Below, one piece after another: positions 1-64,000 of a DNA stretch of 64,000 nt. Both the position numbers and the translations under genes were made by a program. The stretch is from Fibrobacterota bacterium. Its GTDB lineage: Bacteria; Fibrobacterota; Chitinivibrionia; Chitinivibrionales; FEN-1185. The notes below the pieces were generated by a model that was given only the letters and a program-made list of their open reading frames with translations, had not been told where the DNA came from and did not search any database. The stretch is from contig PLWQ01000009.1 of NCBI GenBank assembly GCA_003165595.1, positions 1-64,000 on the forward strand, in the 5' to 3' direction. Position 1 is the first letter of the stretch. Each line of letters opens with the position of its first letter.

Positions 1-393
1 GCAGACGCCAAGGCACAAGCTGATCCCAATGCAACAACTCCAGCGGCGGCTGACAAAACAGACGATATCCCTTTAGCGCCAACTGCCAAGATTGATGCGA
101 ATGCGAGTGAGGCTGAAACGAAGTTTGAAAAGGGACCGATTTGGATACGAGCAGACTTGAATCCGGATGACGCAAAAAAAAGCACTCAAATCCTTCATGT
201 TTCTTCTATTCCGGCCGGGTACGATCAAAAGGTACCAATGAGTCAATATGTAAATGCGAATGACGGCACGGTGGATTATAAGTTCGAAGACGCGCCTATG
301 CCAAAGGATTTCACTTATTCATTGGAAATCATTAATGAAGATGGCACTCAACAGGAGATCTTCAAAGACATGTTGTATGGAGATCTGAAATAA
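1..393 (+). CDS. C-terminal part of a possible type VI secretion-associated protein (truncated by window start)
   Basis: An open frame runs from the first base to the stop at 391-393, so the gene begins outside the window. The visible 130 residues start with an Ala/Asp-rich linker and then a compact domain with the motifs IWIRADLNPDD, VNANDGTVDYKFEDAP and TYSLEI. From memory this pattern (short beta domain ending in a phrase about the length of 'YTLEVDPG...FENV.Y.EL') occurs at the end of VgrG-, PAAR- or peptidoglycan-hydrolase-associated proteins of type VI loci; that is an inference. It lies 46 bp before a GH19 enzyme on the same strand, which fits a delivery protein followed by its effector. 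Function otherwise unknown. Confidence 0.5.
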   Translation, partial: ADAKAQADPNATTPAAADKTDDIPLAPTAKIDANASEAETKFEKGPIWIRADLNPDDAKKSTQILHVSSIPAGYDQKVPMSQYVNANDGTVDYKFEDAPMPKDFTYSLEIINEDGTQQEIFKDMLYGDLK

Positions 394-439
394 CTCGCAA
401 GTGCGCAAATCATTTCACTGAAAATGAAAAGGGTATGCT

Positions 440-1294
440 ATGGCCGATCCAACTGATGATCAAACGAACCAGGAACCCGAAGTAGGGCCCTGGTTCTGGT
501 TCGATCCTCCGGAACCTCAAGAGCCCGATTTTGCCGCAGTTTACAAAAGCTGGAATATGTGCCCCTTGTCCGGCCCGGCACTTCCTTCCGGTGCAAAATG
601 CTTGATTTCATCAGCTGTCTTTACCATGGAAATGCTAACAACAGCAGCCAAGAGAAGCGATACCGAATACTTTCAGCAAGTACTGCCCTGGTTAAATACA
701 TACGCCGATATCTATAAAGTTAACACAAAGTTGCGAGTTGCACATTTTCTGGCACAAACTGCGTCCGAAAGCTCCTTGGCAAATGTCAAAGAGAAACTAA
801 TGTATTCCGTTAAAGACATGTTGGCCATCTTTAGCAATAAACCTAAAAAGGATGGTACCTACCCTCATCCAAAGCTCAGGGAAACCCCCGAAAAATATGC
901 CATGCACCCTGAGGCTCTCGCAAACTATGTTTATTCGAATAGAATGCACAACGGCAACGAAGAAAGTGGCGACGGATTTAAGTACCGCGGAAGAGGTGTC
1001 ATTCAACTAACCGGAAAATGCAACTACGAAGGATTTACCAGAAGACATAACAATTTCTATCCCAAGGACCAACATGACTTTGTTGCAAAACCGGATTTGA
1101 TTACCGACTATTTGCGATATGGCATTGAAGCGGCATTTGTATTTTGGGATATGAACAATATCAATGCGTTTTGCACCGACGACCCTCAACTTAAAGGTGT
1201 AGAAGCGGTTACGTCCATAGTGAACGGGGGAGACAACGCCTTGCGACATCGTAAACAAGTATATCAGCTTCTTATCAACAAATTCGGGAAATAG
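440..1294 (+). CDS. GH19-family chitinase / muramidase-like hydrolase
   Basis: The 284-residue protein carries the GH19 signature in order: AHFLAQTASESSLA with the first candidate catalytic Glu, a KEKLMYSVKDML segment as in phage-type GH19 endolysins, then ESGDGFKYRGRGVIQLTGK and the conserved C-terminal GIEAAFVFWDMNNINAF and SIVNGGDNALRHRK. GH19 enzymes cleave chitin or, in phage- and T6SS-type members, peptidoglycan glycan strands. There is no signal peptide; the first 70 residues are a Pro/Trp-rich non-enzymatic leader, so export would have to be by a dedicated system. It follows a possible T6SS-associated protein and is followed after 5 bp by a secreted TPR protein, an arrangement seen for effector and immunity genes. 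Cell lysis or self-chitinase roles remain possible. Confidence 0.75.
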   Translation: MADPTDDQTNQEPEVGPWFWFDPPEPQEPDFAAVYKSWNMCPLSGPALPSGAKCLISSAVFTMEMLTTAAKRSDTEYFQQVLPWLNTYADIYKVNTKLRVAHFLAQTASESSLANVKEKLMYSVKDMLAIFSNKPKKDGTYPHPKLRETPEKYAMHPEALANYVYSNRMHNGNEESGDGFKYRGRGVIQLTGKCNYEGFTRRHNNFYPKDQHDFVAKPDLITDYLRYGIEAAFVFWDMNNINAFCTDDPQLKGVEAVTSIVNGGDNALRHRKQVYQLLINKFGK

Positions 1295-1299
1295 GCGAA

Positions 1300-2268
1300 A
1301 TGCAGAAACAAGTTGAAATTCTTGTGTGTATCCTGGTATGCCCGTTTATCTTGAATGGTCCATCCGACGCGAAGGAAGTTTCTTGCAGCGACATCCCCGC
1401 CATTATCAACACCGGGAAATTGATCGCGGAAAAGCAGCATGTGAAATACTTGTCAAATGATTCAAGGATTTGTTTCTTCAAGGAAAATGCTACAACTGAA
1501 AAACCATCATCATTTTCAATTACACCAGTGGTTCTGACTCCGGATGGCAGGAAATTGCTTCTCCCAACCAATTTACTTGACGAAGATATGAAACTGGACA
1601 CGTTATTTTCCCTTGACATGGATCACAATGGCCGGAATGAACTCGTTTTGATTTTTGTTTCAGAAGGATACCTTCGTGAATATTCCAGTGCGGGCACGAT
1701 TAGGGTTGTGTATTGTTTTCGGGACACTTCATTGAATCCACACAGTTGCATTGGAGAAAAATATCCCCTTGTCTACGAACATTTTGGTGCAATTCGTTCG
1801 GTTGAAAACGGCGGAGTTGAGACCTGTGACGGTACCATTTGTTCGTTGAAGGAGATAATCAAGGAGATTTGGCGTCTAGAGGGATTGCCCAAAGCAAAAT
1901 ATCTCCTGGAAAGCTATGAATGTGCAATGACCTCGTTCAAGTACAAGATGATAACCGACGCTGCAAATATTTCGACGGTCGGTCTTATGTTTCCCGATCT
2001 GCTGTCTGACAGCACAGTTGGTATCTTCAATGACTTTGGCTATTTCAAGGAACAAGCCAAGCAATACGATCAAGCTATCGCTATTCTTGAATTGGTTATA
2101 CAAAAGTATCCCAACCGGACCGTAGCATATCTCAATCTCGGAGATGCTTTTTTTGGAATAGGGGACCTGCCGCAAGCCAAGAATACCTACGCACATTACG
2201 TTGAATTGATGAAGAAAGAGAATAAGCATGGCAGAATTCCCCCTCGCGCGCTTGAACGCAGCAAATAG
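1300..2268 (+). CDS. Exported protein with C-terminal TPR motif; candidate immunity protein for the GH19 enzyme
   Basis: 322 residues. Residues 1-25 form a signal peptide (hydrophobic ILVCILVCPFIL then a polar cleavage region). The middle contains a beta-rich region with SLDMDHNGRNELVLIF, similar to FG-GAP/VCBS-like or DUF segments found in periplasmic immunity-type proteins. The C-terminus (about 250-310) has a TPR pair with YDQAIAILELVIQKYPN and AYLNLGDAFFGIGDLPQAK. The start is only 5 bp after the GH19 stop, so the two are translationally linked. A periplasmic partner for a wall-degrading enzyme would fit an immunity role, but no homologue was recognised and this stays an inference. Confidence 0.55.
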   Translation: MQKQVEILVCILVCPFILNGPSDAKEVSCSDIPAIINTGKLIAEKQHVKYLSNDSRICFFKENATTEKPSSFSITPVVLTPDGRKLLLPTNLLDEDMKLDTLFSLDMDHNGRNELVLIFVSEGYLREYSSAGTIRVVYCFRDTSLNPHSCIGEKYPLVYEHFGAIRSVENGGVETCDGTICSLKEIIKEIWRLEGLPKAKYLLESYECAMTSFKYKMITDAANISTVGLMFPDLLSDSTVGIFNDFGYFKEQAKQYDQAIAILELVIQKYPNRTVAYLNLGDAFFGIGDLPQAKNTYAHYVELMKKENKHGRIPPRALERSK

Positions 2269-2313
2269 TGTGCTCATGGAATGGAACAATCAGCGCGATT
2301 CATGCGGCAGGAT

Positions 2314-2343
2314 TTGACAGCGAGTGGAGGAAACGGGTATATT
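2314..2343 (+). promoter_or_regulatory. Candidate sigma-70 promoter for the sigma-54 response regulator gene
   Basis: TTGACA at 2314-2319 and TATATT at 2338-2343 are separated by 18 bp, and the response regulator starts at 2431. A TGGAACA motif at 2282-2288 lies just upstream and resembles the inverted TGGAACATGA motifs near 4430-4517, but this may be chance. Confidence 0.45.
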
Positions 2344-2430
2344 CCCATCTTATCTTAATACGCTCCTAAGAGAAGTAATTCCACATCCGCTCAATCCAAT
2401 TCAGATCGACGCTAGATCTTTAGGTACTTC

Positions 2431-3738
2431 ATGAAAACCACGCGTCTTCTCCTCGTTGACAACGATCAATCCGTACAGCACGCCTACACGCAATACTTCG
2501 CGAAGAGCGAATATCAAATCGTCTGCGCACGTACCCTGAAGGCGGCGAAAACCGTTGTCGCCGAGGAGCGCTTCGATGCGATGATCCTCGACTTGAGCCT
2601 TCCTGACGGTCCTTCTATCGAGTGGATCCCCGAATTAAGGATCTCCCATCCGGGCATGCCGATTATTTCCATAACGGAAATAGGCGATATTCCCACGGCG
2701 GTGAAGGCAATCAAATACGGTGCGGAGAACTTTCTCGCCAAGCCGGTGGCGATGAATGATCTTGAAATAATATTGAAGCGATGCATTGAGTTCGAGGCGG
2801 TACGCAAGCGCGACAGAATTCAGCAACGTTTATATAATCAGGTCTCACCGTATTTCGGAAAGAGCGTGCCGACCGAGAAAATCCTGGAACTCGCGAAAAT
2901 CGCCACGAAGAGCGATACGGTGGTGCTTCTTGAGGGCGAGACGGGCACGGGCAAGGGTGTTTTGGCACGATGGATCCACTATAACAGCGAACGCAAGTCG
3001 GAACCTTTTGTCGAAGTAAACTGCTCCATTCTCAAAGGAGAACTCCTTCGCAGCGAACTGTTTGGACATGTTCGGGGCGCCTTCACTTCCGCGGTAAAGG
3101 ACCGGGAAGGCCTCATCGAACTGGCCCACGGCGGAACGCTGTTCCTTGACGAGATTGGAGATATGGACCCGGCGGCCCAGGCTCAAATGCTCAAAACTAT
3201 CGAGGAAAAATCGTTCCGGCGAGTGGGGGATAACACGCTTCTAAAGAGCGAGTTTCGTTTGATTTGCGCAACAAACCGCGATCTGAAGGCAGAGACCAAG
3301 GAATTCAGACGCGACCTTTACTACCGTATCAACCTCTTTCCAATCAAGTTGCAGCCGCTGAGGGACCGAAGAGAGGAAATACCGGGACTTGCCGAGTATT
3401 TCCTGAGGAATTCAGGCTACGAGCACTTTCCCCTTCATCCGGATGTTTCGCGCTTGCTTGCAGACTATCCCTGGCCGGGCAATACCCGGGAGATTAAGAA
3501 CATGCTGGAACGGGCGCTTCTTCTTGCGCAAGGCGAGGTTCTTACCGACCGCTATTTTCCCGATCTATCTCCGGCGTTTGAAGGCGAGAAATCACAGAAG
3601 CTCGACGGCCTGGAAGACGAACATATTCTGCAGGTGCTGGAAAAATTCAATGGCAACAAAAGCAAAACCTGTGAAGCCCTCGGGCTTTCCATTTCCTCCC
3701 TCTACCGAAGGCTTGCTAAAATCGCCGCGTCCCGCTAG
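2431..3738 (+). CDS. Sigma-54-dependent two-component response regulator (NtrC family)
   Basis: 435 residues in three domains. A receiver domain (1-120) has the phospho-acceptor Asp54 in [10 protein letters not shown] and Lys104 in FLAKP. A sigma-54-interacting AAA+ domain (about 140-370) has Walker A GETGTGKG at 169, the sigma-54 contact loop GAFTSA at 216 (consensus GAFTGA, one residue changed) and Walker [12 protein letters not shown] at 234. A Fis-type helix-turn-helix lies near 400-432 ([22 protein letters not shown] region). It would bind enhancers and open promoters held by RNA polymerase-sigma-54. No histidine kinase gene is adjacent, so it is an orphan here. Five -24/-12 promoters occur later in the window and are plausible targets. 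Confidence 0.93.
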
Positions 3739-3779
3739 GATGTTTTGCAAATTGCTGCAGTACCAGTGCGATCCGTCCC

Positions 3780-4190
3780 CTATTGATCGGGATACAACAG
3801 ACTGAGCAATTTTATTGCATCGGCTTTATTTCCAACCAGATGAAATATGCCTTCTTCAAAGAGCTTGTTTCTTATTCTGCCGGTGACCGTATTGCGGTGT
3901 TTCTCCGGGACATCCTGACAAATGATACCTATAATCGAATTAAGCATGTACCATCCTTTTACATCGATAGTACGAATTGAAGAGTCCAGTACCGACGCCA
4001 GCCTCTTTAGAACGAAGGCTTTTTCCACTCGTTTTCCTTTGGTCAATTTGGCGATGTTCAAAAGGATCAGCACGAACGGTTTCCCCGTCTTTTGGCTCCT
4101 CAAGCGTTCGAGAATAAGCATGCGTTGGAAGTATTCTTCCGAACAGTAGGAATCTCGAGCCGCCAATGAGATCGCTTCAACTGATTTCAT
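3780..4190 (-). CDS. Small protein with a degenerate GGDEF-like fold
   Basis: 136 residues with no signal peptide. The stretch SEEYFQRMLILERLRSQKTG followed by KPFVLILLNI is typical of the start of GGDEF-related domains that sit at the N-terminus of some exopolysaccharide sugar transferases. A central IIGIIC strand replaces the place where the catalytic GGDEF loop would be, and no GG(D/E)EF motif is present, so diguanylate cyclase activity is unlikely. It may be a regulatory or scaffold domain. It is convergent with the response regulator, 41 bp apart, and could be co-regulated with the small minus-strand frame upstream. Confidence 0.55.
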   Translation of the reverse strand: MKSVEAISLAARDSYCSEEYFQRMLILERLRSQKTGKPFVLILLNIAKLTKGKRVEKAFVLKRLASVLDSSIRTIDVKGWYMLNSIIGIICQDVPEKHRNTVTGRIRNKLFEEGIFHLVGNKADAIKLLSLLYPDQ

Positions 4191-4211
4191 ACCTACAATC
4201 CTTGTATAAGA

Positions 4212-4397
4212 CTAAGGTTTGTTCCCTGCAAAAAGCCTCATAATCGCAGGTTCATCCTTACGGAGAGCACTTGATTTGCACAGGCACTTGGAAACTAGTG
4301 CAATTGCGGTGCCATTCTTGTCCGTCGACAAATATCCCGACAGCCAACGCGCAATCGACCACAATGAGAGCCGCCTCGCCTGATCTTCGGCAATCAT
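4212..4397 (-). CDS. Doubtful small open frame
   Basis: A 61-residue frame in the same direction as, and 21 bp upstream of, the GGDEF-like gene. It has no convincing ribosome binding site, no recognised domain and a mixed composition. Listed because it fills a gap and has the right orientation; it may be non-coding. Confidence 0.2.
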   Translation of the reverse strand: MIAEDQARRLSLWSIARWLSGYLSTDKNGTAIALVSKCLCKSSALRKDEPAIMRLFAGNKP

Positions 4398-4424
4398 GTT
4401 GACATATGTGCATCATCGTGCGTG

Positions 4425-4517
4425 GGAATCATGTTCCACACTTCAAATTATGAGCCGCGCAACTCCTATTCGTGAGACATGCACTCCTAAAAACAGGAAT
4501 TCTTTTCTTGGAACATG
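4425..4517. promoter_or_regulatory. Candidate enhancer (UAS) with inverted TGGAACATG motifs
   Basis: CATGTTCCA at 4430-4438 and TGGAACATG at 4509-4517 form a perfect 9-bp inverted repeat with a 70-bp spacer. The left arm lies in its own dyad GGAA-N5-TTCC (4425-4437). Both lie 70-160 bp upstream of the -24/-12 promoter at 4585, the usual distance for sigma-54 activator sites. The stretch 4191-4780 otherwise holds the doubtful minus-strand frame, this region, the promoter and a mini-ORF. Confidence 0.4.
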
Positions 4518-4584
4518 ACCCGTTTGAGTCATCGACATGCGTCTAAGATGCTATTTTCGCTGTGTTTATCACAACGGGGCTGTC

Positions 4585-4600
4585 GGGCATGGTTCTTGCG
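4585..4600 (+). promoter_or_regulatory. Sigma-54 (-24/-12) promoter for the BON-domain gene
   Basis: GGGCAT-N5-TTGCG with GG at 4586-4587 and GC at 4598-4599, exactly 10 bp apart, matching the TGGCAC-N5-TTGCA consensus. Transcription would start near 4611, giving a leader of about 170 nt before the gene at 4781. Confidence 0.65.
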
Positions 4601-4646
4601 TTCCAGTACTGCACCAGCAAACTCACGCCCAGCAAGGGAGGCCGCA

Positions 4647-4682
4647 ATGGCCCAAGACAAAATCACCGAACCGCCTTTCTAA
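4647..4682 (+). CDS. Possible 11-residue leader peptide in the BON gene 5' leader
   Basis: A strong ribosome binding site (AAGGGAGG at 4635-4642) stands 4 bp before ATG at 4647, and the frame encodes MAQDKITEPPF then TAA. It lies between the -24/-12 promoter and the BON gene. It could be a regulatory upstream ORF or a remnant of a start region; there is no pause-type amino-acid run. Confidence 0.3.
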   Translation: MAQDKITEPPF

Positions 4683-4780
4683 AGACCAACGTGGTTTGCG
4701 CGAACGTCCTACGCCTTCAAATCGCCCGATTCTCAATCGAAAGTGACCGGATTTACCTTAAAGAAAGTGGCTATTCTATT

Positions 4781-5557
4781 ATGAAGAAGATTAATTCCAT
4801 GCCTCTCATTGTGACAGCGACCGTTGTTCTTGGCGCGGCCGGATTCCTTATGGCAAGTCAAACGAGCGATCGAATCGAATCTTCCGCGAAGAAATCCTAC
4901 GTCTTCAAGACCTATTTGAAAGGTGACGACATCAAGGTTCATGCACAGAACGACAGCGTTGTCTCCTTGACGGGAACGGTATCCGAATGGTCTCACCGGT
5001 CACTGGCCCAAGAAACGGTTGCAGGGCTTCCCGGAGTCGTGCGTGTTGATAACAAACTGGAAATAAAAGCCGGACAACCCGCCGAAAATTCGGACGCATG
5101 GATAGGCATGAAGGTAAACGTCGTGCTCATGTTCCACCGGAATGTGAATGTCCTCAAGACCGACGTTGACGTAAAAGACGGAATCGTCACCCTGCGCGGA
5201 CACGCACTAACCGAAGCGCAGAAAGATCTGACGACCGAATATGCAAAGGACGTTGAAGGCGTCAAGAGCGTCAAGAACGACATGGTCGTAGCGAAAGCCG
5301 GGAAATCGACCGTAGAAAAGGTTGACGAGTATTTTGACGATGCATCCATTACCGCACAGGTCAAGCTTGCATTGCTGTTTCATCGCTCCACCAGCGTTAT
5401 CAAGACAAAGGTTGAAACAAAAGACGGCATCGTCACGGTAAGCGGCGCAGCCAAGAACGGCGCAGAAAAGGATCTGGTTGGCAAGCTTGTCAACGACATA
5501 AAAGGCGTCAAGACCGTGAGAAATGACATGACAATTGAACAGGTTTCGTTGAAATAA
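4781..5557 (+). CDS. Periplasmic triple-BON-domain protein (OsmY-like)
   Basis: 258 residues. Residues 1-25 are a signal peptide (LIVTATVVLGAAGFLMA). Three BON domains follow, each with the pattern ...V.LTG.V... and a VKSV.NDM/VKTVRNDM strand; the last two are near-copies (VVLMFHRNVNVLKTDVDVKDG and LALLFHRSTSVIKTKVETKDG, shown in part). BON domains bind phospholipid or membrane surfaces, and OsmY-type proteins protect the envelope in osmotic stress. I chose ATG 4781 because the signal peptide begins there; the open frame extends upstream without a good start. Expression is probably sigma-54-dependent from 4585. Confidence 0.85.
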   Translation: MKKINSMPLIVTATVVLGAAGFLMASQTSDRIESSAKKSYVFKTYLKGDDIKVHAQNDSVVSLTGTVSEWSHRSLAQETVAGLPGVVRVDNKLEIKAGQPAENSDAWIGMKVNVVLMFHRNVNVLKTDVDVKDGIVTLRGHALTEAQKDLTTEYAKDVEGVKSVKNDMVVAKAGKSTVEKVDEYFDDASITAQVKLALLFHRSTSVIKTKVETKDGIVTVSGAAKNGAEKDLVGKLVNDIKGVKTVRNDMTIEQVSLK

Positions 5558-5715
5558 GACGTTTTCTATGACGTCTATCAAATAGTCTTGCAGATATTCC
5601 TCCCGCCGGATTACGGGCGCGGAGATACCCGGGGCACCCCGCGCGCGAAGTCCGGATACAAGCCGAGATTCGCCGAGCGGTCCAACGGTGCCCATCTTGA
5701 GTTAAGGGAGTCTAC

Positions 5716-7341
5716 ATGTTGCTTCTCAATTCCATTGTGTCCAGGTCGTGCGCGGCAACCTTGTTCTTTGCGCTCGGTTCATTCTCACTGATGCAAACGG
5801 TTAGTGCTCAAGCCGGGGGCAATACCTCCGTGTATTCACCGGTGATTAACGGCGAGGCTTTACGTGGATTAAGTACGGTTACCTCGGCCGAATCCATGGG
5901 CGCAGGCCGTCTTTCTTTTGACCTTCTGGCGCCTTGGTACAGGCAACAAACCGGATACCTTACAACGCCGAATGTGGGCGCTAACGTTTTCACCACCTCA
6001 GGGGCATTTTCTTACGGTGTAAGTTCCTATATCGATCTCTTTGGAGCCGTAGATTGTTTTGGCTCAAGTAACTATCTCAATACCGACAGAACCTACGGTC
6101 TGGGCACGATCCGGGCTGGAGCTCAGGGCTCGCTGCCCTTTCCAAAATTCTCCTTCATTCGAATGGGCGGACAAACGGAAATTATCGGGGGCACTTCTCA
6201 GAACCAGATCAACACGTACAGGGCCGATGGGTACAACTATTTCGAGACGCGTACAGGCTATGATTTTTTGGGTAAACTCATGCAAACATTTGTGGCCGGC
6301 AGCGAAGACTGGGGCGTCAAGTTGCATTTGAACGAAGCCGGAGTAATTGACATCAACAAAAATGATCCCGCGCTGTTGCTTCTTGGCGCCGGGTTGCAGG
6401 GGAACCTGGGGTTCATGGTTCTTGGCGCGGAATTGAACTCTCGCACCAGAGCCAACGACATGGCCTTTGCAACAGATCCAGTGTGGTTCACTCCCTCGGT
6501 GCATTTCCGCACGCCGTATCAGATGAACGCAATGGCGGGCGTGGATATTTCGCTTTCCCAGGACCGTCCGGACAATGCTCCGCGGGCGCTGGAACCCTAC
6601 CGCCTGTTTGGAGCACTGGCATTCTCCTTTGACATGTTGGCCGGCAGAAGAGCCGCCGAGCTTGCTCGGAGGCAAAAGGCGGAGCAGGAAAAAGCCGCGC
6701 TGGAGGCCAAAGCCGCCAAGTCGGACCGGGACTTAGTCACGAAGACGGTGAGCGATTCCATCGCCCTGGCCAACGAAAAGAACAAGGACCATATGCACAG
6801 GGAAGCGGCCGACGCACGAGCGGCAAAGGCAACCGCCGATTCTATTGCAGCGGCCAATGCACTCGCGGCAAAGACTGCTGCCGACTCACTCGCGCTCCTC
6901 AAGTCCGCGAACGATCTCGCCTATGAAAAAGGAAAACGCAGCGACGCGGAAAAACAGTTGCTGTCGACCGGTGAGCTGCTCCTTGACGCAGTATACTTTG
7001 AAACGGGAAAAACAGTCATTTCCATCAACTCAAAACCATACCTCAATATTATCGGAAAGATGCTGCTTAAGTATCCAAAATTGCAGATTGAGGTGGCAGG
7101 ACATACCGACAATGTCGGCGGCACAGATTACAACATTGGTCTCAGCCAGGGGCGGTCGGCATCCGTGCGCGATTATCTGACCATGACCTATCCTGCTCTA
7201 AACTCAACACTGAGCTCACATGGATACGGAATGAGCATGCCCAAGGCAGACAATAACACGAAAGAGGGCAGACAGTCGAACCGTAGAGTCGAATTGCGTG
7301 TTATAAATAGGGATGCGTTGCTCGAATACAGCCAAATGTAA
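5716..7341 (+). CDS. OmpA-family outer-membrane protein
   Basis: 541 residues. Signal peptide at 1-33 ending SAQA. Residues 40-300 form a beta-barrel-like region with repeated aromatic-flanked strands. Residues about 310-420 are an Ala/Lys-rich coiled coil (RRQKAEQEKAALEAKAAK). The C-terminal 110 residues are an OmpA peptidoglycan-binding domain with VYFETGK, VAGHTDNVGGTDYN, LSQGRSASVRDYL and RQSNRRVELRV. The protein would tether the outer membrane to the wall across a rod-like spacer. The ribosome binding site is AAGGGAG at 5704. It follows the BON gene by 158 bp. Confidence 0.88.
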   Translation: MLLLNSIVSRSCAATLFFALGSFSLMQTVSAQAGGNTSVYSPVINGEALRGLSTVTSAESMGAGRLSFDLLAPWYRQQTGYLTTPNVGANVFTTSGAFSYGVSSYIDLFGAVDCFGSSNYLNTDRTYGLGTIRAGAQGSLPFPKFSFIRMGGQTEIIGGTSQNQINTYRADGYNYFETRTGYDFLGKLMQTFVAGSEDWGVKLHLNEAGVIDINKNDPALLLLGAGLQGNLGFMVLGAELNSRTRANDMAFATDPVWFTPSVHFRTPYQMNAMAGVDISLSQDRPDNAPRALEPYRLFGALAFSFDMLAGRRAAELARRQKAEQEKAALEAKAAKSDRDLVTKTVSDSIALANEKNKDHMHREAADARAAKATADSIAAANALAAKTAADSLALLKSANDLAYEKGKRSDAEKQLLSTGELLLDAVYFETGKTVISINSKPYLNIIGKMLLKYPKLQIEVAGHTDNVGGTDYNIGLSQGRSASVRDYLTMTYPALNSTLSSHGYGMSMPKADNNTKEGRQSNRRVELRVINRDALLEYSQM

Positions 7342-7430
7342 TTGCAGGGCAATTGTAGATAAACATTCCTTATTTCGGCAAAAGGGATTTGTTACTTCTT
7401 AAAAAGCGATAAAATGAAAGGACACTCATT

Positions 7431-7580
7431 ATGCTTTACACTGTTGCAGCCATCCTGGTAGCCTTGTGGCTCGTTGGGTTGCTTACATCGTACACCGTGG
7501 GCGGGTTCATTCACATTCTTCTGGTAATCGCGGTGATCGTGGTACTTGTCAGGATAATTCAAGGGCGAAGATTGTCGTGA
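7431..7580 (+). CDS. Lmo0937-family tiny membrane protein
   Basis: 49 residues, MLYTVAAILVALWLVGLLTS followed by a second hydrophobic segment (GGFIHILLVIAVIVVLVRII) and a short RRLS tail. Length, two membrane segments and the L..GGFIH.LLV.A motif match the Lmo0937 family of small stress-linked membrane proteins. It has a ribosome binding site (AAAGGA) 7 bp upstream. It is too short for routine gene calling. It sits inside the envelope-stress block. Confidence 0.8.
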   Translation: MLYTVAAILVALWLVGLLTSYTVGGFIHILLVIAVIVVLVRIIQGRRLS

Positions 7581-7642
7581 TCTCCCAACCATACCCTTAG
7601 AAAAAGTATTCAATTCGTTTGTATCTATCGAAGGGAGGCATC

Positions 7643-8278
7643 ATGAATTCGTATTTGAAAGCAGTTTCCATATTGGCGCTCGGCTGTCTTATCTGGCTGG
7701 TGTGCGGCTGCGCATCGTCCAGCCTTGTCAACAAATGGCACGATCCTTCTTTCCAGGCTCCGCCGTTGGGGAAAATGCTGGTCATTGCGGTGAGAAAAGA
7801 ACCAACAATGCGTCGCATCTGGGAAGACGCTTTCACCAACGATCTTGTCAAGCACGGGGTGGTGGCGACATCGTCGTACAGTCTGTTTCCCGATGCACCT
7901 CCGGACACAAGCCAGGTGTTGGCTGCGGTGCAATCCAATGGTTTCGACGGGGTCCTGGCCATTCTCAGGCTCCCCACCGAAACGAACATGCACTACGTGC
8001 AAGGGTATACCACCATTGATCAGAACGTAAACTACGTCACGTATTGGCAAAGATACGGGACGTATTATCACGAAATAGATCACCCCGGATACGTTGACTC
8101 GCAATCGGTCGCCATCCGCACCATTGACGTGTCGACAACCGGAAACGGCGGCAAAATGATCTGGAGCGCGACGAGCAGAACTCCCGATCCCGGCTCCGTA
8201 ACGGATTTGCAACGCGGCGTTGCCGACATCGTCATAACCGAGCTGAGGAACCTGAGCATCATCAGCTCCAAGAAATAA
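7643..8278 (+). CDS. Outer-membrane lipoprotein, paralogue A (DUF4136-like)
   Basis: 211 residues. The lipobox is LVCGC after a hydrophobic leader, followed by SSSLVNKWHDPSF. The body resembles the DUF4136-like lipoproteins (conserved SLFPDAPPDTSQ, FDGVLAILR, GKMIWSATS). It is about 60 per cent identical by eye to the protein at 9509. I chose ATG 7643, which has AAGGGAGG upstream, over a weak TTG at 7619. The two paralogues flank the DUF3494 gene, so one of them probably arose by tandem duplication. The function of the family is not known. Confidence 0.75.
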   Translation: MNSYLKAVSILALGCLIWLVCGCASSSLVNKWHDPSFQAPPLGKMLVIAVRKEPTMRRIWEDAFTNDLVKHGVVATSSYSLFPDAPPDTSQVLAAVQSNGFDGVLAILRLPTETNMHYVQGYTTIDQNVNYVTYWQRYGTYYHEIDHPGYVDSQSVAIRTIDVSTTGNGGKMIWSATSRTPDPGSVTDLQRGVADIVITELRNLSIISSKK

Positions 8279-8342
8279 AGTAGCGCCGAATGTCGGCAGC
8301 CTGGTTCTTGCTTTACTTTTCAACAACGGAACGGGGCATATA

Positions 8343-9410
8343 ATGAACATTCGCATAGCGAAAACAGCGGGCAATACGGGCGTATGGATGCACTCAATCA
8401 AGCCAACCCTGGCGTTTACGTTGATGTTGGGCGTCGCAGCGCTCGCGGCGGGCCCAACGCCGGTGATACTTGGTACGTCCGGCAGTTTCGCAGTTCTGGC
8501 CGAAACAGGAGTTTCAACCACGGGAGTCACCGCAATTACCGGTGACATTGGAGTGAGCCCGGTCGCTGCGACGTATGTAACCGGATTTGGGTTAATAAAG
8601 GACGCCTCAGGAACATTTTCGACATCATCTCTAGTCACTGGAAAAATATATGCCTCCGACTATACTGATCCAACGCCGACCAAGATGACCACGGCCATAG
8701 GCGATATGGGAAAAGCGTACACCAACGCAGCCGGACGCTTGTTGCCCGATTACACTGAACTGTATGCCGGAGATCTAACCGGGAAGACCCTCATTCCAGG
8801 TCTCTACAAATGGGGCACCGGGGTTTTGGTGTCCGCCGGCGGCGTCACCATCTCGGGCAGCTCAACTGATGTCTGGATTTTCCAGATAGCGCAGAACCTG
8901 GCATTGGCTAACGGCGCCATGGTAACTCTCAGCGGCGGAGCACAGGCTTCCAACATTTTCTGGCAGGTCGCGGGCAAGGTTACCCTTGGAACTACGGCTG
9001 CCATGAAGGGAATCATCTTGTGTCAAACAGAAGTTGCAATGGGTACCGGCGCAACACTTTCCGGCAGAGCATTGGCGCAGACCGCGGTTACTTTGGAAGC
9101 AAATGCCATCACCGGACCCGCGGTGAGTGTCGTCGAGAATGTTTCGGCACCTTTGCACCACGGATTCGCGCTTTTCCAGGCCCTTTCGGAAAAATCCATT
9201 CAATTTACTGTTCCGTCAACCGGAATGGCAAGATTGACCATAGTAAATACCCTGGGACAGGAAGTTGCAACGCTTTTTAACGGTGAGGCGGAAGCCGGGA
9301 AACATAATCAGGTACGATTTAATTCGATGGATCTTGCAAGAGGCTCCTATTATTCAAGGCTGGAATTCAATGGCCAAGCAGAGGTGGCAACAATCCAGGT
9401 TGTCAAGTAA
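8343..9410 (+). CDS. DUF3494 ice-binding-like surface protein with type IX-like C-terminal sorting domain
   Basis: 355 residues. A hydrophobic leader ends near residue 40 (an internal Met at codon 16 gives a tidier signal peptide). Residues 40-260 match the DUF3494 beta-helix of ice-binding/adhesin proteins: LGTSGSFAVLAETGVSTTG, ITGDIGVSP, LIPGLYKWGTGV, GSSTDVWIFQIA and GKVTLGTTAAMKGIIL. Residues 285-355 look like a FlgD/Por-secretion C-terminal domain: MARLTIVNTLGQEVATLF, EAGKHNQVRFNS and LARGSYYSRLEFNG. Beyond cold-adapted microbes this fold also serves as a surface adhesin. It lies between two paralogous lipoprotein genes. Export by a type IX route is inferred. Confidence 0.8.
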   Translation: MNIRIAKTAGNTGVWMHSIKPTLAFTLMLGVAALAAGPTPVILGTSGSFAVLAETGVSTTGVTAITGDIGVSPVAATYVTGFGLIKDASGTFSTSSLVTGKIYASDYTDPTPTKMTTAIGDMGKAYTNAAGRLLPDYTELYAGDLTGKTLIPGLYKWGTGVLVSAGGVTISGSSTDVWIFQIAQNLALANGAMVTLSGGAQASNIFWQVAGKVTLGTTAAMKGIILCQTEVAMGTGATLSGRALAQTAVTLEANAITGPAVSVVENVSAPLHHGFALFQALSEKSIQFTVPSTGMARLTIVNTLGQEVATLFNGEAEAGKHNQVRFNSMDLARGSYYSRLEFNGQAEVATIQVVK

Positions 9411-9508
9411 CCATCGTTCAAAAGCTCCACTGATTTCCGAGAGGGCGCCGAAAGATTGGTTGAAAGCGCTCTTTCGAGGATAGCTTTCGCAAACGGAAGG
9501 ACCGGATC

Positions 9509-10180
9509 ATGAACGTGTTGAGAAGAACTTTGGCGGCGGCGATCCTCGGCTGCCTGATGAGCCAGATTCTTGGCTGCGCATCGTCCAACCTTGTTGCTCA
9601 ATGGAAGGACGCCTCTTTTCAGGCTCCGCCTTTGGGAAAAATGCTGATTATTGCAGCGAGAAAAGACGCCGCAAAACGCCGCATGTGGGAAGACGCTTTC
9701 TCGGCCGAGCTCGTAAAGCGTGGCGTCGTGTCAATTTCGTCGTACAGCTTGTTTCCCGACGCACCCCCGGATACGAATCAGATATTGGCCTCTGCGCAAA
9801 AAAATGCATTCGACGGCATTCTGGTGATCCTCAGGATGCCCACGGAAACGAAAACGAAATATGTAAAAGAGAACATGACGACGGACCGTGACGTGCGTTA
9901 CGGTGATTATACCAATCCCGCGTTCAGCTCTCTCCACCGCCCGTATTGGCAGAGGTACAACACCTATTATCGCGACATCGAACATCCGGCATACATTGAC
10001 TCACAATCGGTGGACATTCGCGCTATTGACGTTACCACAACGGGAAACGGCGGTCGTCTTATCTGGAGTGCAACGAGTAGAACGCCCAATCCCGGGTCCG
10101 TGCTTGAGGTGCAGCGGGGGGTTGCGCGGCTCGTGATATCCGGGCTCGCGAATCAGCATGTCATCAAGCCCGGGAAATGA
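9509..10180 (+). CDS. Outer-membrane lipoprotein, paralogue B (DUF4136-like)
   Basis: 223 residues. Lipobox ILGC at about residue 22, then ASSNLVAQWKDASFQAPP. It shares with the protein at 7643 the stretches FQAPPLGKML, SSYSLFPDAPPDT and TTGNGG.xIWSATSRTP. It has an insertion (DYTNPAFSSLHR) relative to paralogue A. The ribosome binding site is GGAAGGA near 9495. The downstream CsbD gene follows after 53 bp, so the two may be co-transcribed. Confidence 0.75.
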   Translation: MNVLRRTLAAAILGCLMSQILGCASSNLVAQWKDASFQAPPLGKMLIIAARKDAAKRRMWEDAFSAELVKRGVVSISSYSLFPDAPPDTNQILASAQKNAFDGILVILRMPTETKTKYVKENMTTDRDVRYGDYTNPAFSSLHRPYWQRYNTYYRDIEHPAYIDSQSVDIRAIDVTTTGNGGRLIWSATSRTPNPGSVLEVQRGVARLVISGLANQHVIKPGK

Positions 10181-10233
10181 AGTTTTGTTACCAAGGCAGG
10201 AAGCGGCAAAATCTACAAAAACGGAGGTTTCTC

Positions 10234-10419
10234 GTGAACAAGCTCACAGCCAAAGGAAGCTGGAATGAAGTGGCGGGCAAACTCAAACAGAAATACGCCA
10301 ATCTTACAGACGACGATTTGCTATTCAAAGAAGGCAAGGAAGAGGAACTGTTGGGAAGGTTGCAAAAGAAGCTGGGCAAGACAAAGGAAGAAATACGCAC
10401 TATGATTGAAAAGGTGTGA
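10234..10419 (+). CDS. CsbD-family stress protein
   Basis: 61 residues starting at GTG with ACGGAGG 8 bp upstream. The motif KGSWNEVAGKLKQKYANLT followed by DDDLLFKEGKEEELLGRLQ is the CsbD/YjbJ fold, a small three-helix protein induced by general stress in many bacteria. Its molecular function is not established. Its place in this block supports a stress role. Confidence 0.88.
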   Translation: MNKLTAKGSWNEVAGKLKQKYANLTDDDLLFKEGKEEELLGRLQKKLGKTKEEIRTMIEKV

Positions 10420-10532
10420 GAAATTGCATTTGGGAGCTGCAGAATGGACTAGCAATCGTTGGGGGGCCTTGTGGATTTTGGTGAAAGAAGCCCGATCGCC
10501 GCATTTCGACGAACCGAACCAAGAGCATCATT

Positions 10533-11363
10533 ATGAACATACCCGCTGTTAACATCGACAAGGTAGGGGATGCGACAAAGCAAACTATCGCCCCGGGCAG
10601 AATTGCCGGGAAGATGGGAAGCTTCTTCGTGGAGTTGGCAAATGTCGTGTTCTTCATTTTAGCCACGATCAAGGAAACCTTCTCCCGGGATTTTGAATCA
10701 AGAGAATTCTTGCGCCAATGTTTTCAAATCGGATACAAGACGTTGCCGCTCATTTCGATAACGGGGATCATTATGGGGTTGGTGCTCACTATCCAATCAC
10801 GTCCGGTACTGGTAAATTTTGGAGCGGTAACCAAGCTTCCCGGAATGGTGGCGGCATCACTGATCAGGGAAATGGGCCCGGTGATAACGGCGCTTATTTG
10901 CGCCGGAAAAATCGGTTCGGGAATGGGGGCCGAACTGGGTTCCATGAAGGTAACCGAACAAATCGACGCCATGGAAGTATCGTCCACCAATCCCATGAGA
11001 TTTCTTGTCGTTACAAGAGTGTTGGCGGCGACGCTGATGATTCCCTTGCTGATCCTCTATGCCGATGCACTTGGCATATTGGGAAGTTGGGCTGGAGCAA
11101 ATATCAAAGGCGATGTGACATTTGTATTGTTCTTCTCACAAGCTTTCGCCCATATCAACTTTATTGATCTCCTGCCCGCGGTGATAAAATCGTTCTTTTT
11201 CGGCGCGGTAATCGGCTTCGTCGGATGTTACAAAGGATATACGGCGGGGCGGGGAACGGAGAGCGTCGGCGTCGCGGCGAATTCGGCGGTGGTTCTCTCC
11301 TCGCTCCTCGTGATAGTTGTGGACCTGATTGTCGTTCAAATTACCGATCTGCTCGTATCATGA
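10533..11363 (+). CDS. mlaE: MlaE-type ABC transporter permease
   Basis: 276 residues with five to six membrane segments. Conserved MlaE/YrbE features: IMGLVLTIQS, REMGPVITALICAGKIGSGMGAELGSM (shown in part), and the MKVTEQIDAMEV coupling helix. It moves phospholipids across the inner membrane with MlaF and an MCE protein. It overlaps mlaF by 4 bp (ATGA). No mlaB or mlaC gene is present downstream. Confidence 0.93.
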   Translation: MNIPAVNIDKVGDATKQTIAPGRIAGKMGSFFVELANVVFFILATIKETFSRDFESREFLRQCFQIGYKTLPLISITGIIMGLVLTIQSRPVLVNFGAVTKLPGMVAASLIREMGPVITALICAGKIGSGMGAELGSMKVTEQIDAMEVSSTNPMRFLVVTRVLAATLMIPLLILYADALGILGSWAGANIKGDVTFVLFFSQAFAHINFIDLLPAVIKSFFFGAVIGFVGCYKGYTAGRGTESVGVAANSAVVLSSLLVIVVDLIVVQITDLLVS

Positions 11364-12142
11364 ATACGGAACAAACAGAAACTATCGGCGGTGCTCCGGC
11401 CAAAGCGGCAAGCGGCGGGCCGGTTATTGTAATAAGTAATCTGAAGAAATCGTTCGGCGGGCAGGAGGTTTTGAAGAGCGTATCGTTGCAGCTTCTTGAC
11501 GGCGAAAACCTGGTAGTGCTTGGAAAATCGGGTTCGGGAAAATCCGTCTTGATAAAATGCATTGTTCGTCTCATGGATCATGATGGCGGATCAATCACGG
11601 TGCTTGGAAAAGACGTGAGCGCCTTGAACGGCGCCGGGCTGGGAGAGTTGAGAAAGAAGGTGGGTTTTCTTTTTCAGAGCGGCGCCCTGTACGATTCAAT
11701 GACGGTGCGCCAGAATCTGGAGTTTCCCCTGCGCAGGATGAGGAAGAACCTTACCAAAAGTGAAATAGACGAAAAGGTAAAGGAAGTACTGGAACACGTA
11801 GGGTTGTGGGACACCCTCGACAAAATGCCGTCGCAGCTGTCCGGTGGAATGCGCAAGCGAATCAGCCTGGCGCGGACCATAATCGTTGACCCGAAGATAC
11901 TGCTCTACGACGAACCGACGACCGGACTCGACCCGGCCACCTCCGATGAAATAAGTTCGCTCATCAAGGATGTGCAGAAGAAATACAAGACTTCGTCCCT
12001 CATTATCACGCATGACATCCAGTGCGCCCGCTCAACGGCAAACCGGCTTGTCATGTTGCAGGACGGAGAAGTATCTCTGGAAGGTGGAATTGAAAAGTTT
12101 GAGAAGTCAACCGACCCGGTAGTCAAATCGTTCTTCAAGTGA
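11360..12142 (+). CDS. mlaF: MlaF-type ABC transporter ATPase
   Basis: 260 residues. Walker A GKSGSGKS, Q-loop LFQSGALYDSMTVRQNL, signature LSGGMRKRISLAR, Walker B ILLYDEPTTGLDP and the switch His in IITHD. It powers the phospholipid transporter together with the permease at 10533 and the MCE protein at 12180. The start ATG overlaps the stop of mlaE. The N-terminal 20 residues are a Gly/Ala-rich extension. Confidence 0.93.
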   Translation: MNTEQTETIGGAPAKAASGGPVIVISNLKKSFGGQEVLKSVSLQLLDGENLVVLGKSGSGKSVLIKCIVRLMDHDGGSITVLGKDVSALNGAGLGELRKKVGFLFQSGALYDSMTVRQNLEFPLRRMRKNLTKSEIDEKVKEVLEHVGLWDTLDKMPSQLSGGMRKRISLARTIIVDPKILLYDEPTTGLDPATSDEISSLIKDVQKKYKTSSLIITHDIQCARSTANRLVMLQDGEVSLEGGIEKFEKSTDPVVKSFFK

Positions 12143-12179
12143 TCGCGAATCCGGCCTCAAAAGGGGTGGTGCACAAAAC

Positions 12180-13046
12180 ATGAATACGCAAACAGCAAAA
12201 TTCAAGGTACGGTTGGGACTGTTTACCGCAGGGGGACTGGCGCTGTTTGTAGCCGCGGTCTTCGTGATAGGGAAGCAGAAGAACCTGTTCGATCCCGTGT
12301 TCAAACTAACCACAACCTTCTACAATGTGAGCGGACTGCAGGTTGGAAGTAATATCCGTTTCTCCGGAATAAATGTTGGAACCGTTGACAACATAACAAT
12401 AGTAAATGATACGACGGTTCGGGTTGACATGCTGATAAAGCAAAGCGTCCGTCGATTTATCAAGGCCGATTGTGAAGCCGGCATAGGTTCCTCGGGGATT
12501 ATCGGCGACCGCGTTTTGATTATTACGCAAGGCAGCAACGATGCTCCGCTCCCTAAAGACGGTGACCACATCGCATCGAAGGAACCGGTTGAGACGGATG
12601 CCATCATGGCAAGCGTGAAAGTAACGGCGAATAATGCCGCAATTATTTCCGATCAGTTGGCCGACATTTTAACTAAGATAAACAGTGGAAACGGTACGCT
12701 TGGGAGATTGATCCAGGATTCGACATTGGCGGAGAATATCAATCAGACCATCGTGAGTCTTAGAAAGAGCAGCAAAGGCCTCAATGAAAACATGAACGCA
12801 GCCAAGGATAATTTCCTTTTGAAGGGCTATTTTGACAAGAAGAAAAGAGCGGTCCAAAAAGAGAAGGATGACGCTGTGGAGAAAAAGGCGGACGAGCAGA
12901 AAGTTATTCAGAAAGAAGAAAAAAAGGAAGAAAAAGCAGCCCGGAAAGAGAAGGATAATGCTGATAAGAAAAATGAAGAAGAACAGAAGGTAATTAAAAA
13001 GGAAGAAAAGGCGGCGCAAAAAGTGCAGGATGACAATGAGAAATAG
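12180..13046 (+). CDS. mlaD: MCE-domain (MlaD-like) substrate-binding protein with highly charged C-terminal tail
   Basis: 288 residues. A signal anchor (LGLFTAGGLALFVAAVFVIG) is followed by the MCE domain with YNVSGLQVGSNIRFSGINVG and the EAGIGSSGIIGDRVL motif. Residues 150-205 are helical. The last 80 residues are almost only Lys, Glu, Asp, Ala and Gln (EEKKEEKAARKEKDNADKK), unlike the short tail of Escherichia coli MlaD. The tail could be a coiled coil reaching across the periplasm or a wall-binding anchor. It completes an E-F-D operon. Confidence 0.88.
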   Translation: MNTQTAKFKVRLGLFTAGGLALFVAAVFVIGKQKNLFDPVFKLTTTFYNVSGLQVGSNIRFSGINVGTVDNITIVNDTTVRVDMLIKQSVRRFIKADCEAGIGSSGIIGDRVLIITQGSNDAPLPKDGDHIASKEPVETDAIMASVKVTANNAAIISDQLADILTKINSGNGTLGRLIQDSTLAENINQTIVSLRKSSKGLNENMNAAKDNFLLKGYFDKKKRAVQKEKDDAVEKKADEQKVIQKEEKKEEKAARKEKDNADKKNEEEQKVIKKEEKAAQKVQDDNEK

Positions 13047-13532
13047 AGGGCGAAAGAGTAACCGGAAATTGACAAAGAACAAAAGCGAGTCTTCTGATGC
13101 CCGGCTGCTTTCACCAAACCCATAAGCGATGTTCGATCAATCGGCTGGAGATCTGCCGGCCAACCGGGAATGGCAATTTCGAGTTATATCCGCACGTTAG
13201 ACCCGGTGTGATTGGGCCTTACTACTGCTGTCGCGAATAACTCTCGCATAAATGAGAATCGGCCTCAAAAAATGCTGATTGATTCGCTTCCCGGGTTCGG
13301 TCGCTCATGATGTGTATTACAATGCGCGACGCGGGAACGACGGCTTTTCTACTGCAATCCAAGCGGTTATTGGGTCATGTGGGGAAAATGACATTTGTGA
13401 TCCGAGCTTTGGATGCCGTTTCAAACCGGATACATGGTATGGTTATTGCGGATTATTGTCTCGGGTCTATCAATAAACAGGTCCTAGAGAAACAAACGGG
13501 TTCAATTTCATCAAATAGAAAACGAGGAAACC
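13047..13532. other. Gene-free stretch of 486 bp
   Basis: No convincing gene is seen; the open frames here lack ribosome binding sites and protein-like composition. A GG-N10-GC element at 13215-13228 (TTGGGCCTTACTACTGCT) is present, but it departs from the -12 consensus and lies about 300 bp from the next gene, so I do not call it a promoter. The stretch probably separates the mla operon from the following small-protein genes. Confidence 0.5.
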
Positions 13533-13754
13533 ATGGATGCAATACGGAAGAGTCTGGTTGTGTGCGGCGTAGGTGCCATGGGAGCTGCCGGCGTGTTACT
13601 CATTGTCAAAGCCGCGCGGCACCGGCATCACATGAGTATGTATGAGAAAGTCGGAAAAGGGGTTAACGAAAAGCTAAAGGAATCGATGGCGGCGCTGGAT
13701 AAGGCAACCGCTCATGTCCAGACCGTATTTGAACATATGAAAAACGGGAAGTAA
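13533..13754 (+). CDS. Small membrane-anchored helical protein
   Basis: 73 residues. One N-terminal membrane segment (LVVCGVGAMGAAGVLLIVK) followed by a charged helix (NEKLKESMAALDKATAHVQ). The layout resembles YtxH-type small stress proteins and the neighbouring protein at 13791. The ribosome binding site is ACGAGGA 7 bp upstream. No specific family was recognised. Confidence 0.55.
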   Translation: MDAIRKSLVVCGVGAMGAAGVLLIVKAARHRHHMSMYEKVGKGVNEKLKESMAALDKATAHVQTVFEHMKNGK

Positions 13755-13790
13755 TGGTTCTGTCGGTACATCTTTTCAACCGGGGAAATC

Positions 13791-14102
13791 ATGAACAAGA
13801 TCAGATGTTTTGCCATCGATGTTTATCATACTGCAACCGTCATACTGGTCGGTTACGCGGCGTGGAAGCTTGTGCATCATTGGCGCGCGGGGTGTGCGGA
13901 AAAGACCGGTGATGCCATAGATGCATCGATCAAAACCGCCGCGGACAAGCTTGGGAAGACTGCAATTGCCTTGGAGGAATGGGCCGATAACGGCCTTGGA
14001 GAAAAACTGGGGAAACGCGTTGACGAGGTATTAATCGACGCGAGGGGAACGCTTGAAAAGGCGACCAACCTTTTTCAACACACATCAAGTCATTCAAAAT
14101 AG
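13791..14102 (+). CDS. Small membrane-anchored helical protein
   Basis: 103 residues with one membrane segment near the N-terminus (TATVILVGYAAWKLVHHW) and a long amphipathic helical region with AADKLGKTAIALEEWA and repeated GEKLGKRVDE. The layout parallels the 73-residue protein just upstream (36 bp apart), suggesting a shared role or common ancestry. Function unknown. Confidence 0.55.
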   Translation: MNKIRCFAIDVYHTATVILVGYAAWKLVHHWRAGCAEKTGDAIDASIKTAADKLGKTAIALEEWADNGLGEKLGKRVDEVLIDARGTLEKATNLFQHTSSHSK

Positions 14103-14185
14103 ACCGGCGGGAGCTGGTGCGGCAAAACATCATCAAGCTCAAGAAGTGATTTGATTCTTAACTCCATTGCGAAAGGAATTCAACT

Positions 14186-14377
14186 ATGCCAGTATTGCAA
14201 CTAATTCTAACCCTCGTAATTACAGGCGTCGGATTGTGGCTCATCAACACCTATGTACCGATGGACAGCAAGATCAAAACCATTCTAAATGTCGTTGTTG
14301 TCATCATTGTGCTGCTTTGGCTGGCGGGAGTGTTTGGCATTCTTGGCTCTGTGCCGCACCTGCGAATCGGAAGATAG
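14186..14377 (+). CDS. Thivi_2564-family small membrane protein
   Basis: 63 residues, two membrane segments separated by YVPMDSKIKTILN. The INTYVPMD...KIK.ILN motif is characteristic of the Thivi_2564/DUF small membrane family. It has AAAGGAA upstream. It belongs to the set of tiny stress-linked membrane proteins in this block. Confidence 0.75.
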   Translation: MPVLQLILTLVITGVGLWLINTYVPMDSKIKTILNVVVVIIVLLWLAGVFGILGSVPHLRIGR

Positions 14378-14423
14378 GCGAAAGTGCCCACATCTTTTTA
14401 CGAACCAAGAAGGAGAAATTTGC

Positions 14424-15332
14424 ATGAAGAGTTCCAATCCAGGAATCACGATTTCGGCGCTTAGCGCCGGAGTTCTGATCCTTATAGTCGGTACAATCTT
14501 TCCCGTTTTTTCGCAGCAGGAGAAACGCGGAGAAGATTCTGAACGCCCGAAACAGGAACAACAGGCGAGGCCTGAACAGGGGCAGCAACAACAGCAACAA
14601 GAAGTAGGAAAGCAGGACCAGCAGCCGCAGCAGCAGGCACAACAACAGAGGCAGGAGAAGGGGCAGCAGGAACAACAGCAGCAGGCGCAGGAAAAGGGTC
14701 AACAGCAGCAACAAGCCAAGGTCCGGCAAGTGCAACAACAGCAGACCAAGAGCAAGAAAATGGTCGGCAGTCGAAGACAGCCGCAAACCGCTGGTCTCAA
14801 GAAGCAAGCTACGGACCAGCAACCCAAAGAGCAGGCTGCAAGCCCGCAGACCTCGAAGCCGCAACCCAAGGCGGCCGCCCGGCAAATGAAACAACCATCG
14901 CAAGTGGCTGGCCTCAAGAAGAAACAGGCGCAATCCAGCCAGCCTTTACAGAAAGTGCAAGCAGTTCAGCAAGGTGATCGGCAGGGGGTGTGGCAGCAGC
15001 ACCGGGCAAGCAGCTGGCAAACCGAGCACCGCACGTGGCAGCAACGGGGCGGGTACAATGGATACCGTATTCCGGACGAACATTTCCGAGGGTACTTCGG
15101 TCACGACCACGGGTTTCGGATCGGCAGCCTCTCCCTGGAAACATACGGCGGGTACCCGCGCTTTCTGTACGGCGGCTTCTGGTTTGGCGTCCTTGACCCG
15201 TGGCCGGAATACTGGTCAAACGATTGGTACGAAAACGACGATGTGTATATCGACTACTCGGGAGACGGTTATTACTTGTATAATCACCGGTACCCCAATG
15301 ATCGGATCGCAGTAACTGTCTACATGAACTGA
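14424..15332 (+). CDS. Exported glutamine-rich protein with C-terminal YXXW-type domain
   Basis: 302 residues. A membrane-spanning leader (ITISALSAGVLILIVGTIF) is followed by about 150 residues of Gln/Lys-rich low complexity. The last 110 residues are Tyr/Trp/Gly-rich (PEYWSNDWYENDDVYIDY and GYYLYNHRYPND), as in RcnB-like or DUF3300-linked periplasmic proteins. The ribosome binding site is AGGAG 11 bp upstream. It is likely periplasmic or surface-attached. The Gln tract is unusual in composition compared with all neighbours. Confidence 0.65.
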   Translation: MKSSNPGITISALSAGVLILIVGTIFPVFSQQEKRGEDSERPKQEQQARPEQGQQQQQQEVGKQDQQPQQQAQQQRQEKGQQEQQQQAQEKGQQQQQAKVRQVQQQQTKSKKMVGSRRQPQTAGLKKQATDQQPKEQAASPQTSKPQPKAAARQMKQPSQVAGLKKKQAQSSQPLQKVQAVQQGDRQGVWQQHRASSWQTEHRTWQQRGGYNGYRIPDEHFRGYFGHDHGFRIGSLSLETYGGYPRFLYGGFWFGVLDPWPEYWSNDWYENDDVYIDYSGDGYYLYNHRYPNDRIAVTVYMN

Positions 15333-15341
15333 CGGTTTTGG

Positions 15342-18300
15342 ATGAAAACGGATGTCTCGCATGGTTCCGAAATGGAAGACGGCAAAGACAATCACGGGAC
15401 GAACCGAAGCCCGCACGTGCCGCGGCCGGCGCGCAAGGGTTCGCATTTAGTATTCGTCGGAGCAATGCTGCTTGTCGGTCTTTTCGTTTTCCTTTCCGTC
15501 TTTCCAAGTATTCCTCCCGTAAGGCACTTCGTAATTTCCTTTGTCAACAGCAAGACGTCATCGCTGCTTATGTGCGATGTGGCCGTCGGATCTATCGCCA
15601 TAGATGTGCGAAAGGGAATTGTCGTAAGGAACGTAGTCTTGTCCGATCGGCGCGGAATAAGGACATCGCTCCGGGCGGATAGGGCCGAAGCGCAAATCGA
15701 CCTCCTGGAACTGTTGCGGGGACGCTTTGAGTTGCGTTCCATAAAGATTGACGGCCTCAGCGGAGAGCTTCTCAATGTCCATCAAGGGTTATTTGCCGGC
15801 CCGATCGATATCGGCAGGATAGCGGCGATTCTCCCTTTCGTGCCGCCCAAATCCCGATCGATAGTGCGAAGGATCAGTGCGGAGCGCTGCACCGTATCCT
15901 ATATCGATACCGTTATAAAAATAGCAACTCGCGAAATCGTTCCCTCGTTCCGGCTGGATTTTATCTACGCCGATTCCATGTCTTTTGTCATGCAGGGCGG
16001 CGCCGGACATTTCTCTTCACCCGTCTGGAGCGGAGCGGTGCGCTCAAACGATGTTCAAGGAGCCATCGGGCCGGCATCCATACTGTTTAGTAAAGCCGAG
16101 GCGGATGGCGATTCCGCAATGCTTTCGATGCATGGAACTATTCCCTTTTCCATGGAAAAAGCTTGGAATCTTGCTGCAAATGCCGAGGCGTTTGCCGGTT
16201 TCCCCGGTGTATATACGGCCATTCCCGGGTTGAAACCTATGGGGAAACTGAAAGCACATGGAGCAATGACGGGAACAATTTTGCATCCTATTCTGGCGGT
16301 GATGGTAACCGGGTATGGGTTGCAGGCCGGAACCGTGGTTGCCGATTCACTATTTTTGCAGACGAATTACGGCGACGAACTTCTACAGGTGAAAGCCCGG
16401 CTTTGGTCGCCGACGGGGACCGCCGACGCCACTGTTCGGGCGAATATCGGCGCGTTGTTCGTGACGCCGTCTGTTGGAAGGTATACCATCACTTCATCGG
16501 TGAATAATGTTGCCATGCGTCATTTTACCGCCGCGCTTCCGCAAAAACTGCGGCGCACAATTGCACTGGCCGACGCCAAATTTTATGCAGCCGGCTCAGG
16601 TCTTCGGCGTCTTCCCGACACCATCTCGGCGGACGTTCGAGTGCCAACAGGACCGGCCGCGGCAAGACCGGTGATGGTGGCGGCGCATATGGCAAGAAAC
16701 AAATGGGACTTATCCGTCGCAATGGAACCGGATTTCGAGTTGAAAGGAAGTGGCAGGTATACGGATGGCGGTGCGATCGATGGTTCGCTTCATGTTCAAG
16801 CGGGCACTATTGCACCGGTAGTATCGGTTTTTTCAACTGAAAGCGTGCGCGGTTCGATTACCGGCGATGCCATTTTGAGTGGAACATTTAGAAAGCCCGC
16901 TGTTTCGGCATCGGTTCAAAGCGCACACTTGAGTTGGCGTGATATTCTGGTTTCAAAGCTTCGGGGCCGGTTTACCTTGAGAGATAATCTGTTGTTTGTT
17001 GATTCGTCTTTCATAGCCGCAAACGGCCCCATCGCAAGCGCACTGCAAGGATTTGTACCGGGGAAATTTGACGGGTACGCCTGGGTACAGGTGGGTGCAA
17101 GCGGGCCCCTCGATTCTCTGCATATCGACGGCGACATTCGCCTGGGGCAATGCTCCTACGGCCCCTATCATGCCGACACGGTATCGGCGCATTGCCGGTA
17201 TGCCCGTCAAAGCGTGGAGTGGCAATCCCTTCTCGTCAAGTGCGGGACTGCCGCCGTGCACAGCGGGGGAACGGTCTCTTGGGCGCCACGCGCGGTATCG
17301 GTAAATGCCGATAGTAAATTCACCGTAGATAATCATGCGGCGGGAACGCTTTCTGTGCACGGCCGGATCTCCCAAGATTCGGCCGAGGCATCGGTGACGG
17401 GAGAAGGCCTCAATCCGGAGGTTGTTGCACCTTGGTTTCCCCGGGCCCGCCTGTTCCGGGGATCTCTCGGACTGCAAGCTACCATGATCGGGACAGCCAA
17501 GAACCCCGATATTCGACTGCTGTTTGCTTTCGATCACACGGTTTCAGCCGGCCATAGTATCACGGCGTCCGGTGACCTTGCCTTTGCCAACGGGATTGCC
17601 AACGCAAACATCAAGGCCGTCCGGAAAGGACAGGGATTTCCGGTCACCATCACTGCGCACATTCCCGTGGCACTACCTGAACTTTCCAAGGGCCCCGCCG
17701 CCATCGGCAACGGTGCGGTCGTCACGATACGCGGCGACTCGGTGGCCTACGGGGACTTGATTAATGCGTTTGTTCCTTCGGTTCAATCGCTTGGTACCAT
17801 TGCCCTTCATGGCACCGTATCAAAGGACAATGGCGAGTGGGCGCTTTCGTGCAGCACTCATGCCGTCAATAGTTGGTTGACGGTCAAGAGTGAAGAGCTC
17901 AGGGCCGGGCGGGCGGTTTTCGATCTGAACGTTGCCGGTCCCCTGGCGCGACCCTCGGGAACTTTTGTCTTGAGCGGTGATTCCATCGAATACCGGGGCG
18001 CCCTCATCACGAAATATTCGGGAAGCGGATCCGTGGGCAGTGATATGTTGAAGCTGGACTCATTGCACGTATCCTGCGCCGGAGGCGGCGGAGCGGACCT
18101 GAGCGCATCCATCCCGGTTTCCTCCGAAAGCGGCTTGTCTTTTAACAAGCGTGGCCGTATTTCCGCAACCTTCTCGGCAATCCCCCTTACCTTTGTGCAG
18201 CCGTTTGTTCCCGACCCGATAACGATCGGCAAAGGCGCGATATCGGGACGGATTTCCATTGAAGGCGCCGACCATGGTTTTCCGCAGGGGGCAGGGACAA

Positions 18301-19502
18301 TTTCACTTACAAATGGGGAATGCTACATTTTCGAATGCGATAAACCGCTTGGCCCGATGTTTGTGGACATTGATTTTAGAAACGATTCGATTCTCCTGCG
18401 CAGTCTTCAGTCCAAGTGGGGCGGCGGACATGTCACGGGCACCGGCTGGGCGGTCCTTGGAGAAAAGGGCATATCATCGGCCCAGAGTAACATCAAACTA
18501 AACGATGTACGCGTCGGCGGGTGCTATGAGAATCTAAGCCTCGGCGTCAAGACGGCGGAAATCAATCTTGTAAAGGATTCACTTACGTCAATAAAGGTGG
18601 ATGCCGTGCTCTCGGATACTCGTTTTACACAGGACTATTCCCTTGTCGAACTGGGCAAACAGATTAAGAGCAAGGCGCCGCAGACGCTGCGGCCGCCAAA
18701 TCCGTTGTTCGACAAAGTGGTAATGCGCATCGCCGTGAACCTCAACAGCAATCTGACTTTCGACTCGAACCTCGGCAAAATGCTTCTTGACGGAACCGTT
18801 ACCGTGGCGGGAAGGCCCGACAAACCGTCAATTGCAGGTCAGGTTCAGATAGCGAATGGTTTCGTATATTATCTTGACAGAAAATTCACCGTTACGCAAG
18901 GCACCATCAGTCAGCACGATCCGAAGCTGGTCAATCCGACGCTCAATATTACCGCCACATCAACGGTTTCCTGGTATCCTCCGCAGGGTGGGAGAGAGGA
19001 TTACGACATCACGCTTCTCGTACGGGGCGATCTTTCCACTCCGGTAATAGCATTGTCGGCAATCCCTTCACTTGCACAGCCGCAAATAATTTCGTTGTTG
19101 ACGTTCGGCACAATTCAGACGGGCATGGGGAGCGACTTCGGTTCGCGCACGGGGTCCCTGGTGGGCGAGCAGCTCGCGGGACTCGGGACTCGCAAACTGG
19201 CGCGATTCCTCAATGTGGAAAGCGTGGACATCAACGGCAATGTTTTTAGTCCCACTCCCGAAAAACCGCAGGTTTCCGATATCTACGGGAATGTTTCCGG
19301 TTCTTCCGGCGAAGGACCGCAGGTTTCGGTGACCAAGCAGGTTTCGTCCAGGATAGCGGTGACTTATTCCAAGGGGTTATCGACGCTTAGTCAGCAGACG
19401 GTTATGGTTTCGTACCGCATACTATCCTTTTTGTACCTGGAGGCCGAGACCGACCAGCAAGCCCAGGGCGGTGTTGACCTGAAGTTCCGCTATAGTCATT
19501 GA
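15342..19502 (+). CDS. tamB: TamB-like translocation and assembly module protein
   Basis: 1386 residues. An N-terminal membrane anchor (MLLVGLFVFLSVFPSI) is followed by an AsmA-like start (IVVRNVVLSDRRGIRTSLRA) and long repetitive beta strands. The C-terminal DUF490/TamB domain has DFDSNLGKML-like VNLNSNLTFDS, GFVYYLDRKFTVTQGTI, FGTIQTGMGSDF and a terminal EAETDQQAQGGVDLKFRY. TamB bridges the two membranes and carries lipids or assists outer-membrane protein insertion. It precedes the TamA/BamA-like gene by 12 bp, the classical tam arrangement (with order reversed from Escherichia coli). Confidence 0.85.
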   Translation: MKTDVSHGSEMEDGKDNHGTNRSPHVPRPARKGSHLVFVGAMLLVGLFVFLSVFPSIPPVRHFVISFVNSKTSSLLMCDVAVGSIAIDVRKGIVVRNVVLSDRRGIRTSLRADRAEAQIDLLELLRGRFELRSIKIDGLSGELLNVHQGLFAGPIDIGRIAAILPFVPPKSRSIVRRISAERCTVSYIDTVIKIATREIVPSFRLDFIYADSMSFVMQGGAGHFSSPVWSGAVRSNDVQGAIGPASILFSKAEADGDSAMLSMHGTIPFSMEKAWNLAANAEAFAGFPGVYTAIPGLKPMGKLKAHGAMTGTILHPILAVMVTGYGLQAGTVVADSLFLQTNYGDELLQVKARLWSPTGTADATVRANIGALFVTPSVGRYTITSSVNNVAMRHFTAALPQKLRRTIALADAKFYAAGSGLRRLPDTISADVRVPTGPAAARPVMVAAHMARNKWDLSVAMEPDFELKGSGRYTDGGAIDGSLHVQAGTIAPVVSVFSTESVRGSITGDAILSGTFRKPAVSASVQSAHLSWRDILVSKLRGRFTLRDNLLFVDSSFIAANGPIASALQGFVPGKFDGYAWVQVGASGPLDSLHIDGDIRLGQCSYGPYHADTVSAHCRYARQSVEWQSLLVKCGTAAVHSGGTVSWAPRAVSVNADSKFTVDNHAAGTLSVHGRISQDSAEASVTGEGLNPEVVAPWFPRARLFRGSLGLQATMIGTAKNPDIRLLFAFDHTVSAGHSITASGDLAFANGIANANIKAVRKGQGFPVTITAHIPVALPELSKGPAAIGNGAVVTIRGDSVAYGDLINAFVPSVQSLGTIALHGTVSKDNGEWALSCSTHAVNSWLTVKSEELRAGRAVFDLNVAGPLARPSGTFVLSGDSIEYRGALITKYSGSGSVGSDMLKLDSLHVSCAGGGGADLSASIPVSSESGLSFNKRGRISATFSAIPLTFVQPFVPDPITIGKGAISGRISIEGADHGFPQGAGTISLTNGECYIFECDKPLGPMFVDIDFRNDSILLRSLQSKWGGGHVTGTGWAVLGEKGISSAQSNIKLNDVRVGGCYENLSLGVKTAEINLVKDSLTSIKVDAVLSDTRFTQDYSLVELGKQIKSKAPQTLRPPNPLFDKVVMRIAVNLNSNLTFDSNLGKMLLDGTVTVAGRPDKPSIAGQVQIANGFVYYLDRKFTVTQGTISQHDPKLVNPTLNITATSTVSWYPPQGGREDYDITLLVRGDLSTPVIALSAIPSLAQPQIISLLTFGTIQTGMGSDFGSRTGSLVGEQLAGLGTRKLARFLNVESVDINGNVFSPTPEKPQVSDIYGNVSGSSGEGPQVSVTKQVSSRIAVTYSKGLSTLSQQTVMVSYRILSFLYLEAETDQQAQGGVDLKFRYSH

Positions 19503-19514
19503 CTTCTGTCAGGA

Positions 19515-21383
19515 ATGAGAACGATGACGGACAACCGTGCTGTCGATGCAACAAGAACGCGTATGAAACGCAGTCACTCCCCGGTCATGTTCCTCTGGAC
19601 AGCCATCATTTTCGTGACCTTTGGCGCATCGGCCGCGGAGAAGCCCGGCAAGATGCGGCCGTGGCTTGTCAAGGCTGTTTACTTCACCGGCAATGCCTCG
19701 ATATCTTCTTCGGATCTGCTTGGCGGGATGGATACGAAGCCGAGCCGTCTCTTTCACGCGGTAAAGTTTTCGCCGTCTTTCTTGAACGCGGATATCGAAG
19801 CAATTGCCGATTTATACCGGGACAAGGGATTTCTCGGCATTCAGATAAAGGCCGGCGATATCGCGAGAGACCCGCCGAAGCACCGGGTAACGGTGAATAT
19901 TATTATCAATGAAGGTCCTCAAACCCGCATCGATTCGATGGCGATAGAAGGGGACTCGGTATTCGGGGAGGCGACACTCAAGCGTTTTATCCAGGCCAAA
20001 CGGCTTGCGCCGTATTCCGTGGTTCGGCTTACCAATGATCAGCAGACAATCTGCGACAGCATGGCCGCCCGCGGTTACCCGCTGTGCGCTGTTGACAGAA
20101 GAGACAGCGTCGATTCGATTGCACACCGGGCCGCCGTCGTCTTTCTCGTCGATCGGGGGCCGCTGGTGAAAGTGGGCCCGGTGTCGGTAAACGGCGCAAA
20201 AAAGCTGCGTCAGGTTATTGTCAAACGTGGACTGACGTTTCACCAGGGGGATACACTGACCTCCGGGCAGGTTCAACGGTCGGTGAAACAACTGTACGAA
20301 ACAGGAATGTTCAAATACGTGCAAATTACGGCGACGGTTGCCGACTCGGCGCAGCAGCGGCGGATGGTTGGCCCCATTTCGTTACCCGCGGTTCTTACCA
20401 TAGAGGAAGCGGATTTCTTTAAGGTACAGGGCGGCGTCGGCTACGGGACCTACGAAGGCCCCCGGTTGTCCCTTCAAACCTCCTATGGAAATATCCTGGG
20501 TTTGGGAAGAACCGTTGGCCTCAACGGAAAATTTTCCCGGCTGATCCAGGGCCTGCACTTGAACTACACGGCGCCGTGGGCCTTTCTGTTGCCCCCGACC
20601 GCCGAAGTGGATGTGTTCGGCGAGCATCACGATGAAGTCACCTTTACGGGATATCTTGAGGGGGTGACATTGTCGCTTTTCGCAAAAACCCCCTGGAATC
20701 TGGGCTACCGGGTTTTTACGACTTTTGAATGGATAAACGGCGTGGCAATACCGCCCCAGGTATCCGACACAACGCCGTTTATCCCCAGCAACAATACCCA
20801 GAGCGTCGGCACCGGCGTTACCTATGATACGCGGGACAACATGTTCGATCCGACAAAAGGCCTGTTTGTCAGTTCCGACGCCGAAGTGGCCGGAGTGATC
20901 GGCGCTCAGACGAATCATTTTTACAAACTCATTATGGACATACGCGGAGTTGTTCCCGTTACAAGTTTTCTTGGCGCCGCCTCGGCTGTAACGGTCGGCT
21001 ATGTAAACGGGTACGGGGCCGACGCAGCCGTGGTCCCTGCACAAGAACTGTTCTATACCGGGAGTGAAACAATCAGGCCGGTCCGCGGGTATGCGCCGGG
21101 CGGCGTGGGCGATTCGATAGGCGGCAGGCTTGTTCTGGTGCTCAATGTGCTTGAGCTGAGGTATGCAATTGTAAAGTGGCTCAAAATTGCCGGGTTCGCA
21201 GATGCCGGCTTTGTGTGGGGATCGGCGAAAGATTTCTCCCTGCGGGAGCTTCTCTGGACGGCGGGTCCCGGCGTCCGCATTCGCACGCCAATTGGGCTGC
21301 TGAGCGCGGATCTTGGCATACGGGTCAACGGCCCCACAAAGGGCAAATTCGGGTTTTCGGTGAGTATCGGCGAGCCGTTCTAA
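19515..21383 (+). CDS. tamA: TamA/BamA-like Omp85 outer-membrane protein
   Basis: 622 residues. A signal peptide (SPVMFLWTAIIFVTFGASA) is followed by POTRA domains (residues about 50-270, ending VNGAKKLRQVIVKRGLTF) and an Omp85 beta-barrel with the strand motifs YGTYEGPRLSLQTSYGN, GVTYDTRDNMFDPTKGLF and VRGYAPGGVGDSIGG, and a C-terminal GKFGFSVSIGEPF. It pairs with TamB. The stop overlaps, on the opposite strand, the stop of the AI-2E permease. Alternative starts at 19524 would still give the signal peptide. Confidence 0.88.
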   Translation: MRTMTDNRAVDATRTRMKRSHSPVMFLWTAIIFVTFGASAAEKPGKMRPWLVKAVYFTGNASISSSDLLGGMDTKPSRLFHAVKFSPSFLNADIEAIADLYRDKGFLGIQIKAGDIARDPPKHRVTVNIIINEGPQTRIDSMAIEGDSVFGEATLKRFIQAKRLAPYSVVRLTNDQQTICDSMAARGYPLCAVDRRDSVDSIAHRAAVVFLVDRGPLVKVGPVSVNGAKKLRQVIVKRGLTFHQGDTLTSGQVQRSVKQLYETGMFKYVQITATVADSAQQRRMVGPISLPAVLTIEEADFFKVQGGVGYGTYEGPRLSLQTSYGNILGLGRTVGLNGKFSRLIQGLHLNYTAPWAFLLPPTAEVDVFGEHHDEVTFTGYLEGVTLSLFAKTPWNLGYRVFTTFEWINGVAIPPQVSDTTPFIPSNNTQSVGTGVTYDTRDNMFDPTKGLFVSSDAEVAGVIGAQTNHFYKLIMDIRGVVPVTSFLGAASAVTVGYVNGYGADAAVVPAQELFYTGSETIRPVRGYAPGGVGDSIGGRLVLVLNVLELRYAIVKWLKIAGFADAGFVWGSAKDFSLRELLWTAGPGVRIRTPIGLLSADLGIRVNGPTKGKFGFSVSIGEPF

Positions 21384-22552
21384 TCCATTCCGCCGAAATG
21401 CTCTCTTAATTCCATTGTGTAAATTTCGGTGATGGAAACAAAAAATGCCATTATTACGGGCCCGGTGATCGCTCCAATTGGCCCGAATACGGCCAACCCG
21501 CCTATGGTGGAGAAGAATATAAGCAAATCGTGCATGCGGGCGCTCTGGCCCACCAGGCGCGGCCGAAGGATGTTCTCGATGGTGGAGACAACGCCGAAAT
21601 TGAGCGCGAGAATCACTACTCCCTGCCACACATGACCTGTTGCCATCTGGATCACGCCCACCGGAAGCAGTACCAGCCAGGTGCCCATCATGGGAATAAG
21701 GCCGAGGGCAATCATCACTATGCCCCACAGGATCCAGGATTTCACTCCGAAAATCAGAAGGATGATCGCGCCAAGAGCCCCCTGGATAAAGGCGATCACC
21801 AAAGTGCCCTTCACGGTTGCGCGGGACACCAGAAGAAAACGCGCGATGATCATGTCCTGATACGCCGCACGCATCGGAAGAAGCATGCGGAATTTTTTGG
21901 CGATCCGCTCACCGTCCATGAAGAGATAGAACATGATGAACAGGGTGACTAACAAGTCGACGATAATTTCAAGAGCGCCCAGCGACGTTTTGTTTACCAT
22001 TCTTTCCGTGGCTGCTCCTGCAGTTCTGAGCGTATCGAGCATGGTTCCCTGCCAGTTAATGCCGAGATGGGTAAGCCAGGCAAGGATCGGCATCCCATCG
22101 ATACGGGCTAGGAAACCGCTGTTTCCTCCCTTGACATAGGCCTGTACAGTGGGTTCAATCGACTGGTAGAGAGTGAGCAACTGGTGCAGGACCAGATATC
22201 CCAGAAAGTAAACCGGCACCATGAGCCCGAGTACGAGGAGAACGCAGCACGACATTGCCGCAATGCCGCGATTTCCCCGGAAGAATTTTAGAAGAACTTT
22301 GTAAAAAGGAAAGAACAACGAGGCAAAGGCGCACGCCAGCAGCAGGGGAGTGAGGAATATCTTGAGCATTGGAACAAGCACGAACAGGGATGCTACTACC
22401 AGGATGAGCAGGACCGCACGGTTCACCACGGTGCGTTTGCGTTTATTGACCGCCTTTGCATCTTTGGGAGCGGAAGCGGTTGGACCGGATGGCGCTTGGC
22501 TGGTGGACAGACCCGCATTCGGAATGGGGCTTTTGGATGGTTCGGAGGCCAT
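21380..22552 (-). CDS. AI-2E family (PerM/UPF0118) membrane transporter
   Basis: 390 residues from ATG 22552, which has AAGGA 11 bp upstream; the open frame reaches 22597 but has no better start. Eight membrane segments; the family motif FGPIGAITGPVIMAF is near the C-terminus, and the long periplasmic insertion between segments 3 and 5 is typical. N-terminal 45 residues are Pro/Ser-rich and cytoplasmic. Members export autoinducer-2 or sodium; the substrate is unknown here. It is convergent with tamA, with overlapping stop codons. Confidence 0.85.
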   Translation of the reverse strand: MASEPSKSPIPNAGLSTSQAPSGPTASAPKDAKAVNKRKRTVVNRAVLLILVVASLFVLVPMLKIFLTPLLLACAFASLFFPFYKVLLKFFRGNRGIAAMSCCVLLVLGLMVPVYFLGYLVLHQLLTLYQSIEPTVQAYVKGGNSGFLARIDGMPILAWLTHLGINWQGTMLDTLRTAGAATERMVNKTSLGALEIIVDLLVTLFIMFYLFMDGERIAKKFRMLLPMRAAYQDMIIARFLLVSRATVKGTLVIAFIQGALGAIILLIFGVKSWILWGIVMIALGLIPMMGTWLVLLPVGVIQMATGHVWQGVVILALNFGVVSTIENILRPRLVGQSARMHDLLIFFSTIGGLAVFGPIGAITGPVIMAFFVSITEIYTMELREHFGGMD

Positions 22553-22800
22553 TAAGATATTCCTTTTGATTCGCGTTAATAGGAGCGGATTTCTCATGAA
22601 CAGGAGTGTTTCTTGAGGTTCGTCCGAACTAAGTGCCCGCTTCCCTCAGACGTTCCGGTTGACGCCAAGCTCATGGATCTCGGGTAGCCACTCGGTTGAT
22701 GGGAGATTGCCCAACCAGGATCACGCAAGCCTGATGCCAAGGGGGGGACGGCGTATGGTACCGCCAAAGCGCTCCTCCTGGAAAGACCTTCGCGATTCAT

Positions 22801-22816
22801 CGGCATGATGGTTGCA
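22801..22816 (+). promoter_or_regulatory. Sigma-54 (-24/-12) promoter for the small lipoprotein (and possibly mgtA)
   Basis: CGGCAT-N5-TTGCA with GG at 22802-22803 and GC at 22814-22815, exactly 10 bp apart. The gene starts at 22870, so the leader is about 40 nt. Upstream, 22553-22800 holds no gene; it contains an inverted repeat GTTCG-TC-CGAAC at 22618-22629 and GGTTG/CAACC at 22694-22716 that could be activator sites. Confidence 0.7.
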
Positions 22817-22869
22817 CTGTAACTACGTATAGCATCTATCGGGCCGAATTACCTTTTTCGGGAGGTACA

Positions 22870-23220
22870 ATGAAGAAAGCAGTGATTCTTGCAGTGATGT
22901 CCGCGTTTCTCATGGGCGGATGCGCCATAGGCATCAGGGGACACCATCATGGTGGGGAAGCCGTAGTGATCGTGCCGGCACTTCCGGAAACGGTGGAGCT
23001 CGACGCCGATCAAGGATATTATCAGAACGGCTATTATTACAGGTACCAGGGCAATGTCTGGGTCTACTCTCAATCGAAAGAAGGTCCATGGTCCGACCTG
23101 CCGCGGACCCACTATCCCAAGCAGGTTCGCGCCAGAGGCCATGATGAACATGATCAAGGTAATCAAAATCGTGACAATGGTCAAGGCGACAATCATGATC
23201 GTGACAATCATCACGACTGA
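22870..23220 (+). CDS. Small His/Asp-rich lipoprotein
   Basis: 116 residues. The lipobox is MGGC, followed by AIGIRGHHHGG. The centre has QNGYYYRYQGNVWVYSQS and GPWSDLPRTHYP, a short Tyr/Trp-rich domain. The tail is a highly charged run of His, Asp, Asn and Gln that could bind metal ions. It is preceded by a sigma-54 promoter and followed after 43 bp by a Mg2+ ATPase, which fits a metal-linked envelope role; this is inference. Confidence 0.65.
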   Translation: MKKAVILAVMSAFLMGGCAIGIRGHHHGGEAVVIVPALPETVELDADQGYYQNGYYYRYQGNVWVYSQSKEGPWSDLPRTHYPKQVRARGHDEHDQGNQNRDNGQGDNHDRDNHHD

Positions 23221-23263
23221 TAACGGATCAATGTACAAGAGCCTTCTGCAAGAAACAAAGTAA

Positions 23264-25786
23264 ATGAACCAGCCTCCAATTGCTTTTTGGAGCGTGTCGG
23301 CCGCAGACATGCTCCAAAAGCTTGGAACATCGAAGGACGGGTTGAAGGGCGATGAAGCCGCTCTTCGGCTCAAACGCTACGGCGCCAATCTGCTTCGGCC
23401 CCCCAAACGGTCGGACGCGCTCGCCCTTCTGCTCAACCAATTCAAGAGTCCGATTATCCTTATTCTCTTCTTTGCAACCGGGCTGTCGTTCTTCCTCCAC
23501 GATCCTGCCGACGCCATTACCATTATGTCAATTGTTCTGGCCAGCGGCCTACTCGGGTTTTGGCAGGAACGCGGCGCTTCGAACGCCGTAAAGAAGCTGC
23601 TTTCAATCGTGCAGATAAACGCGGCGGTACTGCGAGACGGAACATCAAGAGAGATTCCGGTGGAAGGGATCGTGCCGGGTGATATGGTGGTTTTGAACGC
23701 GGGCGATATTGTTCCGGGCGACGGGCTGGTATGCGACGCAAAAGATCTTTTTATCGACGAAGCGATGCTGACCGGAGAAACGTTCCCCGCGGAAAAGGCC
23801 GAAGCCGTGCTGCCGCCGGACACGCCGCTTGGCCTTCGGACAAACGCGCTGTGGATGGGAACCCATGTCGTGAGCGGCGGCGCTCGCGCGCTGATCGTTC
23901 GCACCGGTAAAGAAACCGAATTCGGCAAAGTGTCGGAGCGGCTCAAAGTCAGGCCTCAGCAGACGGAATTCGAACACGGCATCCGGGAGTTCGGGTATTT
24001 CCTTCTGGAAGTGACGATGGTGCTTGTGGTCGCCATATTCGCCATCAACGTGTATCTGGCGCGCCCTGTTTTGGAGTCGATGCTCTTTTCGCTTGCGCTC
24101 GCGGTGGGACTCACGCCTCAATTGCTGCCCGCGATCATCAGCATCAACCTCTCGCATGGCGCAAAGCGGATGGCGCAAAAGAAGGTTATAGTCAAGCGGC
24201 TCGCTTCGATTGAAAATTTCGGCAGCATGAACGTGATCTGCTCGGACAAAACCGGCACCCTCACCGAGGGAATCGTGCACGTGCAATCCGCCTGCGACGT
24301 GGACGGCGCTTCCAGCGAAAAGGTTCTTCTCTATGCCTATCTCAACGCGAACTTCGAAACAGGGTTCAAGAACCCGATCGATGAGGCCATCCGCACCCAT
24401 CGCACCTTCGATGTGTCGGGGTATGCAAAGCAGGACGAAATTCCGTACGATTTTCTTCGAAAACGGCTGAGCATTCTTGTTTCGCAAGGGGCCGCGCACC
24501 TGATGGTGACCAAAGGCTCCATGCAGAATGTGCTCGATGTCTGTTCGACGGCCGAGGCCAAAGACGGGACCATCGTCGATATCGCGGCGGAACGGGACCG
24601 GATCCAGAAACACTTCGAGGAGTTCAGCGGCAAGGGCTTTCGCACGCTGGGCATTGCCTACAGGAATATGGGGGCCGAATCACGCATCGGTAAAGAACAC
24701 GAAGCCGGCATGACGTTTCTGGGATTTCTGGTTCTCTTCGATCCGCCCAAGCCCGACCTCCTCAAGACGATTGCCAGCTTGAAGAGCCTCGGCGTTGCGC
24801 TCAAGGTAATCACCGGAGACAATCATTTCGTTGCGGCCGATATCAGCCGGCAAATAGGATTGTCGGATACCACGATCCTTACGGGCACCGACATCCAACA
24901 CCTGAGCGATGCCGCCTTGCTCCAACGCATCGCAGGCGTGGATGTATTTGCCGAAATCGAACCAAATCAGAAAGAGCGGATCATTCTCGCCCTCAAGAAA
25001 GCCGGAAATGTAGTTGGATACATGGGGGACGGTATGAATGACGCCTCGGCGATTCACGCCGCCGACGTCGGCATCTCGGTGGAGAGCGCCGTTGACGTGG
25101 CCAAGGACGCGGCGGACATCGTTCTCCTTGAAAAAGACCTGGCCGTTCTGGTGGATGGCGTACGCGAAGGCAGGACGACCTTTGCAAATACGCTCAAATA
25201 TGTGTTCATGGCCACGAGCGCGAATTTCGGAAACATGTTCAGCATGGCCGGTCTGTCGCTGTTTCTTCCGTTTCTTCCCTTGCTGCCCAAGCAGATCCTG
25301 CTCATGAACCTTATGACCGATTTCCCCGAGATGACCATTGCGACCGACAGTGTGGACGAAGAAATGGTGGATTATCCGCGCCGGTGGGACATAAGAGCAA
25401 TCCGCAAGTTCATGGTCACGTTCGGCCTGGTAAGTTCGGTGTTCGACTATCTTACGTTCGGTTTACTTCTGCTTGTCCTTCATGCAACCCAGGTACAATT
25501 CAGGACCGGATGGTTCCTGGAATCCGTGATATCGGCCTCACTAATTGTCCTTGTCATTCGCAGCAGGAAACCTTTTTTCCGAAGCCGGCCGGGGAAGTAT
25601 TTGCTCATGACAACCCTGTCGATTCTTGTCGCGACGCTGATTTTGCCCTACACACCTCTTGCGGCAGTTTTCGGATTCAGTCCGCCGCCGATTTCGGTAC
25701 TCCTGATCATCGGTGTTGCGGTCGTGCTTTACATTGTCACGGCAGAGATAACGAAGAAAGTTTTCTATAAGAGGGTGAAATTTTAG
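23264..25786 (+). CDS. mgtA: Magnesium-translocating P-type ATPase (P3B)
   Basis: 840 residues. Phosphorylation site DKTGTLT with Asp at 328, actuator loop LTGETFPAEK at 170 and the P3B-type membrane motif VGLTPQLLPAI at 281-291 (compare VGLTPEMLPMI in MgtA). The hinge GDGMNDASAIHAADVGISVE and six C-terminal membrane helices are present. It imports Mg2+ from the periplasm down its electrochemical gradient by ATP hydrolysis. It follows the small lipoprotein on the same strand, and may share the sigma-54 promoter at 22801. No Mg2+ riboswitch is evident in the 43-bp gap. Confidence 0.92.
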   Translation: MNQPPIAFWSVSAADMLQKLGTSKDGLKGDEAALRLKRYGANLLRPPKRSDALALLLNQFKSPIILILFFATGLSFFLHDPADAITIMSIVLASGLLGFWQERGASNAVKKLLSIVQINAAVLRDGTSREIPVEGIVPGDMVVLNAGDIVPGDGLVCDAKDLFIDEAMLTGETFPAEKAEAVLPPDTPLGLRTNALWMGTHVVSGGARALIVRTGKETEFGKVSERLKVRPQQTEFEHGIREFGYFLLEVTMVLVVAIFAINVYLARPVLESMLFSLALAVGLTPQLLPAIISINLSHGAKRMAQKKVIVKRLASIENFGSMNVICSDKTGTLTEGIVHVQSACDVDGASSEKVLLYAYLNANFETGFKNPIDEAIRTHRTFDVSGYAKQDEIPYDFLRKRLSILVSQGAAHLMVTKGSMQNVLDVCSTAEAKDGTIVDIAAERDRIQKHFEEFSGKGFRTLGIAYRNMGAESRIGKEHEAGMTFLGFLVLFDPPKPDLLKTIASLKSLGVALKVITGDNHFVAADISRQIGLSDTTILTGTDIQHLSDAALLQRIAGVDVFAEIEPNQKERIILALKKAGNVVGYMGDGMNDASAIHAADVGISVESAVDVAKDAADIVLLEKDLAVLVDGVREGRTTFANTLKYVFMATSANFGNMFSMAGLSLFLPFLPLLPKQILLMNLMTDFPEMTIATDSVDEEMVDYPRRWDIRAIRKFMVTFGLVSSVFDYLTFGLLLLVLHATQVQFRTGWFLESVISASLIVLVIRSRKPFFRSRPGKYLLMTTLSILVATLILPYTPLAAVFGFSPPPISVLLIIGVAVVLYIVTAEITKKVFYKRVKF

Positions 25787-25814
25787 ACATACTCGCGCAC
25801 GATTAAGGGATTCG

Positions 25815-27674
25815 ATGAGTGGATTTCACTCGAGATTTATCTCCATCTGCTCGCTTGGGCCGAAGTTGCTTTTTCTGTTTTATTTGATGCCGTGTATCAT
25901 CCAACCCGCCTTTGCCCAACAACCCCTTGCCAAACCGGATTCCTCCGAAGTCTACAGGGAAATCGAAACATTTTCAAAGAAGAACAAGTTCACCAGGTTC
26001 ATGCACGGGTTGATTTTCAAGCCGGTCGCCATCGTCCCGCTCAGAGAAAGACTTCCCAAGCCGCTCCTCATTCCGTACCGCAAATTTGAAGGAAAGATCA
26101 TAAGGAACATAAACATCGTTACCCTTGATCCGTTCGGTTATTCGGTGAGCGACACCGCGGCCGTGCCGCACAACGGTCTGCTTAGGGCCGGGGATTGGCT
26201 TCACATTCGGACGCAGCAGTTCACCATAATGAATATCTTGCTCATTAGTAAATACCAGCGGTTCGACTCCTTGCTGGTGAAAGAGTCGGAACGGTTGGTT
26301 CGCAGCCAGTCTTATGTGCATGAAGTCCTGTTCAAGGCCGTTCCCGTGGAAGAGACAACCGATTCCGTTGACCTGGATATCCGCGTATTGGACGAATGGA
26401 GTTTTATTCCGAGCGGCGCATTTTCCACCACGCATCTCACGCTTGGCTTTTCGGAAAGCGATTTTGCGGGGCTCGGCCACGGTTTTCAGGGCGCCTACAC
26501 CCTGGATCGCCTGGACGAAAAAAGCGCCTTTGCGACAAACTATTACATTCCGAACATTCGGAATTCCCATATAAACGCGTCGCTGCACTACGACATTGAC
26601 GAATACAATGCTTTCCTTGCAAGCATGGACATCGAACGTCCGTTTTATTCGCCCCTGGCAAGGTGGGCGGCAGGGCTCAACATTTCCCAGCAACTCCGAA
26701 GAGATTCGGTTTCCGATCCGCTGTTGGGGCGCGTGATCGAAAACGTGAACTTCAATACCCAGGATTATTGGGCCGGCACCGCGAACGGAATTGTCAAAGG
26801 AAACTCGGAAGACGACCGTTCCACCAAGGCAATTGTCGCCGCGCGATACTTGCGCATCCGGTATTTGGAAAGGCCGGATGAGCTGCAAGACCCGCAGAAC
26901 ATCTATGCGAACCAGGATTTCTACCTGGCCGGAGTGGGAATCACAACCCTCAAGTACCTCCAGGACAATTACATCTTCAACTTTGGAGTTACCGAAGATG
27001 TGCCTGTAGGAAGAGTGTACGGATTGACAGGCGGATACCAGACAAGAAATTCCGTGGGTCGTGAGTATCTGGGCGGCCGCATATCTTTTGGCGACTATCA
27101 TCGATGGGGATATTTGAGTTCCACCTGGGAATACGGGACTTTTATTCACGGATCATCGCTGGAGCAGGGAGTCTTTACGGCAGATGCAAACTACTTCAGC
27201 GCTATGTTCAATATAGGGGACTGGCGAATCCGGCAGTTTGCAAAACCCCAGGTTACCTGGGGCATGAACAGGTTTTCCTACGACAGCTTGGGTATCAACA
27301 ATCAGAACGGAATACGAGGGTTCAACGGGTCGATAGGGGGAACAAGAAAGGTCGTGCTGACGCTGCAGACCCAATCCTATTCTCCGTGGAATATATTTGG
27401 ATTCAGGCTTGGACCGTACATGAACTATTCGTTCGGCATGCTCGGCAATGTAAAATCAGGATTCAAGAACAGCTCCGTGTATTCGCTCCTGGGTGTGGGA
27501 GCTTTGATAAGAAACGACTACCTGGTTTTCAGCAATTTCCAATTATCCGTTGCATATTATCCGCTGATTCCAGGAAGCGGATTCAACGTCGTTAAAATAA
27601 ACTCATTCCTTACGACGGATTTTGGTTTTGGAGATTTTATTTTCGGAAAACCGGCAATCGCGGCCTTTCAATAG
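25815..27674 (+). CDS. Outer-membrane beta-barrel protein with one POTRA-like domain
   Basis: 619 residues. A signal peptide ends AFAQQ at about residue 35. A POTRA-like strand block (EGKIIRNINIVTLDPFG) lies near residue 95-190, followed by a barrel of about 16 strands rich in alternating aromatics. The C-terminus ends in FGDFIFGKPAIAAFQ. The combination looks like a shortened Omp85/surface antigen relative. It starts 28 bp after mgtA, so the two may be transcribed together, although no functional link is known. Confidence 0.65.
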   Translation: MSGFHSRFISICSLGPKLLFLFYLMPCIIQPAFAQQPLAKPDSSEVYREIETFSKKNKFTRFMHGLIFKPVAIVPLRERLPKPLLIPYRKFEGKIIRNINIVTLDPFGYSVSDTAAVPHNGLLRAGDWLHIRTQQFTIMNILLISKYQRFDSLLVKESERLVRSQSYVHEVLFKAVPVEETTDSVDLDIRVLDEWSFIPSGAFSTTHLTLGFSESDFAGLGHGFQGAYTLDRLDEKSAFATNYYIPNIRNSHINASLHYDIDEYNAFLASMDIERPFYSPLARWAAGLNISQQLRRDSVSDPLLGRVIENVNFNTQDYWAGTANGIVKGNSEDDRSTKAIVAARYLRIRYLERPDELQDPQNIYANQDFYLAGVGITTLKYLQDNYIFNFGVTEDVPVGRVYGLTGGYQTRNSVGREYLGGRISFGDYHRWGYLSSTWEYGTFIHGSSLEQGVFTADANYFSAMFNIGDWRIRQFAKPQVTWGMNRFSYDSLGINNQNGIRGFNGSIGGTRKVVLTLQTQSYSPWNIFGFRLGPYMNYSFGMLGNVKSGFKNSSVYSLLGVGALIRNDYLVFSNFQLSVAYYPLIPGSGFNVVKINSFLTTDFGFGDFIFGKPAIAAFQ

Positions 27675-27710
27675 CCGGCCCGGAAACGTCAGCACATGAA
27701 TAGCAGGCAC

Positions 27711-28919
27711 CTACTGCTTCAACGCCAACAACTGCCCATAAAAGGCTTCATACAGCGGCCCAAGGACCTTTGCGTCGAATTTTTCTTCTATCGATCGACG
27801 CGCCGCCCGTTCCATGTCGCGCCGGAATCCCGCGTCCGTCGCAATCCTCCGGAGCGGAATCTTGACTGATTCGAAATCGTCGAAATCCACCACGAACCCA
27901 TCATGCCCATTGCGGATTATCTCCTCGATACCGCCGTTTCTTGTTCCGAACACGACGCGTCCCATGGCCATGCTTTCGAGGCAGGAATAGGGGAAGTTCT
28001 CCCATTCCGAAGGAACGAGCACGCCAAGCGCACCGGCGAGCGCCTGCTTGACACCGTCCGGCGAAAGGTGGCCGGTAAATTCGATTTGACTGCGGAGGCC
28101 GGTCTCCTCAATGAGTTTTCCAAGGTATCCCGGTTCGTACAGGTCCACATCCCTGCCGATGAACCGCAGCTTGATATTGGGAAACAGCCCCTTGCACGTG
28201 CCGAAAAGGCGGATCATCTTATCGATGCCTTTGTTCGGTTCGATTCTTCCCAAGACAACCAGAGAATCCCGCCTGCTCTCATTCGCGGAAGGGGTAAAAT
28301 CGCCACTGTTGATGAGGTTGGGAAGCACATGGATCCGCTGTTGCGGAACGTTCCAGTATGATGCGACGAGGGATTGATACGCTTTTGACGGCGAAACCAT
28401 GGCATGCGCTTTGAGTGCCGAGGAGCGCCCGGACTCACGGATCAACCACCGGTCCCACCACCGCAGCTTCACCCGGTTGTAGCGGCAGAGCAGGGAAAAG
28501 GACATATGCAACCGCACCACGCGTTTGCAGGTGCCGGAACGAATCATCGCGCCCTCACCGCCCGCGTCTGGAAATTCGACAATGTCAAAGCCGGTGGCGC
28601 CGTCGAGTTTTCCAAACGCCGCGCCGGCGCTCCGCGCCCAGGCAGTATAATTGAGGAACCGCGGAATAAGGGAGCGGGCAAGGTTGCGGATTGGGAAGAA
28701 CATCCTTCCGTACGGAAGCGGGTGGCAGCCGGGGCCCACCAGATGGACGGTTACGCCGTGCAGCGCCGCGGTACGCGCCTGTCCGGCCGGCGTACACGCG
28801 ATCACGTGGACGTTATGCCCTCGCGCGGCCATTGCCCGTGCCGTGTGCCAGGTGTAGGCTGCTATGCCGCCATTGTGCGTTTCGTTCGGATATTCGAACG
28901 AGATGTAACAGATCTTCAT
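27711..28919 (-). CDS. Glycosyltransferase family 4 protein
   Basis: 402 residues. The GT-B N-terminal half begins MKICYISFEYPNETHNGGI and has a glycine-rich acceptor site. The C-terminal half has the donor-binding region VVLGRIEPNKGIDKMIRLF and the E-x7-E-type motif PSEWENFPYSCLESMAMG. It transfers a sugar from a nucleotide donor to an unknown acceptor. It overlaps the amidohydrolase gene by 4 bp (ATGA), so the two are translationally coupled. Confidence 0.88.
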   Translation of the reverse strand: MKICYISFEYPNETHNGGIAAYTWHTARAMAARGHNVHVIACTPAGQARTAALHGVTVHLVGPGCHPLPYGRMFFPIRNLARSLIPRFLNYTAWARSAGAAFGKLDGATGFDIVEFPDAGGEGAMIRSGTCKRVVRLHMSFSLLCRYNRVKLRWWDRWLIRESGRSSALKAHAMVSPSKAYQSLVASYWNVPQQRIHVLPNLINSGDFTPSANESRRDSLVVLGRIEPNKGIDKMIRLFGTCKGLFPNIKLRFIGRDVDLYEPGYLGKLIEETGLRSQIEFTGHLSPDGVKQALAGALGVLVPSEWENFPYSCLESMAMGRVVFGTRNGGIEEIIRNGHDGFVVDFDDFESVKIPLRRIATDAGFRRDMERAARRSIEEKFDAKVLGPLYEAFYGQLLALKQ

Positions 28920-29785
28920 GGTATTCTCAAATTGTACAGCGTCCTTGCGTTACTGTAAAGGATTTTCTCCAGATAGTGGCGGGGCAATCCCAGAGATTCG
29001 AGCGCGGCCAGTTGGGCCGCGAGTTTCGCGTCCTCGTCGCCATAGACAACCGGATGAAAAAGGTCGGTGCCAAAAAGGATCTTGTCAAATACCCGCGCGT
29101 GCAGACGGGAAGACATCGCGCGGGGTACCAGCGCTTGCAGAAAATTCATGCCTTTGGCGGAAATGTCGGTATAGACGTTCTGCCGGGACCGTATGGTTTC
29201 CAGTGTGGCCTCGTGATACGGATGGCCTCCGTGGGCAATGATGAGGCGAAGAGACGGGTACTTGTCGGCAATAGTACCGACGATTTCCGGGTGCGACCAT
29301 TCCGTCTTGACACAGGCAAACATGGACTCGCCGGAGTGCACGACAACGGGGAGATCCATTTCCTGTGTGATTGAAAAGAGGGAGGCATACCGGTCTTCGG
29401 AATACGGCCCCCACAAAGGGTAGAGCTTGACGCCGCGGAACCCCCGGCGCGCCGCCTGCTTTACCGTCGCTTCCAGCTCGACGACGTTTGCGGTTGAGAG
29501 GTCGAAACAGGCAAAGGGAACGAACGAAGGACGGCCTTTGACCATTCTCAAGAGAAGGTCATTGGTTGCGCCCATGAAATCGAACGGGAAGATCACCGAC
29601 GCGCGGATTGCATTTCGGTCCAGGAAATCCACGGCCTCATCGATTTTCCTCTCAACCCGATAGCCCCAATCCGGGCATGCCCCGAGGATTTCATCGATCA
29701 CCGGATGCGATTTCCCGGCTGCCGAGAGCGCCCGCGTCATGACATCTCTCGGCGGAACGAGATGGGTATGGACATCAATAATCAT
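28916..29785 (-). CDS. Amidohydrolase-2 family metal-dependent hydrolase
   Basis: 289 residues with a TIM-barrel metal site: HTH at residues 6-8 (IIDVHTHLVPP), the Lys-containing GVKLYPLWG, HSGES, IIAHGGHP and FGTDLFHP. Members are decarboxylases or amidohydrolases of small organic acids. The gene is first in the minus-strand pair with the GT4 glycosyltransferase. A link to sugar modification is possible but not shown. No obvious ribosome binding site precedes it. Confidence 0.82.
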   Translation of the reverse strand: MIIDVHTHLVPPRDVMTRALSAAGKSHPVIDEILGACPDWGYRVERKIDEAVDFLDRNAIRASVIFPFDFMGATNDLLLRMVKGRPSFVPFACFDLSTANVVELEATVKQAARRGFRGVKLYPLWGPYSEDRYASLFSITQEMDLPVVVHSGESMFACVKTEWSHPEIVGTIADKYPSLRLIIAHGGHPYHEATLETIRSRQNVYTDISAKGMNFLQALVPRAMSSRLHARVFDKILFGTDLFHPVVYGDEDAKLAAQLAALESLGLPRHYLEKILYSNARTLYNLRIP

Positions 29786-29924
29786 GAGATCTTACTGCCA
29801 CCGAATTTCGGGCTTTCGTTCCTTCCTCGCTTATCACTGACCCGGGGGCTGTCGCGAAATCGATTTTCCTCTCTCAAGAAACTAGGTATTTCTTCCTCTC
29901 AAAACAAGCCCTACCTTCACTAAC

Positions 29925-29974
29925 TCCGGTGGTGCGCATCCCTTTCGCAATCTCAAGTGTCTAGTCCACCGGAG
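29925..29974. promoter_or_regulatory. Inverted repeat upstream of a sigma-54 promoter, candidate enhancer site
   Basis: CTCCGGTGG at 29925-29933 pairs perfectly with CCACCGGAG at 29966-29974. It lies 80-130 bp upstream of the -24/-12 element at 30054, a suitable distance for an activator. The rest of 29786-30053 shows no gene. Confidence 0.35.
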
Positions 29975-30053
29975 AAGGAATCGGGCACTCCACTCCAAGC
30001 GATAGACAAAGGCCCGGGTGTTTCCCTCGCTGCGCACGCGGCGCAAGCTATTC

Positions 30054-30069
30054 GGGCACACTTCTTGCA
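30054..30069 (+). promoter_or_regulatory. Sigma-54 (-24/-12) promoter for the PRC-barrel gene
   Basis: GGGCAC-N5-TTGCA with GG at 30055-30056 and GC at 30067-30068, the correct 10-bp spacing. The PRC-barrel gene starts at 30149. Confidence 0.75.
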
Positions 30070-30101
30070 CTCTTTGTGGGAATATGGTCGTGACCCTAAC
30101 T

Positions 30102-30133
30102 TAAATATCCTATCCTGTAAATATCCTATCCTG
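30102..30133 (+). repeat. Tandem 16-bp duplication in the 5' leader
   Basis: TAAATATCCTATCCTG occurs twice back to back at 30102-30117 and 30118-30133, between the -24/-12 promoter and the ribosome binding site (GGAGG at 30137). A recent slip duplication or a regulatory repeat. Confidence 0.8.
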
Positions 30134-30148
30134 CCTGGAGGAAACATA

Positions 30149-30862
30149 ATGGAACACAGTCTGCACAGCATAATCGGTTTCTCAATCCGAGCCACCGATG
30201 GCGACCTGGGAAAGGTAAATGAGTTTTACTTCGACGACACAACCTGGACAATCCGCTACATGGTTGTGGAAACCGGAAACTGGCTATCCAACCGCAAGGT
30301 TCTTATTTCGCTTTTTGCCATGGGCAAACCGGATTGGGAATCACGGACATTTCCTGTAAACCTTACCCGCGACCAGATTCGCAACAGCCCGGATATCGAT
30401 ACCGAAAGGCCTGTCTATCGCCAGCATGAGGCCCAGTTGCACCAATACTACGAATGGCCCCAATATTGGGAACCAGGGTATGGCGGTATTTTGGGAATTA
30501 CGCCATTTCCCCTTGTCGATATTCCGTTAGCCCAAGAACCTCCGGCCCCGGACCGGCATGATGACCCGCATTTACGCAGCACGCGTCAGGTCACGGGTTA
30601 CCAAATTCAGGCCACCAACGGCGAAATCGGGCATGTGACGGATTTCAAGGTGGACGACGAGAATTGGACGCTGTGCAATCTTGTTGTCGACACAGGCAGT
30701 TGGCTGCCGGGAAAAAGGGTTATCATCCCTGTTGCCTGGATCAAGAATGTGGAGTGGGCTGAGGCCGCCGTGTACGTGGACCGCATGCGGGAATCGATAA
30801 GAAACAGTCCCGACGTTGACCCTTCAAAAGGCGCTGACGCTGATCACCCGGGTAGTTTGTGA
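30149..30862 (+). CDS. Double PRC-barrel domain protein
   Basis: 237 residues. Two PRC-barrel units: GFSIRATDGDLGKVNEFYFD near residue 9 and GYQIQATNGEIGHVTDFKVD near residue 150, each followed by a W-T-[IL]-x-x-[MV]-V-V-[DE]-T-G-[SN]-W-L strand and an R-D-x-IRNSPD helix. They are joined by a Pro/Trp-rich linker. PRC-barrel proteins occur in ribosome maturation, photosynthesis and stress responses; a free double-barrel form is common in stress loci. The start ATG 30149 follows GGAGG; expression probably sigma-54-dependent. Confidence 0.85.
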   Translation: MEHSLHSIIGFSIRATDGDLGKVNEFYFDDTTWTIRYMVVETGNWLSNRKVLISLFAMGKPDWESRTFPVNLTRDQIRNSPDIDTERPVYRQHEAQLHQYYEWPQYWEPGYGGILGITPFPLVDIPLAQEPPAPDRHDDPHLRSTRQVTGYQIQATNGEIGHVTDFKVDDENWTLCNLVVDTGSWLPGKRVIIPVAWIKNVEWAEAAVYVDRMRESIRNSPDVDPSKGADADHPGSL

Positions 30863-30990
30863 TGGAACGGGTCCAAAGGATATTTGCAAACAAGGCGAGG
30901 TTATTCCCGCTATTGGGAAAATTATTCCGGAAACCAATAATTACTTCCTGATGGCGGAGTAACCCATCAACGAATCTGCGAACAGATGCG

Positions 30991-31006
30991 TGGCACAAGG
31001 ATTGCA
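30991..31006 (+). promoter_or_regulatory. Sigma-54 (-24/-12) promoter for the SPFH-protein gene
   Basis: TGGCAC-N5-TTGCA, a full consensus match, GG at 30992-30993 and GC at 31004-31005. The SPFH gene begins at 31139. TGGA/TCCA at 30863-30875 and TATTGG/CCAATA at 30911-30939 are small dyads upstream. The 276-bp intergenic interval holds no gene. Confidence 0.85.
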
Positions 31007-31138
31007 CAGTACTATGTTTGTCGATTCATCCAACCGTCTGCTTACCCAAGCGATGGGATAGGTTCGTTGAACCTTCTTTGCAGCACCCAGCCGGGCTAGT
31101 CAAGAGTCAAATACACCTCTCACCAATGGAGCATTCCT

Positions 31139-32008
31139 ATGCAAGGTCATGCACCGATGTGGATCTGGATTTTGTGCGTCATCGTCGTATTTCTTTTTCT
31201 CACGGGCATCAAGATTGTCCGGCCCACGCGCAGGGGGCTTGTGGAGCGGCTGGGAAAATACCATCACTTCGCCAATCCCGGATTTCACTGGCTCATTCCC
31301 ATCGTCGACAAGATGTTCCAGGTGAATGTAACGGAACAGTTGGTGAACGCGGATCCGCAGGAAATCATCACCAACGATAACCTGAACGCCATGGTCGATG
31401 CGCAGATCTATTACAAAATCAAACCGGACGAGGAGAGCGTCAAAAATTCTCAATACAACGTCAACAGCGTGAATTACCAAATAGTCAACCTGTCGCGCAG
31501 CACGCTCAGGAACATCATCGGCACCATGTCGCTCAAATCGGCCAACAGTGAGCGGGGCAGGATCAACAAGGACCTGCACGAAATTCTCATCAGGGAAACC
31601 ACGCACTGGGGCATCGACATCGTGCGCGCCGAGCTCAAGGAGATCGATCCTCCCAAGGACGTACAGGACACCATGAACAAAATCGTGAAGGCCGAAAACG
31701 AAAAGATTGCCGCGGTGGACTTCGCGACCGCAGCCGAGACAACGGCCGACGGCATCAAACGCGCCGAAATAAAAAAGGCGGAAGGCGTGCGGCAGGCCCG
31801 GATCCTCTCAGCCGAGGGCGAAGCGGAGGCCATCCGGCTGGTGAACGAAGCGGCCGACAAATATTTCGTGGGGAATTCACAATTGCTAAAACGGCTGGAA
31901 ACGGCCCAGTTCGCGCTTCAGAATAACGCAAAGATCATCGTGCCGGCGGGTCAGCAGCTCGTCAACGTGATCGGTGATTTGGCGGGAATAGCACAGTCCG
32001 CGAAATAG
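31139..32008 (+). CDS. SPFH/band-7 (paraslipin-like) membrane protein
   Basis: 289 residues. One N-terminal membrane segment (IWILCVIVVFLFLTGIKIV), then the SPFH domain with RRGLVERLGKYHHFANPGFH and VNVTEQLVNADPQEIITNDN, and a C-terminal coiled coil (EIKKAEGVRQARILSAEGEA). SPFH proteins form membrane scaffolds, often with a NfeD partner or protease; neither is next to it. Expressed from the adjacent sigma-54 promoter, consistent with membrane stress. Confidence 0.88.
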   Translation: MQGHAPMWIWILCVIVVFLFLTGIKIVRPTRRGLVERLGKYHHFANPGFHWLIPIVDKMFQVNVTEQLVNADPQEIITNDNLNAMVDAQIYYKIKPDEESVKNSQYNVNSVNYQIVNLSRSTLRNIIGTMSLKSANSERGRINKDLHEILIRETTHWGIDIVRAELKEIDPPKDVQDTMNKIVKAENEKIAAVDFATAAETTADGIKRAEIKKAEGVRQARILSAEGEAEAIRLVNEAADKYFVGNSQLLKRLETAQFALQNNAKIIVPAGQQLVNVIGDLAGIAQSAK

Positions 32009-32063
32009 CGACGGGTGATTTGAGTACCATGATTGCGAACAACATTTCAAAGGAGATTATCCC

Positions 32064-32771
32064 ATGTTTTCCACTCGGTCCGTTTTCATTTTGATCAGCA
32101 GTCTTTGCGCGCTGAGTTTCTCGGCGTATTCCGCCGAACAAAAGCAATCCGAAGCGACGACACGCGTGCAATCCGATGTGTGGTTTCCAATGGTCGAAAC
32201 GGATTGGGCCGTCTACATGGATGCGCCGAGTTACCACTTTGCCCTTGCAAAGGAATACCTGCAATTAAAGGAATATTCGAAAGCATCTTCCGAATTGAAA
32301 TTGGGCAATTCTTTCTTGATTTTTCAGAAAGACCGGCTCTCCGCGATATCCAAACAAGTTGAAGATCTGTCCAACAGCATAGTGGCGAGCAAGGGTGAGG
32401 ACACCAGTGAGCTCAATGCCGTCACGTCGAGCGCGCTCAATGTCATCAGCAACAAATACGCTATGGTTCCCGTCGATGTCAGCTCAACCGCCATTTTTGA
32501 ATATGCCTATAAATATCATTTTGACAGAGCAAAATCGGAACTGGGGGAGAACGATCGGTCCAAAGCCGCCGTGGACATACGGAAGGCCGCCTCATTCATG
32601 AAGCTGAAGGCCGCGTATACACGCCATCTTGCCAAGACCGAAATCGATTCAACCGTTAGCGAGATAAAGACTTTGGCGGCAAAGGTTGAATCCGGTACTG
32701 TCAAGGATGCAAAGGAATTGGACAAGGCGCTCCAAAAGGCCATGACTGTCTTCTCGAAGAAAAAAGAATAA
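32064..32771 (+). CDS. Exported helical protein, YfdX-like
   Basis: 235 residues. A signal peptide ends AYSAEQ. The mature protein is almost wholly helical with SYHFALAKEYLQLKEYSKAS and AKSELGENDRSKAAVDIRKA, two repeats of a helical hairpin of the YfdX type. YfdX proteins are periplasmic and linked to acid or antibiotic stress in enterobacteria; the match here is by layout rather than a full motif. It lies 55 bp after the SPFH gene, and may be co-expressed. Confidence 0.5.
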   Translation: MFSTRSVFILISSLCALSFSAYSAEQKQSEATTRVQSDVWFPMVETDWAVYMDAPSYHFALAKEYLQLKEYSKASSELKLGNSFLIFQKDRLSAISKQVEDLSNSIVASKGEDTSELNAVTSSALNVISNKYAMVPVDVSSTAIFEYAYKYHFDRAKSELGENDRSKAAVDIRKAASFMKLKAAYTRHLAKTEIDSTVSEIKTLAAKVESGTVKDAKELDKALQKAMTVFSKKKE

Positions 32772-32817
32772 CCGCGCTTTGCGCAAGGAAAACAGGTATC
32801 CGAAAGGAAACCGTGCT

Positions 32818-33198
32818 ATGTCTACCCGATGGTTCAAGATAATCCCGGTTGCGATTCTTGCTTGTGTAAGCCTGATCTTTTCACAGGAACAAGGATCCGC
32901 AACGGATGCCCACCAGGAAACAAGTGATGCGAAGATTGACGGCAAAGTCGTTTCGGTTGACGTGACGGCACGCATAGTAGTCGTGAGAACCGGGGAAGCC
33001 GGAGACACTTTTACCGTGCAATCCGGAGCCAAGATCATGCTGGGAATGATGGAGCTTTCAAAAGAAACTACGCTTGGCGATCTCATGCCCGATTCCAGAG
33101 TGACCCTAACGTGGAAAATGATTGACGGCAAGAGAACCGCAACCAGGATAGTCCAGAAATCCGAAGCAGACTCCAAATGGAGAAACGAAATGCCTTGA
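32818..33198 (+). CDS. Small exported protein with DUF5666-like domain
   Basis: 126 residues from ATG 32818, preceded by GAAAGGAAA. A signal peptide ends IFSQE. The mature domain has DGKVVSVDVTARIVVVRTGE and MPDSRVTLTWKMIDGKRTAT, an OB-like fold as in DUF5666/metal-binding exported proteins. Gene neighbours point to an envelope-stress role; no more can be said. Confidence 0.55.
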   Translation: MSTRWFKIIPVAILACVSLIFSQEQGSATDAHQETSDAKIDGKVVSVDVTARIVVVRTGEAGDTFTVQSGAKIMLGMMELSKETTLGDLMPDSRVTLTWKMIDGKRTATRIVQKSEADSKWRNEMP

Positions 33199-33286
33199 GT
33201 CATCTCCCGGGTGCGTCCGATTCGGCGCCGTAAATCGCTAAGCGGGCCTAACTACACGAGCGGGAATGCAGACATGAGGGGAAACA

Positions 33287-33466
33287 ATGAAGATCGATAC
33301 CCATCACAATCCCTGGTATGCCGTCCCGGCCGACGACAAGGAGAATGCCCGGCTGATCGTTTCCCGGATCGTTCTTGACGCGCTCGGAGATCTGAAGATG
33401 GCGTATCCGGCAGCAACGAAAAAATGGCGGCGAGAACTGAAACTCTTCCGGAAACGTCTCAAATAG
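33287..33466 (+). pseudogene. Intact mini-ORF matching only the C-terminus of polyphosphate kinase 2
   Basis: 59 residues. The segment NPWYAVPADDKENARLIVSR followed by IVLDALGDLKMAYPAATKK matches the end of class PPK2 kinases (W..VPADDK.NARLIVSQI...L..L.M.YP...K.R..EL). The kinase part with Walker A and lid is missing upstream in every frame. The frame is uninterrupted and has its own AGGGGAA ribosome binding site. It could be the remnant of a deleted ppk2 gene or a stand-alone regulatory peptide. Family match is from memory. Confidence 0.6.
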
Positions 33467-33576
33467 CAATAAATCCATGCGAGACGACTCCGGAGCCAAC
33501 GACAGAGCAATTCACAAAACATGCAACAGAATGAGGCCAGTATCATGAACAACAAGGCAGGAAAATTGGGCAAATA

Positions 33577-34281
33577 ATGGGACCGGCAACAGAAAATACG
33601 GAAAAGCACCGAAGCGGGCGTGCAGGATGGTTGCGCGCCGCGGTCCTCGGGTCAAACGACGCAATCGTTTCAACCGCAAGCATCATAATTGGGGTCGCGG
33701 CGTCTTCCGCGCCAAAGGGAACCATTCTTATTGCCGGCATCGCTGGCCTTGTCGCGGGGGCAATGTCTATGGCCGTGGGCGAATATGTTTCGGTCAGCTC
33801 GCAACGTGACGCCGAGCGGGCCGACATCAAGCGTGAAAATCTGGAGCTTGCGGGGCAGCCTCAAGCCGAGCTGCATGAACTTGCAATGATATACGTGAAA
33901 CGCGGGCTCGATAAGGATCTCGCGATGAAAGTGGCTGAGCAACTCAGCGAGCATGATAGATTAGGCGCACACATGCGCGATGAGCTTGGGATCGATCAAA
34001 CAGCCCTCGCACGTCCGATGCAAGCGGCGTGGATATCGGCCGTAAGCTTTGTGTCCTTTGCACTGATTCCGGTTGCCGCGCTTCTTATCGCACCGGCAGC
34101 TTTTCGTATCCACGTGATTGCGGTCCTTTCGCTGATTTGTCTCGCCGCTCTTGGAGCATTCGGCGGTTACCTTGGCGGTGCGCCGATCGGCCGCGCAGCG
34201 TTGCGAGTCACCCTGGGTGGCGTGCTTGCGATGGCTGTGACCGCAATAATCGGTCGAATGCTCGGTGGTTCGGTTGGCTAG
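33577..34281 (+). CDS. VIT1/CCC1-family Fe2+/Mn2+ transporter
   Basis: 234 residues with five membrane segments. The family signature DAIVSTASIIIGVAASS and MSMAVGEYVSVSSQRD are present, and the middle has the cytoplasmic metal-binding helix with conserved Glu (ELAMIYVKRGL and LGAHMRDELG). It moves iron or manganese out of the cytoplasm in proton antiport. The N-terminus (ENTEKHRSGRAGWLRAAVLG) is typical. No iron-responsive box is seen near it. Confidence 0.88.
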   Translation: MGPATENTEKHRSGRAGWLRAAVLGSNDAIVSTASIIIGVAASSAPKGTILIAGIAGLVAGAMSMAVGEYVSVSSQRDAERADIKRENLELAGQPQAELHELAMIYVKRGLDKDLAMKVAEQLSEHDRLGAHMRDELGIDQTALARPMQAAWISAVSFVSFALIPVAALLIAPAAFRIHVIAVLSLICLAALGAFGGYLGGAPIGRAALRVTLGGVLAMAVTAIIGRMLGGSVG

Positions 34282-34357
34282 AAGGATCTTTGGCGTTGTT
34301 CACGCGCCCAATTTGTCCCTTTCATTGTAAGGGTCTGGAAAGCAAGGAGAAGAATTC

Positions 34358-35509
34358 ATGATAAACAATTATTCGGATCAATTGGGCACGCTCACGCAAT
34401 CGGGATGGCTTGATTACATACAGCGGTATCTGATCGTCGAGTCCCGCGGGTTGATGGAAGACAACGGGCTGCGGGGAATAACATCGAATCCGACGATCTT
34501 TGAAAAGGCGATCATAGATGCCCATGCCTGTGACGCAGACATAAGGTCCATGGCGCTCTTGGGGAAGGAGCCACGAGAAATCTACGACACGCTCAGCCGG
34601 CGCGACGTACAAATTGCGGCCGACAAGTTTCGCGCGGAGTATGATGAAACTGATGGCAGGGACGGTTACGTATGCCTTGAAGTCGATCCGCATCTGGCGC
34701 ATGACACCAACGGCACGATACTTGAGGTTCGCCGATTGTGGACTGCGCTAAACCGGCCCAACGTTCTTATCAAGGTCCCGGCCACCGAAGAAAGTCTGTC
34801 TGCCATAAAGCAACTTATCAGCGACGGAATCAACCTGAACATGACTTGGCTTTTTAGTTTGCCTCGGTACCGGCAGGTAGCCCAAGCATACATCGACGGC
34901 ATCGAAAAGCGCCTGGCGCAGGGGAAATCCGCAAAAGGTGTATGTTCGGTGGCGAGTTTTTTCGTGAGCCGCATCGATGCGATGGTGGATCCTCTTCTGG
35001 AAAAGATTATCGCACAGGGTGGAAACCAAAGGGATCTTGCCAGACATTTGCTCGGTGAAGCCGCCGTTGCCAGCGCCAAGGTGTCGTACCAAATGTACAA
35101 AGAGATATTCGATTCCGTCCGTTTCAAAAGACTTAAAGAAAAGGGCGCTCGCGTGCAGGGCATTTTGTGGACCGCGAGCGGCGCAGCAGACCCCGACCCT
35201 GTTGACAAACAATTTATCGAGGCGATCGTTGACTCGAGCTCGGTCAACGCAGTGCCGGTTGAATCTCTCAGCGCTTTCCACAGCCACGGCGTTTCCAGAA
35301 CCCGGCTCGAATGCAACGTCGAAGATGCTTCAAGAACCATCGAACGCCTCAGCGAATTGGGCTTTGGTATAGATTCCATAACCCAGACACTGGAGGATCA
35401 AAGTATTGAGAAGTTCAAGAAACTCTTTGACCTGTTGATGGAAACGCTTGCACAAGCATCGTCGCCGAAGGCCGGCGATCTTACACCCCCGATAGTCAAG
35501 TTGGTTTGA
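34358..35509 (+). CDS. tal: Transaldolase
   Basis: 383 residues, the length of the long TalB/TAL type. The start has GLMEDNGLRGITSNPTIFEK, and the Schiff-base Lys is residue 139 in RPNVLIKVPAT. GINLNMTWLFSLPRYRQV and VASFFVSRIDAMVDP follow. It interconverts sedoheptulose-7-phosphate and glyceraldehyde-3-phosphate with erythrose-4-phosphate and fructose-6-phosphate in the pentose phosphate pathway. The gene stands alone; the GGAG ribosome binding site is at 34345-34350. Confidence 0.95.
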   Translation: MINNYSDQLGTLTQSGWLDYIQRYLIVESRGLMEDNGLRGITSNPTIFEKAIIDAHACDADIRSMALLGKEPREIYDTLSRRDVQIAADKFRAEYDETDGRDGYVCLEVDPHLAHDTNGTILEVRRLWTALNRPNVLIKVPATEESLSAIKQLISDGINLNMTWLFSLPRYRQVAQAYIDGIEKRLAQGKSAKGVCSVASFFVSRIDAMVDPLLEKIIAQGGNQRDLARHLLGEAAVASAKVSYQMYKEIFDSVRFKRLKEKGARVQGILWTASGAADPDPVDKQFIEAIVDSSSVNAVPVESLSAFHSHGVSRTRLECNVEDASRTIERLSELGFGIDSITQTLEDQSIEKFKKLFDLLMETLAQASSPKAGDLTPPIVKLV

Positions 35510-35588
35510 AGACCGGGATTCCCATGAATCCCAAAGTTTGCGCATTACAGGCTGCTCACTGGAGCGTACATCCGGTCGTAATCGCGGT

Positions 35589-35657
35589 CCCCGAAGGGCT
35601 CGCTGTCGCGTCTACGCCTGTAGTGTTGTATGCGGTCGCAGTCGTGGTGCTTCGGGG
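35589..35657 (+). repeat. Structured element A (first of a tandem pair)
   Basis: A 69-bp unit closed by the perfect 8-bp inverted repeat CCCCGAAG (35589-35596) / CTTCGGGG (35650-35657). Its last 43 bp (35617-35659) are 36/43 identical, without gaps, to 35729-35771 in element B. Pair 6 of the closing stem is A-T here and C-G in B, a compensatory change. Confidence 0.65.
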
Positions 35658-35695
35658 TTAGCAAACGACTATAAACTTCTTCTTCCTTAGGGATG

Positions 35696-35775
35696 GAAGA
35701 ACCCCGCAGGTTCGCAAGAGCGGCTGCTCCTGTAGTGGTGCATGCAGTCGTGGTCGCGGTGCTGCGGGGTTCTTC
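35696..35775 (+). repeat. Structured element B (second of a tandem pair)
   Basis: An 80-bp unit closed by the perfect 14-bp inverted repeat GAAGAACCCCGCAG (35696-35709) / CTGCGGGGTTCTTC (35762-35775), with an inner 7-bp stem (cggctgc / gcagtcg, one G-U). A second hairpin, TTCTTCC (35680-35686) / GGAAGAA (35695-35701), uses part of the same left arm, so the two are mutually exclusive. It ends 17 bp before the EEP gene. Confidence 0.65.
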
Positions 35776-35792
35776 ACACGAAACGAACCTAA

Positions 35793-36542
35793 ATGCAAAA
35801 ACTGCGCATAGTAACGATCAATATTCATAAAGGTCTTTCCTGGGGCAACCGGCGTCTTATTCTTCACCGGCTTCGCGAGGCACTTCGATTCCTCAAAGCC
35901 GATTTGGTTTTCATGCAGGAAGTAGTCGGTAAAAATTCCATCCAGGCGGGAAAACACCTCAATTGGCCCGATAAAGCGCAACACGAATTCCTCGCCGATT
36001 CCGAGTGGAAATACTATGCATATGGAAAGAACGCATTCTATCCTCACGGCCATCATGGCAATGCGATCCTTTCAAAATTTCCCATCCTTCATTCGGAACA
36101 GATCGACACCTCGACCAATAGCTTTGAGCAACGCGGCTTCCTTTACTGTGCCGTGCACATTCCCGGCAACCCCGGTCCGTTGCATTGTCTCTGTATTCAT
36201 CTTGGGCTTTTTGCCGCCTCGCGCCGAAAGCAGCTCCGGATGCAGGCCGACTTCATCAACCGGTGTATTCCGCGCGATGCGCCCATAATCATGGCAGGGG
36301 ACTTTAACGAGTGGCATGGTGAAGACGTCGACGATTTCGCTCAGGTCCTGGGCATGAAGGACGCCGCACGGGAGGCAAACGGCAGGAGGTCGCGCACGTT
36401 TCCGGCGCGCATTCCGTTTTTGCCGCTCGATCGAATTTACCTCAGGGGTTTGACGGCAAAGAAATCCGCAACGTACTATAGGGGAGCGTGGAAAAAGCTT
36501 TCCGATCACGCGGTCTTGTTTACAGAAAGTGAACTGCAATAG
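35793..36542 (+). CDS. Endonuclease/exonuclease/phosphatase family protein (YbhP-like)
   Basis: 249 residues with the EEP fold: start LRIVTINIHKGLSWG, catalytic Glu in FMQEVVG, HHGNAILSKFP, and the metal-binding IIMAGDFNEWHGED and SDHAVLF. No signal peptide. It is one base upstream of a cardiolipin synthase-like gene, the same pairing as ybhP-ybhO (clsB) in Escherichia coli. It probably acts on a phosphodiester, possibly in phospholipid turnover; substrate unknown. Confidence 0.85.
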   Translation: MQKLRIVTINIHKGLSWGNRRLILHRLREALRFLKADLVFMQEVVGKNSIQAGKHLNWPDKAQHEFLADSEWKYYAYGKNAFYPHGHHGNAILSKFPILHSEQIDTSTNSFEQRGFLYCAVHIPGNPGPLHCLCIHLGLFAASRRKQLRMQADFINRCIPRDAPIIMAGDFNEWHGEDVDDFAQVLGMKDAAREANGRRSRTFPARIPFLPLDRIYLRGLTAKKSATYYRGAWKKLSDHAVLFTESELQ

Positions 36543-36543
36543 T

Positions 36544-37914
36544 ATGTTCAAGGTTCACTGGATCGTATTTCATATTCTGCCGATTCTCGGATTTTTTCTC
36601 GCCGTAACGCTGCTGGTTCACCAGAACCGCACACAGCGATCTCCGTCGAGCACGGCTGCCTGGCTGCTCGCAATCTTGCTTATTCCGTATCTTGGCGTAC
36701 CGGCATACCTCCTCTTTGGCGGACGTAAGGCCAGGCGCATGACAAGAACCAAGCCCGGCCTGGCCGTCGAAACAAAAGATACCGTGGAACGGCTGGTGAC
36801 GCAGGGCGTCGGCAGCATCTTCCCCGTGCGTTGCGGCAATGGGGTTTCGCTGCTTCCCACAGGCGAAAAGGCATGTGCCGCGCTCTTCGATCTCGTGGAA
36901 CATGCCGAGAAGAACATCGATATAGCCACCTTCATTCTGGGCAACGATGAAACCGGCATCTCCGTGCTCGCGGCCCTCACGCGCCGGGCCAAACAGGGTG
37001 TTCACGTGCGCCTGCTTCTGGATGCGATTGGCTCAATTCGTGTATCAGGAAAAATGCTTGCTCCTCTCCTGGCAAGCGGAGGCCAATGCGCCTTTTTCAT
37101 GCCGATGATGCATCTGCCTTTTCGGGGCCGCGCAAATTTGCGCAACCATCGAAAAATCGTCATTGTCGATAACGGAACCGCAATGCTCGGCGGCATGAAC
37201 ATCGCGCGGGAGTACATGGGCACCGGCGGGGAAACGCGACGCTGGCACGATCTGTCTCTCATTGTAAAGGGACCGGTGGTTGCGGATCTGCACCAGGTTT
37301 TCTGTTCGGACTGGCGATTTGCCGCAAAGCAGGAGACGGCCGCGGAGAACGGGCCGGCTCCGGCCGGCTCCGGCGCAACCATTGCGCTGCAGCTTGTTCC
37401 GAGCGGACCCGATGTTGCTGGCGATCCGCTCTATGAAAGCATCCTCACCGCGCTGTTTAAGGCCGAGAACCGCGTTTGGATCGTGACGCCATATTTCGTT
37501 CCCGATGAGTTGCTGCTCAAGGCCATGTGTATTGCCGCAAAGCGCGGCGTCGACGTGCGAATCGTGGTGCCTCGCGTCTCCAACCATCCGCTTGCCGATC
37601 TGGTTCGGCGAAGCTATCTCCGTCAGGTGCAAGACAGTGGCGCGACGGTTTTCAACTTCACCCCGGGCATGTTGCACGGCAAAGTGATTCTCGTCGACGA
37701 TTCTCTCAGCATAGTGGGTTCGATGAACATGGACATACGAAGCTTCTTTCTCAACTACGAGGTTGCGCTGTTTATCTATGACGAAAGCGTGGTTAAAGAC
37801 CTGGGAAACTGGGTAACCGATCTTATGAGTCAATCTATCACGGGAATCAGGAAAGCTAATGTCTTCGTTGAATTTCTGGAAGGGGCTGCGCGTCTTCTTG
37901 CGCCGCTTCTGTAA
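36544..37914 (+). CDS. Cardiolipin synthase / phospholipase D family protein
   Basis: 456 residues from ATG 36544. Two N-terminal membrane segments (VFHILPILGFFLAVTLLV and LLAILLIPYLGVPAYLLF), then two PLD motifs: NHRKIVIVDNGTAMLGGMN and LHGKVILVDDSLSIVGSMN. The enzyme condenses phosphatidylglycerol (or related) into cardiolipin at the inner membrane. It starts one base after the stop of the EEP gene, so the two are co-translated as in the ybhP-clsB pair. The first PLD His-x-Lys is present in both motifs. Confidence 0.88.
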   Translation: MFKVHWIVFHILPILGFFLAVTLLVHQNRTQRSPSSTAAWLLAILLIPYLGVPAYLLFGGRKARRMTRTKPGLAVETKDTVERLVTQGVGSIFPVRCGNGVSLLPTGEKACAALFDLVEHAEKNIDIATFILGNDETGISVLAALTRRAKQGVHVRLLLDAIGSIRVSGKMLAPLLASGGQCAFFMPMMHLPFRGRANLRNHRKIVIVDNGTAMLGGMNIAREYMGTGGETRRWHDLSLIVKGPVVADLHQVFCSDWRFAAKQETAAENGPAPAGSGATIALQLVPSGPDVAGDPLYESILTALFKAENRVWIVTPYFVPDELLLKAMCIAAKRGVDVRIVVPRVSNHPLADLVRRSYLRQVQDSGATVFNFTPGMLHGKVILVDDSLSIVGSMNMDIRSFFLNYEVALFIYDESVVKDLGNWVTDLMSQSITGIRKANVFVEFLEGAARLLAPLL

Positions 37915-37953
37915 AGGATGCCAAACAATCCTACATAGTGAGGGAGACCTGTC

Positions 37954-39555
37954 ATGAAAAAGATTCTCTTGAGCGCGTGTGTGACCCTTATCCTTGGCTT
38001 CGCAACCAACACAGGCGCGGCCTCACCCGACGCTGACGATTTGCTCAAAATGGCGCGATCCGGCGTGGATGAAGAGGTTTTGAGTTCCTATATTGACGCC
38101 GCGCCCGACACGTTTGACCTGAGTGTGGAGGACATCATCACGCTCAAAGATTTGGGTGTCCCGTCAAAGATCATCAGCGACGCTTTACGTCACAAACATC
38201 CCAACGAAACCGATTCCGCGTCCGCAAGCGTAGCTTCGGAAATAATTCAAACGGCATCCAACGACACCGCTGCCGGCGCGCAACCGCCCCCGGATATCCT
38301 AACGGCCGCTGCGGTCGCACCGGCGCCCACCGATCAAAACATTTCGTTCTTCTATGAGGCGCTTTATCCGTATGGAAATTGGCTGAACATCGACGGCACC
38401 TGGTGCTGGCAGCCCAATGCGATGGTTGTGAGTCCCGACTGGGCCCCGTACTGCCGCCATGGCCATTGGGTCGATTCGGATTATGGATGGTGCTGGGTTT
38501 CCGATTATTCATGGGGATGGGCGCCGTTCCACTACGGACGCTGGTTTCATCACCGAACGCGAGGATGGTGCTGGATGCCCGATACGGAATGGGGGCCGGC
38601 ATGGGTTGCCTGGCGTATGGGAGACGATTATTGCGGATGGGCGCCATTGCCGCCGCACACCCGGTACGATGGCCGTGCTGGATTTTATTTCGGGAGTTCC
38701 CTCGTGGGTGATGATTTTGAGTTCAATTTGACTGCCGACGACTATTTCTTCGTGCCGTACGGCAATTTCTGCGACCGGCATCCCTGGGGTCATGTGGTGC
38801 CTTCGGCACGGGCACGGGATGCATACCGGAATACCAGCTTTGTCAGGAATTCCTACGGGTTTGAGGGCGGACACATAGTCAATCGCGGCCTGCCGGTCGA
38901 CAGAATTTCCAAGGCCATGAGCAGGCCGGTTGTGCAAGTAGCTATTGTCAACGACAACCTGAGGCCGGGCCAGCTCATACAACGTGGCTTGCTTAAGGAT
39001 AACCAGCTTGTTATGTATAGACCGGCAATTGCCCCGGCCACGCCAAAAAACCCCACCGCCATAAAGTCGATGCTGGTTAAAAGAGCTGCAAGCGCGCCGC
39101 AACAGGGGAGCGCCTCCGGCAAGGCTCTTTTAAATCGTCAACAGGCGGCAGCGCAACAAACGCTGCGAGACCAGCAGCAAAGAGCCAAGAACGCGGGGCA
39201 GGAAAAGAATCGTCTGGAAAAGGCGGCAGCCGGCGAGACTGATTCGAAAAAACGAGCCGACTTGCAGGCAGAGGCGGAAATTCAGTCGAGCAGGGCCCAA
39301 CAAGCCCGGGCTCATGCTGCTAACATAAAGCAATGGAGGCCTTCAGCGCAACAAAAGATTGCGGTCGTGCCCCGGTCCGTGGTAGTGCCGCAGACGTCGG
39401 CCGTAAGCAGAGGGCAAATGCAGGTACAAGTGCGGGCGCAAATTCAAAACGAAGCTCGCATGGAACGGCAACGCCAGCCTGCAATGGATCAAATGATCAG
39501 GAGTCATCCCGCACAACAGAATAGCGCGGGCCGTTCTCAGGATAAGAAGCGATAG
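37954..39555 (+). CDS. DUF6600-type Trp-rich exported protein
   Basis: 533 residues. Signal peptide ends NTGAAS. A Trp/Tyr/Gly-rich middle (residues 140-270) has repeats such as HGHWVDSDYGWCWVSDYSWG, and GRWFHHRTRGWCWMPDTEWG, typical of DUF6600. The C-terminus is a Gln/Arg/Ala-rich coiled coil (about residues 390-470) and basic tail. Such proteins are often linked to the envelope; their role is unknown. It precedes the macAB-like operon by 103 bp. Confidence 0.7.
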   Translation: MKKILLSACVTLILGFATNTGAASPDADDLLKMARSGVDEEVLSSYIDAAPDTFDLSVEDIITLKDLGVPSKIISDALRHKHPNETDSASASVASEIIQTASNDTAAGAQPPPDILTAAAVAPAPTDQNISFFYEALYPYGNWLNIDGTWCWQPNAMVVSPDWAPYCRHGHWVDSDYGWCWVSDYSWGWAPFHYGRWFHHRTRGWCWMPDTEWGPAWVAWRMGDDYCGWAPLPPHTRYDGRAGFYFGSSLVGDDFEFNLTADDYFFVPYGNFCDRHPWGHVVPSARARDAYRNTSFVRNSYGFEGGHIVNRGLPVDRISKAMSRPVVQVAIVNDNLRPGQLIQRGLLKDNQLVMYRPAIAPATPKNPTAIKSMLVKRAASAPQQGSASGKALLNRQQAAAQQTLRDQQQRAKNAGQEKNRLEKAAAGETDSKKRADLQAEAEIQSSRAQQARAHAANIKQWRPSAQQKIAVVPRSVVVPQTSAVSRGQMQVQVRAQIQNEARMERQRQPAMDQMIRSHPAQQNSAGRSQDKKR

Positions 39556-39658
39556 AGCCTCAGGGCTCGTCACTACTTTTGCTGCAAGCCAGATATTGAC
39601 AAGAGGTGTTGTTCGATTTCCGATGCCTCTGCGGCATAACAAAGATAGGAGAAGACCG

Positions 39659-41047
39659 ATGACGGAATCCGCTGCCCTCCAACCCGCGGCTCCCGACCCG
39701 AAGCCGGAACAAAAGGACGATTTAAAATCTCTTCCCCCGGCAAAACCGCAGGCACGACCCGAGTCATCGCCGAAGGGCCTTGGTGCTGCCGAGTCCGCGA
39801 TAGGTGCTCCGCGCGATGGACCAAACCGGCCCGAAGAAAAGAAGGCAAATTCCTTCCGGAAAGTTTTCGCCTATTTCTTGTCGGCCGCCCCGGCGAAGAA
39901 ACGTTCCGTTCCGCGTATCCTTTTGCTCGTTGCCATGCTGATCGCATGCATTGCGGCGATAACGATAGGGTACAGGCTTCTATTTGTTAAAGCCAAGCCC
40001 AAGTATGTTACCGCCGCAATCGAACGCGGCGACGTTGAAAGTACTGTCGTGGCGGCGGGAGTTCTTCAACCCCTTAGTTACGTTGACGTGGGCGCACAGA
40101 CTTCCGGGCTGCTCAAGTCGCTTAAAGTGGCGCGCGGCGACAGGGTTGAAAAAGGCCAACTGCTTGCCGAAATCGATCCCATCCTGGCCGCGACGGCGCT
40201 CGCCTCCGCCCAGGCCGGGCACCAGGACCTTACCGCGCAGCGCAATGTTAAGCAGGCACTCCTGACACTTGCCAAACTGGAAAAAGCGCGGAATGACAAA
40301 CTGCTCAAAGCAGGCGAAGTTTCCGTTGAGGACCGGGACATCACGAAATCGGCCTACGATGCGGCAACGTCTACGGTCAATTCTCTCGCCGCGCAGATCC
40401 TGGTGACAAAAGCAGCCGTGGATGCGGCCCAGGCCGATTTGGGCTATACGAAAATCGCAGCGCCCATCGCGGGTGAGGTTGTGTCCATCACCACGCTTGA
40501 GGGGCAGACGATTAATGACAAAGCGCAGGCGCCAACGATTCTCCGAATTGCAAATCTGGACACGATCACGGTTTGGGCACAGGTTTCGGAGGCCGATATT
40601 GTAAGCGTCAAAGCGGGCCAGGACGTTTACTTCACCATTCTGGGGCTCAACGACCGGCGCTGGACCGGGCATGTGCGCCAGATCCTTCCTTCCCCGGAGC
40701 TCATTAACAACGTGGTGTTTTATGACGTGCTTTTCGACGTGCCGAATCCGGATCGCGTACTCAAGATTCAAATGACCGCGCAGGTTTTTGTAATCCTGGC
40801 GCAGGCGAAAAATGTCCTGCTCATTCCCATTGCCGCGGTCGGGAGTGCGGCGTCGAATTCGGCCATCCTCGTGCGAGTGCTCAAGCCGAACGGGGCGGTC
40901 GAGTCGCGCGCAATCAAGATAGGCGTCAAGAGCGAAATAATGGCGGAAGTTACGGAGGGTCTCCAGGAAAAGGAACAAATCATCCTTAAAGAAATCAAAA
41001 CTAAAGACAAGACCAAGAGCTCGCTTGGCGGACAGAGGGCGCCATAA
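39659..41047 (+). CDS. macA: MacA-like periplasmic adaptor (HlyD/RND-type membrane fusion protein)
   Basis: 462 residues from ATG 39659, with GGAGAAGA upstream. A 75-residue Pro/Lys-rich cytoplasmic leader, one membrane anchor (ILLLVAMLIACIAAITIGY) and then lipoyl, hairpin and beta-barrel domains (VGAQTSGLLKSLKVARGDRV, DLGYTKIAAPIAGEV). It couples the MacB ATPase to an outer-membrane channel. The long cytoplasmic leader is unusual for MacA. It ends 1 bp before macB. Confidence 0.88.
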   Translation: MTESAALQPAAPDPKPEQKDDLKSLPPAKPQARPESSPKGLGAAESAIGAPRDGPNRPEEKKANSFRKVFAYFLSAAPAKKRSVPRILLLVAMLIACIAAITIGYRLLFVKAKPKYVTAAIERGDVESTVVAAGVLQPLSYVDVGAQTSGLLKSLKVARGDRVEKGQLLAEIDPILAATALASAQAGHQDLTAQRNVKQALLTLAKLEKARNDKLLKAGEVSVEDRDITKSAYDAATSTVNSLAAQILVTKAAVDAAQADLGYTKIAAPIAGEVVSITTLEGQTINDKAQAPTILRIANLDTITVWAQVSEADIVSVKAGQDVYFTILGLNDRRWTGHVRQILPSPELINNVVFYDVLFDVPNPDRVLKIQMTAQVFVILAQAKNVLLIPIAAVGSAASNSAILVRVLKPNGAVESRAIKIGVKSEIMAEVTEGLQEKEQIILKEIKTKDKTKSSLGGQRAP

Positions 41048-41048
41048 A

Positions 41049-42992
41049 ATGAGCTCGTCCCTTCTTGAACTGGCCAACGTTGGGCGCACCTACCATTCGG
41101 GCGGCGAGCCGCTTACGGTACTCAGGGAAGTAAGCTTGACAATTAACAGCGGCGAATTCGTCGCAATTATGGGCGCATCCGGTTCGGGTAAGTCCACACT
41201 CATGAATATCGTCGGCTGTCTTGACAAGCCGTCAAGCGGCGCCTACAAAATACGCGGCGTGGAAGTTTCCAGCCTGAGCAGCGATGCGCTTGCGGCGCTT
41301 CGGCGCGACACCTTTGGTTTCATATTCCAGCGTTACAACCTGATGTCCGATTTGAGCGCCGTTGAAAACGCGGAGGTTCCCGCTGTTTACTGCGGCATGG
41401 CAAAACAACAGCGATCGGCTCACGCCGGTGAATTGCTGCAGCAACTCGGCCTTGGCGACCGGCTGCAACATCATCCCAATCAACTCTCGGGAGGTCAGCA
41501 GCAGCGTGTGAGCATAGCCCGTGCGCTCATGAACGGCGGCCCGGTGATCCTCGCCGATGAACCCACCGGAGCGTTGGACAGCAAGGGCGGCAAGGAGGTC
41601 ATGGCAATTCTGGTGAAGCTTCACGAGCAAGGCCACACGATTATTTTGGTGACCCACGATAGCGACATCGCAGCCTACGCTCACCGCCTCGTGCGCATTA
41701 CGGACGGCCGAATCACCTCTGATGAGCCGCAGCAAAAAGGCGAGGCAAATCCGCAAGCAAAGGCCGGCGAAGTGGAAAAGGATGTTAAGCCCGGCATGGC
41801 TGTCCTCGGCGAAGCCCTCAAGATGGCATTGCGTTCGCTGCTGCACAACCGAATGCGAACAATGCTTACCATGCTCGGCATTATCATCGGCGTCGCATCT
41901 GTGGTGGCGCTCATGGCCATCGGCAACGGCGCAAAGCAGGATGTGGTGGAGCGTATCCAGGCCATGGGCACCGACCTGTTGACAATTATGCGCGGCCCGC
42001 CGAACGTTCGCGCCTCTGCCAACATCGTCACCAGCTTTCTTCCCGAAGATCTGCCCTCCATCGGAAATGTTACCGGCGTGGCGATGGCTATTCCGGAAAC
42101 GAATATATCTTCACTATTGCGATTCGGCAACCAGGACTTGACGGTTACGGTAGTGGGGACCGGCGAGAACTTTCCGCTTGTCCACGATTGGCCGGCGGAA
42201 ACCGGCGTATTTTTCTCGTCGGAACATGTGAGACGGTACGCACAAGTCGTCAACCTTGGCCAGACCGTCGCAAAGAATCTGTTTCCCCAGGGCACGAATC
42301 CGGTAGGCCGGTACGTGCTTATCGGCAGCGCGCCTTTCCTGGTGATCGGCGTGATGAGCAGCAAAGGGTTGGACCAGCGGGGAAACGACATGGACAACTC
42401 GGTGTGGTTGCCCTACACCACAGGCGGAGCCAGGATCTTTGGACAACGCTTCTTCAACGATTTTGTTGTGAGAGTAAAACCGGACGCGGATATGAGCCTG
42501 GTGCAAGCCGATCTCCACACCTTGCTGATGAAACGCCATCGCAAAGAGGACTTTAACATTCGCAACATGGCCACCACAATCGAGACTGCCAATGAGACGC
42601 AGAACACGCTCACCTATTTGCTTGCGGCAATTGCCGTGATCTCGCTGGTTGTGGGCGGCATAGGCGTAATGAATATTATGCTTGTGTCCGTGACGGAACG
42701 GACGCGCGAAATCGGCATTCGCATGGCCATTGGCGCTCGCGGCTTCGACGTACTGTTTCAGTTTCTCACCGAGGCCGTGATGGTGTGCTTTATCGGCGGC
42801 CTGGCAGGAATCGTGGTGGGAGTGGGCGGAGGTCTTGCGGTGTCGGCTCTTGCGGGATGGCGGGTGATATTTACGGTGGCGCCGATCATAATTGCATGCT
42901 CCTGTGCAATCGTTACCGGCATCGTCTTTGGCTATCTGCCGGCGAGAAAGGCCGCGCATCTCGATCCTATTGAGGCTTTGGCGCGGGACTAG
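41049..42992 (+). CDS. macB: MacB-like ABC exporter (ATPase fused to FtsX-type permease)
   Basis: 647 residues. ATPase half: Walker A GASGSGKST, LSGGQQQRVSIARAL, DEPTGALDSKGG and VTHD. Linker, then a membrane helix (MRTMLTMLGIIIGVASVVAL), a large periplasmic domain and three C-terminal helices with NIMLVSVTERTREIGIRMAI. It exports peptides, lipoproteins or macrolides with MacA. The domain order and size match MacB. Confidence 0.93.
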   Translation: MSSSLLELANVGRTYHSGGEPLTVLREVSLTINSGEFVAIMGASGSGKSTLMNIVGCLDKPSSGAYKIRGVEVSSLSSDALAALRRDTFGFIFQRYNLMSDLSAVENAEVPAVYCGMAKQQRSAHAGELLQQLGLGDRLQHHPNQLSGGQQQRVSIARALMNGGPVILADEPTGALDSKGGKEVMAILVKLHEQGHTIILVTHDSDIAAYAHRLVRITDGRITSDEPQQKGEANPQAKAGEVEKDVKPGMAVLGEALKMALRSLLHNRMRTMLTMLGIIIGVASVVALMAIGNGAKQDVVERIQAMGTDLLTIMRGPPNVRASANIVTSFLPEDLPSIGNVTGVAMAIPETNISSLLRFGNQDLTVTVVGTGENFPLVHDWPAETGVFFSSEHVRRYAQVVNLGQTVAKNLFPQGTNPVGRYVLIGSAPFLVIGVMSSKGLDQRGNDMDNSVWLPYTTGGARIFGQRFFNDFVVRVKPDADMSLVQADLHTLLMKRHRKEDFNIRNMATTIETANETQNTLTYLLAAIAVISLVVGGIGVMNIMLVSVTERTREIGIRMAIGARGFDVLFQFLTEAVMVCFIGGLAGIVVGVGGGLAVSALAGWRVIFTVAPIIIACSCAIVTGIVFGYLPARKAAHLDPIEALARD

Positions 42993-43049
42993 CCGCCGGA
43001 GGGGACATGTTCAATCATAATGATCTCGGATAAACATAACAAGGAGTGA

Positions 43050-45359
43050 ATGTTGACACAAGATAGTGAAGCACTACAGCTTCAAGAAAGCGCGCCGAAA
43101 AGTACCATCAAGCGCGTGGCGTTTGTGGGCAACTACCTGCCGCGGCAATGCGGAATCGCGACGTTTACAACCGATTTGTGTGAAGCGTTCGCTTCGGCAT
43201 ACGCCGATACGAGTTGCATCGCTTTGCCGGTCAACGATACCGAGGCCGGCTACCCGTATCCGCCCAGGGTTCGGTTCGAACTAACGGAAAAAGATATCCG
43301 GTCCTATCGCCGCGCCGCGGACTTTCTGAACATCAACAATGTTGACATCGTCTGCCTGCAGCACGAGTATGGAATTTTTGGAGGACGGGCAGGCAGCCAC
43401 ATCCTGGCGCTCTTGCGGGAATTGCGTATGCCGGTCGTCACGACGCTGCACACCATTCTCAAGGACCCGAACCCGGATCAGATGCGGGTGCTCAAGGAAA
43501 TCTCCGCGTTATCGGACCGACTGGTGGTGATGAGTGAGCGGGGAAAGGCGTTTTTGCAAGAAGTCTACGGCGTATCGATTGACAAAATAGATCTGATACC
43601 GCACGGTATCCCCGATGTGCCGTTCGTTGATTCCAGCTTTCACAAGGACCTGTTCGGTGTTGAAGGCAAGATCGTTTTGCTCAGCTTTGGGCTCCTGTCT
43701 GCGGACAAGGGAATCGAAAATGTGATCAGCGCGCTGCCCGACATTATCGCAAAGCATCCGAACGTGGTGTACATTATCGTGGGCGCGACACATCCGCACG
43801 TATTGATTCACGAAGGCGAATCCTATCGGTTATCGTTGCAATGGCTGGCGCAGGAAAAAGGCGTTGAAGGGCAGGTGATCTTCTACAACCGCTTCGTGAG
43901 CCTGGAAGAGCTTATCGAGTTCATCAGCGCAGCCGATATGTACCTCACTCCCTATCTGAACGCGGCTCAAATCACCTCAGGCACCCTGGCCTACACCCTG
44001 GGCGCGGGCAAGGCCGTAATTTCGACACCGTACTGGTACGCCGAAGAAATGCTGGCCGAAGAACGGGGCGTGCTGGTTCCGTTTCACGATCCTTCCGCGA
44101 TTGCCGAACAAGTCAATGAGCTGATCGGCAACGACGCAAAGCGCCACGCCATGCGCAAGCGGGCCTATCTGTTCGGAAGGTCCATGACCTGGCCGCGGGT
44201 GGTGGAGCGCTACAAGGAAAGCTTCGAACGGGCCAGGAGCGAACGCCGGAAGTTTACCCCGCCGGGCTTTATGGCAAGGGCGCTTGACAAAAGCAGCGGC
44301 GAGCTGCCCCCGCTCAAACTTGACCACCTGCGTCACATGACCGATGAGACCGGCATGCTGCAGCACGCCGTTTTCACCGTGCCCAATTACCGCGAGGGGT
44401 ATACCACGGATGACAATGCCCGCGCGCTCATGGTAAGCGCGATGCTGGAGGAAGCGGGCAGCGGCGTTGCCTTCGATCTTGCGTCCCGGTATCTGGCATT
44501 TGTCTGGTATGCTTTCAATACCCAGACCGGACATTTTCGCAATGCCATGGATTACCAGCGCCACTGGCAGGAAGAAAGTATCCCTGACGACAGCCACGGC
44601 AGGACATTGTGGTCGCTGGGTACGGTGCTCGGCCGCTCCACCTCGGATGCGCTCCACAACATGGCCGGATGGATGTTCGAGCAGGCCTTGCCCGCAATTC
44701 TCAATACCACCAGTCCGCGCGCCTGGGCATTCGCGCTCATCGGCATGCACGAATACCTTCGCCGTTTCGCGGGCGACCGAAAGGCAAATCAGGTGCGGGA
44801 GGAATTGGCAAGCAGGTTGTTGACAATGTACAAGAACAACCGGGCGGATGATTGGCGCTGGTACGAAGACAGGCTTACGTATTGTAATGCGGCGCTTCCG
44901 CACGCGCTCATCATGTCGGGCAAGTGGATTCCAAACGCCGAAATGATGGAAGCGGGATTCGAGTCGCTCGACTGGCTCGCGAAATTGCAGCACTCGGAGG
45001 AGGGCGGGGGGCATTTTGTTCCCATCGGCTCCAACGGGTTCTACAAGAAGGGGAGTGAGCGGGCGCGTTTCGATCAACAGCCCGTGGAAGCGCAGGCCAT
45101 GGTTTCGGCCTGCCTCGAGGCGTACAAAATTTCAGGTGATAAAATCTGGCACAAAGAAGCCAGACGGGCCTTTGAGTGGTTCCTTGGCCGCAACGACCTG
45201 AACATTCCCATCTACGACCCGACTACAGGCGGGTGCCGCGACGGCCTGCATCCCGACCGTCCCAACGAGAACCAGGGCGCGGAATCCACGCTTGCTTTTC
45301 TGCAATCGCTCATGGAGCTTCGGCTGGCCGAAAATACCCTTCAACCAACGGAATCATAA
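43050..45359 (+). CDS. Two-domain glycosyltransferase (GT4 plus C-terminal alpha/alpha domain)
   Basis: 769 residues. The N-terminal 400 residues are a GT-B glycosyltransferase (FVGNYLPRQCGIATFTTDLC, LQHEYGIFGG, LSFGLLSADKGIENVISALP, TPYLNAAQITSGTLAYTLG). The C-terminal 340 residues form an alpha/alpha toroid-like domain (DNARALMVSAMLEEAG, DRLTYCNAALPHALIMSG), as in some fused mannosyl/glucosyl transferases. It is 5 bp upstream of a GH130 gene, a frequent partner for mannosyl enzymes. The strong AAGGAG ribosome binding site supports the ATG at 43050. Confidence 0.85.
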   Translation: MLTQDSEALQLQESAPKSTIKRVAFVGNYLPRQCGIATFTTDLCEAFASAYADTSCIALPVNDTEAGYPYPPRVRFELTEKDIRSYRRAADFLNINNVDIVCLQHEYGIFGGRAGSHILALLRELRMPVVTTLHTILKDPNPDQMRVLKEISALSDRLVVMSERGKAFLQEVYGVSIDKIDLIPHGIPDVPFVDSSFHKDLFGVEGKIVLLSFGLLSADKGIENVISALPDIIAKHPNVVYIIVGATHPHVLIHEGESYRLSLQWLAQEKGVEGQVIFYNRFVSLEELIEFISAADMYLTPYLNAAQITSGTLAYTLGAGKAVISTPYWYAEEMLAEERGVLVPFHDPSAIAEQVNELIGNDAKRHAMRKRAYLFGRSMTWPRVVERYKESFERARSERRKFTPPGFMARALDKSSGELPPLKLDHLRHMTDETGMLQHAVFTVPNYREGYTTDDNARALMVSAMLEEAGSGVAFDLASRYLAFVWYAFNTQTGHFRNAMDYQRHWQEESIPDDSHGRTLWSLGTVLGRSTSDALHNMAGWMFEQALPAILNTTSPRAWAFALIGMHEYLRRFAGDRKANQVREELASRLLTMYKNNRADDWRWYEDRLTYCNAALPHALIMSGKWIPNAEMMEAGFESLDWLAKLQHSEEGGGHFVPIGSNGFYKKGSERARFDQQPVEAQAMVSACLEAYKISGDKIWHKEARRAFEWFLGRNDLNIPIYDPTTGGCRDGLHPDRPNENQGAESTLAFLQSLMELRLAENTLQPTES

Positions 45360-45364
45360 CCATT

Positions 45365-46318
45365 ATGAACAATCAGCACCCGGAACTTTTCCACAGGCAC
45401 AAACTTAATCCTATCCTCACCGCAGCGGACTGGCCGTACCCGGTCAACAGTGTTTTCAACCCCGGCGCCACGCTGCTGGCCGACGGGACCACGCTGCTCT
45501 TGTGCCGCGTAGAGGACCGGCGCGGGCACTCTCATTTGTGCGCCGCCCGGTCGGCCAACGGCGTCGATGAGTGGAAGATCGATGCGCAGCCTACCCTGTA
45601 CCCCGATCCGGAGCATTTTCCCGAAGAGCTGTGGGGTGTGGAAGATCCGCGCATAACCTATGTTGCGGAACTCAAGAAGTTCGCAATTGTCTATACTGCC
45701 TTCAGCCGTGAAGGTCCGGGCGTGGCATTGGCGCTAACCGAAGATTTCCGCACCTTCGAACGGTTCGGCGAGATCATGTCGCCGGAAGACAAGGACGCGG
45801 CGCTGATGCCCTGCCGCATCGGCGATTATTGGGCGCTTATTCACCGCCCGGTGAGCGGGCCCAAAGCCAATATTTGGATTTCCTACTCCTCGGACCTGCG
45901 GCACTGGGGCAGCCACAAGCTCATGCTCGAATCGCGGCGCGGTTCGTGGTGGGACGCGAATAAGATCGGCCTTTCGCCCCCGCCCATAGAAACCGCCCAG
46001 GGCTGGCTGGTAATTTATCACGGCGTCAAGATGACCGGCGCCGGATGCATTTACCGCCTGGGGCTGGCGCTGTTCGATCTGCACACCCCCGAGAAATGCC
46101 TTAAGCGCGGCGACGAGTGGGTTTTTGGCCCCGAAGAGCCTTACGAACGGCAGGGCGACGTTGACAAAGTCGTTTTTCCCTGCGGCTATACCGTCGCCCC
46201 GGACAAAGATACCCTCCGGATTTATTACGGCGCGGCGGATTCGAGCATCGCCCTGGCAACAGGAAGTATTTGTGCCATGCTGGAATGGCTCGAACAAAAA
46301 GGGGTCACCCCCTCGTGA
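45365..46318 (+). CDS. GH130-family glycoside phosphorylase
   Basis: 317 residues. Five-bladed propeller features: FNPGATLLADGTTLLLCRVE, GVEDPRITYV with the general-acid Asp, ALMPCRIGDYWALIHRP and GYTVAPDKDTLRIYYGAADS. Enzymes of the family phosphorolyse beta-1,4- or beta-1,2-mannosides, or act as hydrolases. The position directly after the two-domain glycosyltransferase suggests mannan- or mannoside-related metabolism; specificity cannot be told from the sequence. Confidence 0.85.
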   Translation: MNNQHPELFHRHKLNPILTAADWPYPVNSVFNPGATLLADGTTLLLCRVEDRRGHSHLCAARSANGVDEWKIDAQPTLYPDPEHFPEELWGVEDPRITYVAELKKFAIVYTAFSREGPGVALALTEDFRTFERFGEIMSPEDKDAALMPCRIGDYWALIHRPVSGPKANIWISYSSDLRHWGSHKLMLESRRGSWWDANKIGLSPPPIETAQGWLVIYHGVKMTGAGCIYRLGLALFDLHTPEKCLKRGDEWVFGPEEPYERQGDVDKVVFPCGYTVAPDKDTLRIYYGAADSSIALATGSICAMLEWLEQKGVTPS

Positions 46319-46358
46319 CCCGGAACACTCCGTTTGCGGCACTAGATAGGATTCTATC

Positions 46359-48104
46359 ATGAACGAGCGACCTATTTCCTTCAGAAGAAACGAGATCGCA
46401 TTCCACGGCAGGACTCTTGTTCCCGGAATCGCGCGGGGAAAGGCGTACCTTCTCAAGAGAGTGGACCTGCAGTATTTTCGCAACAACGGACGCGTTGTCG
46501 ATATCGTCTCATCCGAAACGGCCAAACTCGATTTTGCAGTAAGCAAAAGTAAAGAACAAATATCGCGTTTCATGAACAACAACGGAGCGGAACAGGTTGC
46601 CCTGATTTCCGAAGCGACGGTTCTTCTCCTGAATGACCCGGCATTCTTGTCTCCCATAAAGGAAACGATCGAACGTACCGGCATAAACGGTGAATCCGTG
46701 CTTGCGGAAGAAATCGCCCGGCTGCGGGACAAAGCTTCCGGCAGTACCGATGAATTGCTGGTGAAAGGCCTGATTACCATCGAAGATCTGTATTACCGCC
46801 TCCTTTACAATATGCTTCCCGCCGAAGAGGGGCGCATTTCATCACTCATCAAGATCCCGGCAGGCGCGGTTCTTGTCGCCGACCGGCTCACTCCGGTCGA
46901 GGTAGCCGTTCTTCCGATGGATAAGGTGGTGGCAATCCTTATCGAGGAAAGCACGCGGTTTTCTCACTCGTCAATAATCGCGAAAACCCTGGGCGTGCCG
47001 GTTATCATAGACTTCCCGGGTATCGGTTCGTTGGTCGATGAATCGACCGATGTGCTGATAGACGCGTACCGGGGCCTTGCATTCCTTAATCCTTCCGAAG
47101 TAACGGTCCGGGAATGCCGCGACATGGAAAATCGGCGTCAAGCCGCTGTAGAACCGGTGGTGCATTCGGGTGATGAATCAACGGTGATTTCCGCGGATGG
47201 CGTTGCGACTCGGCTCTTGTGCAACGCGTCCAATCTTGCGGAAGTGCTTCTTGCACACAGTCAAGGCATCACGGAAATCGGTCTTTTCCGCAGCGAAATG
47301 CGGTATCTCGCGAATACGGTTTTGCCTTCCGACGAACAGGAGGCTGCATATTACACGGGAATCTTCGGCGTGGAAGGAATGCAAAGTATCACGGTGCGCC
47401 TTCTTGATATGGGCGGCGACAAGCTCCCGGTGTATCTGCAGATAGAAAAAGAAACCGATCCGCAACTCGGGTGCCGGGGAATCCGATTCCTGCTGTCGCG
47501 TCCCGACCTGATGAAAAAGCAGATTCGGGCGCTCCTTACTGCGCGCCGCACGTTTAGCGTACGATTACTGCTGCCGTTCATCACGACGGTAGACGACATT
47601 GTGCGGGCCCGGAGCATTCTTGAAGAAGTATTCTCCGAAATGAGCATTACGGGCAATTCTTTACAAGTGGGCATCATGGTCGAAATCCCGTCCGTTGCCG
47701 CGTCGATAGAACGATTTCTGCCGAAAGTAGACTTTGTCGGCCTGGGAACAAATGATCTTCTTCAGTACTTCTTTGCCGCCAACCGGGATCAGGCCGACCT
47801 GCAGGCGTACAACAGGTTCACGCACCCGGCCTTTTTGAAAATGCTCAAAGGTGTGATCGCAGCCTGCGAACACAACAATACCCATCTCACCGTCTGCGGC
47901 GAAATGGCTTCGGACCCGCTCGGGTGCCGCCTGCTTTCGGCACTGGGCGCCATGAATTTGTCCGTTCAACCCGATGCGATCCATCAGGTGCGACAAGCGC
48001 TCTTGAAACTAAAGGTGGGTGCGCTGCGAACGGTCTTACCAAGCTTGTTTGATTTGGATAGCGCAGATGAGGTGGAACAAAAGCTGCAAACGCTGGGCTT
48101 CTAA
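46359..48104 (+). CDS. ptsI: Phosphoenolpyruvate-protein phosphotransferase (PTS enzyme I)
   Basis: 581 residues, normal length. The phospho-accepting His is residue 203 in STRFSHSSIIAKTLG. C-terminal PEP-binding barrel: DMGGDKLP, GCRGIRF, MVEIPSVA, GTNDLLQYFFA and CGEMASDP with the catalytic Cys. It transfers phosphate from PEP to HPr. No HPr or sugar-specific EII gene is adjacent, so it may feed a regulatory PTS. It follows the sugar-processing pair by 40 bp. Confidence 0.92.
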   Translation: MNERPISFRRNEIAFHGRTLVPGIARGKAYLLKRVDLQYFRNNGRVVDIVSSETAKLDFAVSKSKEQISRFMNNNGAEQVALISEATVLLLNDPAFLSPIKETIERTGINGESVLAEEIARLRDKASGSTDELLVKGLITIEDLYYRLLYNMLPAEEGRISSLIKIPAGAVLVADRLTPVEVAVLPMDKVVAILIEESTRFSHSSIIAKTLGVPVIIDFPGIGSLVDESTDVLIDAYRGLAFLNPSEVTVRECRDMENRRQAAVEPVVHSGDESTVISADGVATRLLCNASNLAEVLLAHSQGITEIGLFRSEMRYLANTVLPSDEQEAAYYTGIFGVEGMQSITVRLLDMGGDKLPVYLQIEKETDPQLGCRGIRFLLSRPDLMKKQIRALLTARRTFSVRLLLPFITTVDDIVRARSILEEVFSEMSITGNSLQVGIMVEIPSVAASIERFLPKVDFVGLGTNDLLQYFFAANRDQADLQAYNRFTHPAFLKMLKGVIAACEHNNTHLTVCGEMASDPLGCRLLSALGAMNLSVQPDAIHQVRQALLKLKVGALRTVLPSLFDLDSADEVEQKLQTLGF

Positions 48105-48890
48105 TCAGGTTTTTCGTCGGCTGTCTATTGTAAAGGAGCCACGTCCTCGCCCGCGCCGTGAGGCAAACAATGTTTGCAGTGTGCCACTGCCGTCCCGGCA
48201 GTGCTCTTGACCGTTGTTTACGGACTCAACCGCCGTTATCGGAGATGGCCCTCGCATATTGAGAGCCGGGAGCTTCACCCCCGGCACCCCGACTCACTTT
48301 CTTTCTGCAGCGAAAGAAAGTGAGCAAAGAACGCCGCCCCGCAGCGTCGGCTGATCTTTCGGCCGTCGGGCCGCTTGTGAACTCCCCCGGCAGGACAATC
48401 GAAGACTTTGCACCAAGATGCCGGGCTCGGACAGCACAAGCGGACCAATCCTCCGGCCTCTGTGCCGCCGCTGAGGGGGAACATAAGACCGAATGCACGA
48501 TGCCCGAAAACAGCGGAGTCATGGACATCGAAAAAACGATTGGCAAAAACCAATTGCGCCCTTCTTCTTTTCCGCAATCAGTGGCGCAGCCGCGCCTGCA
48601 GCGCCGGCTGACCGCGGCCGCAGGCCCTAGCGGCAGGCGGTACCGAGGCCGACCGGCCGAGCCCGGCAGCCGCAGCACAGGATGTGCGGAGACCATCCCG
48701 CGCAAGCGGGACCCGCAGGGCGCGTAGCTGGATGCGGAGCGTGAGCGAGACCGGCCCCGCGCAGCGGGGCAACGCCCAGATCGACATCTTGATTTTGAAA
48801 AATTGAACAGTTGCCTTAAATCAAGTCTCGCCGTCATCGTTCCGCAAAACATTCCCACCCAGCATATGCTATTTTATGTTGGCGTGTTGT
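48105..48890. other. Gene-free, hairpin-rich stretch
   Basis: 786 bp between ptsI and the kinase promoter without a convincing gene. Perfect hairpins: GCAAAC-aat-GTTTGC (48163-48177), CACTGCC-gtccc-GGCAGTG (48185-48203), GCCGGG/CCCGGC (48265-48285), TCCCGC-gcaa-GCGGGA (48696-48711), GCCCCGC-gca-GCGGGGC (48754-48770), plus the long hairpin listed separately. The section 48320-48780 is visibly richer in G+C than its surroundings. Long open frames here have no start signals and overlap on both strands, as expected for GC-rich non-coding DNA. Confidence 0.55.
48293..48324. repeat. Perfect 13-bp-stem hairpin
   Basis: CTCACTTTCTTTC (48293-48305), loop TGCAGC, GAAAGAAAGTGAG (48312-48324). It is the strongest palindrome in the stretch after ptsI. 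It could be a repeat-family end or an RNA processing site; it has no U-tract, so it is not a classic terminator. Confidence 0.65.
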
Positions 48891-48892
48891 CC

Positions 48893-48908
48893 CGGCACTC
48901 TGCCTGCA
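48893..48908 (+). promoter_or_regulatory. Sigma-54 (-24/-12) promoter for the Ser/Thr kinase operon
   Basis: CGGCAC-N5-CTGCA, with GG at 48894-48895 and GC at 48906-48907, exactly 10 bp apart. The kinase starts at GTG 48947, so the leader is about 30 nt. Confidence 0.7.
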
Positions 48909-48946
48909 TTGCAAACATCACTCGAACGGGTCAATAGAGGAAATTC

Positions 48947-49867
48947 GTGGGCAGCATCATCGGCAGTTCCAGCGTTGAGTGGTCTGCGTACCTTGGCAGA
49001 GAACTGGGGAACGTCACGATCATCCGCGAACTGGGCCGCGGCGTGATGGGCGTTGTATTCGTGGGGTATCAGAAGACGCTCAAGCGCCAGGTTGCGGTGA
49101 AGGTGCTTGCCAAGGCCGCCGGCGCCGGAGAATTGGCAAGCGACTTGTTTCGGGACGAAGGGGAAATGGTCGCGGTGCTTGCCCATCCCAACATCATTCC
49201 GATTTTCGAAATGGGGGAGGCCGACGATTGCTTCTTCCAGGTGATGCAGCTTGTTGACGGAATCGATTTACGCACCACAATACGCCGGCTTTCCAAACAC
49301 CCGATTCCTTCGAGGCGGCTCATGCAGGTGAGCGAGGTAATCGATCTGATGGTTCCCATTCTCGACGCCCTCGGGTACGCGCACGAGGAGGGCGTCATTC
49401 ATCAAGACATAAAACCCGCCAATATTCTTGTGGAAAGTCGCGGCGGGCGCCCGCTTGTTGCGGATTTCGGCATAGCGCGCGCTCTCGCCGGTGAATACAA
49501 ATCGGAAGGACTCGTGGTGGGAACGCCACTGTACATGTCGCCCGAGCAGGTGGCCGGCAAGGTCACGGATGGGCGCGCCGACATTTATTCGGCGGGCGTG
49601 ATCCTGTTCGAACTTTGCGCAGGAAGCCTTCCGGTGCGGCCGGCAGAAAGAGCGGAAGAGATTCTGACACGAAAGAAGAACGTTCCCGACACTTTCTTTA
49701 CCGCAAAGCCGGGTCAGGTTTCGTCACGTGTGGATGCGGACCTCGAGCGCATTATCGTCAAGGCGATATCGCCCTCTGCCGAATGGCGATATCGCGCGTG
49801 CGAAGACTTTATTGACGATCTCAAGGAATACCGCGCTGCGCACTTCGCGCCGGCGGATGCGGTGTAA
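48947..49867 (+). CDS. Hanks-type Ser/Thr protein kinase, non-RD
   Basis: 306 residues, start GTG with GAGGAAA upstream. G-loop ELGRGVMGVV (28-37), ATP Lys52 in VAVKVL, catalytic HQDIKPAN (152-159), DFG at 173-175 and GTPLYMSPEQVAG. The usual HRD is HQD, so the kinase lacks the arginine that couples activation-loop phosphorylation to activity. No membrane segment or sensor domain follows. It is 3 bp upstream of a GGDEF-like protein and probably co-translated with it; that protein is a candidate substrate or partner. Confidence 0.92.
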   Translation: MGSIIGSSSVEWSAYLGRELGNVTIIRELGRGVMGVVFVGYQKTLKRQVAVKVLAKAAGAGELASDLFRDEGEMVAVLAHPNIIPIFEMGEADDCFFQVMQLVDGIDLRTTIRRLSKHPIPSRRLMQVSEVIDLMVPILDALGYAHEEGVIHQDIKPANILVESRGGRPLVADFGIARALAGEYKSEGLVVGTPLYMSPEQVAGKVTDGRADIYSAGVILFELCAGSLPVRPAERAEEILTRKKNVPDTFFTAKPGQVSSRVDADLERIIVKAISPSAEWRYRACEDFIDDLKEYRAAHFAPADAV

Positions 49868-49870
49868 AAT

Positions 49871-52024
49871 ATGAACAAACCACTCAAGAACCAGCCTCAG
49901 CCGGGCGGCATCGATCAGAAACACGCCGAGACGCTGGCAAGGCTGTTCAACATTGCCTATAACGGCGCGGTGCTGTACGGCGGCAGCCACCAGACCACGG
50001 TCGACAGCGCCGTGCCTCTTTGCAACTTCCTGTCCAGGTTTCTCAGCGGCGAAAGCATGGTTTCACTTATTGTCGAGCGGGATTCCGTGTACCTGGAGAA
50101 TTTCTGCGTCGACAGGATCATCAACTCACGGCGGCTTGTGCTGCATTTCAAGAAGGTAGGCCTGCAGTCGGTCACCTTTTCCAACGAGGTATCGGTCGAA
50201 AGCGTGAGGGCGTTTCTTGCCATCATGAGCGACATGCAGGCGTACGCCACGGTCGACGCCATGCAAAGAGGGCTCGCGCTCCGCAGCGCGCGCGGAATCC
50301 GGCTCAATTATGTGGTGTATCGCAAGATGACGACCGACGAAAAGGTGGTCAATAAGAATGCGGCATTGTCGCTGGGGCAGACGCCGCTGGACACGTCGGT
50401 CGCCCGGCAGGTTCTGAGCGGCCTGTCGGACGTGGTTGCGGCAGGGCAGCTCGTGGACGGCGCCGAGGCCGATTCGCCGAAAGCGCCATCCGCTGCGGCG
50501 GCGTCCGCCGAAGCCAATCTGCCCGCGCTGCTCAATCAGCTCCGCGCGATCAATGCCCGGGTGACGGGCCCGGCCGGAACCGCCGGGGAAACAATGTCGA
50601 TTCAGGAAATAGTGGAGTCTGTGGTCAAGCTCAAGAGGGAAGTGAACGACAATCTCGACGTGATTCGCACGACCCACAAGCTTAACGAATCGGATAATCT
50701 CGTTATCGGCGAACTGGACGCCATGAGCCACGATGTTATGCTTCGCCTGCTGTGCGAGGAATACAAGGGCGGCGGCGTCTCCACGCGCCGGCTGGCCCAG
50801 ATTGCCCGGAGGATGCTGCCCGACATCAAGGATCTCAAGCGAATGCTTCCCCGGCTCAAGGATGCGTTGACAAAAGAAGGCATGCCGCAGGCCGACTATC
50901 TCCAGTTTGTCACCGACATCCTCAAGGACATCGAGTCGGACGGGCTTGCCGGAGTTTTTGAGCCGGCAGTAAGGGAAATGGGCGTGTCGATGGACGAACT
51001 CGTTGAGGCTATCCGGGCCGATCCGTCCGACGCGGCCCGCCTTATCGTGCTCGCGTCGGAACTGCGGAAATCGGCGCGCGGCGACGATGCGCAACTGTCG
51101 TCGCTGCTCACCGACTACATCGAACGAGTGAGCCGCTCTCTCAGCCTGGAATCCAAGGACGTTGCGAAGAAGGAAGGAATCGGCCTTCTCCAATCGACAA
51201 TCGGCAGGATCGAGGCGGACCTTCTCGAAAGGCTCAAGCATCAGGGCGTGGCCCCCGGCGTGCTCGACCAGGCGTCCGCGCTCCTGCAGGCGCGGCTCGA
51301 CGGCACGGTAAACGATGCAAAACAGGAATGGGCGTCCCGTTTCGTCTCTTCGCTGCGAGACCTCGACGAAAACGAACTTCTGAACGTGTTAAAGGATCTC
51401 GGCGCCCGTGATATCGATGCCGCGCTCCTGCGTGAGCCCTTTGGCAGGCTGCTGCGCGAAAAGGGACGCTCCGATGAGCAGATCTCGCGGTTCTTTGAGA
51501 AAGCGGCGGCGGAGGGGGATTCGCAGCGGCAGGAACTTCCGAAGGGAGTCCTTAATGTCAATGCGACACTTTACTTCCTGGAACGTGAAATAAAGCGGCA
51601 TCAGCGTTACAACACGCCGTTTTCGAGCATTCTCGTGACGGTTGAGCGGGTGAAAACAGGCCAGGGTGAGGAGCGAGCCCCGCTGGACGCCGAACCCGGG
51701 GCGCTCATGCCGCAGGTTTTGCTTCACTTGCGGCGCGTTCTGCGCGACCTCGATATCGTCGGTTCCCTGGGGCTTGTCTCGGGCGATGTTCCCTTCGTGG
51801 TGCTGCCCATGACGGACGGCGCCGGCGCCGCCAAGGTCGTTGAACGGCTCAGGCGGGAATTGAACAATATGGTTTTTGATTGCGGCGGCGCGGAACTGAA
51901 AGCGCTGTTCGTGATATCGCACTCGTTTTTTGACAAATCAACAATGACCGGATACCGGTCCTTCCTCGAACACGCGCTTACCCACCACCGGAAGCAGGAA
52001 CCGCAGGCGCCTGCCAAACCGTAA
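49871..52024 (+). CDS. Large cytoplasmic protein with C-terminal degenerate GGDEF-like domain
   Basis: 717 residues without signal or membrane segments. The N-terminal 180 residues form an unknown alpha/beta domain (VLYGGSHQTTVDSAVPLCNF). Residues 195-540 are mostly helical. The last 170 residues start LNVNATLYFLEREIKRHQRY (a typical GGDEF entry helix) and have FSSILVTVERV and LRDLDIVGSLGLVSGDVPFV where the GGDEF loop should be; the catalytic motif is lost. It may bind a nucleotide or serve as a protein scaffold. It forms an operon with the kinase. Confidence 0.65.
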   Translation: MNKPLKNQPQPGGIDQKHAETLARLFNIAYNGAVLYGGSHQTTVDSAVPLCNFLSRFLSGESMVSLIVERDSVYLENFCVDRIINSRRLVLHFKKVGLQSVTFSNEVSVESVRAFLAIMSDMQAYATVDAMQRGLALRSARGIRLNYVVYRKMTTDEKVVNKNAALSLGQTPLDTSVARQVLSGLSDVVAAGQLVDGAEADSPKAPSAAAASAEANLPALLNQLRAINARVTGPAGTAGETMSIQEIVESVVKLKREVNDNLDVIRTTHKLNESDNLVIGELDAMSHDVMLRLLCEEYKGGGVSTRRLAQIARRMLPDIKDLKRMLPRLKDALTKEGMPQADYLQFVTDILKDIESDGLAGVFEPAVREMGVSMDELVEAIRADPSDAARLIVLASELRKSARGDDAQLSSLLTDYIERVSRSLSLESKDVAKKEGIGLLQSTIGRIEADLLERLKHQGVAPGVLDQASALLQARLDGTVNDAKQEWASRFVSSLRDLDENELLNVLKDLGARDIDAALLREPFGRLLREKGRSDEQISRFFEKAAAEGDSQRQELPKGVLNVNATLYFLEREIKRHQRYNTPFSSILVTVERVKTGQGEERAPLDAEPGALMPQVLLHLRRVLRDLDIVGSLGLVSGDVPFVVLPMTDGAGAAKVVERLRRELNNMVFDCGGAELKALFVISHSFFDKSTMTGYRSFLEHALTHHRKQEPQAPAKP

Positions 52025-52049
52025 CCGGATTTGTTTTGGGAAGAAAGAA

Positions 52050-52140
52050 CGGAGGGGAGAGGATTTGAACCTCTGGTACAGGTATTAACCCGTACGACGG
52101 TTTAGCAAACCGTTGCCTTCAGCCACTCGGCCACCCCTCC
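52050..52140 (-). tRNA. serT: tRNA-Ser (anticodon GCU)
   Basis: Read on the minus strand, the acceptor arm GGAGGGG/CCCCTCC closes a 91-nt cloverleaf. The anticodon loop TTGCTAA between ACGGT and ACCGT gives GCU, reading AGC and AGU. A long variable arm (TACGGGT-taat-ACCTGTA) and discriminator G are serine features, and the T arm AGAGG-TTCAAAT-CCTCT is regular. CCA is not encoded. The gene symbol is only a generic label. Confidence 0.95.
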
Positions 52141-52484
52141 AAGAACTTTTTAATTCGTTGGAGTGCACTACGTTGCGGATTTAAAGAACGTTCAATCCGA
52201 CTTTCCGATTATCCCGCCTCGACCATTCAACGACGATATTTCACGAAAAATCTCCTCTAAAATAAATTCAGGGGTTCGCAGATGGGTAGAAAAAGCGAGC
52301 CGTACGCGAGGGGAAAGTGGAACCGGAAACAGATCTTGCATTGGGCGCCTGGGCGCCATCAACGTGTGACCATGACGCAAAAAGCGACGGATTTGCCCGT
52401 GAGGCGGAGGAACCTGGATCACAGATCCAGGCCACACGGGTTTAGCGGAATGTTTCGGCCACACGGGGCACCCGTGCAGAAGAC
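52141..52484. other. Intergenic stretch with a hairpin
   Basis: No convincing gene. It includes the perfect hairpin CCTGGATC-aca-GATCCAGG (52413-52431), followed by two copies of GGCCACACGGG (52430-52440 and 52458-52468) and the small hairpin ACGGG-gca-CCCGT. The hairpin could end transcription of the minus-strand SRAP gene. Confidence 0.5.
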
Positions 52485-53147
52485 CTAAGCCGGAAGGATG
52501 CAATCCGGAGCATTGTGCCCCGCATTATTCACTGCCAGGCCCACTTCATGAGCAAGAAGCAATTTGGACTCGCAGGGCCGGAGCAGTCCCATAACTTTTC
52601 TCACATCGGTTTCGACGGTGTTTAGCCACGAGCCAAAGTCCCGGGGGTCAAGAATGACCGGCATCCGGTGGTGAATCGGTTTCATCAGCTCGTTTGCTTC
52701 GGTGGTGATGATTGTACAGGTGATTTCCTTTTCCCCTTTAGCGCTTGTCCAGTAGTCAAACAGTCCGGCCATTCCAAAGGGATGTTCGTTCTTCATGTAG
52801 ACGTAGAACGGCTTTTTGGCTAACCCTGTACCTTGCCATTCGTAAAACCCGTCTGCGATGATAATGCATCGGCGCTTCTCCAAGGAGTCCCGGAAACTTG
52901 GTTTCTGCGCAACGGTCTCCGACCTGGCATTTATCAAGTGGTTTGCAATGGCAGGGTCTTCGGCCCAATACGGAATGAGTCCCCATTTCATGGTGACGAT
53001 TTTCCGGTGGCCCTTTTCCATTATGACAGCGATGGGCTGGCGCGGGGCGATGTTGTAGCTCGCCGCAACGTGGGATTCAATGATTGGCGCATCAAAAAGC
53101 GAGGCGACTATTCTGAGGTCTGTCTTTTGGACAAATCTTCCACACAT
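52485..53147 (-). CDS. yedK: SOS-response-associated peptidase (SRAP/YedK, HMCES family)
   Basis: 220 residues from ATG 53147. The catalytic Cys2 is exposed in MCGRFVQ; this fixes the start, since a longer frame to 53186 would bury the Cys that must be N-terminal. Other conserved parts: NIAPRQP, MKWGLIPYWA, INARSETV, DGFYEWQ, and HHRMPVIL with the active His. The protein forms a covalent link to abasic sites in single-stranded DNA and protects them. It lies beside the tRNA gene and probably stands alone. Confidence 0.95.
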   Translation of the reverse strand: MCGRFVQKTDLRIVASLFDAPIIESHVAASYNIAPRQPIAVIMEKGHRKIVTMKWGLIPYWAEDPAIANHLINARSETVAQKPSFRDSLEKRRCIIIADGFYEWQGTGLAKKPFYVYMKNEHPFGMAGLFDYWTSAKGEKEITCTIITTEANELMKPIHHRMPVILDPRDFGSWLNTVETDVRKVMGLLRPCESKLLLAHEVGLAVNNAGHNAPDCILPA

Positions 53148-53348
53148 TTCCAAATCCTTCCCAAGAAGACCGTAGGAGTCAGGCACCCGGAAAAGGGTGC
53201 TACGACTACCACTCTTGGGAAGACACTTGGCTCCATAATGGGGTCAGCGGCCGGCAGAATGGTCAGAGGTAAAATTCGAACTCAACAATATATATCAAAC
53301 TGTAGCGGATTGAAGCAATCGCTATTTGATTGCAAAGGAATGATTCTT

Positions 53349-53377
53349 TTGACAGGATACCCCGAAGTTGCTATATT
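53349..53377 (+). promoter_or_regulatory. Sigma-70 promoter for the GH30 gene
   Basis: TTGACA at 53349-53354 and TATATT at 53372-53377 with an ideal 17-bp spacer, 33 bp before the start codon at 53411. The ribosome binding site is AAAGGGAG at 53397-53404. Confidence 0.7.
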
Positions 53378-53410
53378 AATTGGTGAGGTGGGGGCAAAGG
53401 GAGAAACTCT

Positions 53411-55387
53411 ATGATTCTCTGCCGCTCTTTTTTGTCCGCTGTGTTATTTGCCGGCCTTCTCTATCCGATCGAATCCGCACTCTCGATAAGCGGAACGGTA
53501 CGCGACAAGACAACGGCGGCGCCTGTCCAGGGCGCAATCGTGAGCCTTGCCGATACCGGTCTCACCTGTATCACCGACCAGAACGGCATGTATGCATTCG
53601 GTGATGCGTCGGCGGTCTCGCCGGTCGTTTCGGCGGGGCCCTCGGCAGCGCGTCCGCACTTTGCCGGCAACCGACTCGTGCTCGACATCGGCAGCGATCC
53701 CGCGCCGGTGCGGGTGGACCTCTACACACTCTCCGGCAGGCATCTCTTGTGCCTCCTGGACCGGCAATTGACAAAAGGCGTGCACCGGCTCGACCCGTTC
53801 GGCCCGGAGGCAGCGGCGCAGACGTATCTGGTGAAAGTCCAAATCGGCTCGAACCTCACCGTGCTCAAAGCATCCATCGTCGCCGGCCGCGCGATCGTGG
53901 CGGACGTGCGACCGTTCTCCGGCGGCGCATCGGCAACTGCGCTTTCCAAAACCGCCGCCTTTCCCGACTCTCTCCTGGCCTGGGCGGTAGGGTACGAGGT
54001 GAGCCGGGTGAATGTCGCAAGCTCCTCCGGAACCTATGATATTGACTTGCTGAGCAGCGTGCCCGCCGGCCAGGTACAGGTGATCCACTCGTCGAAGGCC
54101 GGCGACAATCTGGTGCACGATGCGGCCATGACCTTCGGCGCCGACGACGGCTCGGCGGTGCCCACGATCACCATCACACCGGCCACCACCTATCAGAGCA
54201 TCACCGGATTCGGCGCCGCGTTCACCGAGACCGCCACCTACACCTTGTCAAACATCTCCGCCGCAAGGCGCGCCGAGGTGCTCAACGCTTTTTTCAACCC
54301 GTTTACCGGCGCCGGCTACAACGTTTGCCGGGTGCCGATCAATAGCTGCGATTTTAGCGTTGCGAATTATGCGTACGACGTGACGCCCGGCGATTACAAC
54401 CTTGACTATTTCGATTTCAGCCACGATCTTAAATGGACCGTGCCGGTGATAAAGCAGGCACTGCGCATTCCGGGCGCGGATATCAAGATCTTCGGATCGC
54501 CGTGGTCGCCTCCGGCATGGATGAAAACCAACAACTCAATGTTCAACGGCGGCGAACTCAGCTCCAACTGTTTCGCCGCCTGGGCGCTTTACTATGTCAA
54601 GTACATCCAGGCCATGAGGAATAACGGCGTCCCGATGTGGGGCCTTACCGTCCAGAACGAGCCCCAGGCGGTCCAGACGTGGGAGAGCTGCATTTATTCC
54701 ACGGCACAGGAACGCGATTTCGTCAAGAATTACCTGGGCCCGACGCTGGCGCAAAACAACGCAAACGTAAAGCTGATGATCTGGGACCACAACAAGGACA
54801 TCATCGTCGACCGGGTGGATGGCGTCATGAGCGATCCCGATGCCGCAAAATATGTGTGGGGCGTGGCCTATCATAAATATGCGGGCGACTATTTCGACAA
54901 CATGGACATCGTGCATACCGAATATCCAAATGCCTGGATGCTGGGGACCGAGAACAGCATCAGGGACACGGGAACCGACGCCGAGCGCATGGCGCATGAG
55001 GTTGTGGGAAACCTGAACCACTGGTCTGTGGGGTACCTGGTTTGGAACCTGTGCACCAACTACGACGGCGGCCCCTATCAGCATCGCACCGGCGGCGCTC
55101 CGGGCCCGATAGTGGTCGACTCGGCCACCGACGGGGTCAAATACCTTCGCCAGCAATATTACATGACCCAGTTTTGCCGCTACCTGCGGCCGGGCGCGGT
55201 GCGCATCGGGTGCGCGCTTACCGGCGGATCGAGTCTGGAGCCGTGTGCCTTCAAGAATACCGACGGATTCACCGTCGTCACCGTGCTCAACAGAACTGCC
55301 AGTCCGGTCGCGTTCAAAATCAAGCAGGGTACGCAGATCATCAAACCGAACATACCGGCATGGGCGCTGATGTCGTTTATTTACTGA
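53411..55387 (+). CDS. Secreted GH30-family glycosidase with two N-terminal modules
   Basis: 658 residues. A signal peptide is followed by a carboxypeptidase-regulatory-like domain (ISGTVRDKTTAAPVQGAIVS) and, at about 75-155, a FlgD/type IX sorting-like beta module (VDLYTLSGRHLLCLLDRQL). The GH30 barrel starts near residue 255 (YQSITGFGAAFTETATYTLS), with acid/base Glu in LTVQNEPQAVQTWE, nucleophile Glu in WMLGTENSI, and the C-terminal side beta domain. The family includes beta-glucosylceramidases, xylanases and beta-1,6-glucanases; the GF-x-AFTE start resembles subfamily 1. The sorting-like module sits in the middle, not at the end. Confidence 0.88.
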   Translation: MILCRSFLSAVLFAGLLYPIESALSISGTVRDKTTAAPVQGAIVSLADTGLTCITDQNGMYAFGDASAVSPVVSAGPSAARPHFAGNRLVLDIGSDPAPVRVDLYTLSGRHLLCLLDRQLTKGVHRLDPFGPEAAAQTYLVKVQIGSNLTVLKASIVAGRAIVADVRPFSGGASATALSKTAAFPDSLLAWAVGYEVSRVNVASSSGTYDIDLLSSVPAGQVQVIHSSKAGDNLVHDAAMTFGADDGSAVPTITITPATTYQSITGFGAAFTETATYTLSNISAARRAEVLNAFFNPFTGAGYNVCRVPINSCDFSVANYAYDVTPGDYNLDYFDFSHDLKWTVPVIKQALRIPGADIKIFGSPWSPPAWMKTNNSMFNGGELSSNCFAAWALYYVKYIQAMRNNGVPMWGLTVQNEPQAVQTWESCIYSTAQERDFVKNYLGPTLAQNNANVKLMIWDHNKDIIVDRVDGVMSDPDAAKYVWGVAYHKYAGDYFDNMDIVHTEYPNAWMLGTENSIRDTGTDAERMAHEVVGNLNHWSVGYLVWNLCTNYDGGPYQHRTGGAPGPIVVDSATDGVKYLRQQYYMTQFCRYLRPGAVRIGCALTGGSSLEPCAFKNTDGFTVVTVLNRTASPVAFKIKQGTQIIKPNIPAWALMSFIY

Positions 55388-55391
55388 TTAT

Positions 55392-55401
55392 GGGGGGGGG
55401 G
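55392..55401 (+). repeat. G10 homopolymer tract
   Basis: Ten consecutive G lie 5 bp after the GH30 stop codon. Such tracts are slippage-prone, but here it is outside the reading frame. Confidence 0.9.
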
Positions 55402-55415
55402 TGAACTCAAAAGAG

Positions 55416-55436
55416 ACCACGCCCTATGGGCGTGGT
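55416..55436. repeat. Palindromic hairpin 1 (TAT loop)
   Basis: ACCACGCCC-tat-GGGCGTGGT, a perfect 9-bp stem. It is similar to the hairpin at 55567, including the loop and the CCACG start, with a C-G to G-C swap in the stem. It resembles REP or IS200/IS605-type end hairpins. It lies between two convergent genes. Confidence 0.75.
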
Positions 55437-55451
55437 GCACAACGTTACGAA

Positions 55452-55469
55452 AAAGCACTGACGTGCTTT
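55452..55469. terminator. Candidate intrinsic terminator
   Basis: AAAGCAC-tgac-GTGCTTT followed by CTTTGATTT on the plus strand; the stem is preceded by an A run, so it could act in both directions between the convergent GH30 and propeller genes. Confidence 0.45.
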
Positions 55470-55566
55470 CTTTGATTTCGGGAGTTTCTCACAATAGTTT
55501 CGTAAGGGTTTGGTAGTGATGCTGGGCACCATCCATTATGTCGTTTGCCCTTTTGCCCCTCATCAA

Positions 55567-55589
55567 AGCCACGGCCTATGGCCGTGGCT
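55567..55589. repeat. Palindromic hairpin 2 (TAT loop)
   Basis: AGCCACGGCC-tat-GGCCGTGGCT, a perfect 10-bp stem, the sister of the hairpin at 55416. The rest of 55388-55689 shows no gene. Confidence 0.75.
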
Positions 55590-55689
55590 CTTTACCCACC
55601 AGAAACATAATCGCGACATTAGCTATTGTCAATCCTTATCATAGGGAAAACAATAGATTTCAACAAATTTCAGAGATGTTCGGCAGACC

Positions 55690-58600
55690 CTATTTATACG
55701 TTGTCCAGGTGGTGCCGTCGAACTCGGATATGCAACTGTACGTGGGATCGGTTATTCCAAACCATTTGTTCCCTTGGCGGTCAATGGCAATGACAAAAAC
55801 ATTATTGTATCCCAAACCATCCGCGGTTGTGTAGGTCCTCCAGACTGAGCCGTCAAACTTCGATACTCCGCTTACCGTTGCAAACCATTTGTTTCCCTGC
55901 CCGTCAATGGCTATGGCTCTTACAAAATTTGATGCCAAACCGTTTGCGGTCGTGTATGTTGTCCAGGTCGAACCGTCGAACATCGATACGCCATTGCCGG
56001 TCCCAAACCATTTATTGTTCTTTCCGTCGACGGTTATACAGTTGACATTGTTGTCGGCCAATCCATCATCTGTAGAGTAGGTTGTCCAGGCGGTGCCGTC
56101 ATATTTTGAAACGCCCATATGTACGGCACCGCGTTCCGAAAACCATTTGTTGCCTTGGCTGTCAACGGCCGCGGCAACGAAGTTATTGTCAACTAAATTA
56201 TTCCACGGTGTGTAGGTCCACCAAGTAGTACCGTCGAATCTTGATACCCCATTGCCTGTTGCAATCCATTTGGTTCCCTGATTATCAATGGCGATCGCAT
56301 TAACGAAGTTGCTCACCAAACCGTCCGCCGCCGTATAGGTCGTCCACGTGGAGCCGTCGAATCTCGATAGACCGCCATCGGTCGCGAACCACTTATTATC
56401 CTGTCTGTCAACTGTTATGGCTTGGACCTCATTGCCCGCCAATCCGTTTCCGGTCCCGTACGTTGACCACGTGGAGCCGTTAAACTCCAGAACACCGCTG
56501 CCGGTTCCGAACCATTTGTTATTCTCCCCGTCGACAGCCATGGACGTAACGCCCATGCCGGTAGCAAAAAGCCCTTTAATGAAGAAAGCTCTCTCGCCGG
56601 ACCACATACTGCTGTCGCCATCGCTGTCATAGACAATCACTTTAATTGTCATTCCATGCATGTCAAATCCCTGCAAAAGAACGGATGTATCCTGCACATC
56701 CGACGCCAATTGAACGTAGCCCGCATTGTTACGATTGATGAGGACCCTGTATTTTACGCCTTGGCCGTTAGGGTCTGCGCTTTTCGTCCACCGCAACGGC
56801 GTCGTAGCCACTATACTGTCGCCGTCATGGACAGGGAATCTTATCACCGGCGCCGGCGGCGGGCTATTGACGATATTGCCGTATACCACGTTACTCCCAG
56901 CACTCCAGACACCTTCGTTGTCTTTCTGATAGACCCTGTAATATCGCGGCATCCATGCATACCCGGGGGAAGGCGTTGTGCAGCTCACCGTGCCTGCGGC
57001 CGTAACGGTGGCCCATAGTTCGCTATTTGTATCTACGGCATTTGTTGCATTTCTGAAAATCGCATATTCCGCAAAATCCGTCTCCTGTGACTGGCTGTAG
57101 TGGACGGTTATGGTATTTACCGTGCTGTCAATTGACGTAATTGCTAACGGTCTGGGCCTGACACGGACCCTTAGTCCCCTTACCACCACATTCCCGTCAT
57201 CATCAGTAACCCGGAACTTGACGCTGTCCCATGAGCAGGCGTTGCCGGTTGTGAAAGAATATGCTTCACTACCGGACAAACCGAGGCTTCCGAGGCTTTT
57301 GTAATTGCCGCTGTTTGCAGTATCTATTCCAACGGTCATTGTCCCGAATTGCTGCCGCACATACACCGAGCAGCGCACCGTGCCGCCATTATCAACCACG
57401 GTATCCGCCGAAAGAAGGGTGATCACCGGCACATCCTGCACCACCGTCACAACCGCCCTTGCCATCCCCTGTTTTCCAAAGCTGTCCACCACGGCCACGC
57501 TTACCGAGCACGCCTTTGCATTGGAGGGGAACCTATGCCCAATCGTATTCACCTTTGTCGTGTCGTACTGTTTGCCGCTCCCATCCCCGAAATTCCAGTA
57601 ATATTGCTGGAGTATCCCGTTGCTGTCGGTGGCATTTATGGTAAATGCGACGCTGTCGTTTATGCTGATGATCATGTCCTTTAGCCCGGTGATCAACGGT
57701 TTGTCGTTTGTGATTGTAATTGTTTTTATCGCGGTGTTTGTATTGCTGTCATCATCCATTACCTCCACTTTGACGGTAAACGTTCCTTCTGCCTGGTATT
57801 TGAACGTATACGTAGATCCGGTTGAATCATCATAGCCTGGTGCTACGCCATTGTCCCAACGGTACCTTATGATACGGCCGAATTTCTGGGATGTCTGAGC
57901 TGTAAAGGTAACGGGAATATTAATGGCTGCCGTGTCTTTGCCCGAAATGCCGGCTGTCGGGACATCTTGAATGATGCTTATGTCCACGCCGTCGGTCCAA
58001 ACAGTACCCGCCCCGTCAGTCACTATTGCGAATATCCTCCTGTTCCCAGCCTGTTTCCACGAATAGGCCAACGTGTCCTTTCCTGCCAGCGATGAATCCG
58101 ATTTTTGCCTGACAGCAGGCGAATTCAAGCTGTCGGCATACCAGACGACCTTAACTATTTTTCTGGTTGGATTGGAATAGGTAAGGCAGGCTTTTATGGT
58201 ATCGTTGATGCTGGCCGTATCACCGATGGTATTATTCAAATTCCAGGTGAACGTGGTTGTCACAAGGGATGAAGAAACCGCTTTTGCCGTGTCTCCCGGA
58301 ACAGCCACTTTCGGGCTTTCTTGTCCGGCCCTCCACGAAACGACCGTGTATGCGTAGGTGTTCCCGACCGAAACGGTTGAATCGCCATACGTCGTCACCG
58401 TGCCCGGCAACGGCGATTGCGTTATGAGGCTGAAGTTCTGTCCCTTGATCGCCCGGTACACGTTGTATCCCGAAATCAACGACGTATCTGCGCCGGTCCA
58501 GGCCAGGATCACCACCTGCCTCAGCGTGTCGTACGAAACTTTGAGCCCCGCGGGTCCCGGAATTCCCGTGTATTGCAGAACGATATCATGCGGCAGGGAA

Positions 58601-59202
58601 TCAACTGCTCCCGCAGCAACACTCAACACCGTATCTTTCGGCACATACGCATCCAGCGTCGTCAACACCCTCACCCTGTACGTTCCCTGCGCCATGTTCG
58701 TTACGGTGAACTTTCCAGAGGTGTCATCCGGCGTCCCCCAGGTGTTTGTTCCCATGAATAGAATAAACACGGTTCTCGCATCGTCTCCGGGCTGCAAACG
58801 CACCCTGCCCCGTAACCCTCCCGGAGTCTTGAGCGTATCCTCAGGCGGGTGAATGGCCGAGTCCTTTATTACGGTTATCGAGTCCTGATACACGACGCCG
58901 CTGTCGCCTGAGACGAGCACGTTGTAGGTTCCGGTATCGAGATTTACAGAATAATTACCGGAGGAGTCCGTGGTGGCAGAGTCCATGGCGGCCAGCTTTT
59001 TTGCCAGGCCACCTGTATGTGGATTGTAGTTGAGAGGAAAGAACCGGACCTTGGCATTGACGGCCGGCGACCCGCCGGGATTGCGAAGCATTGCGGAGGC
59101 TGCGGGGTTTCCTTTCTTAATGCTGTTGCCTGCAACGTTGTTGGTACAGGTGACAAACAGGAACAGGCAGACGGCCAGGGATGCGCGCAGGACGTACTTC
59201 AT
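55690..59202 (-). CDS. Large lipoprotein with PKD/FN3-like domains and a seven-repeat regulator-type propeller
   Basis: 1170 residues from ATG 59202, which has GGAGAATAAC upstream; a longer frame to 59253 would bury the signal. The lipobox is FVTC near residue 20. Then a CarboxypepD-reg-like domain (about 40-115), a second one (135-220), an FN3-like domain (about 235-315), and three PKD/Ig-like repeats (330-700; YRWDNGVAPGYDDSTGSTYTF and YYWNFGDGSGKQYDTTKV). The C-terminal 290 residues are seven repeats of about 40 residues with the pattern NKWFGTG.GVS.FDGSTWTTY, the Reg_prop fold seen in hybrid two-component sensors. No kinase domain is attached, so it is probably a surface-exposed binding protein. 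Confidence 0.8.
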   Translation of the reverse strand: MKYVLRASLAVCLFLFVTCTNNVAGNSIKKGNPAASAMLRNPGGSPAVNAKVRFFPLNYNPHTGGLAKKLAAMDSATTDSSGNYSVNLDTGTYNVLVSGDSGVVYQDSITVIKDSAIHPPEDTLKTPGGLRGRVRLQPGDDARTVFILFMGTNTWGTPDDTSGKFTVTNMAQGTYRVRVLTTLDAYVPKDTVLSVAAGAVDSLPHDIVLQYTGIPGPAGLKVSYDTLRQVVILAWTGADTSLISGYNVYRAIKGQNFSLITQSPLPGTVTTYGDSTVSVGNTYAYTVVSWRAGQESPKVAVPGDTAKAVSSSLVTTTFTWNLNNTIGDTASINDTIKACLTYSNPTRKIVKVVWYADSLNSPAVRQKSDSSLAGKDTLAYSWKQAGNRRIFAIVTDGAGTVWTDGVDISIIQDVPTAGISGKDTAAINIPVTFTAQTSQKFGRIIRYRWDNGVAPGYDDSTGSTYTFKYQAEGTFTVKVEVMDDDSNTNTAIKTITITNDKPLITGLKDMIISINDSVAFTINATDSNGILQQYYWNFGDGSGKQYDTTKVNTIGHRFPSNAKACSVSVAVVDSFGKQGMARAVVTVVQDVPVITLLSADTVVDNGGTVRCSVYVRQQFGTMTVGIDTANSGNYKSLGSLGLSGSEAYSFTTGNACSWDSVKFRVTDDDGNVVVRGLRVRVRPRPLAITSIDSTVNTITVHYSQSQETDFAEYAIFRNATNAVDTNSELWATVTAAGTVSCTTPSPGYAWMPRYYRVYQKDNEGVWSAGSNVVYGNIVNSPPPAPVIRFPVHDGDSIVATTPLRWTKSADPNGQGVKYRVLINRNNAGYVQLASDVQDTSVLLQGFDMHGMTIKVIVYDSDGDSSMWSGERAFFIKGLFATGMGVTSMAVDGENNKWFGTGSGVLEFNGSTWSTYGTGNGLAGNEVQAITVDRQDNKWFATDGGLSRFDGSTWTTYTAADGLVSNFVNAIAIDNQGTKWIATGNGVSRFDGTTWWTYTPWNNLVDNNFVAAAVDSQGNKWFSERGAVHMGVSKYDGTAWTTYSTDDGLADNNVNCITVDGKNNKWFGTGNGVSMFDGSTWTTYTTANGLASNFVRAIAIDGQGNKWFATVSGVSKFDGSVWRTYTTADGLGYNNVFVIAIDRQGNKWFGITDPTYSCISEFDGTTWTTYK

Positions 59203-59278
59203 GTTATTCTCCAGTGGTGGGACAAACCAATGACAGGACCTAAGAGCGTGCAACGATGTAGAGCTGGAATAGAATGTT

Positions 59279-59284
59279 ATTATA
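59279..59284 (-). promoter_or_regulatory. Candidate -10 box for the propeller lipoprotein gene
   Basis: On the minus strand TATAAT lies 77 bp before the ATG at 59202, with a weak -35 (TTGTTC) 18 bp upstream. The stretch 59203-59572 otherwise contains only a doubtful plus-strand frame (59316-59531, 71 codons, no ribosome binding site or recognised domain). Confidence 0.4.
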
Positions 59285-59572
59285 CCACTATTGTTGACCT
59301 AAGAACAAGTACGCTATGGAGAAAGCCTGGAAATTATTGCGATTGAGTGCGCAATCCCTTCAAGCAGTGGAGCTGTTGGAAAACCGTGTCGGCCAAAACG
59401 ACTTATTCCGTTGCGCTTCGTCAAAAACCATGATAGGATTATGTTCTGATCTAGCGCAGCAATCTTTGCTCTTAAGAAAAATCGTCTCAAATGTCCCTGC
59501 GCCTTCCGAAAAAAGTGATGAGCATAAGTAAATTTACTTTTCCGTCAATTTCAACTTGAAACGGAGAATCCC

Positions 59573-59891
59573 ATGGGAGGGCGCGTGAAAACAACCTGGA
59601 ATGCCGTGTCACTGACAGCGGGTTTTCTGTTCGTTCTTCCTGGTACAAAATCGTGAGAACCCAGGCAACCTGAACACGACAATCGAATTTTCGATTGACC
59701 ACACCGGTTACGTGAGCTTACGGGTGTTCAACATGCTCGGAAAGTTGATTAATGAACTAACCAACGCACGGTTGCAGGCAGGAGTTTACAACGTTGAATG
59801 GTGTCACTCAGGTCTTCCAACAGGTGTCTACTTCTGTTCGCTGAAGGTTGACAATAAGTCGGAAATAAGAAAACTTGTTTTGGAAAGATAA
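59573..59891 (+). pseudogene. Decayed gene: signal peptide start joined to a type IX-like C-terminal sorting domain
   Basis: A good start (CGGAGAATCCC then ATG 59573) opens a 23-codon signal-peptide-like frame (KTTWNAVSLTAGFLFVLPG) that stops at about 59655. In the next frame a complete C-terminal sorting domain follows: TTIEFSIDHTGYVSLRVFNM, then LGKLINELTNARLQAG, PTGVYFCSLKV and a final KLVLER before TAA at 59889-59891. The middle of the protein is gone. This is best read as an internally deleted and frameshifted remnant of a secreted protein. Confidence 0.75.
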
Positions 59892-60004
59892 TGGACTGCA
59901 TAGTTCCAAGAGCGGAGGCAATGGCGAAGCATCGAGGTCGCGATAGGATTGGAAAATTAAAGAGGATTGAGACGCTGATTTTTACCAGCAAAAGGATTCT
60001 CTCC

Positions 60005-61642
60005 ATGCAAAAAAAGCTCCTCCTGTTCATCTGCGCGGTTCTCCTCCTGTACGGTTACGTTTTTTCGGAGAATGACGTTCGCATCAGCATCGCGGTTAAC
60101 GACCTGAAAGGCAGCGGCGTCGATCAGGCGACTGCGACCATTGTAAGCGACCGGCTCAGGGGGGAGCTTGTCAATACCGGCGTATTCCGGGTGATGGAAC
60201 GCTCGGAAATGGAAACAGTTCTCAAGGAACAGGGATTCCAGCAAAGCGGCTCGTGTAACGAGACGTCGTGCCTGGTGCAAGTGGGGCAGCTATTGGGCGT
60301 CCAGCGCATGGTGGCCGGATCAATCGGCAAGGTTGACAATTTCTGGACAATATCGCTGCGCATGCTCAACGTTGCTACCGGCGAAATACTCTTTACCATC
60401 AGTGAAGACTATCAAGGCGAGGTCAAGGACGTGATCTCGCAGGTTATCGCAAAGGCAGCCGCGAAACTCGCCTCCGGCGTGGGGCAGGAGGTAAAAAAGG
60501 CGGCCATGATTGGTAAGAAGGGCGACCTGTACATCGAGTCGTCACAGCCGGTTGCAGCGGTCGAGATCGATGGAGTGGCCGTCAACGACGTTACGCCGCT
60601 TACCCTGCAGGGATTCGCCGCAGGCGATCACCGCATCGTGGTGCGAAAGGGCGACTGGTTCGGATCGCAAAACATTTTCCTCAATCCCGATGAACTCCTG
60701 AAGGTGTCCATTGCCATGGAACAGGGAAAGGGATCAGTCGAAATCTTTAGTAAGCCATCCGGCGCGTCGATCACCATCGACGGCGCGAAAAGCGGTGAAA
60801 CTCCGCTCAAACTGAACAAACTTCCGGCCGGCGAACATGCGCTTACGATCAGCAAGGACGGCTACGTCGGCGTGACTCAGTCTGTGAGAGTCACTATAGG
60901 CGAAACGCAGAACCTCAACATTGCACTCAAGGAAGCGGCTTGGCTTTCGGTGAAAATTCTGCCCGCGACCGCGACAATAACCATTGACGGAAAGCCCGCT
61001 GGGGCCCAAACCATGGGAAATATCACGGTTCCCGCGGGAGAGATCGAGGTACAGGCCGAGGCAGCGGACCACGATGTTTTCCGCCAGAAGATCCTTCTTT
61101 CCGCAGGAGAGAAAAAGACGCTTGACATAAGGCTGACATCCATATTCGGCACTCTCAAGGTAACCTCGATTCCTTCGGGAGCCGACATTTTCCTCAACGA
61201 GAAGCGGGTGGGTGTGACGCCCTACAAAAATGAAAAGCTCTTGCAGGATAATTACATGCTCCGATTGACCCTGCCCGCGTACCAAAGCATTACGGATTCC
61301 CTGTCGGTAGTCAAGGAACAGACCTTGGACAGACACTACAAGCTTGTGCATACAAAGGTATTTCTGGATTCAATCGGAGCTGCGGCGAAAGCCGCCCACA
61401 AGAGAAGCCAGTTGACGCGAAGGATCGTGTTTGGTGCGTTTGCCGCGGGCTGCGCCGGTGTTGGCGCGTATTTCAATCAAGCGGCCGCAAATGCCTACTC
61501 CGATTACTCGCGCCCGAATCAAACGCCCAATGCCTATGATACGGACTGGAACAAAGTTCAAACGAATGCGACCACGCGAAATGTCCTTTATTCGGTTGCC
61601 GGCGTCCTTGCGGCGGCGTTTGTTATTTCTATACCATTCTGA
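60005..61642 (+). CDS. Exported CsgG-like protein with four PEGA domains
   Basis: 545 residues from ATG 60005 (AAAGGATT upstream); the open frame extends to 59891 but the signal peptide starts here. After the signal (LLLFICAVLLLYGYVFS), residues 20-155 form a CsgG/LpoB-like domain (ISIAVNDLKGSGVDQATATI, VMERSEMETVLKEQG, CLVQVGQLLGVQRMVAGSIG). Four PEGA repeats follow, the second with GSVEIFSKPSGASITIDGAK and the fourth with TSIPSGADIFLNEKRVGVTP. A C-terminal membrane segment (IVFGAFAAGCAGVGAYF) and a second one end the protein. It probably senses or shapes the cell envelope; PEGA domains are linked to surface layers. Confidence 0.82.
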   Translation: MQKKLLLFICAVLLLYGYVFSENDVRISIAVNDLKGSGVDQATATIVSDRLRGELVNTGVFRVMERSEMETVLKEQGFQQSGSCNETSCLVQVGQLLGVQRMVAGSIGKVDNFWTISLRMLNVATGEILFTISEDYQGEVKDVISQVIAKAAAKLASGVGQEVKKAAMIGKKGDLYIESSQPVAAVEIDGVAVNDVTPLTLQGFAAGDHRIVVRKGDWFGSQNIFLNPDELLKVSIAMEQGKGSVEIFSKPSGASITIDGAKSGETPLKLNKLPAGEHALTISKDGYVGVTQSVRVTIGETQNLNIALKEAAWLSVKILPATATITIDGKPAGAQTMGNITVPAGEIEVQAEAADHDVFRQKILLSAGEKKTLDIRLTSIFGTLKVTSIPSGADIFLNEKRVGVTPYKNEKLLQDNYMLRLTLPAYQSITDSLSVVKEQTLDRHYKLVHTKVFLDSIGAAAKAAHKRSQLTRRIVFGAFAAGCAGVGAYFNQAAANAYSDYSRPNQTPNAYDTDWNKVQTNATTRNVLYSVAGVLAAAFVISIPF

Positions 61643-61653
61643 GGGGTTTACCT

Positions 61654-64000
61654 ATGAAGCTCCATGGACGTCTGCTAATAGTGTTGCTTCCCGCACTCAT
61701 TCTGTGCGGGTCCTGGAACAGGGATAATCCGGATGACCCGAGAGGAAACGACTATTATTCCCCAGGTACCGTAACCGATACTGACGGGAATGTTTACCAA
61801 AGGGTAACGATCGGGACGCAGGTGTGGATGACAACGAACCTTAAGACTACTCATTATAACGATGGCACGGCAATCCCATTAGTAACGGTTGGAACGGCGT
61901 GGGCCAATATTTACAATTCCAATCTTACCACACCGGCATATTGCTGGTATAATAACGATTCTATTACCAATAAGAATACCTATGGAGGATTGTACAACTG
62001 GTATGCGGTAAATACCGGAAAACTGGCCCCAAAAGGCTGGCATGTCGCGACGGATTCAGAATGGACTGTACTTGAAAACGTTCTCGGTGACTCAAGTGTG
62101 GCGGGAGGGCCGCTGAAAGAAGCAGGCACAATGCATTGGGCTTCTCCCAATACTGGTGCTACAAATTCATCCGGCTTTTCAGCGCTTCCGGGCGGTGGTC
62201 GTGACTCCTATGGAGTTTTCAGCGTCATTGGCACCTACGGTAGCTGGTGGTCCTCTACGGCCTACGATGCGGCAAATTCGTGGTACCGTGGCATGTTCTA
62301 CAGTGGCGTGGGTGTGTTCCGCCAGGGTGTCAACGGCATCTGTGCAGACGGGTTCAGCGTCCGATGCGTGAAGGACAATGCCGCGCCTGTTGCGCCAAGT
62401 ATCACCATGCAGCCGCATCCCCTGACCGTGACAGTAGGTGGAAGCGTGACGTTCAGCGTGACTGCAACAGGAACGGCCCCGCTTTCGTACCAGTGGTATA
62501 TTGGCAGCACTGCAATTTCAGGGGCAGCTTCAGCGAGTTACTCGATATCGAACGTTCAGGCGGCCAATGCGGGAACGTATACCGTCACGGTATCCAACGG
62601 CACTTTGCCGAATGTAACGAGCAACGGGGCGGTGCTGACAGTGAGTGCTGCTACGGGAGGTACTGTTACCGATATTGATGGAAATGTTTATAACACCGTC
62701 GCAATAGGGACACAAGTCTGGATGGTGGAAAACCTTAAAACCACAAAATATAATGATGGAACACCAATACCGTTGGTGACGGTTGGATCAACATGGATCA
62801 ATCTTACAACAGGCGGGTATTGCTGGTATAATGATTCTATCGCCTACGGGAACACCTACGGAGCATTGTACAATTGGCATGCCGTAAACATGGGAAAACT
62901 TGCCCCAAACGGCTGGCATGTACCGTCAGATTCCGAATGGACCGTACTCACCTCATTCCTTGGCGGCCTGACTGTTGCCGGGGGTGCGCTAAAAGAATCC
63001 GGAACGACACATTGGCTTTCTCCCAACACCGGTGCAACAAATTCGTCCGGTTTCTCGGCGCTTCCGGGTGGTTATCGTAACAACGATGGTTCATTCCTTG
63101 CTGTTGTCACCAACGCTTATTGGTGGTGCTCCCCGGCCAGCGGTGCGCTTAATTCGTGGTATCGTGACATGGCTTGGAATTACGCGGGTGTAGACCGTAA
63201 CGACTTCAATGTACCTTACGGCTTCAGCGTCCGGTGTGTCAAGGATACCAATGCCAATCCTGATACGAATGCCGGGCCCTGGACGACCAAAACCAGCATG
63301 TCCACGGGAACAGCCTACCTGGGCTGTGCCGTACTGGACAACAAGATATACGCCATAGGAGGCAACAACGCCGGCGGCGCGGTCGCTGCGGTTGAGGAGT
63401 ACGACCCCGCCACCGATGTCTGGACTGCGAAACCCAATATGACAACGGGAGGAAGTGTGGGAGCTGCGGTTGTCAATGATTCGATCTATGTGATCGTCGC
63501 CGACTTCTCTTTGGTGTACAGATATGACCCGCTCGCCAACACGTGGACGGCACGGAGCCCCCTGCTGACTGGGGGCAGCAATATGTCGCAGTTGTGAATA
63601 GCAGGATATATGCGGCCGGGGGGTACAACACCACCACTGGTTCGCTGGCCGCCAACGAGGAGTACGATCCCGCCGTCAACGTGTGGACCGCAAAGGCCAG
63701 TATGCCGACTGCCAGGAATGGCCTCACCGTAGCAGCTGTCAATGGCAAAGTCTACGCTATCGGAGGTGAATACTCCTCGAATACCCCTTATGCAACGGTA
63801 GAAGAGTATGACCCGTCGACGAACACTTGGGCAACAAAAGCCAGCATGAAAACGGCAAGAAGAGGGCCGGCGGCGGCGGTGGTTAACAACAAGATCTACG
63901 TGATTGGCGGCGGCGCTACCAGCACAGTTGAGGCATACGATCCTGCCACAAATACATGGACAACCAAGGCCAGCATGCCGACAGCGAGATCGTTTCTGGG
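61654..64000 (+). CDS. FISUMP/Kelch surface lipoprotein, frameshifted at a G tract and cut by the window end
   Basis: A lipobox (LILC at residue 15-18) precedes SWNRDNPDDP. FISUMP domain 1 (about 35-240; YQRVTIGTQVWMTTNLKT, FSVRCVKD) and FISUMP 2 (about 340-535; YNTVAIGTQVWMVENLKTTK) flank an Ig-like domain (about 250-335; PLTVTVGGSVTFSVTATG). Kelch repeats follow (YAIGGNNAGGAVAAVEEYDP). The frame stops at 63595-63597, but from 63573 the frame that would follow an extra G in the five-G run 63571-63575 reads on with three more Kelch repeats (IYAAGGYNTTTGS, VYAIGGEYSS, IYVIGGGATS) to the end of the window. Cause may be slippage, sequencing error or decay. Confidence 0.85.

Follow-up and report, generated by a model that had tools for sequence, protein, structure and literature searches.

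The hairpin-rich region at 35589-35775 of the window (the 64,000-nucleotide stretch of Fibrobacterota contig PLWQ01000009.1 analyzed here) is part of a small mobile DNA repeat, which had no name before and has other copies in the genome, and is not a switch for the neighboring genes. Dispersal, insertion, a conserved fold, and modular inserts are all observed among its copies, and we place a probability of about 85% on the reading that the element is a mobile intergenic repeat, small and non-autonomous, that relies on the folding of one strand for its transposition or maintenance. This assignment, to non-autonomous mobile structured repeats of the BOX, ERIC, or CIR kind, follows from an intergenic location without orientation bias, sharp ends, and three empty sites in a sister genome.

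Every part of the structure described in the sequence-only reading was present on recomputation: 35617-35659 and 35729-35771 share 36 of 43 bases (a repeat finder gave the same pairs), perfect closing stems of 8 and 14 bp bound the two units, and a third hairpin of 22 nt is there as well (Table 1). The region folds better than its dinucleotide shuffles both as RNA (z -4.7, 0/200 shuffles) and as DNA (z -4.0, 1/200). The real element is wider than the region first delimited, however, starting at about 35525 (TG|AATCCC), 64 bases before 35589, and what had been described as tandem units are a single 52-bp module inserted in two hairpin loops. As the units are parts of an interspersed element of ~252 bp, they do not represent a local tandem duplication.

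Table 1. Coordinates of the repeat and its parts in the window, and of a second repeat in the sister genome
Feature	Position	Strand	Basis or remark
Whole element, architecture S1-A-M1-K1-M2	35525..35777 (~252 bp, limits approximate)	+	Ends T[G/C]|AATCCC ... TTCA[A/C]; one of ~100 copies
Helix P1, 5' strand (ATCCC)	35528..35532	+	Covarying helix; partner 35690-35694
P2 basal stem, 5' strand (GTTTGC)	35536..35541	+	TTT/AAA <-> CCC/GGG exchange; partner 35661-35666
Module A, optional 42-nt hairpin insert at ATT^CCCC	35547..35588	+	Copy counts in text
P2 apical stem, 5' arm (CCCCGAAG, 8 bp)	35589..35596	+	Recomputed pairing, covariation
Module M, first copy, within P2 loop	35597..35649	+	Insert-less copies have short loop CTTG
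P2 apical stem, 3' arm (CTTCGGGG, 8 bp)	35650..35657	+	Recomputed pairing, covariation
P2 basal stem, 3' strand (GCAAAC)	35661..35666	+	Covariation
Third hairpin (TTCTTCC-TTAGGGAT-GGAAGAA)	35680..35701	+	Mutually exclusive with P1 and foot of P3; sequence conserved, no covariation
Helix P1, 3' strand (GGGAT)	35690..35694	+	Covarying helix
Hairpin P3, 5' arm (GAAGAACCCCGCAG, 14 bp)	35696..35709	+	Recomputed pairing, covariation
Module M, second copy, within P3 loop	35710..35761	+	Copy comparison
Hairpin P3, 3' arm (CTGCGGGGTTCTTC, 14 bp)	35762..35775	+	Recomputed pairing, covariation
Second repeat of the sister genome (G001), with module D	L195:7708, L205:9005, L268:11146, L274:3179, L281:9503, L285:2556		

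The core of the repeat measures about 115 bp and consists of a long-range helix, P1, that closes hairpin P2, with hairpin P3 next to it. Blocks are arranged as in a composite repeat, with fixed outer modules (S, K, and P3) and optional ones (A, M, and D), in the order start block, optional A (42 nt), P2 with a CTTG loop or the 52-nt M, linker K, and P3, again with CTTG or M. Among 106 classified copies, M is found in 42, A in 36, and neither in 51, and the full architecture of the window copy is seen twice. Several copies (e.g., L032, L036, and L037) join the left arm of P2 through one M to the right arm of P3 and look like deletions via recombination between two M modules; the modules themselves may likewise have spread by recombination among copies. 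Module A also lies within the 5' arm of P3 (L028 and L035) and occurs inverted in L100, and a 65-nt module D lies at the ATT^CCCC junction in L034 and L045. D has 15 matches in the host genome; in the sister species, it has 14 and sits in one copy of the present family (L253) and in a different repeat; it was not found in the other three repeat-bearing relatives. That second repeat of the sister genome, interspersed and structured as well (GAGCGCATT-[D]-CATGCCGG...), has the 65-nt module in common with the present family. A coding function for the open frame of the window copy (NPKVCALQAAHW...) was rejected, as the frame needs one extra base (GAAGGGCTCGC, vs GAAGGTTCGC in most copies) and, depending on that base, is not conserved.

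The suggestion that the structure is under selection proved sound once copies and species were compared, with paired double changes far above those of shuffled alignments. Across 32 insert-less cores from three genomes (alignment A4, 27 pairs of the stated structure counted), 90.8% of cells were paired vs 79.3% in shuffles and 85 cells were changed on both sides vs 27, which 0 of 500 shuffles reached, although such cell counts are inflated by the relatedness of the copies and the number of different pairing solutions is more telling. When the partners were slid by 1-3 columns as a control, 31%-48% were paired. P1 occurs as TCCC/GGGA, TGGC/GCCA, TAAC/GTTA, TGCC/GGCA, and TAGG/CCTA, and as TCAC/GTGA in L113; the foot of P2 reads GTTTGC/GCAAAC, GCCCGC/GCGGGC, or GCGAGC/GCGAGC with two central G.A mismatches. 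The fold is that of the window's sequence as written. Pair 6 of the closing stem, which had been offered as a compensatory change, does differ between the units (A-T vs C-G), but the difference is a fixed label of P2 vs P3 in the host species and carries no such argument, and five apparent P2/P3 recombinant copies have an A.G mismatch there. Apparent compensatory changes in a single window can, in other words, be repeat-family labels.

The third hairpin excludes P1, and an alternative fold is therefore possible in principle, but it is not supported: despite the conserved sequence, covariation of its pairs was no greater than in shuffles (157/500), and the proposed switch finds no backing there. 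Strong structural covariation, insert positions that preserve the structure, and a slight G.U excess on one strand would also be expected of a multicopy structured RNA functioning in trans or in mRNA processing, as an RNase or protein binding site of, for example, the ERIC or Correia-like type, and the fold could also be kept for a role of the transcript. An excess of G.U over A.C would indicate that the + strand acts as RNA, but the one observed is weak (for A4, 13 v 3 in helices 3 and 4; over all copies, 53 v 36), too slight to tell RNA and single-stranded DNA apart. The copies lack the orientation bias to genes expected of an mRNA processing signal, their distribution is patchy (5/168 genomes), and sister species differ in insertion and absence, for which reasons we judge such an RNA function very unlikely.

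The search for the unit elsewhere, which had been proposed as a check, returned about 100 copies in the host genome and relatives in four other genomes of the order. DNA searches of the host genome (5.39 Mb, 42 contigs) gave 49 matches for 35570-35800 and 61 for the insert-less core, and a covariance model (R1), made from an alignment (A1) of 22 insert-less cores, found at least 104 places at E <= 0.01, the weakest of which may be chance. A total of 109 elements or pieces were located in the loci examined, the copy number being approximate. Two-base NN gaps of the draft assembly lie inside copies at L012, L014, L021, L046, L049, L073, L079, and L086; the assembly may accordingly be collapsed or wrong at these places and the number of copies inaccurate. 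By simple codon-usage gene calls made in this analysis, an overlap with a called ORF was seen for 13 of the 109 copies, all others being intergenic, with flanking genes oriented (+,+) in 24 cases, (-,-) in 21, divergently in 15, and convergently in 10, showing no orientation bias.

This spread bears directly on the tie to a YbhP/ClsB-like operon that the sequence-only reading had drawn. The window copy fills the gap between a transaldolase gene (ending at 35509) and an Exo_endo_phos gene (starting at 35793) on the same strand, the latter followed by a PLD-type (cardiolipin synthase-like) gene, and given its stable folding and two alternative pairings, it could be taken for a cis-acting RNA leader or switch of the exonuclease/phosphatase-cardiolipin synthase operon. 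However, copies occupy gaps of every gene orientation genome-wide, divergent and convergent ones included, and hold no consistent same-strand position upstream of genes. The missing covariation of the third hairpin also speaks against a leader, as does the window copy itself, at which no promoter-like or terminator-like site was seen, and Rfam returned nothing beyond chance-level matches at either gathering or lax thresholds, none above gathering scores. A leader function is thus extremely improbable, and any effect of the mobile repeat on neighboring genes would be a by-product of its landing place. Such repeats are easily mistaken for riboswitches.

The junctions of the element are sharp (101 left and 86 right), with random flanks beyond. 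In 89 of the 101 left junctions, T stands two bases before AATCCC; the base after that position is G in 75 junctions and C in 15. At the right end, TTCA is followed in most cases by A or C and then usually by T. The ends can be written TGAATCCC and TTCA[A/C]T, and the terminal repeat is confined to the tips (TGAA...TTCA, 4 nt). Some copies, with left ends at L072, L080, L081, and L095, start TCAATCCC (or TCAACCCC) instead. Comparison of the left AAT with the right A[A/C]T revealed no target duplication, 32 of 85 right ends beginning AC; a duplication of 1-3 nt (A, AA, or AAT at both junctions) is formally possible, although this sits poorly with the subfamily whose right ends read AC.

Syntenic sites were sought in about 1.5 Mb of the sister genome (G001), and the three sites that proved empty there are consistent with insertion at T[G/C]^A, with an ambiguity of at most A/AA/AAT. 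At C37:21687, the host has GGTTGTC[AATCC...CTTC]AATTCCCG vs GGTTGTCAATTACCG in the sister genome (GGTTGTC^AATT); at C37:8765, flanks are 78%-80% identical on both sides and the element is absent from the sister genome; and at C37:473504, host and sister have downstream flanks of the same length (18 nt) after CTG^A. Further syntenic sites of the sister genome are without the element, with gaps too diverged to resolve, and in the reverse case, the sister genome carries a copy (L212:13420-13541) where the window has none at ~55.4-55.7 kb. Insertion polymorphism between close relatives, as known for MITEs, is thus a property of the repeat. Head-to-tail copies (L018 and L046) are joined by ...TTC|AATCCC, as if inserted at another copy's end, which suggests that the 3' end of the element can itself serve as a target.

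For the mobile repeat, an enzyme encoded elsewhere would recognize the folded single strand and insert it after a T[G/C] dinucleotide before A, without a target duplication distinguishable from the element's own ends. An HUH/Y1-type single-strand transposase is our best, albeit unproven, candidate, given that the element folds, has short ends, and shows no target duplication. Neither adjacency to copies nor the distribution of Y1_Tnp genes identified a mobilizing gene: no copy adjoins the Y1_Tnp genes of the host, with no model match in L050 and L051 around the two genes; such genes are present in 32 of 40 genomes of the class and in many genomes that have no copy of the repeat; and the sister genome, which holds 12 copies, lacks the closest relative of one host gene. 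One Y1/IS200-like transposase of 226 aa with AGSKPAP/AGLEPAP-type inserts (L051:2277-2957, G000:C29) has no structured repeat beside it, and a related second Y1/IS200-like copy (G000:C9:67469-68071) contains an in-frame TGA.

The same genes bring to mind REP/BIME/REPIN palindromes, mobilized by RAYT (TnpA-REP) transposases (PMC3733652, PMC8266576), which are likewise high-copy extragenic hairpins with empty sites and without target duplication. P1, moreover, links the 5' tip to sequence just 5' of P3, at a hairpin foot, possibly in the manner of the cleavage-site/guide pairing of IS608 (PMC5934647) and REP (PMC8266576). We nevertheless regard membership in that system as unlikely, as no GTAG or CGTC tag marks either end, the unit spans 115-250 bp rather than the 20-40 bp of a REP palindrome, Y1_Tnp genes are neither linked to nor co-distributed with the repeat, and the left tip lies ~160 nt from the guide-like sequence in the window copy (~70 nt where inserts are absent), separated from it by a hairpin. 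A more specific proposal, which we consider quite unlikely, is that the 5' tip must pair with the internal guide-like sequence (through P1, co-evolving in every lineage) for the element to be mobilized as folded single-stranded DNA, and that it accepts hairpin cassettes A, M, and D at fixed, fold-neutral sites. If true, this would constitute a mosaic system of hairpin cassettes, different in kind from REP, BOX, and integrons, with cassette D shared between it and another repeat family in the sister species.

R1 matched 5 of 40 genomes of the class, the host's own included, the same five being the only ones among 168 genomes of the phylum examined. Copies number 12 in the same genus (the sister genome), 4 in the same family, and 21 and 2 in one genus of another family, and the same fold with different stem sequences occurs in five genomes of three genera. 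With the window copy as a DNA query, 30 relatives yielded one weak match, to core sequence, and modules A and M therefore look species-specific. Phage records gave no match, the 32-base core of M was absent from viral contigs, and exact core strings had no match in the text of 5.39 million papers.

By function, the repeat works like ERIC, Correia, BOX, and CIR (PMC2229807, PMC3049150), and its nearest analog in architecture is CIR with BOX-like modules added. BOX of Streptococcus pneumoniae (PMC3049150) is similarly composite, modular, interspersed, and intergenic, with an optional self-folding module inside an outer fold; it is described, however, as having terminal repeats, boxB in tandem, and duplicated targets, whereas the modules here occupy hairpin loops and the ATT^CCCC junction, and target duplication was not seen. 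ERIC/IRU and Correia/NEMIS (PMC2229807) are intergenic palindromic repeats of ~100-130 bp, and Correia exists in two lengths, 107 and 155 bp, the longer containing a single internal insert (PMC2229807). Both differ from the present repeat, with its 4-nt terminal repeat and two-arm fold with long-range P1, in that their terminal repeats are longer, their ends are TA, and their targets are duplicated. CIR of Caulobacter and Brucella, as reviewed in PMC2229807, has two long inverted repeats as two arms with a linker, a conserved RNA-like fold, and no terminal inverted repeats; it differs in a GANTC motif at a loop, and the passage on it describes no P1-like helix or optional modules. The A+T richness of classical MITEs is lacking as well, element matches having 48%-59% GC in a window of 53.6% GC. 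Since MITE features (target duplication and A+T richness) and REP features (tag, size, and linked RAYT; PMC3733652) both fail, the repeat is best described as a structured small mobile intergenic repeat outside any named family.

The clear compensatory evolution across species makes it testable whether folding is kept for transposition or for an RNA role, and module insertions at fixed, fold-neutral positions provide natural variants for relating fold to function. The window also holds a second hairpin-rich stretch at 55400-55600, with G+C-rich palindromes ACCACGCCCTATGGGCGTGGT (55416-55436) and CCACGGCCTATGGCCGTGG (from 55569). The sequence between these palindromes resembles module D by eye, and at this site the sister species carries a copy of the repeat described here.
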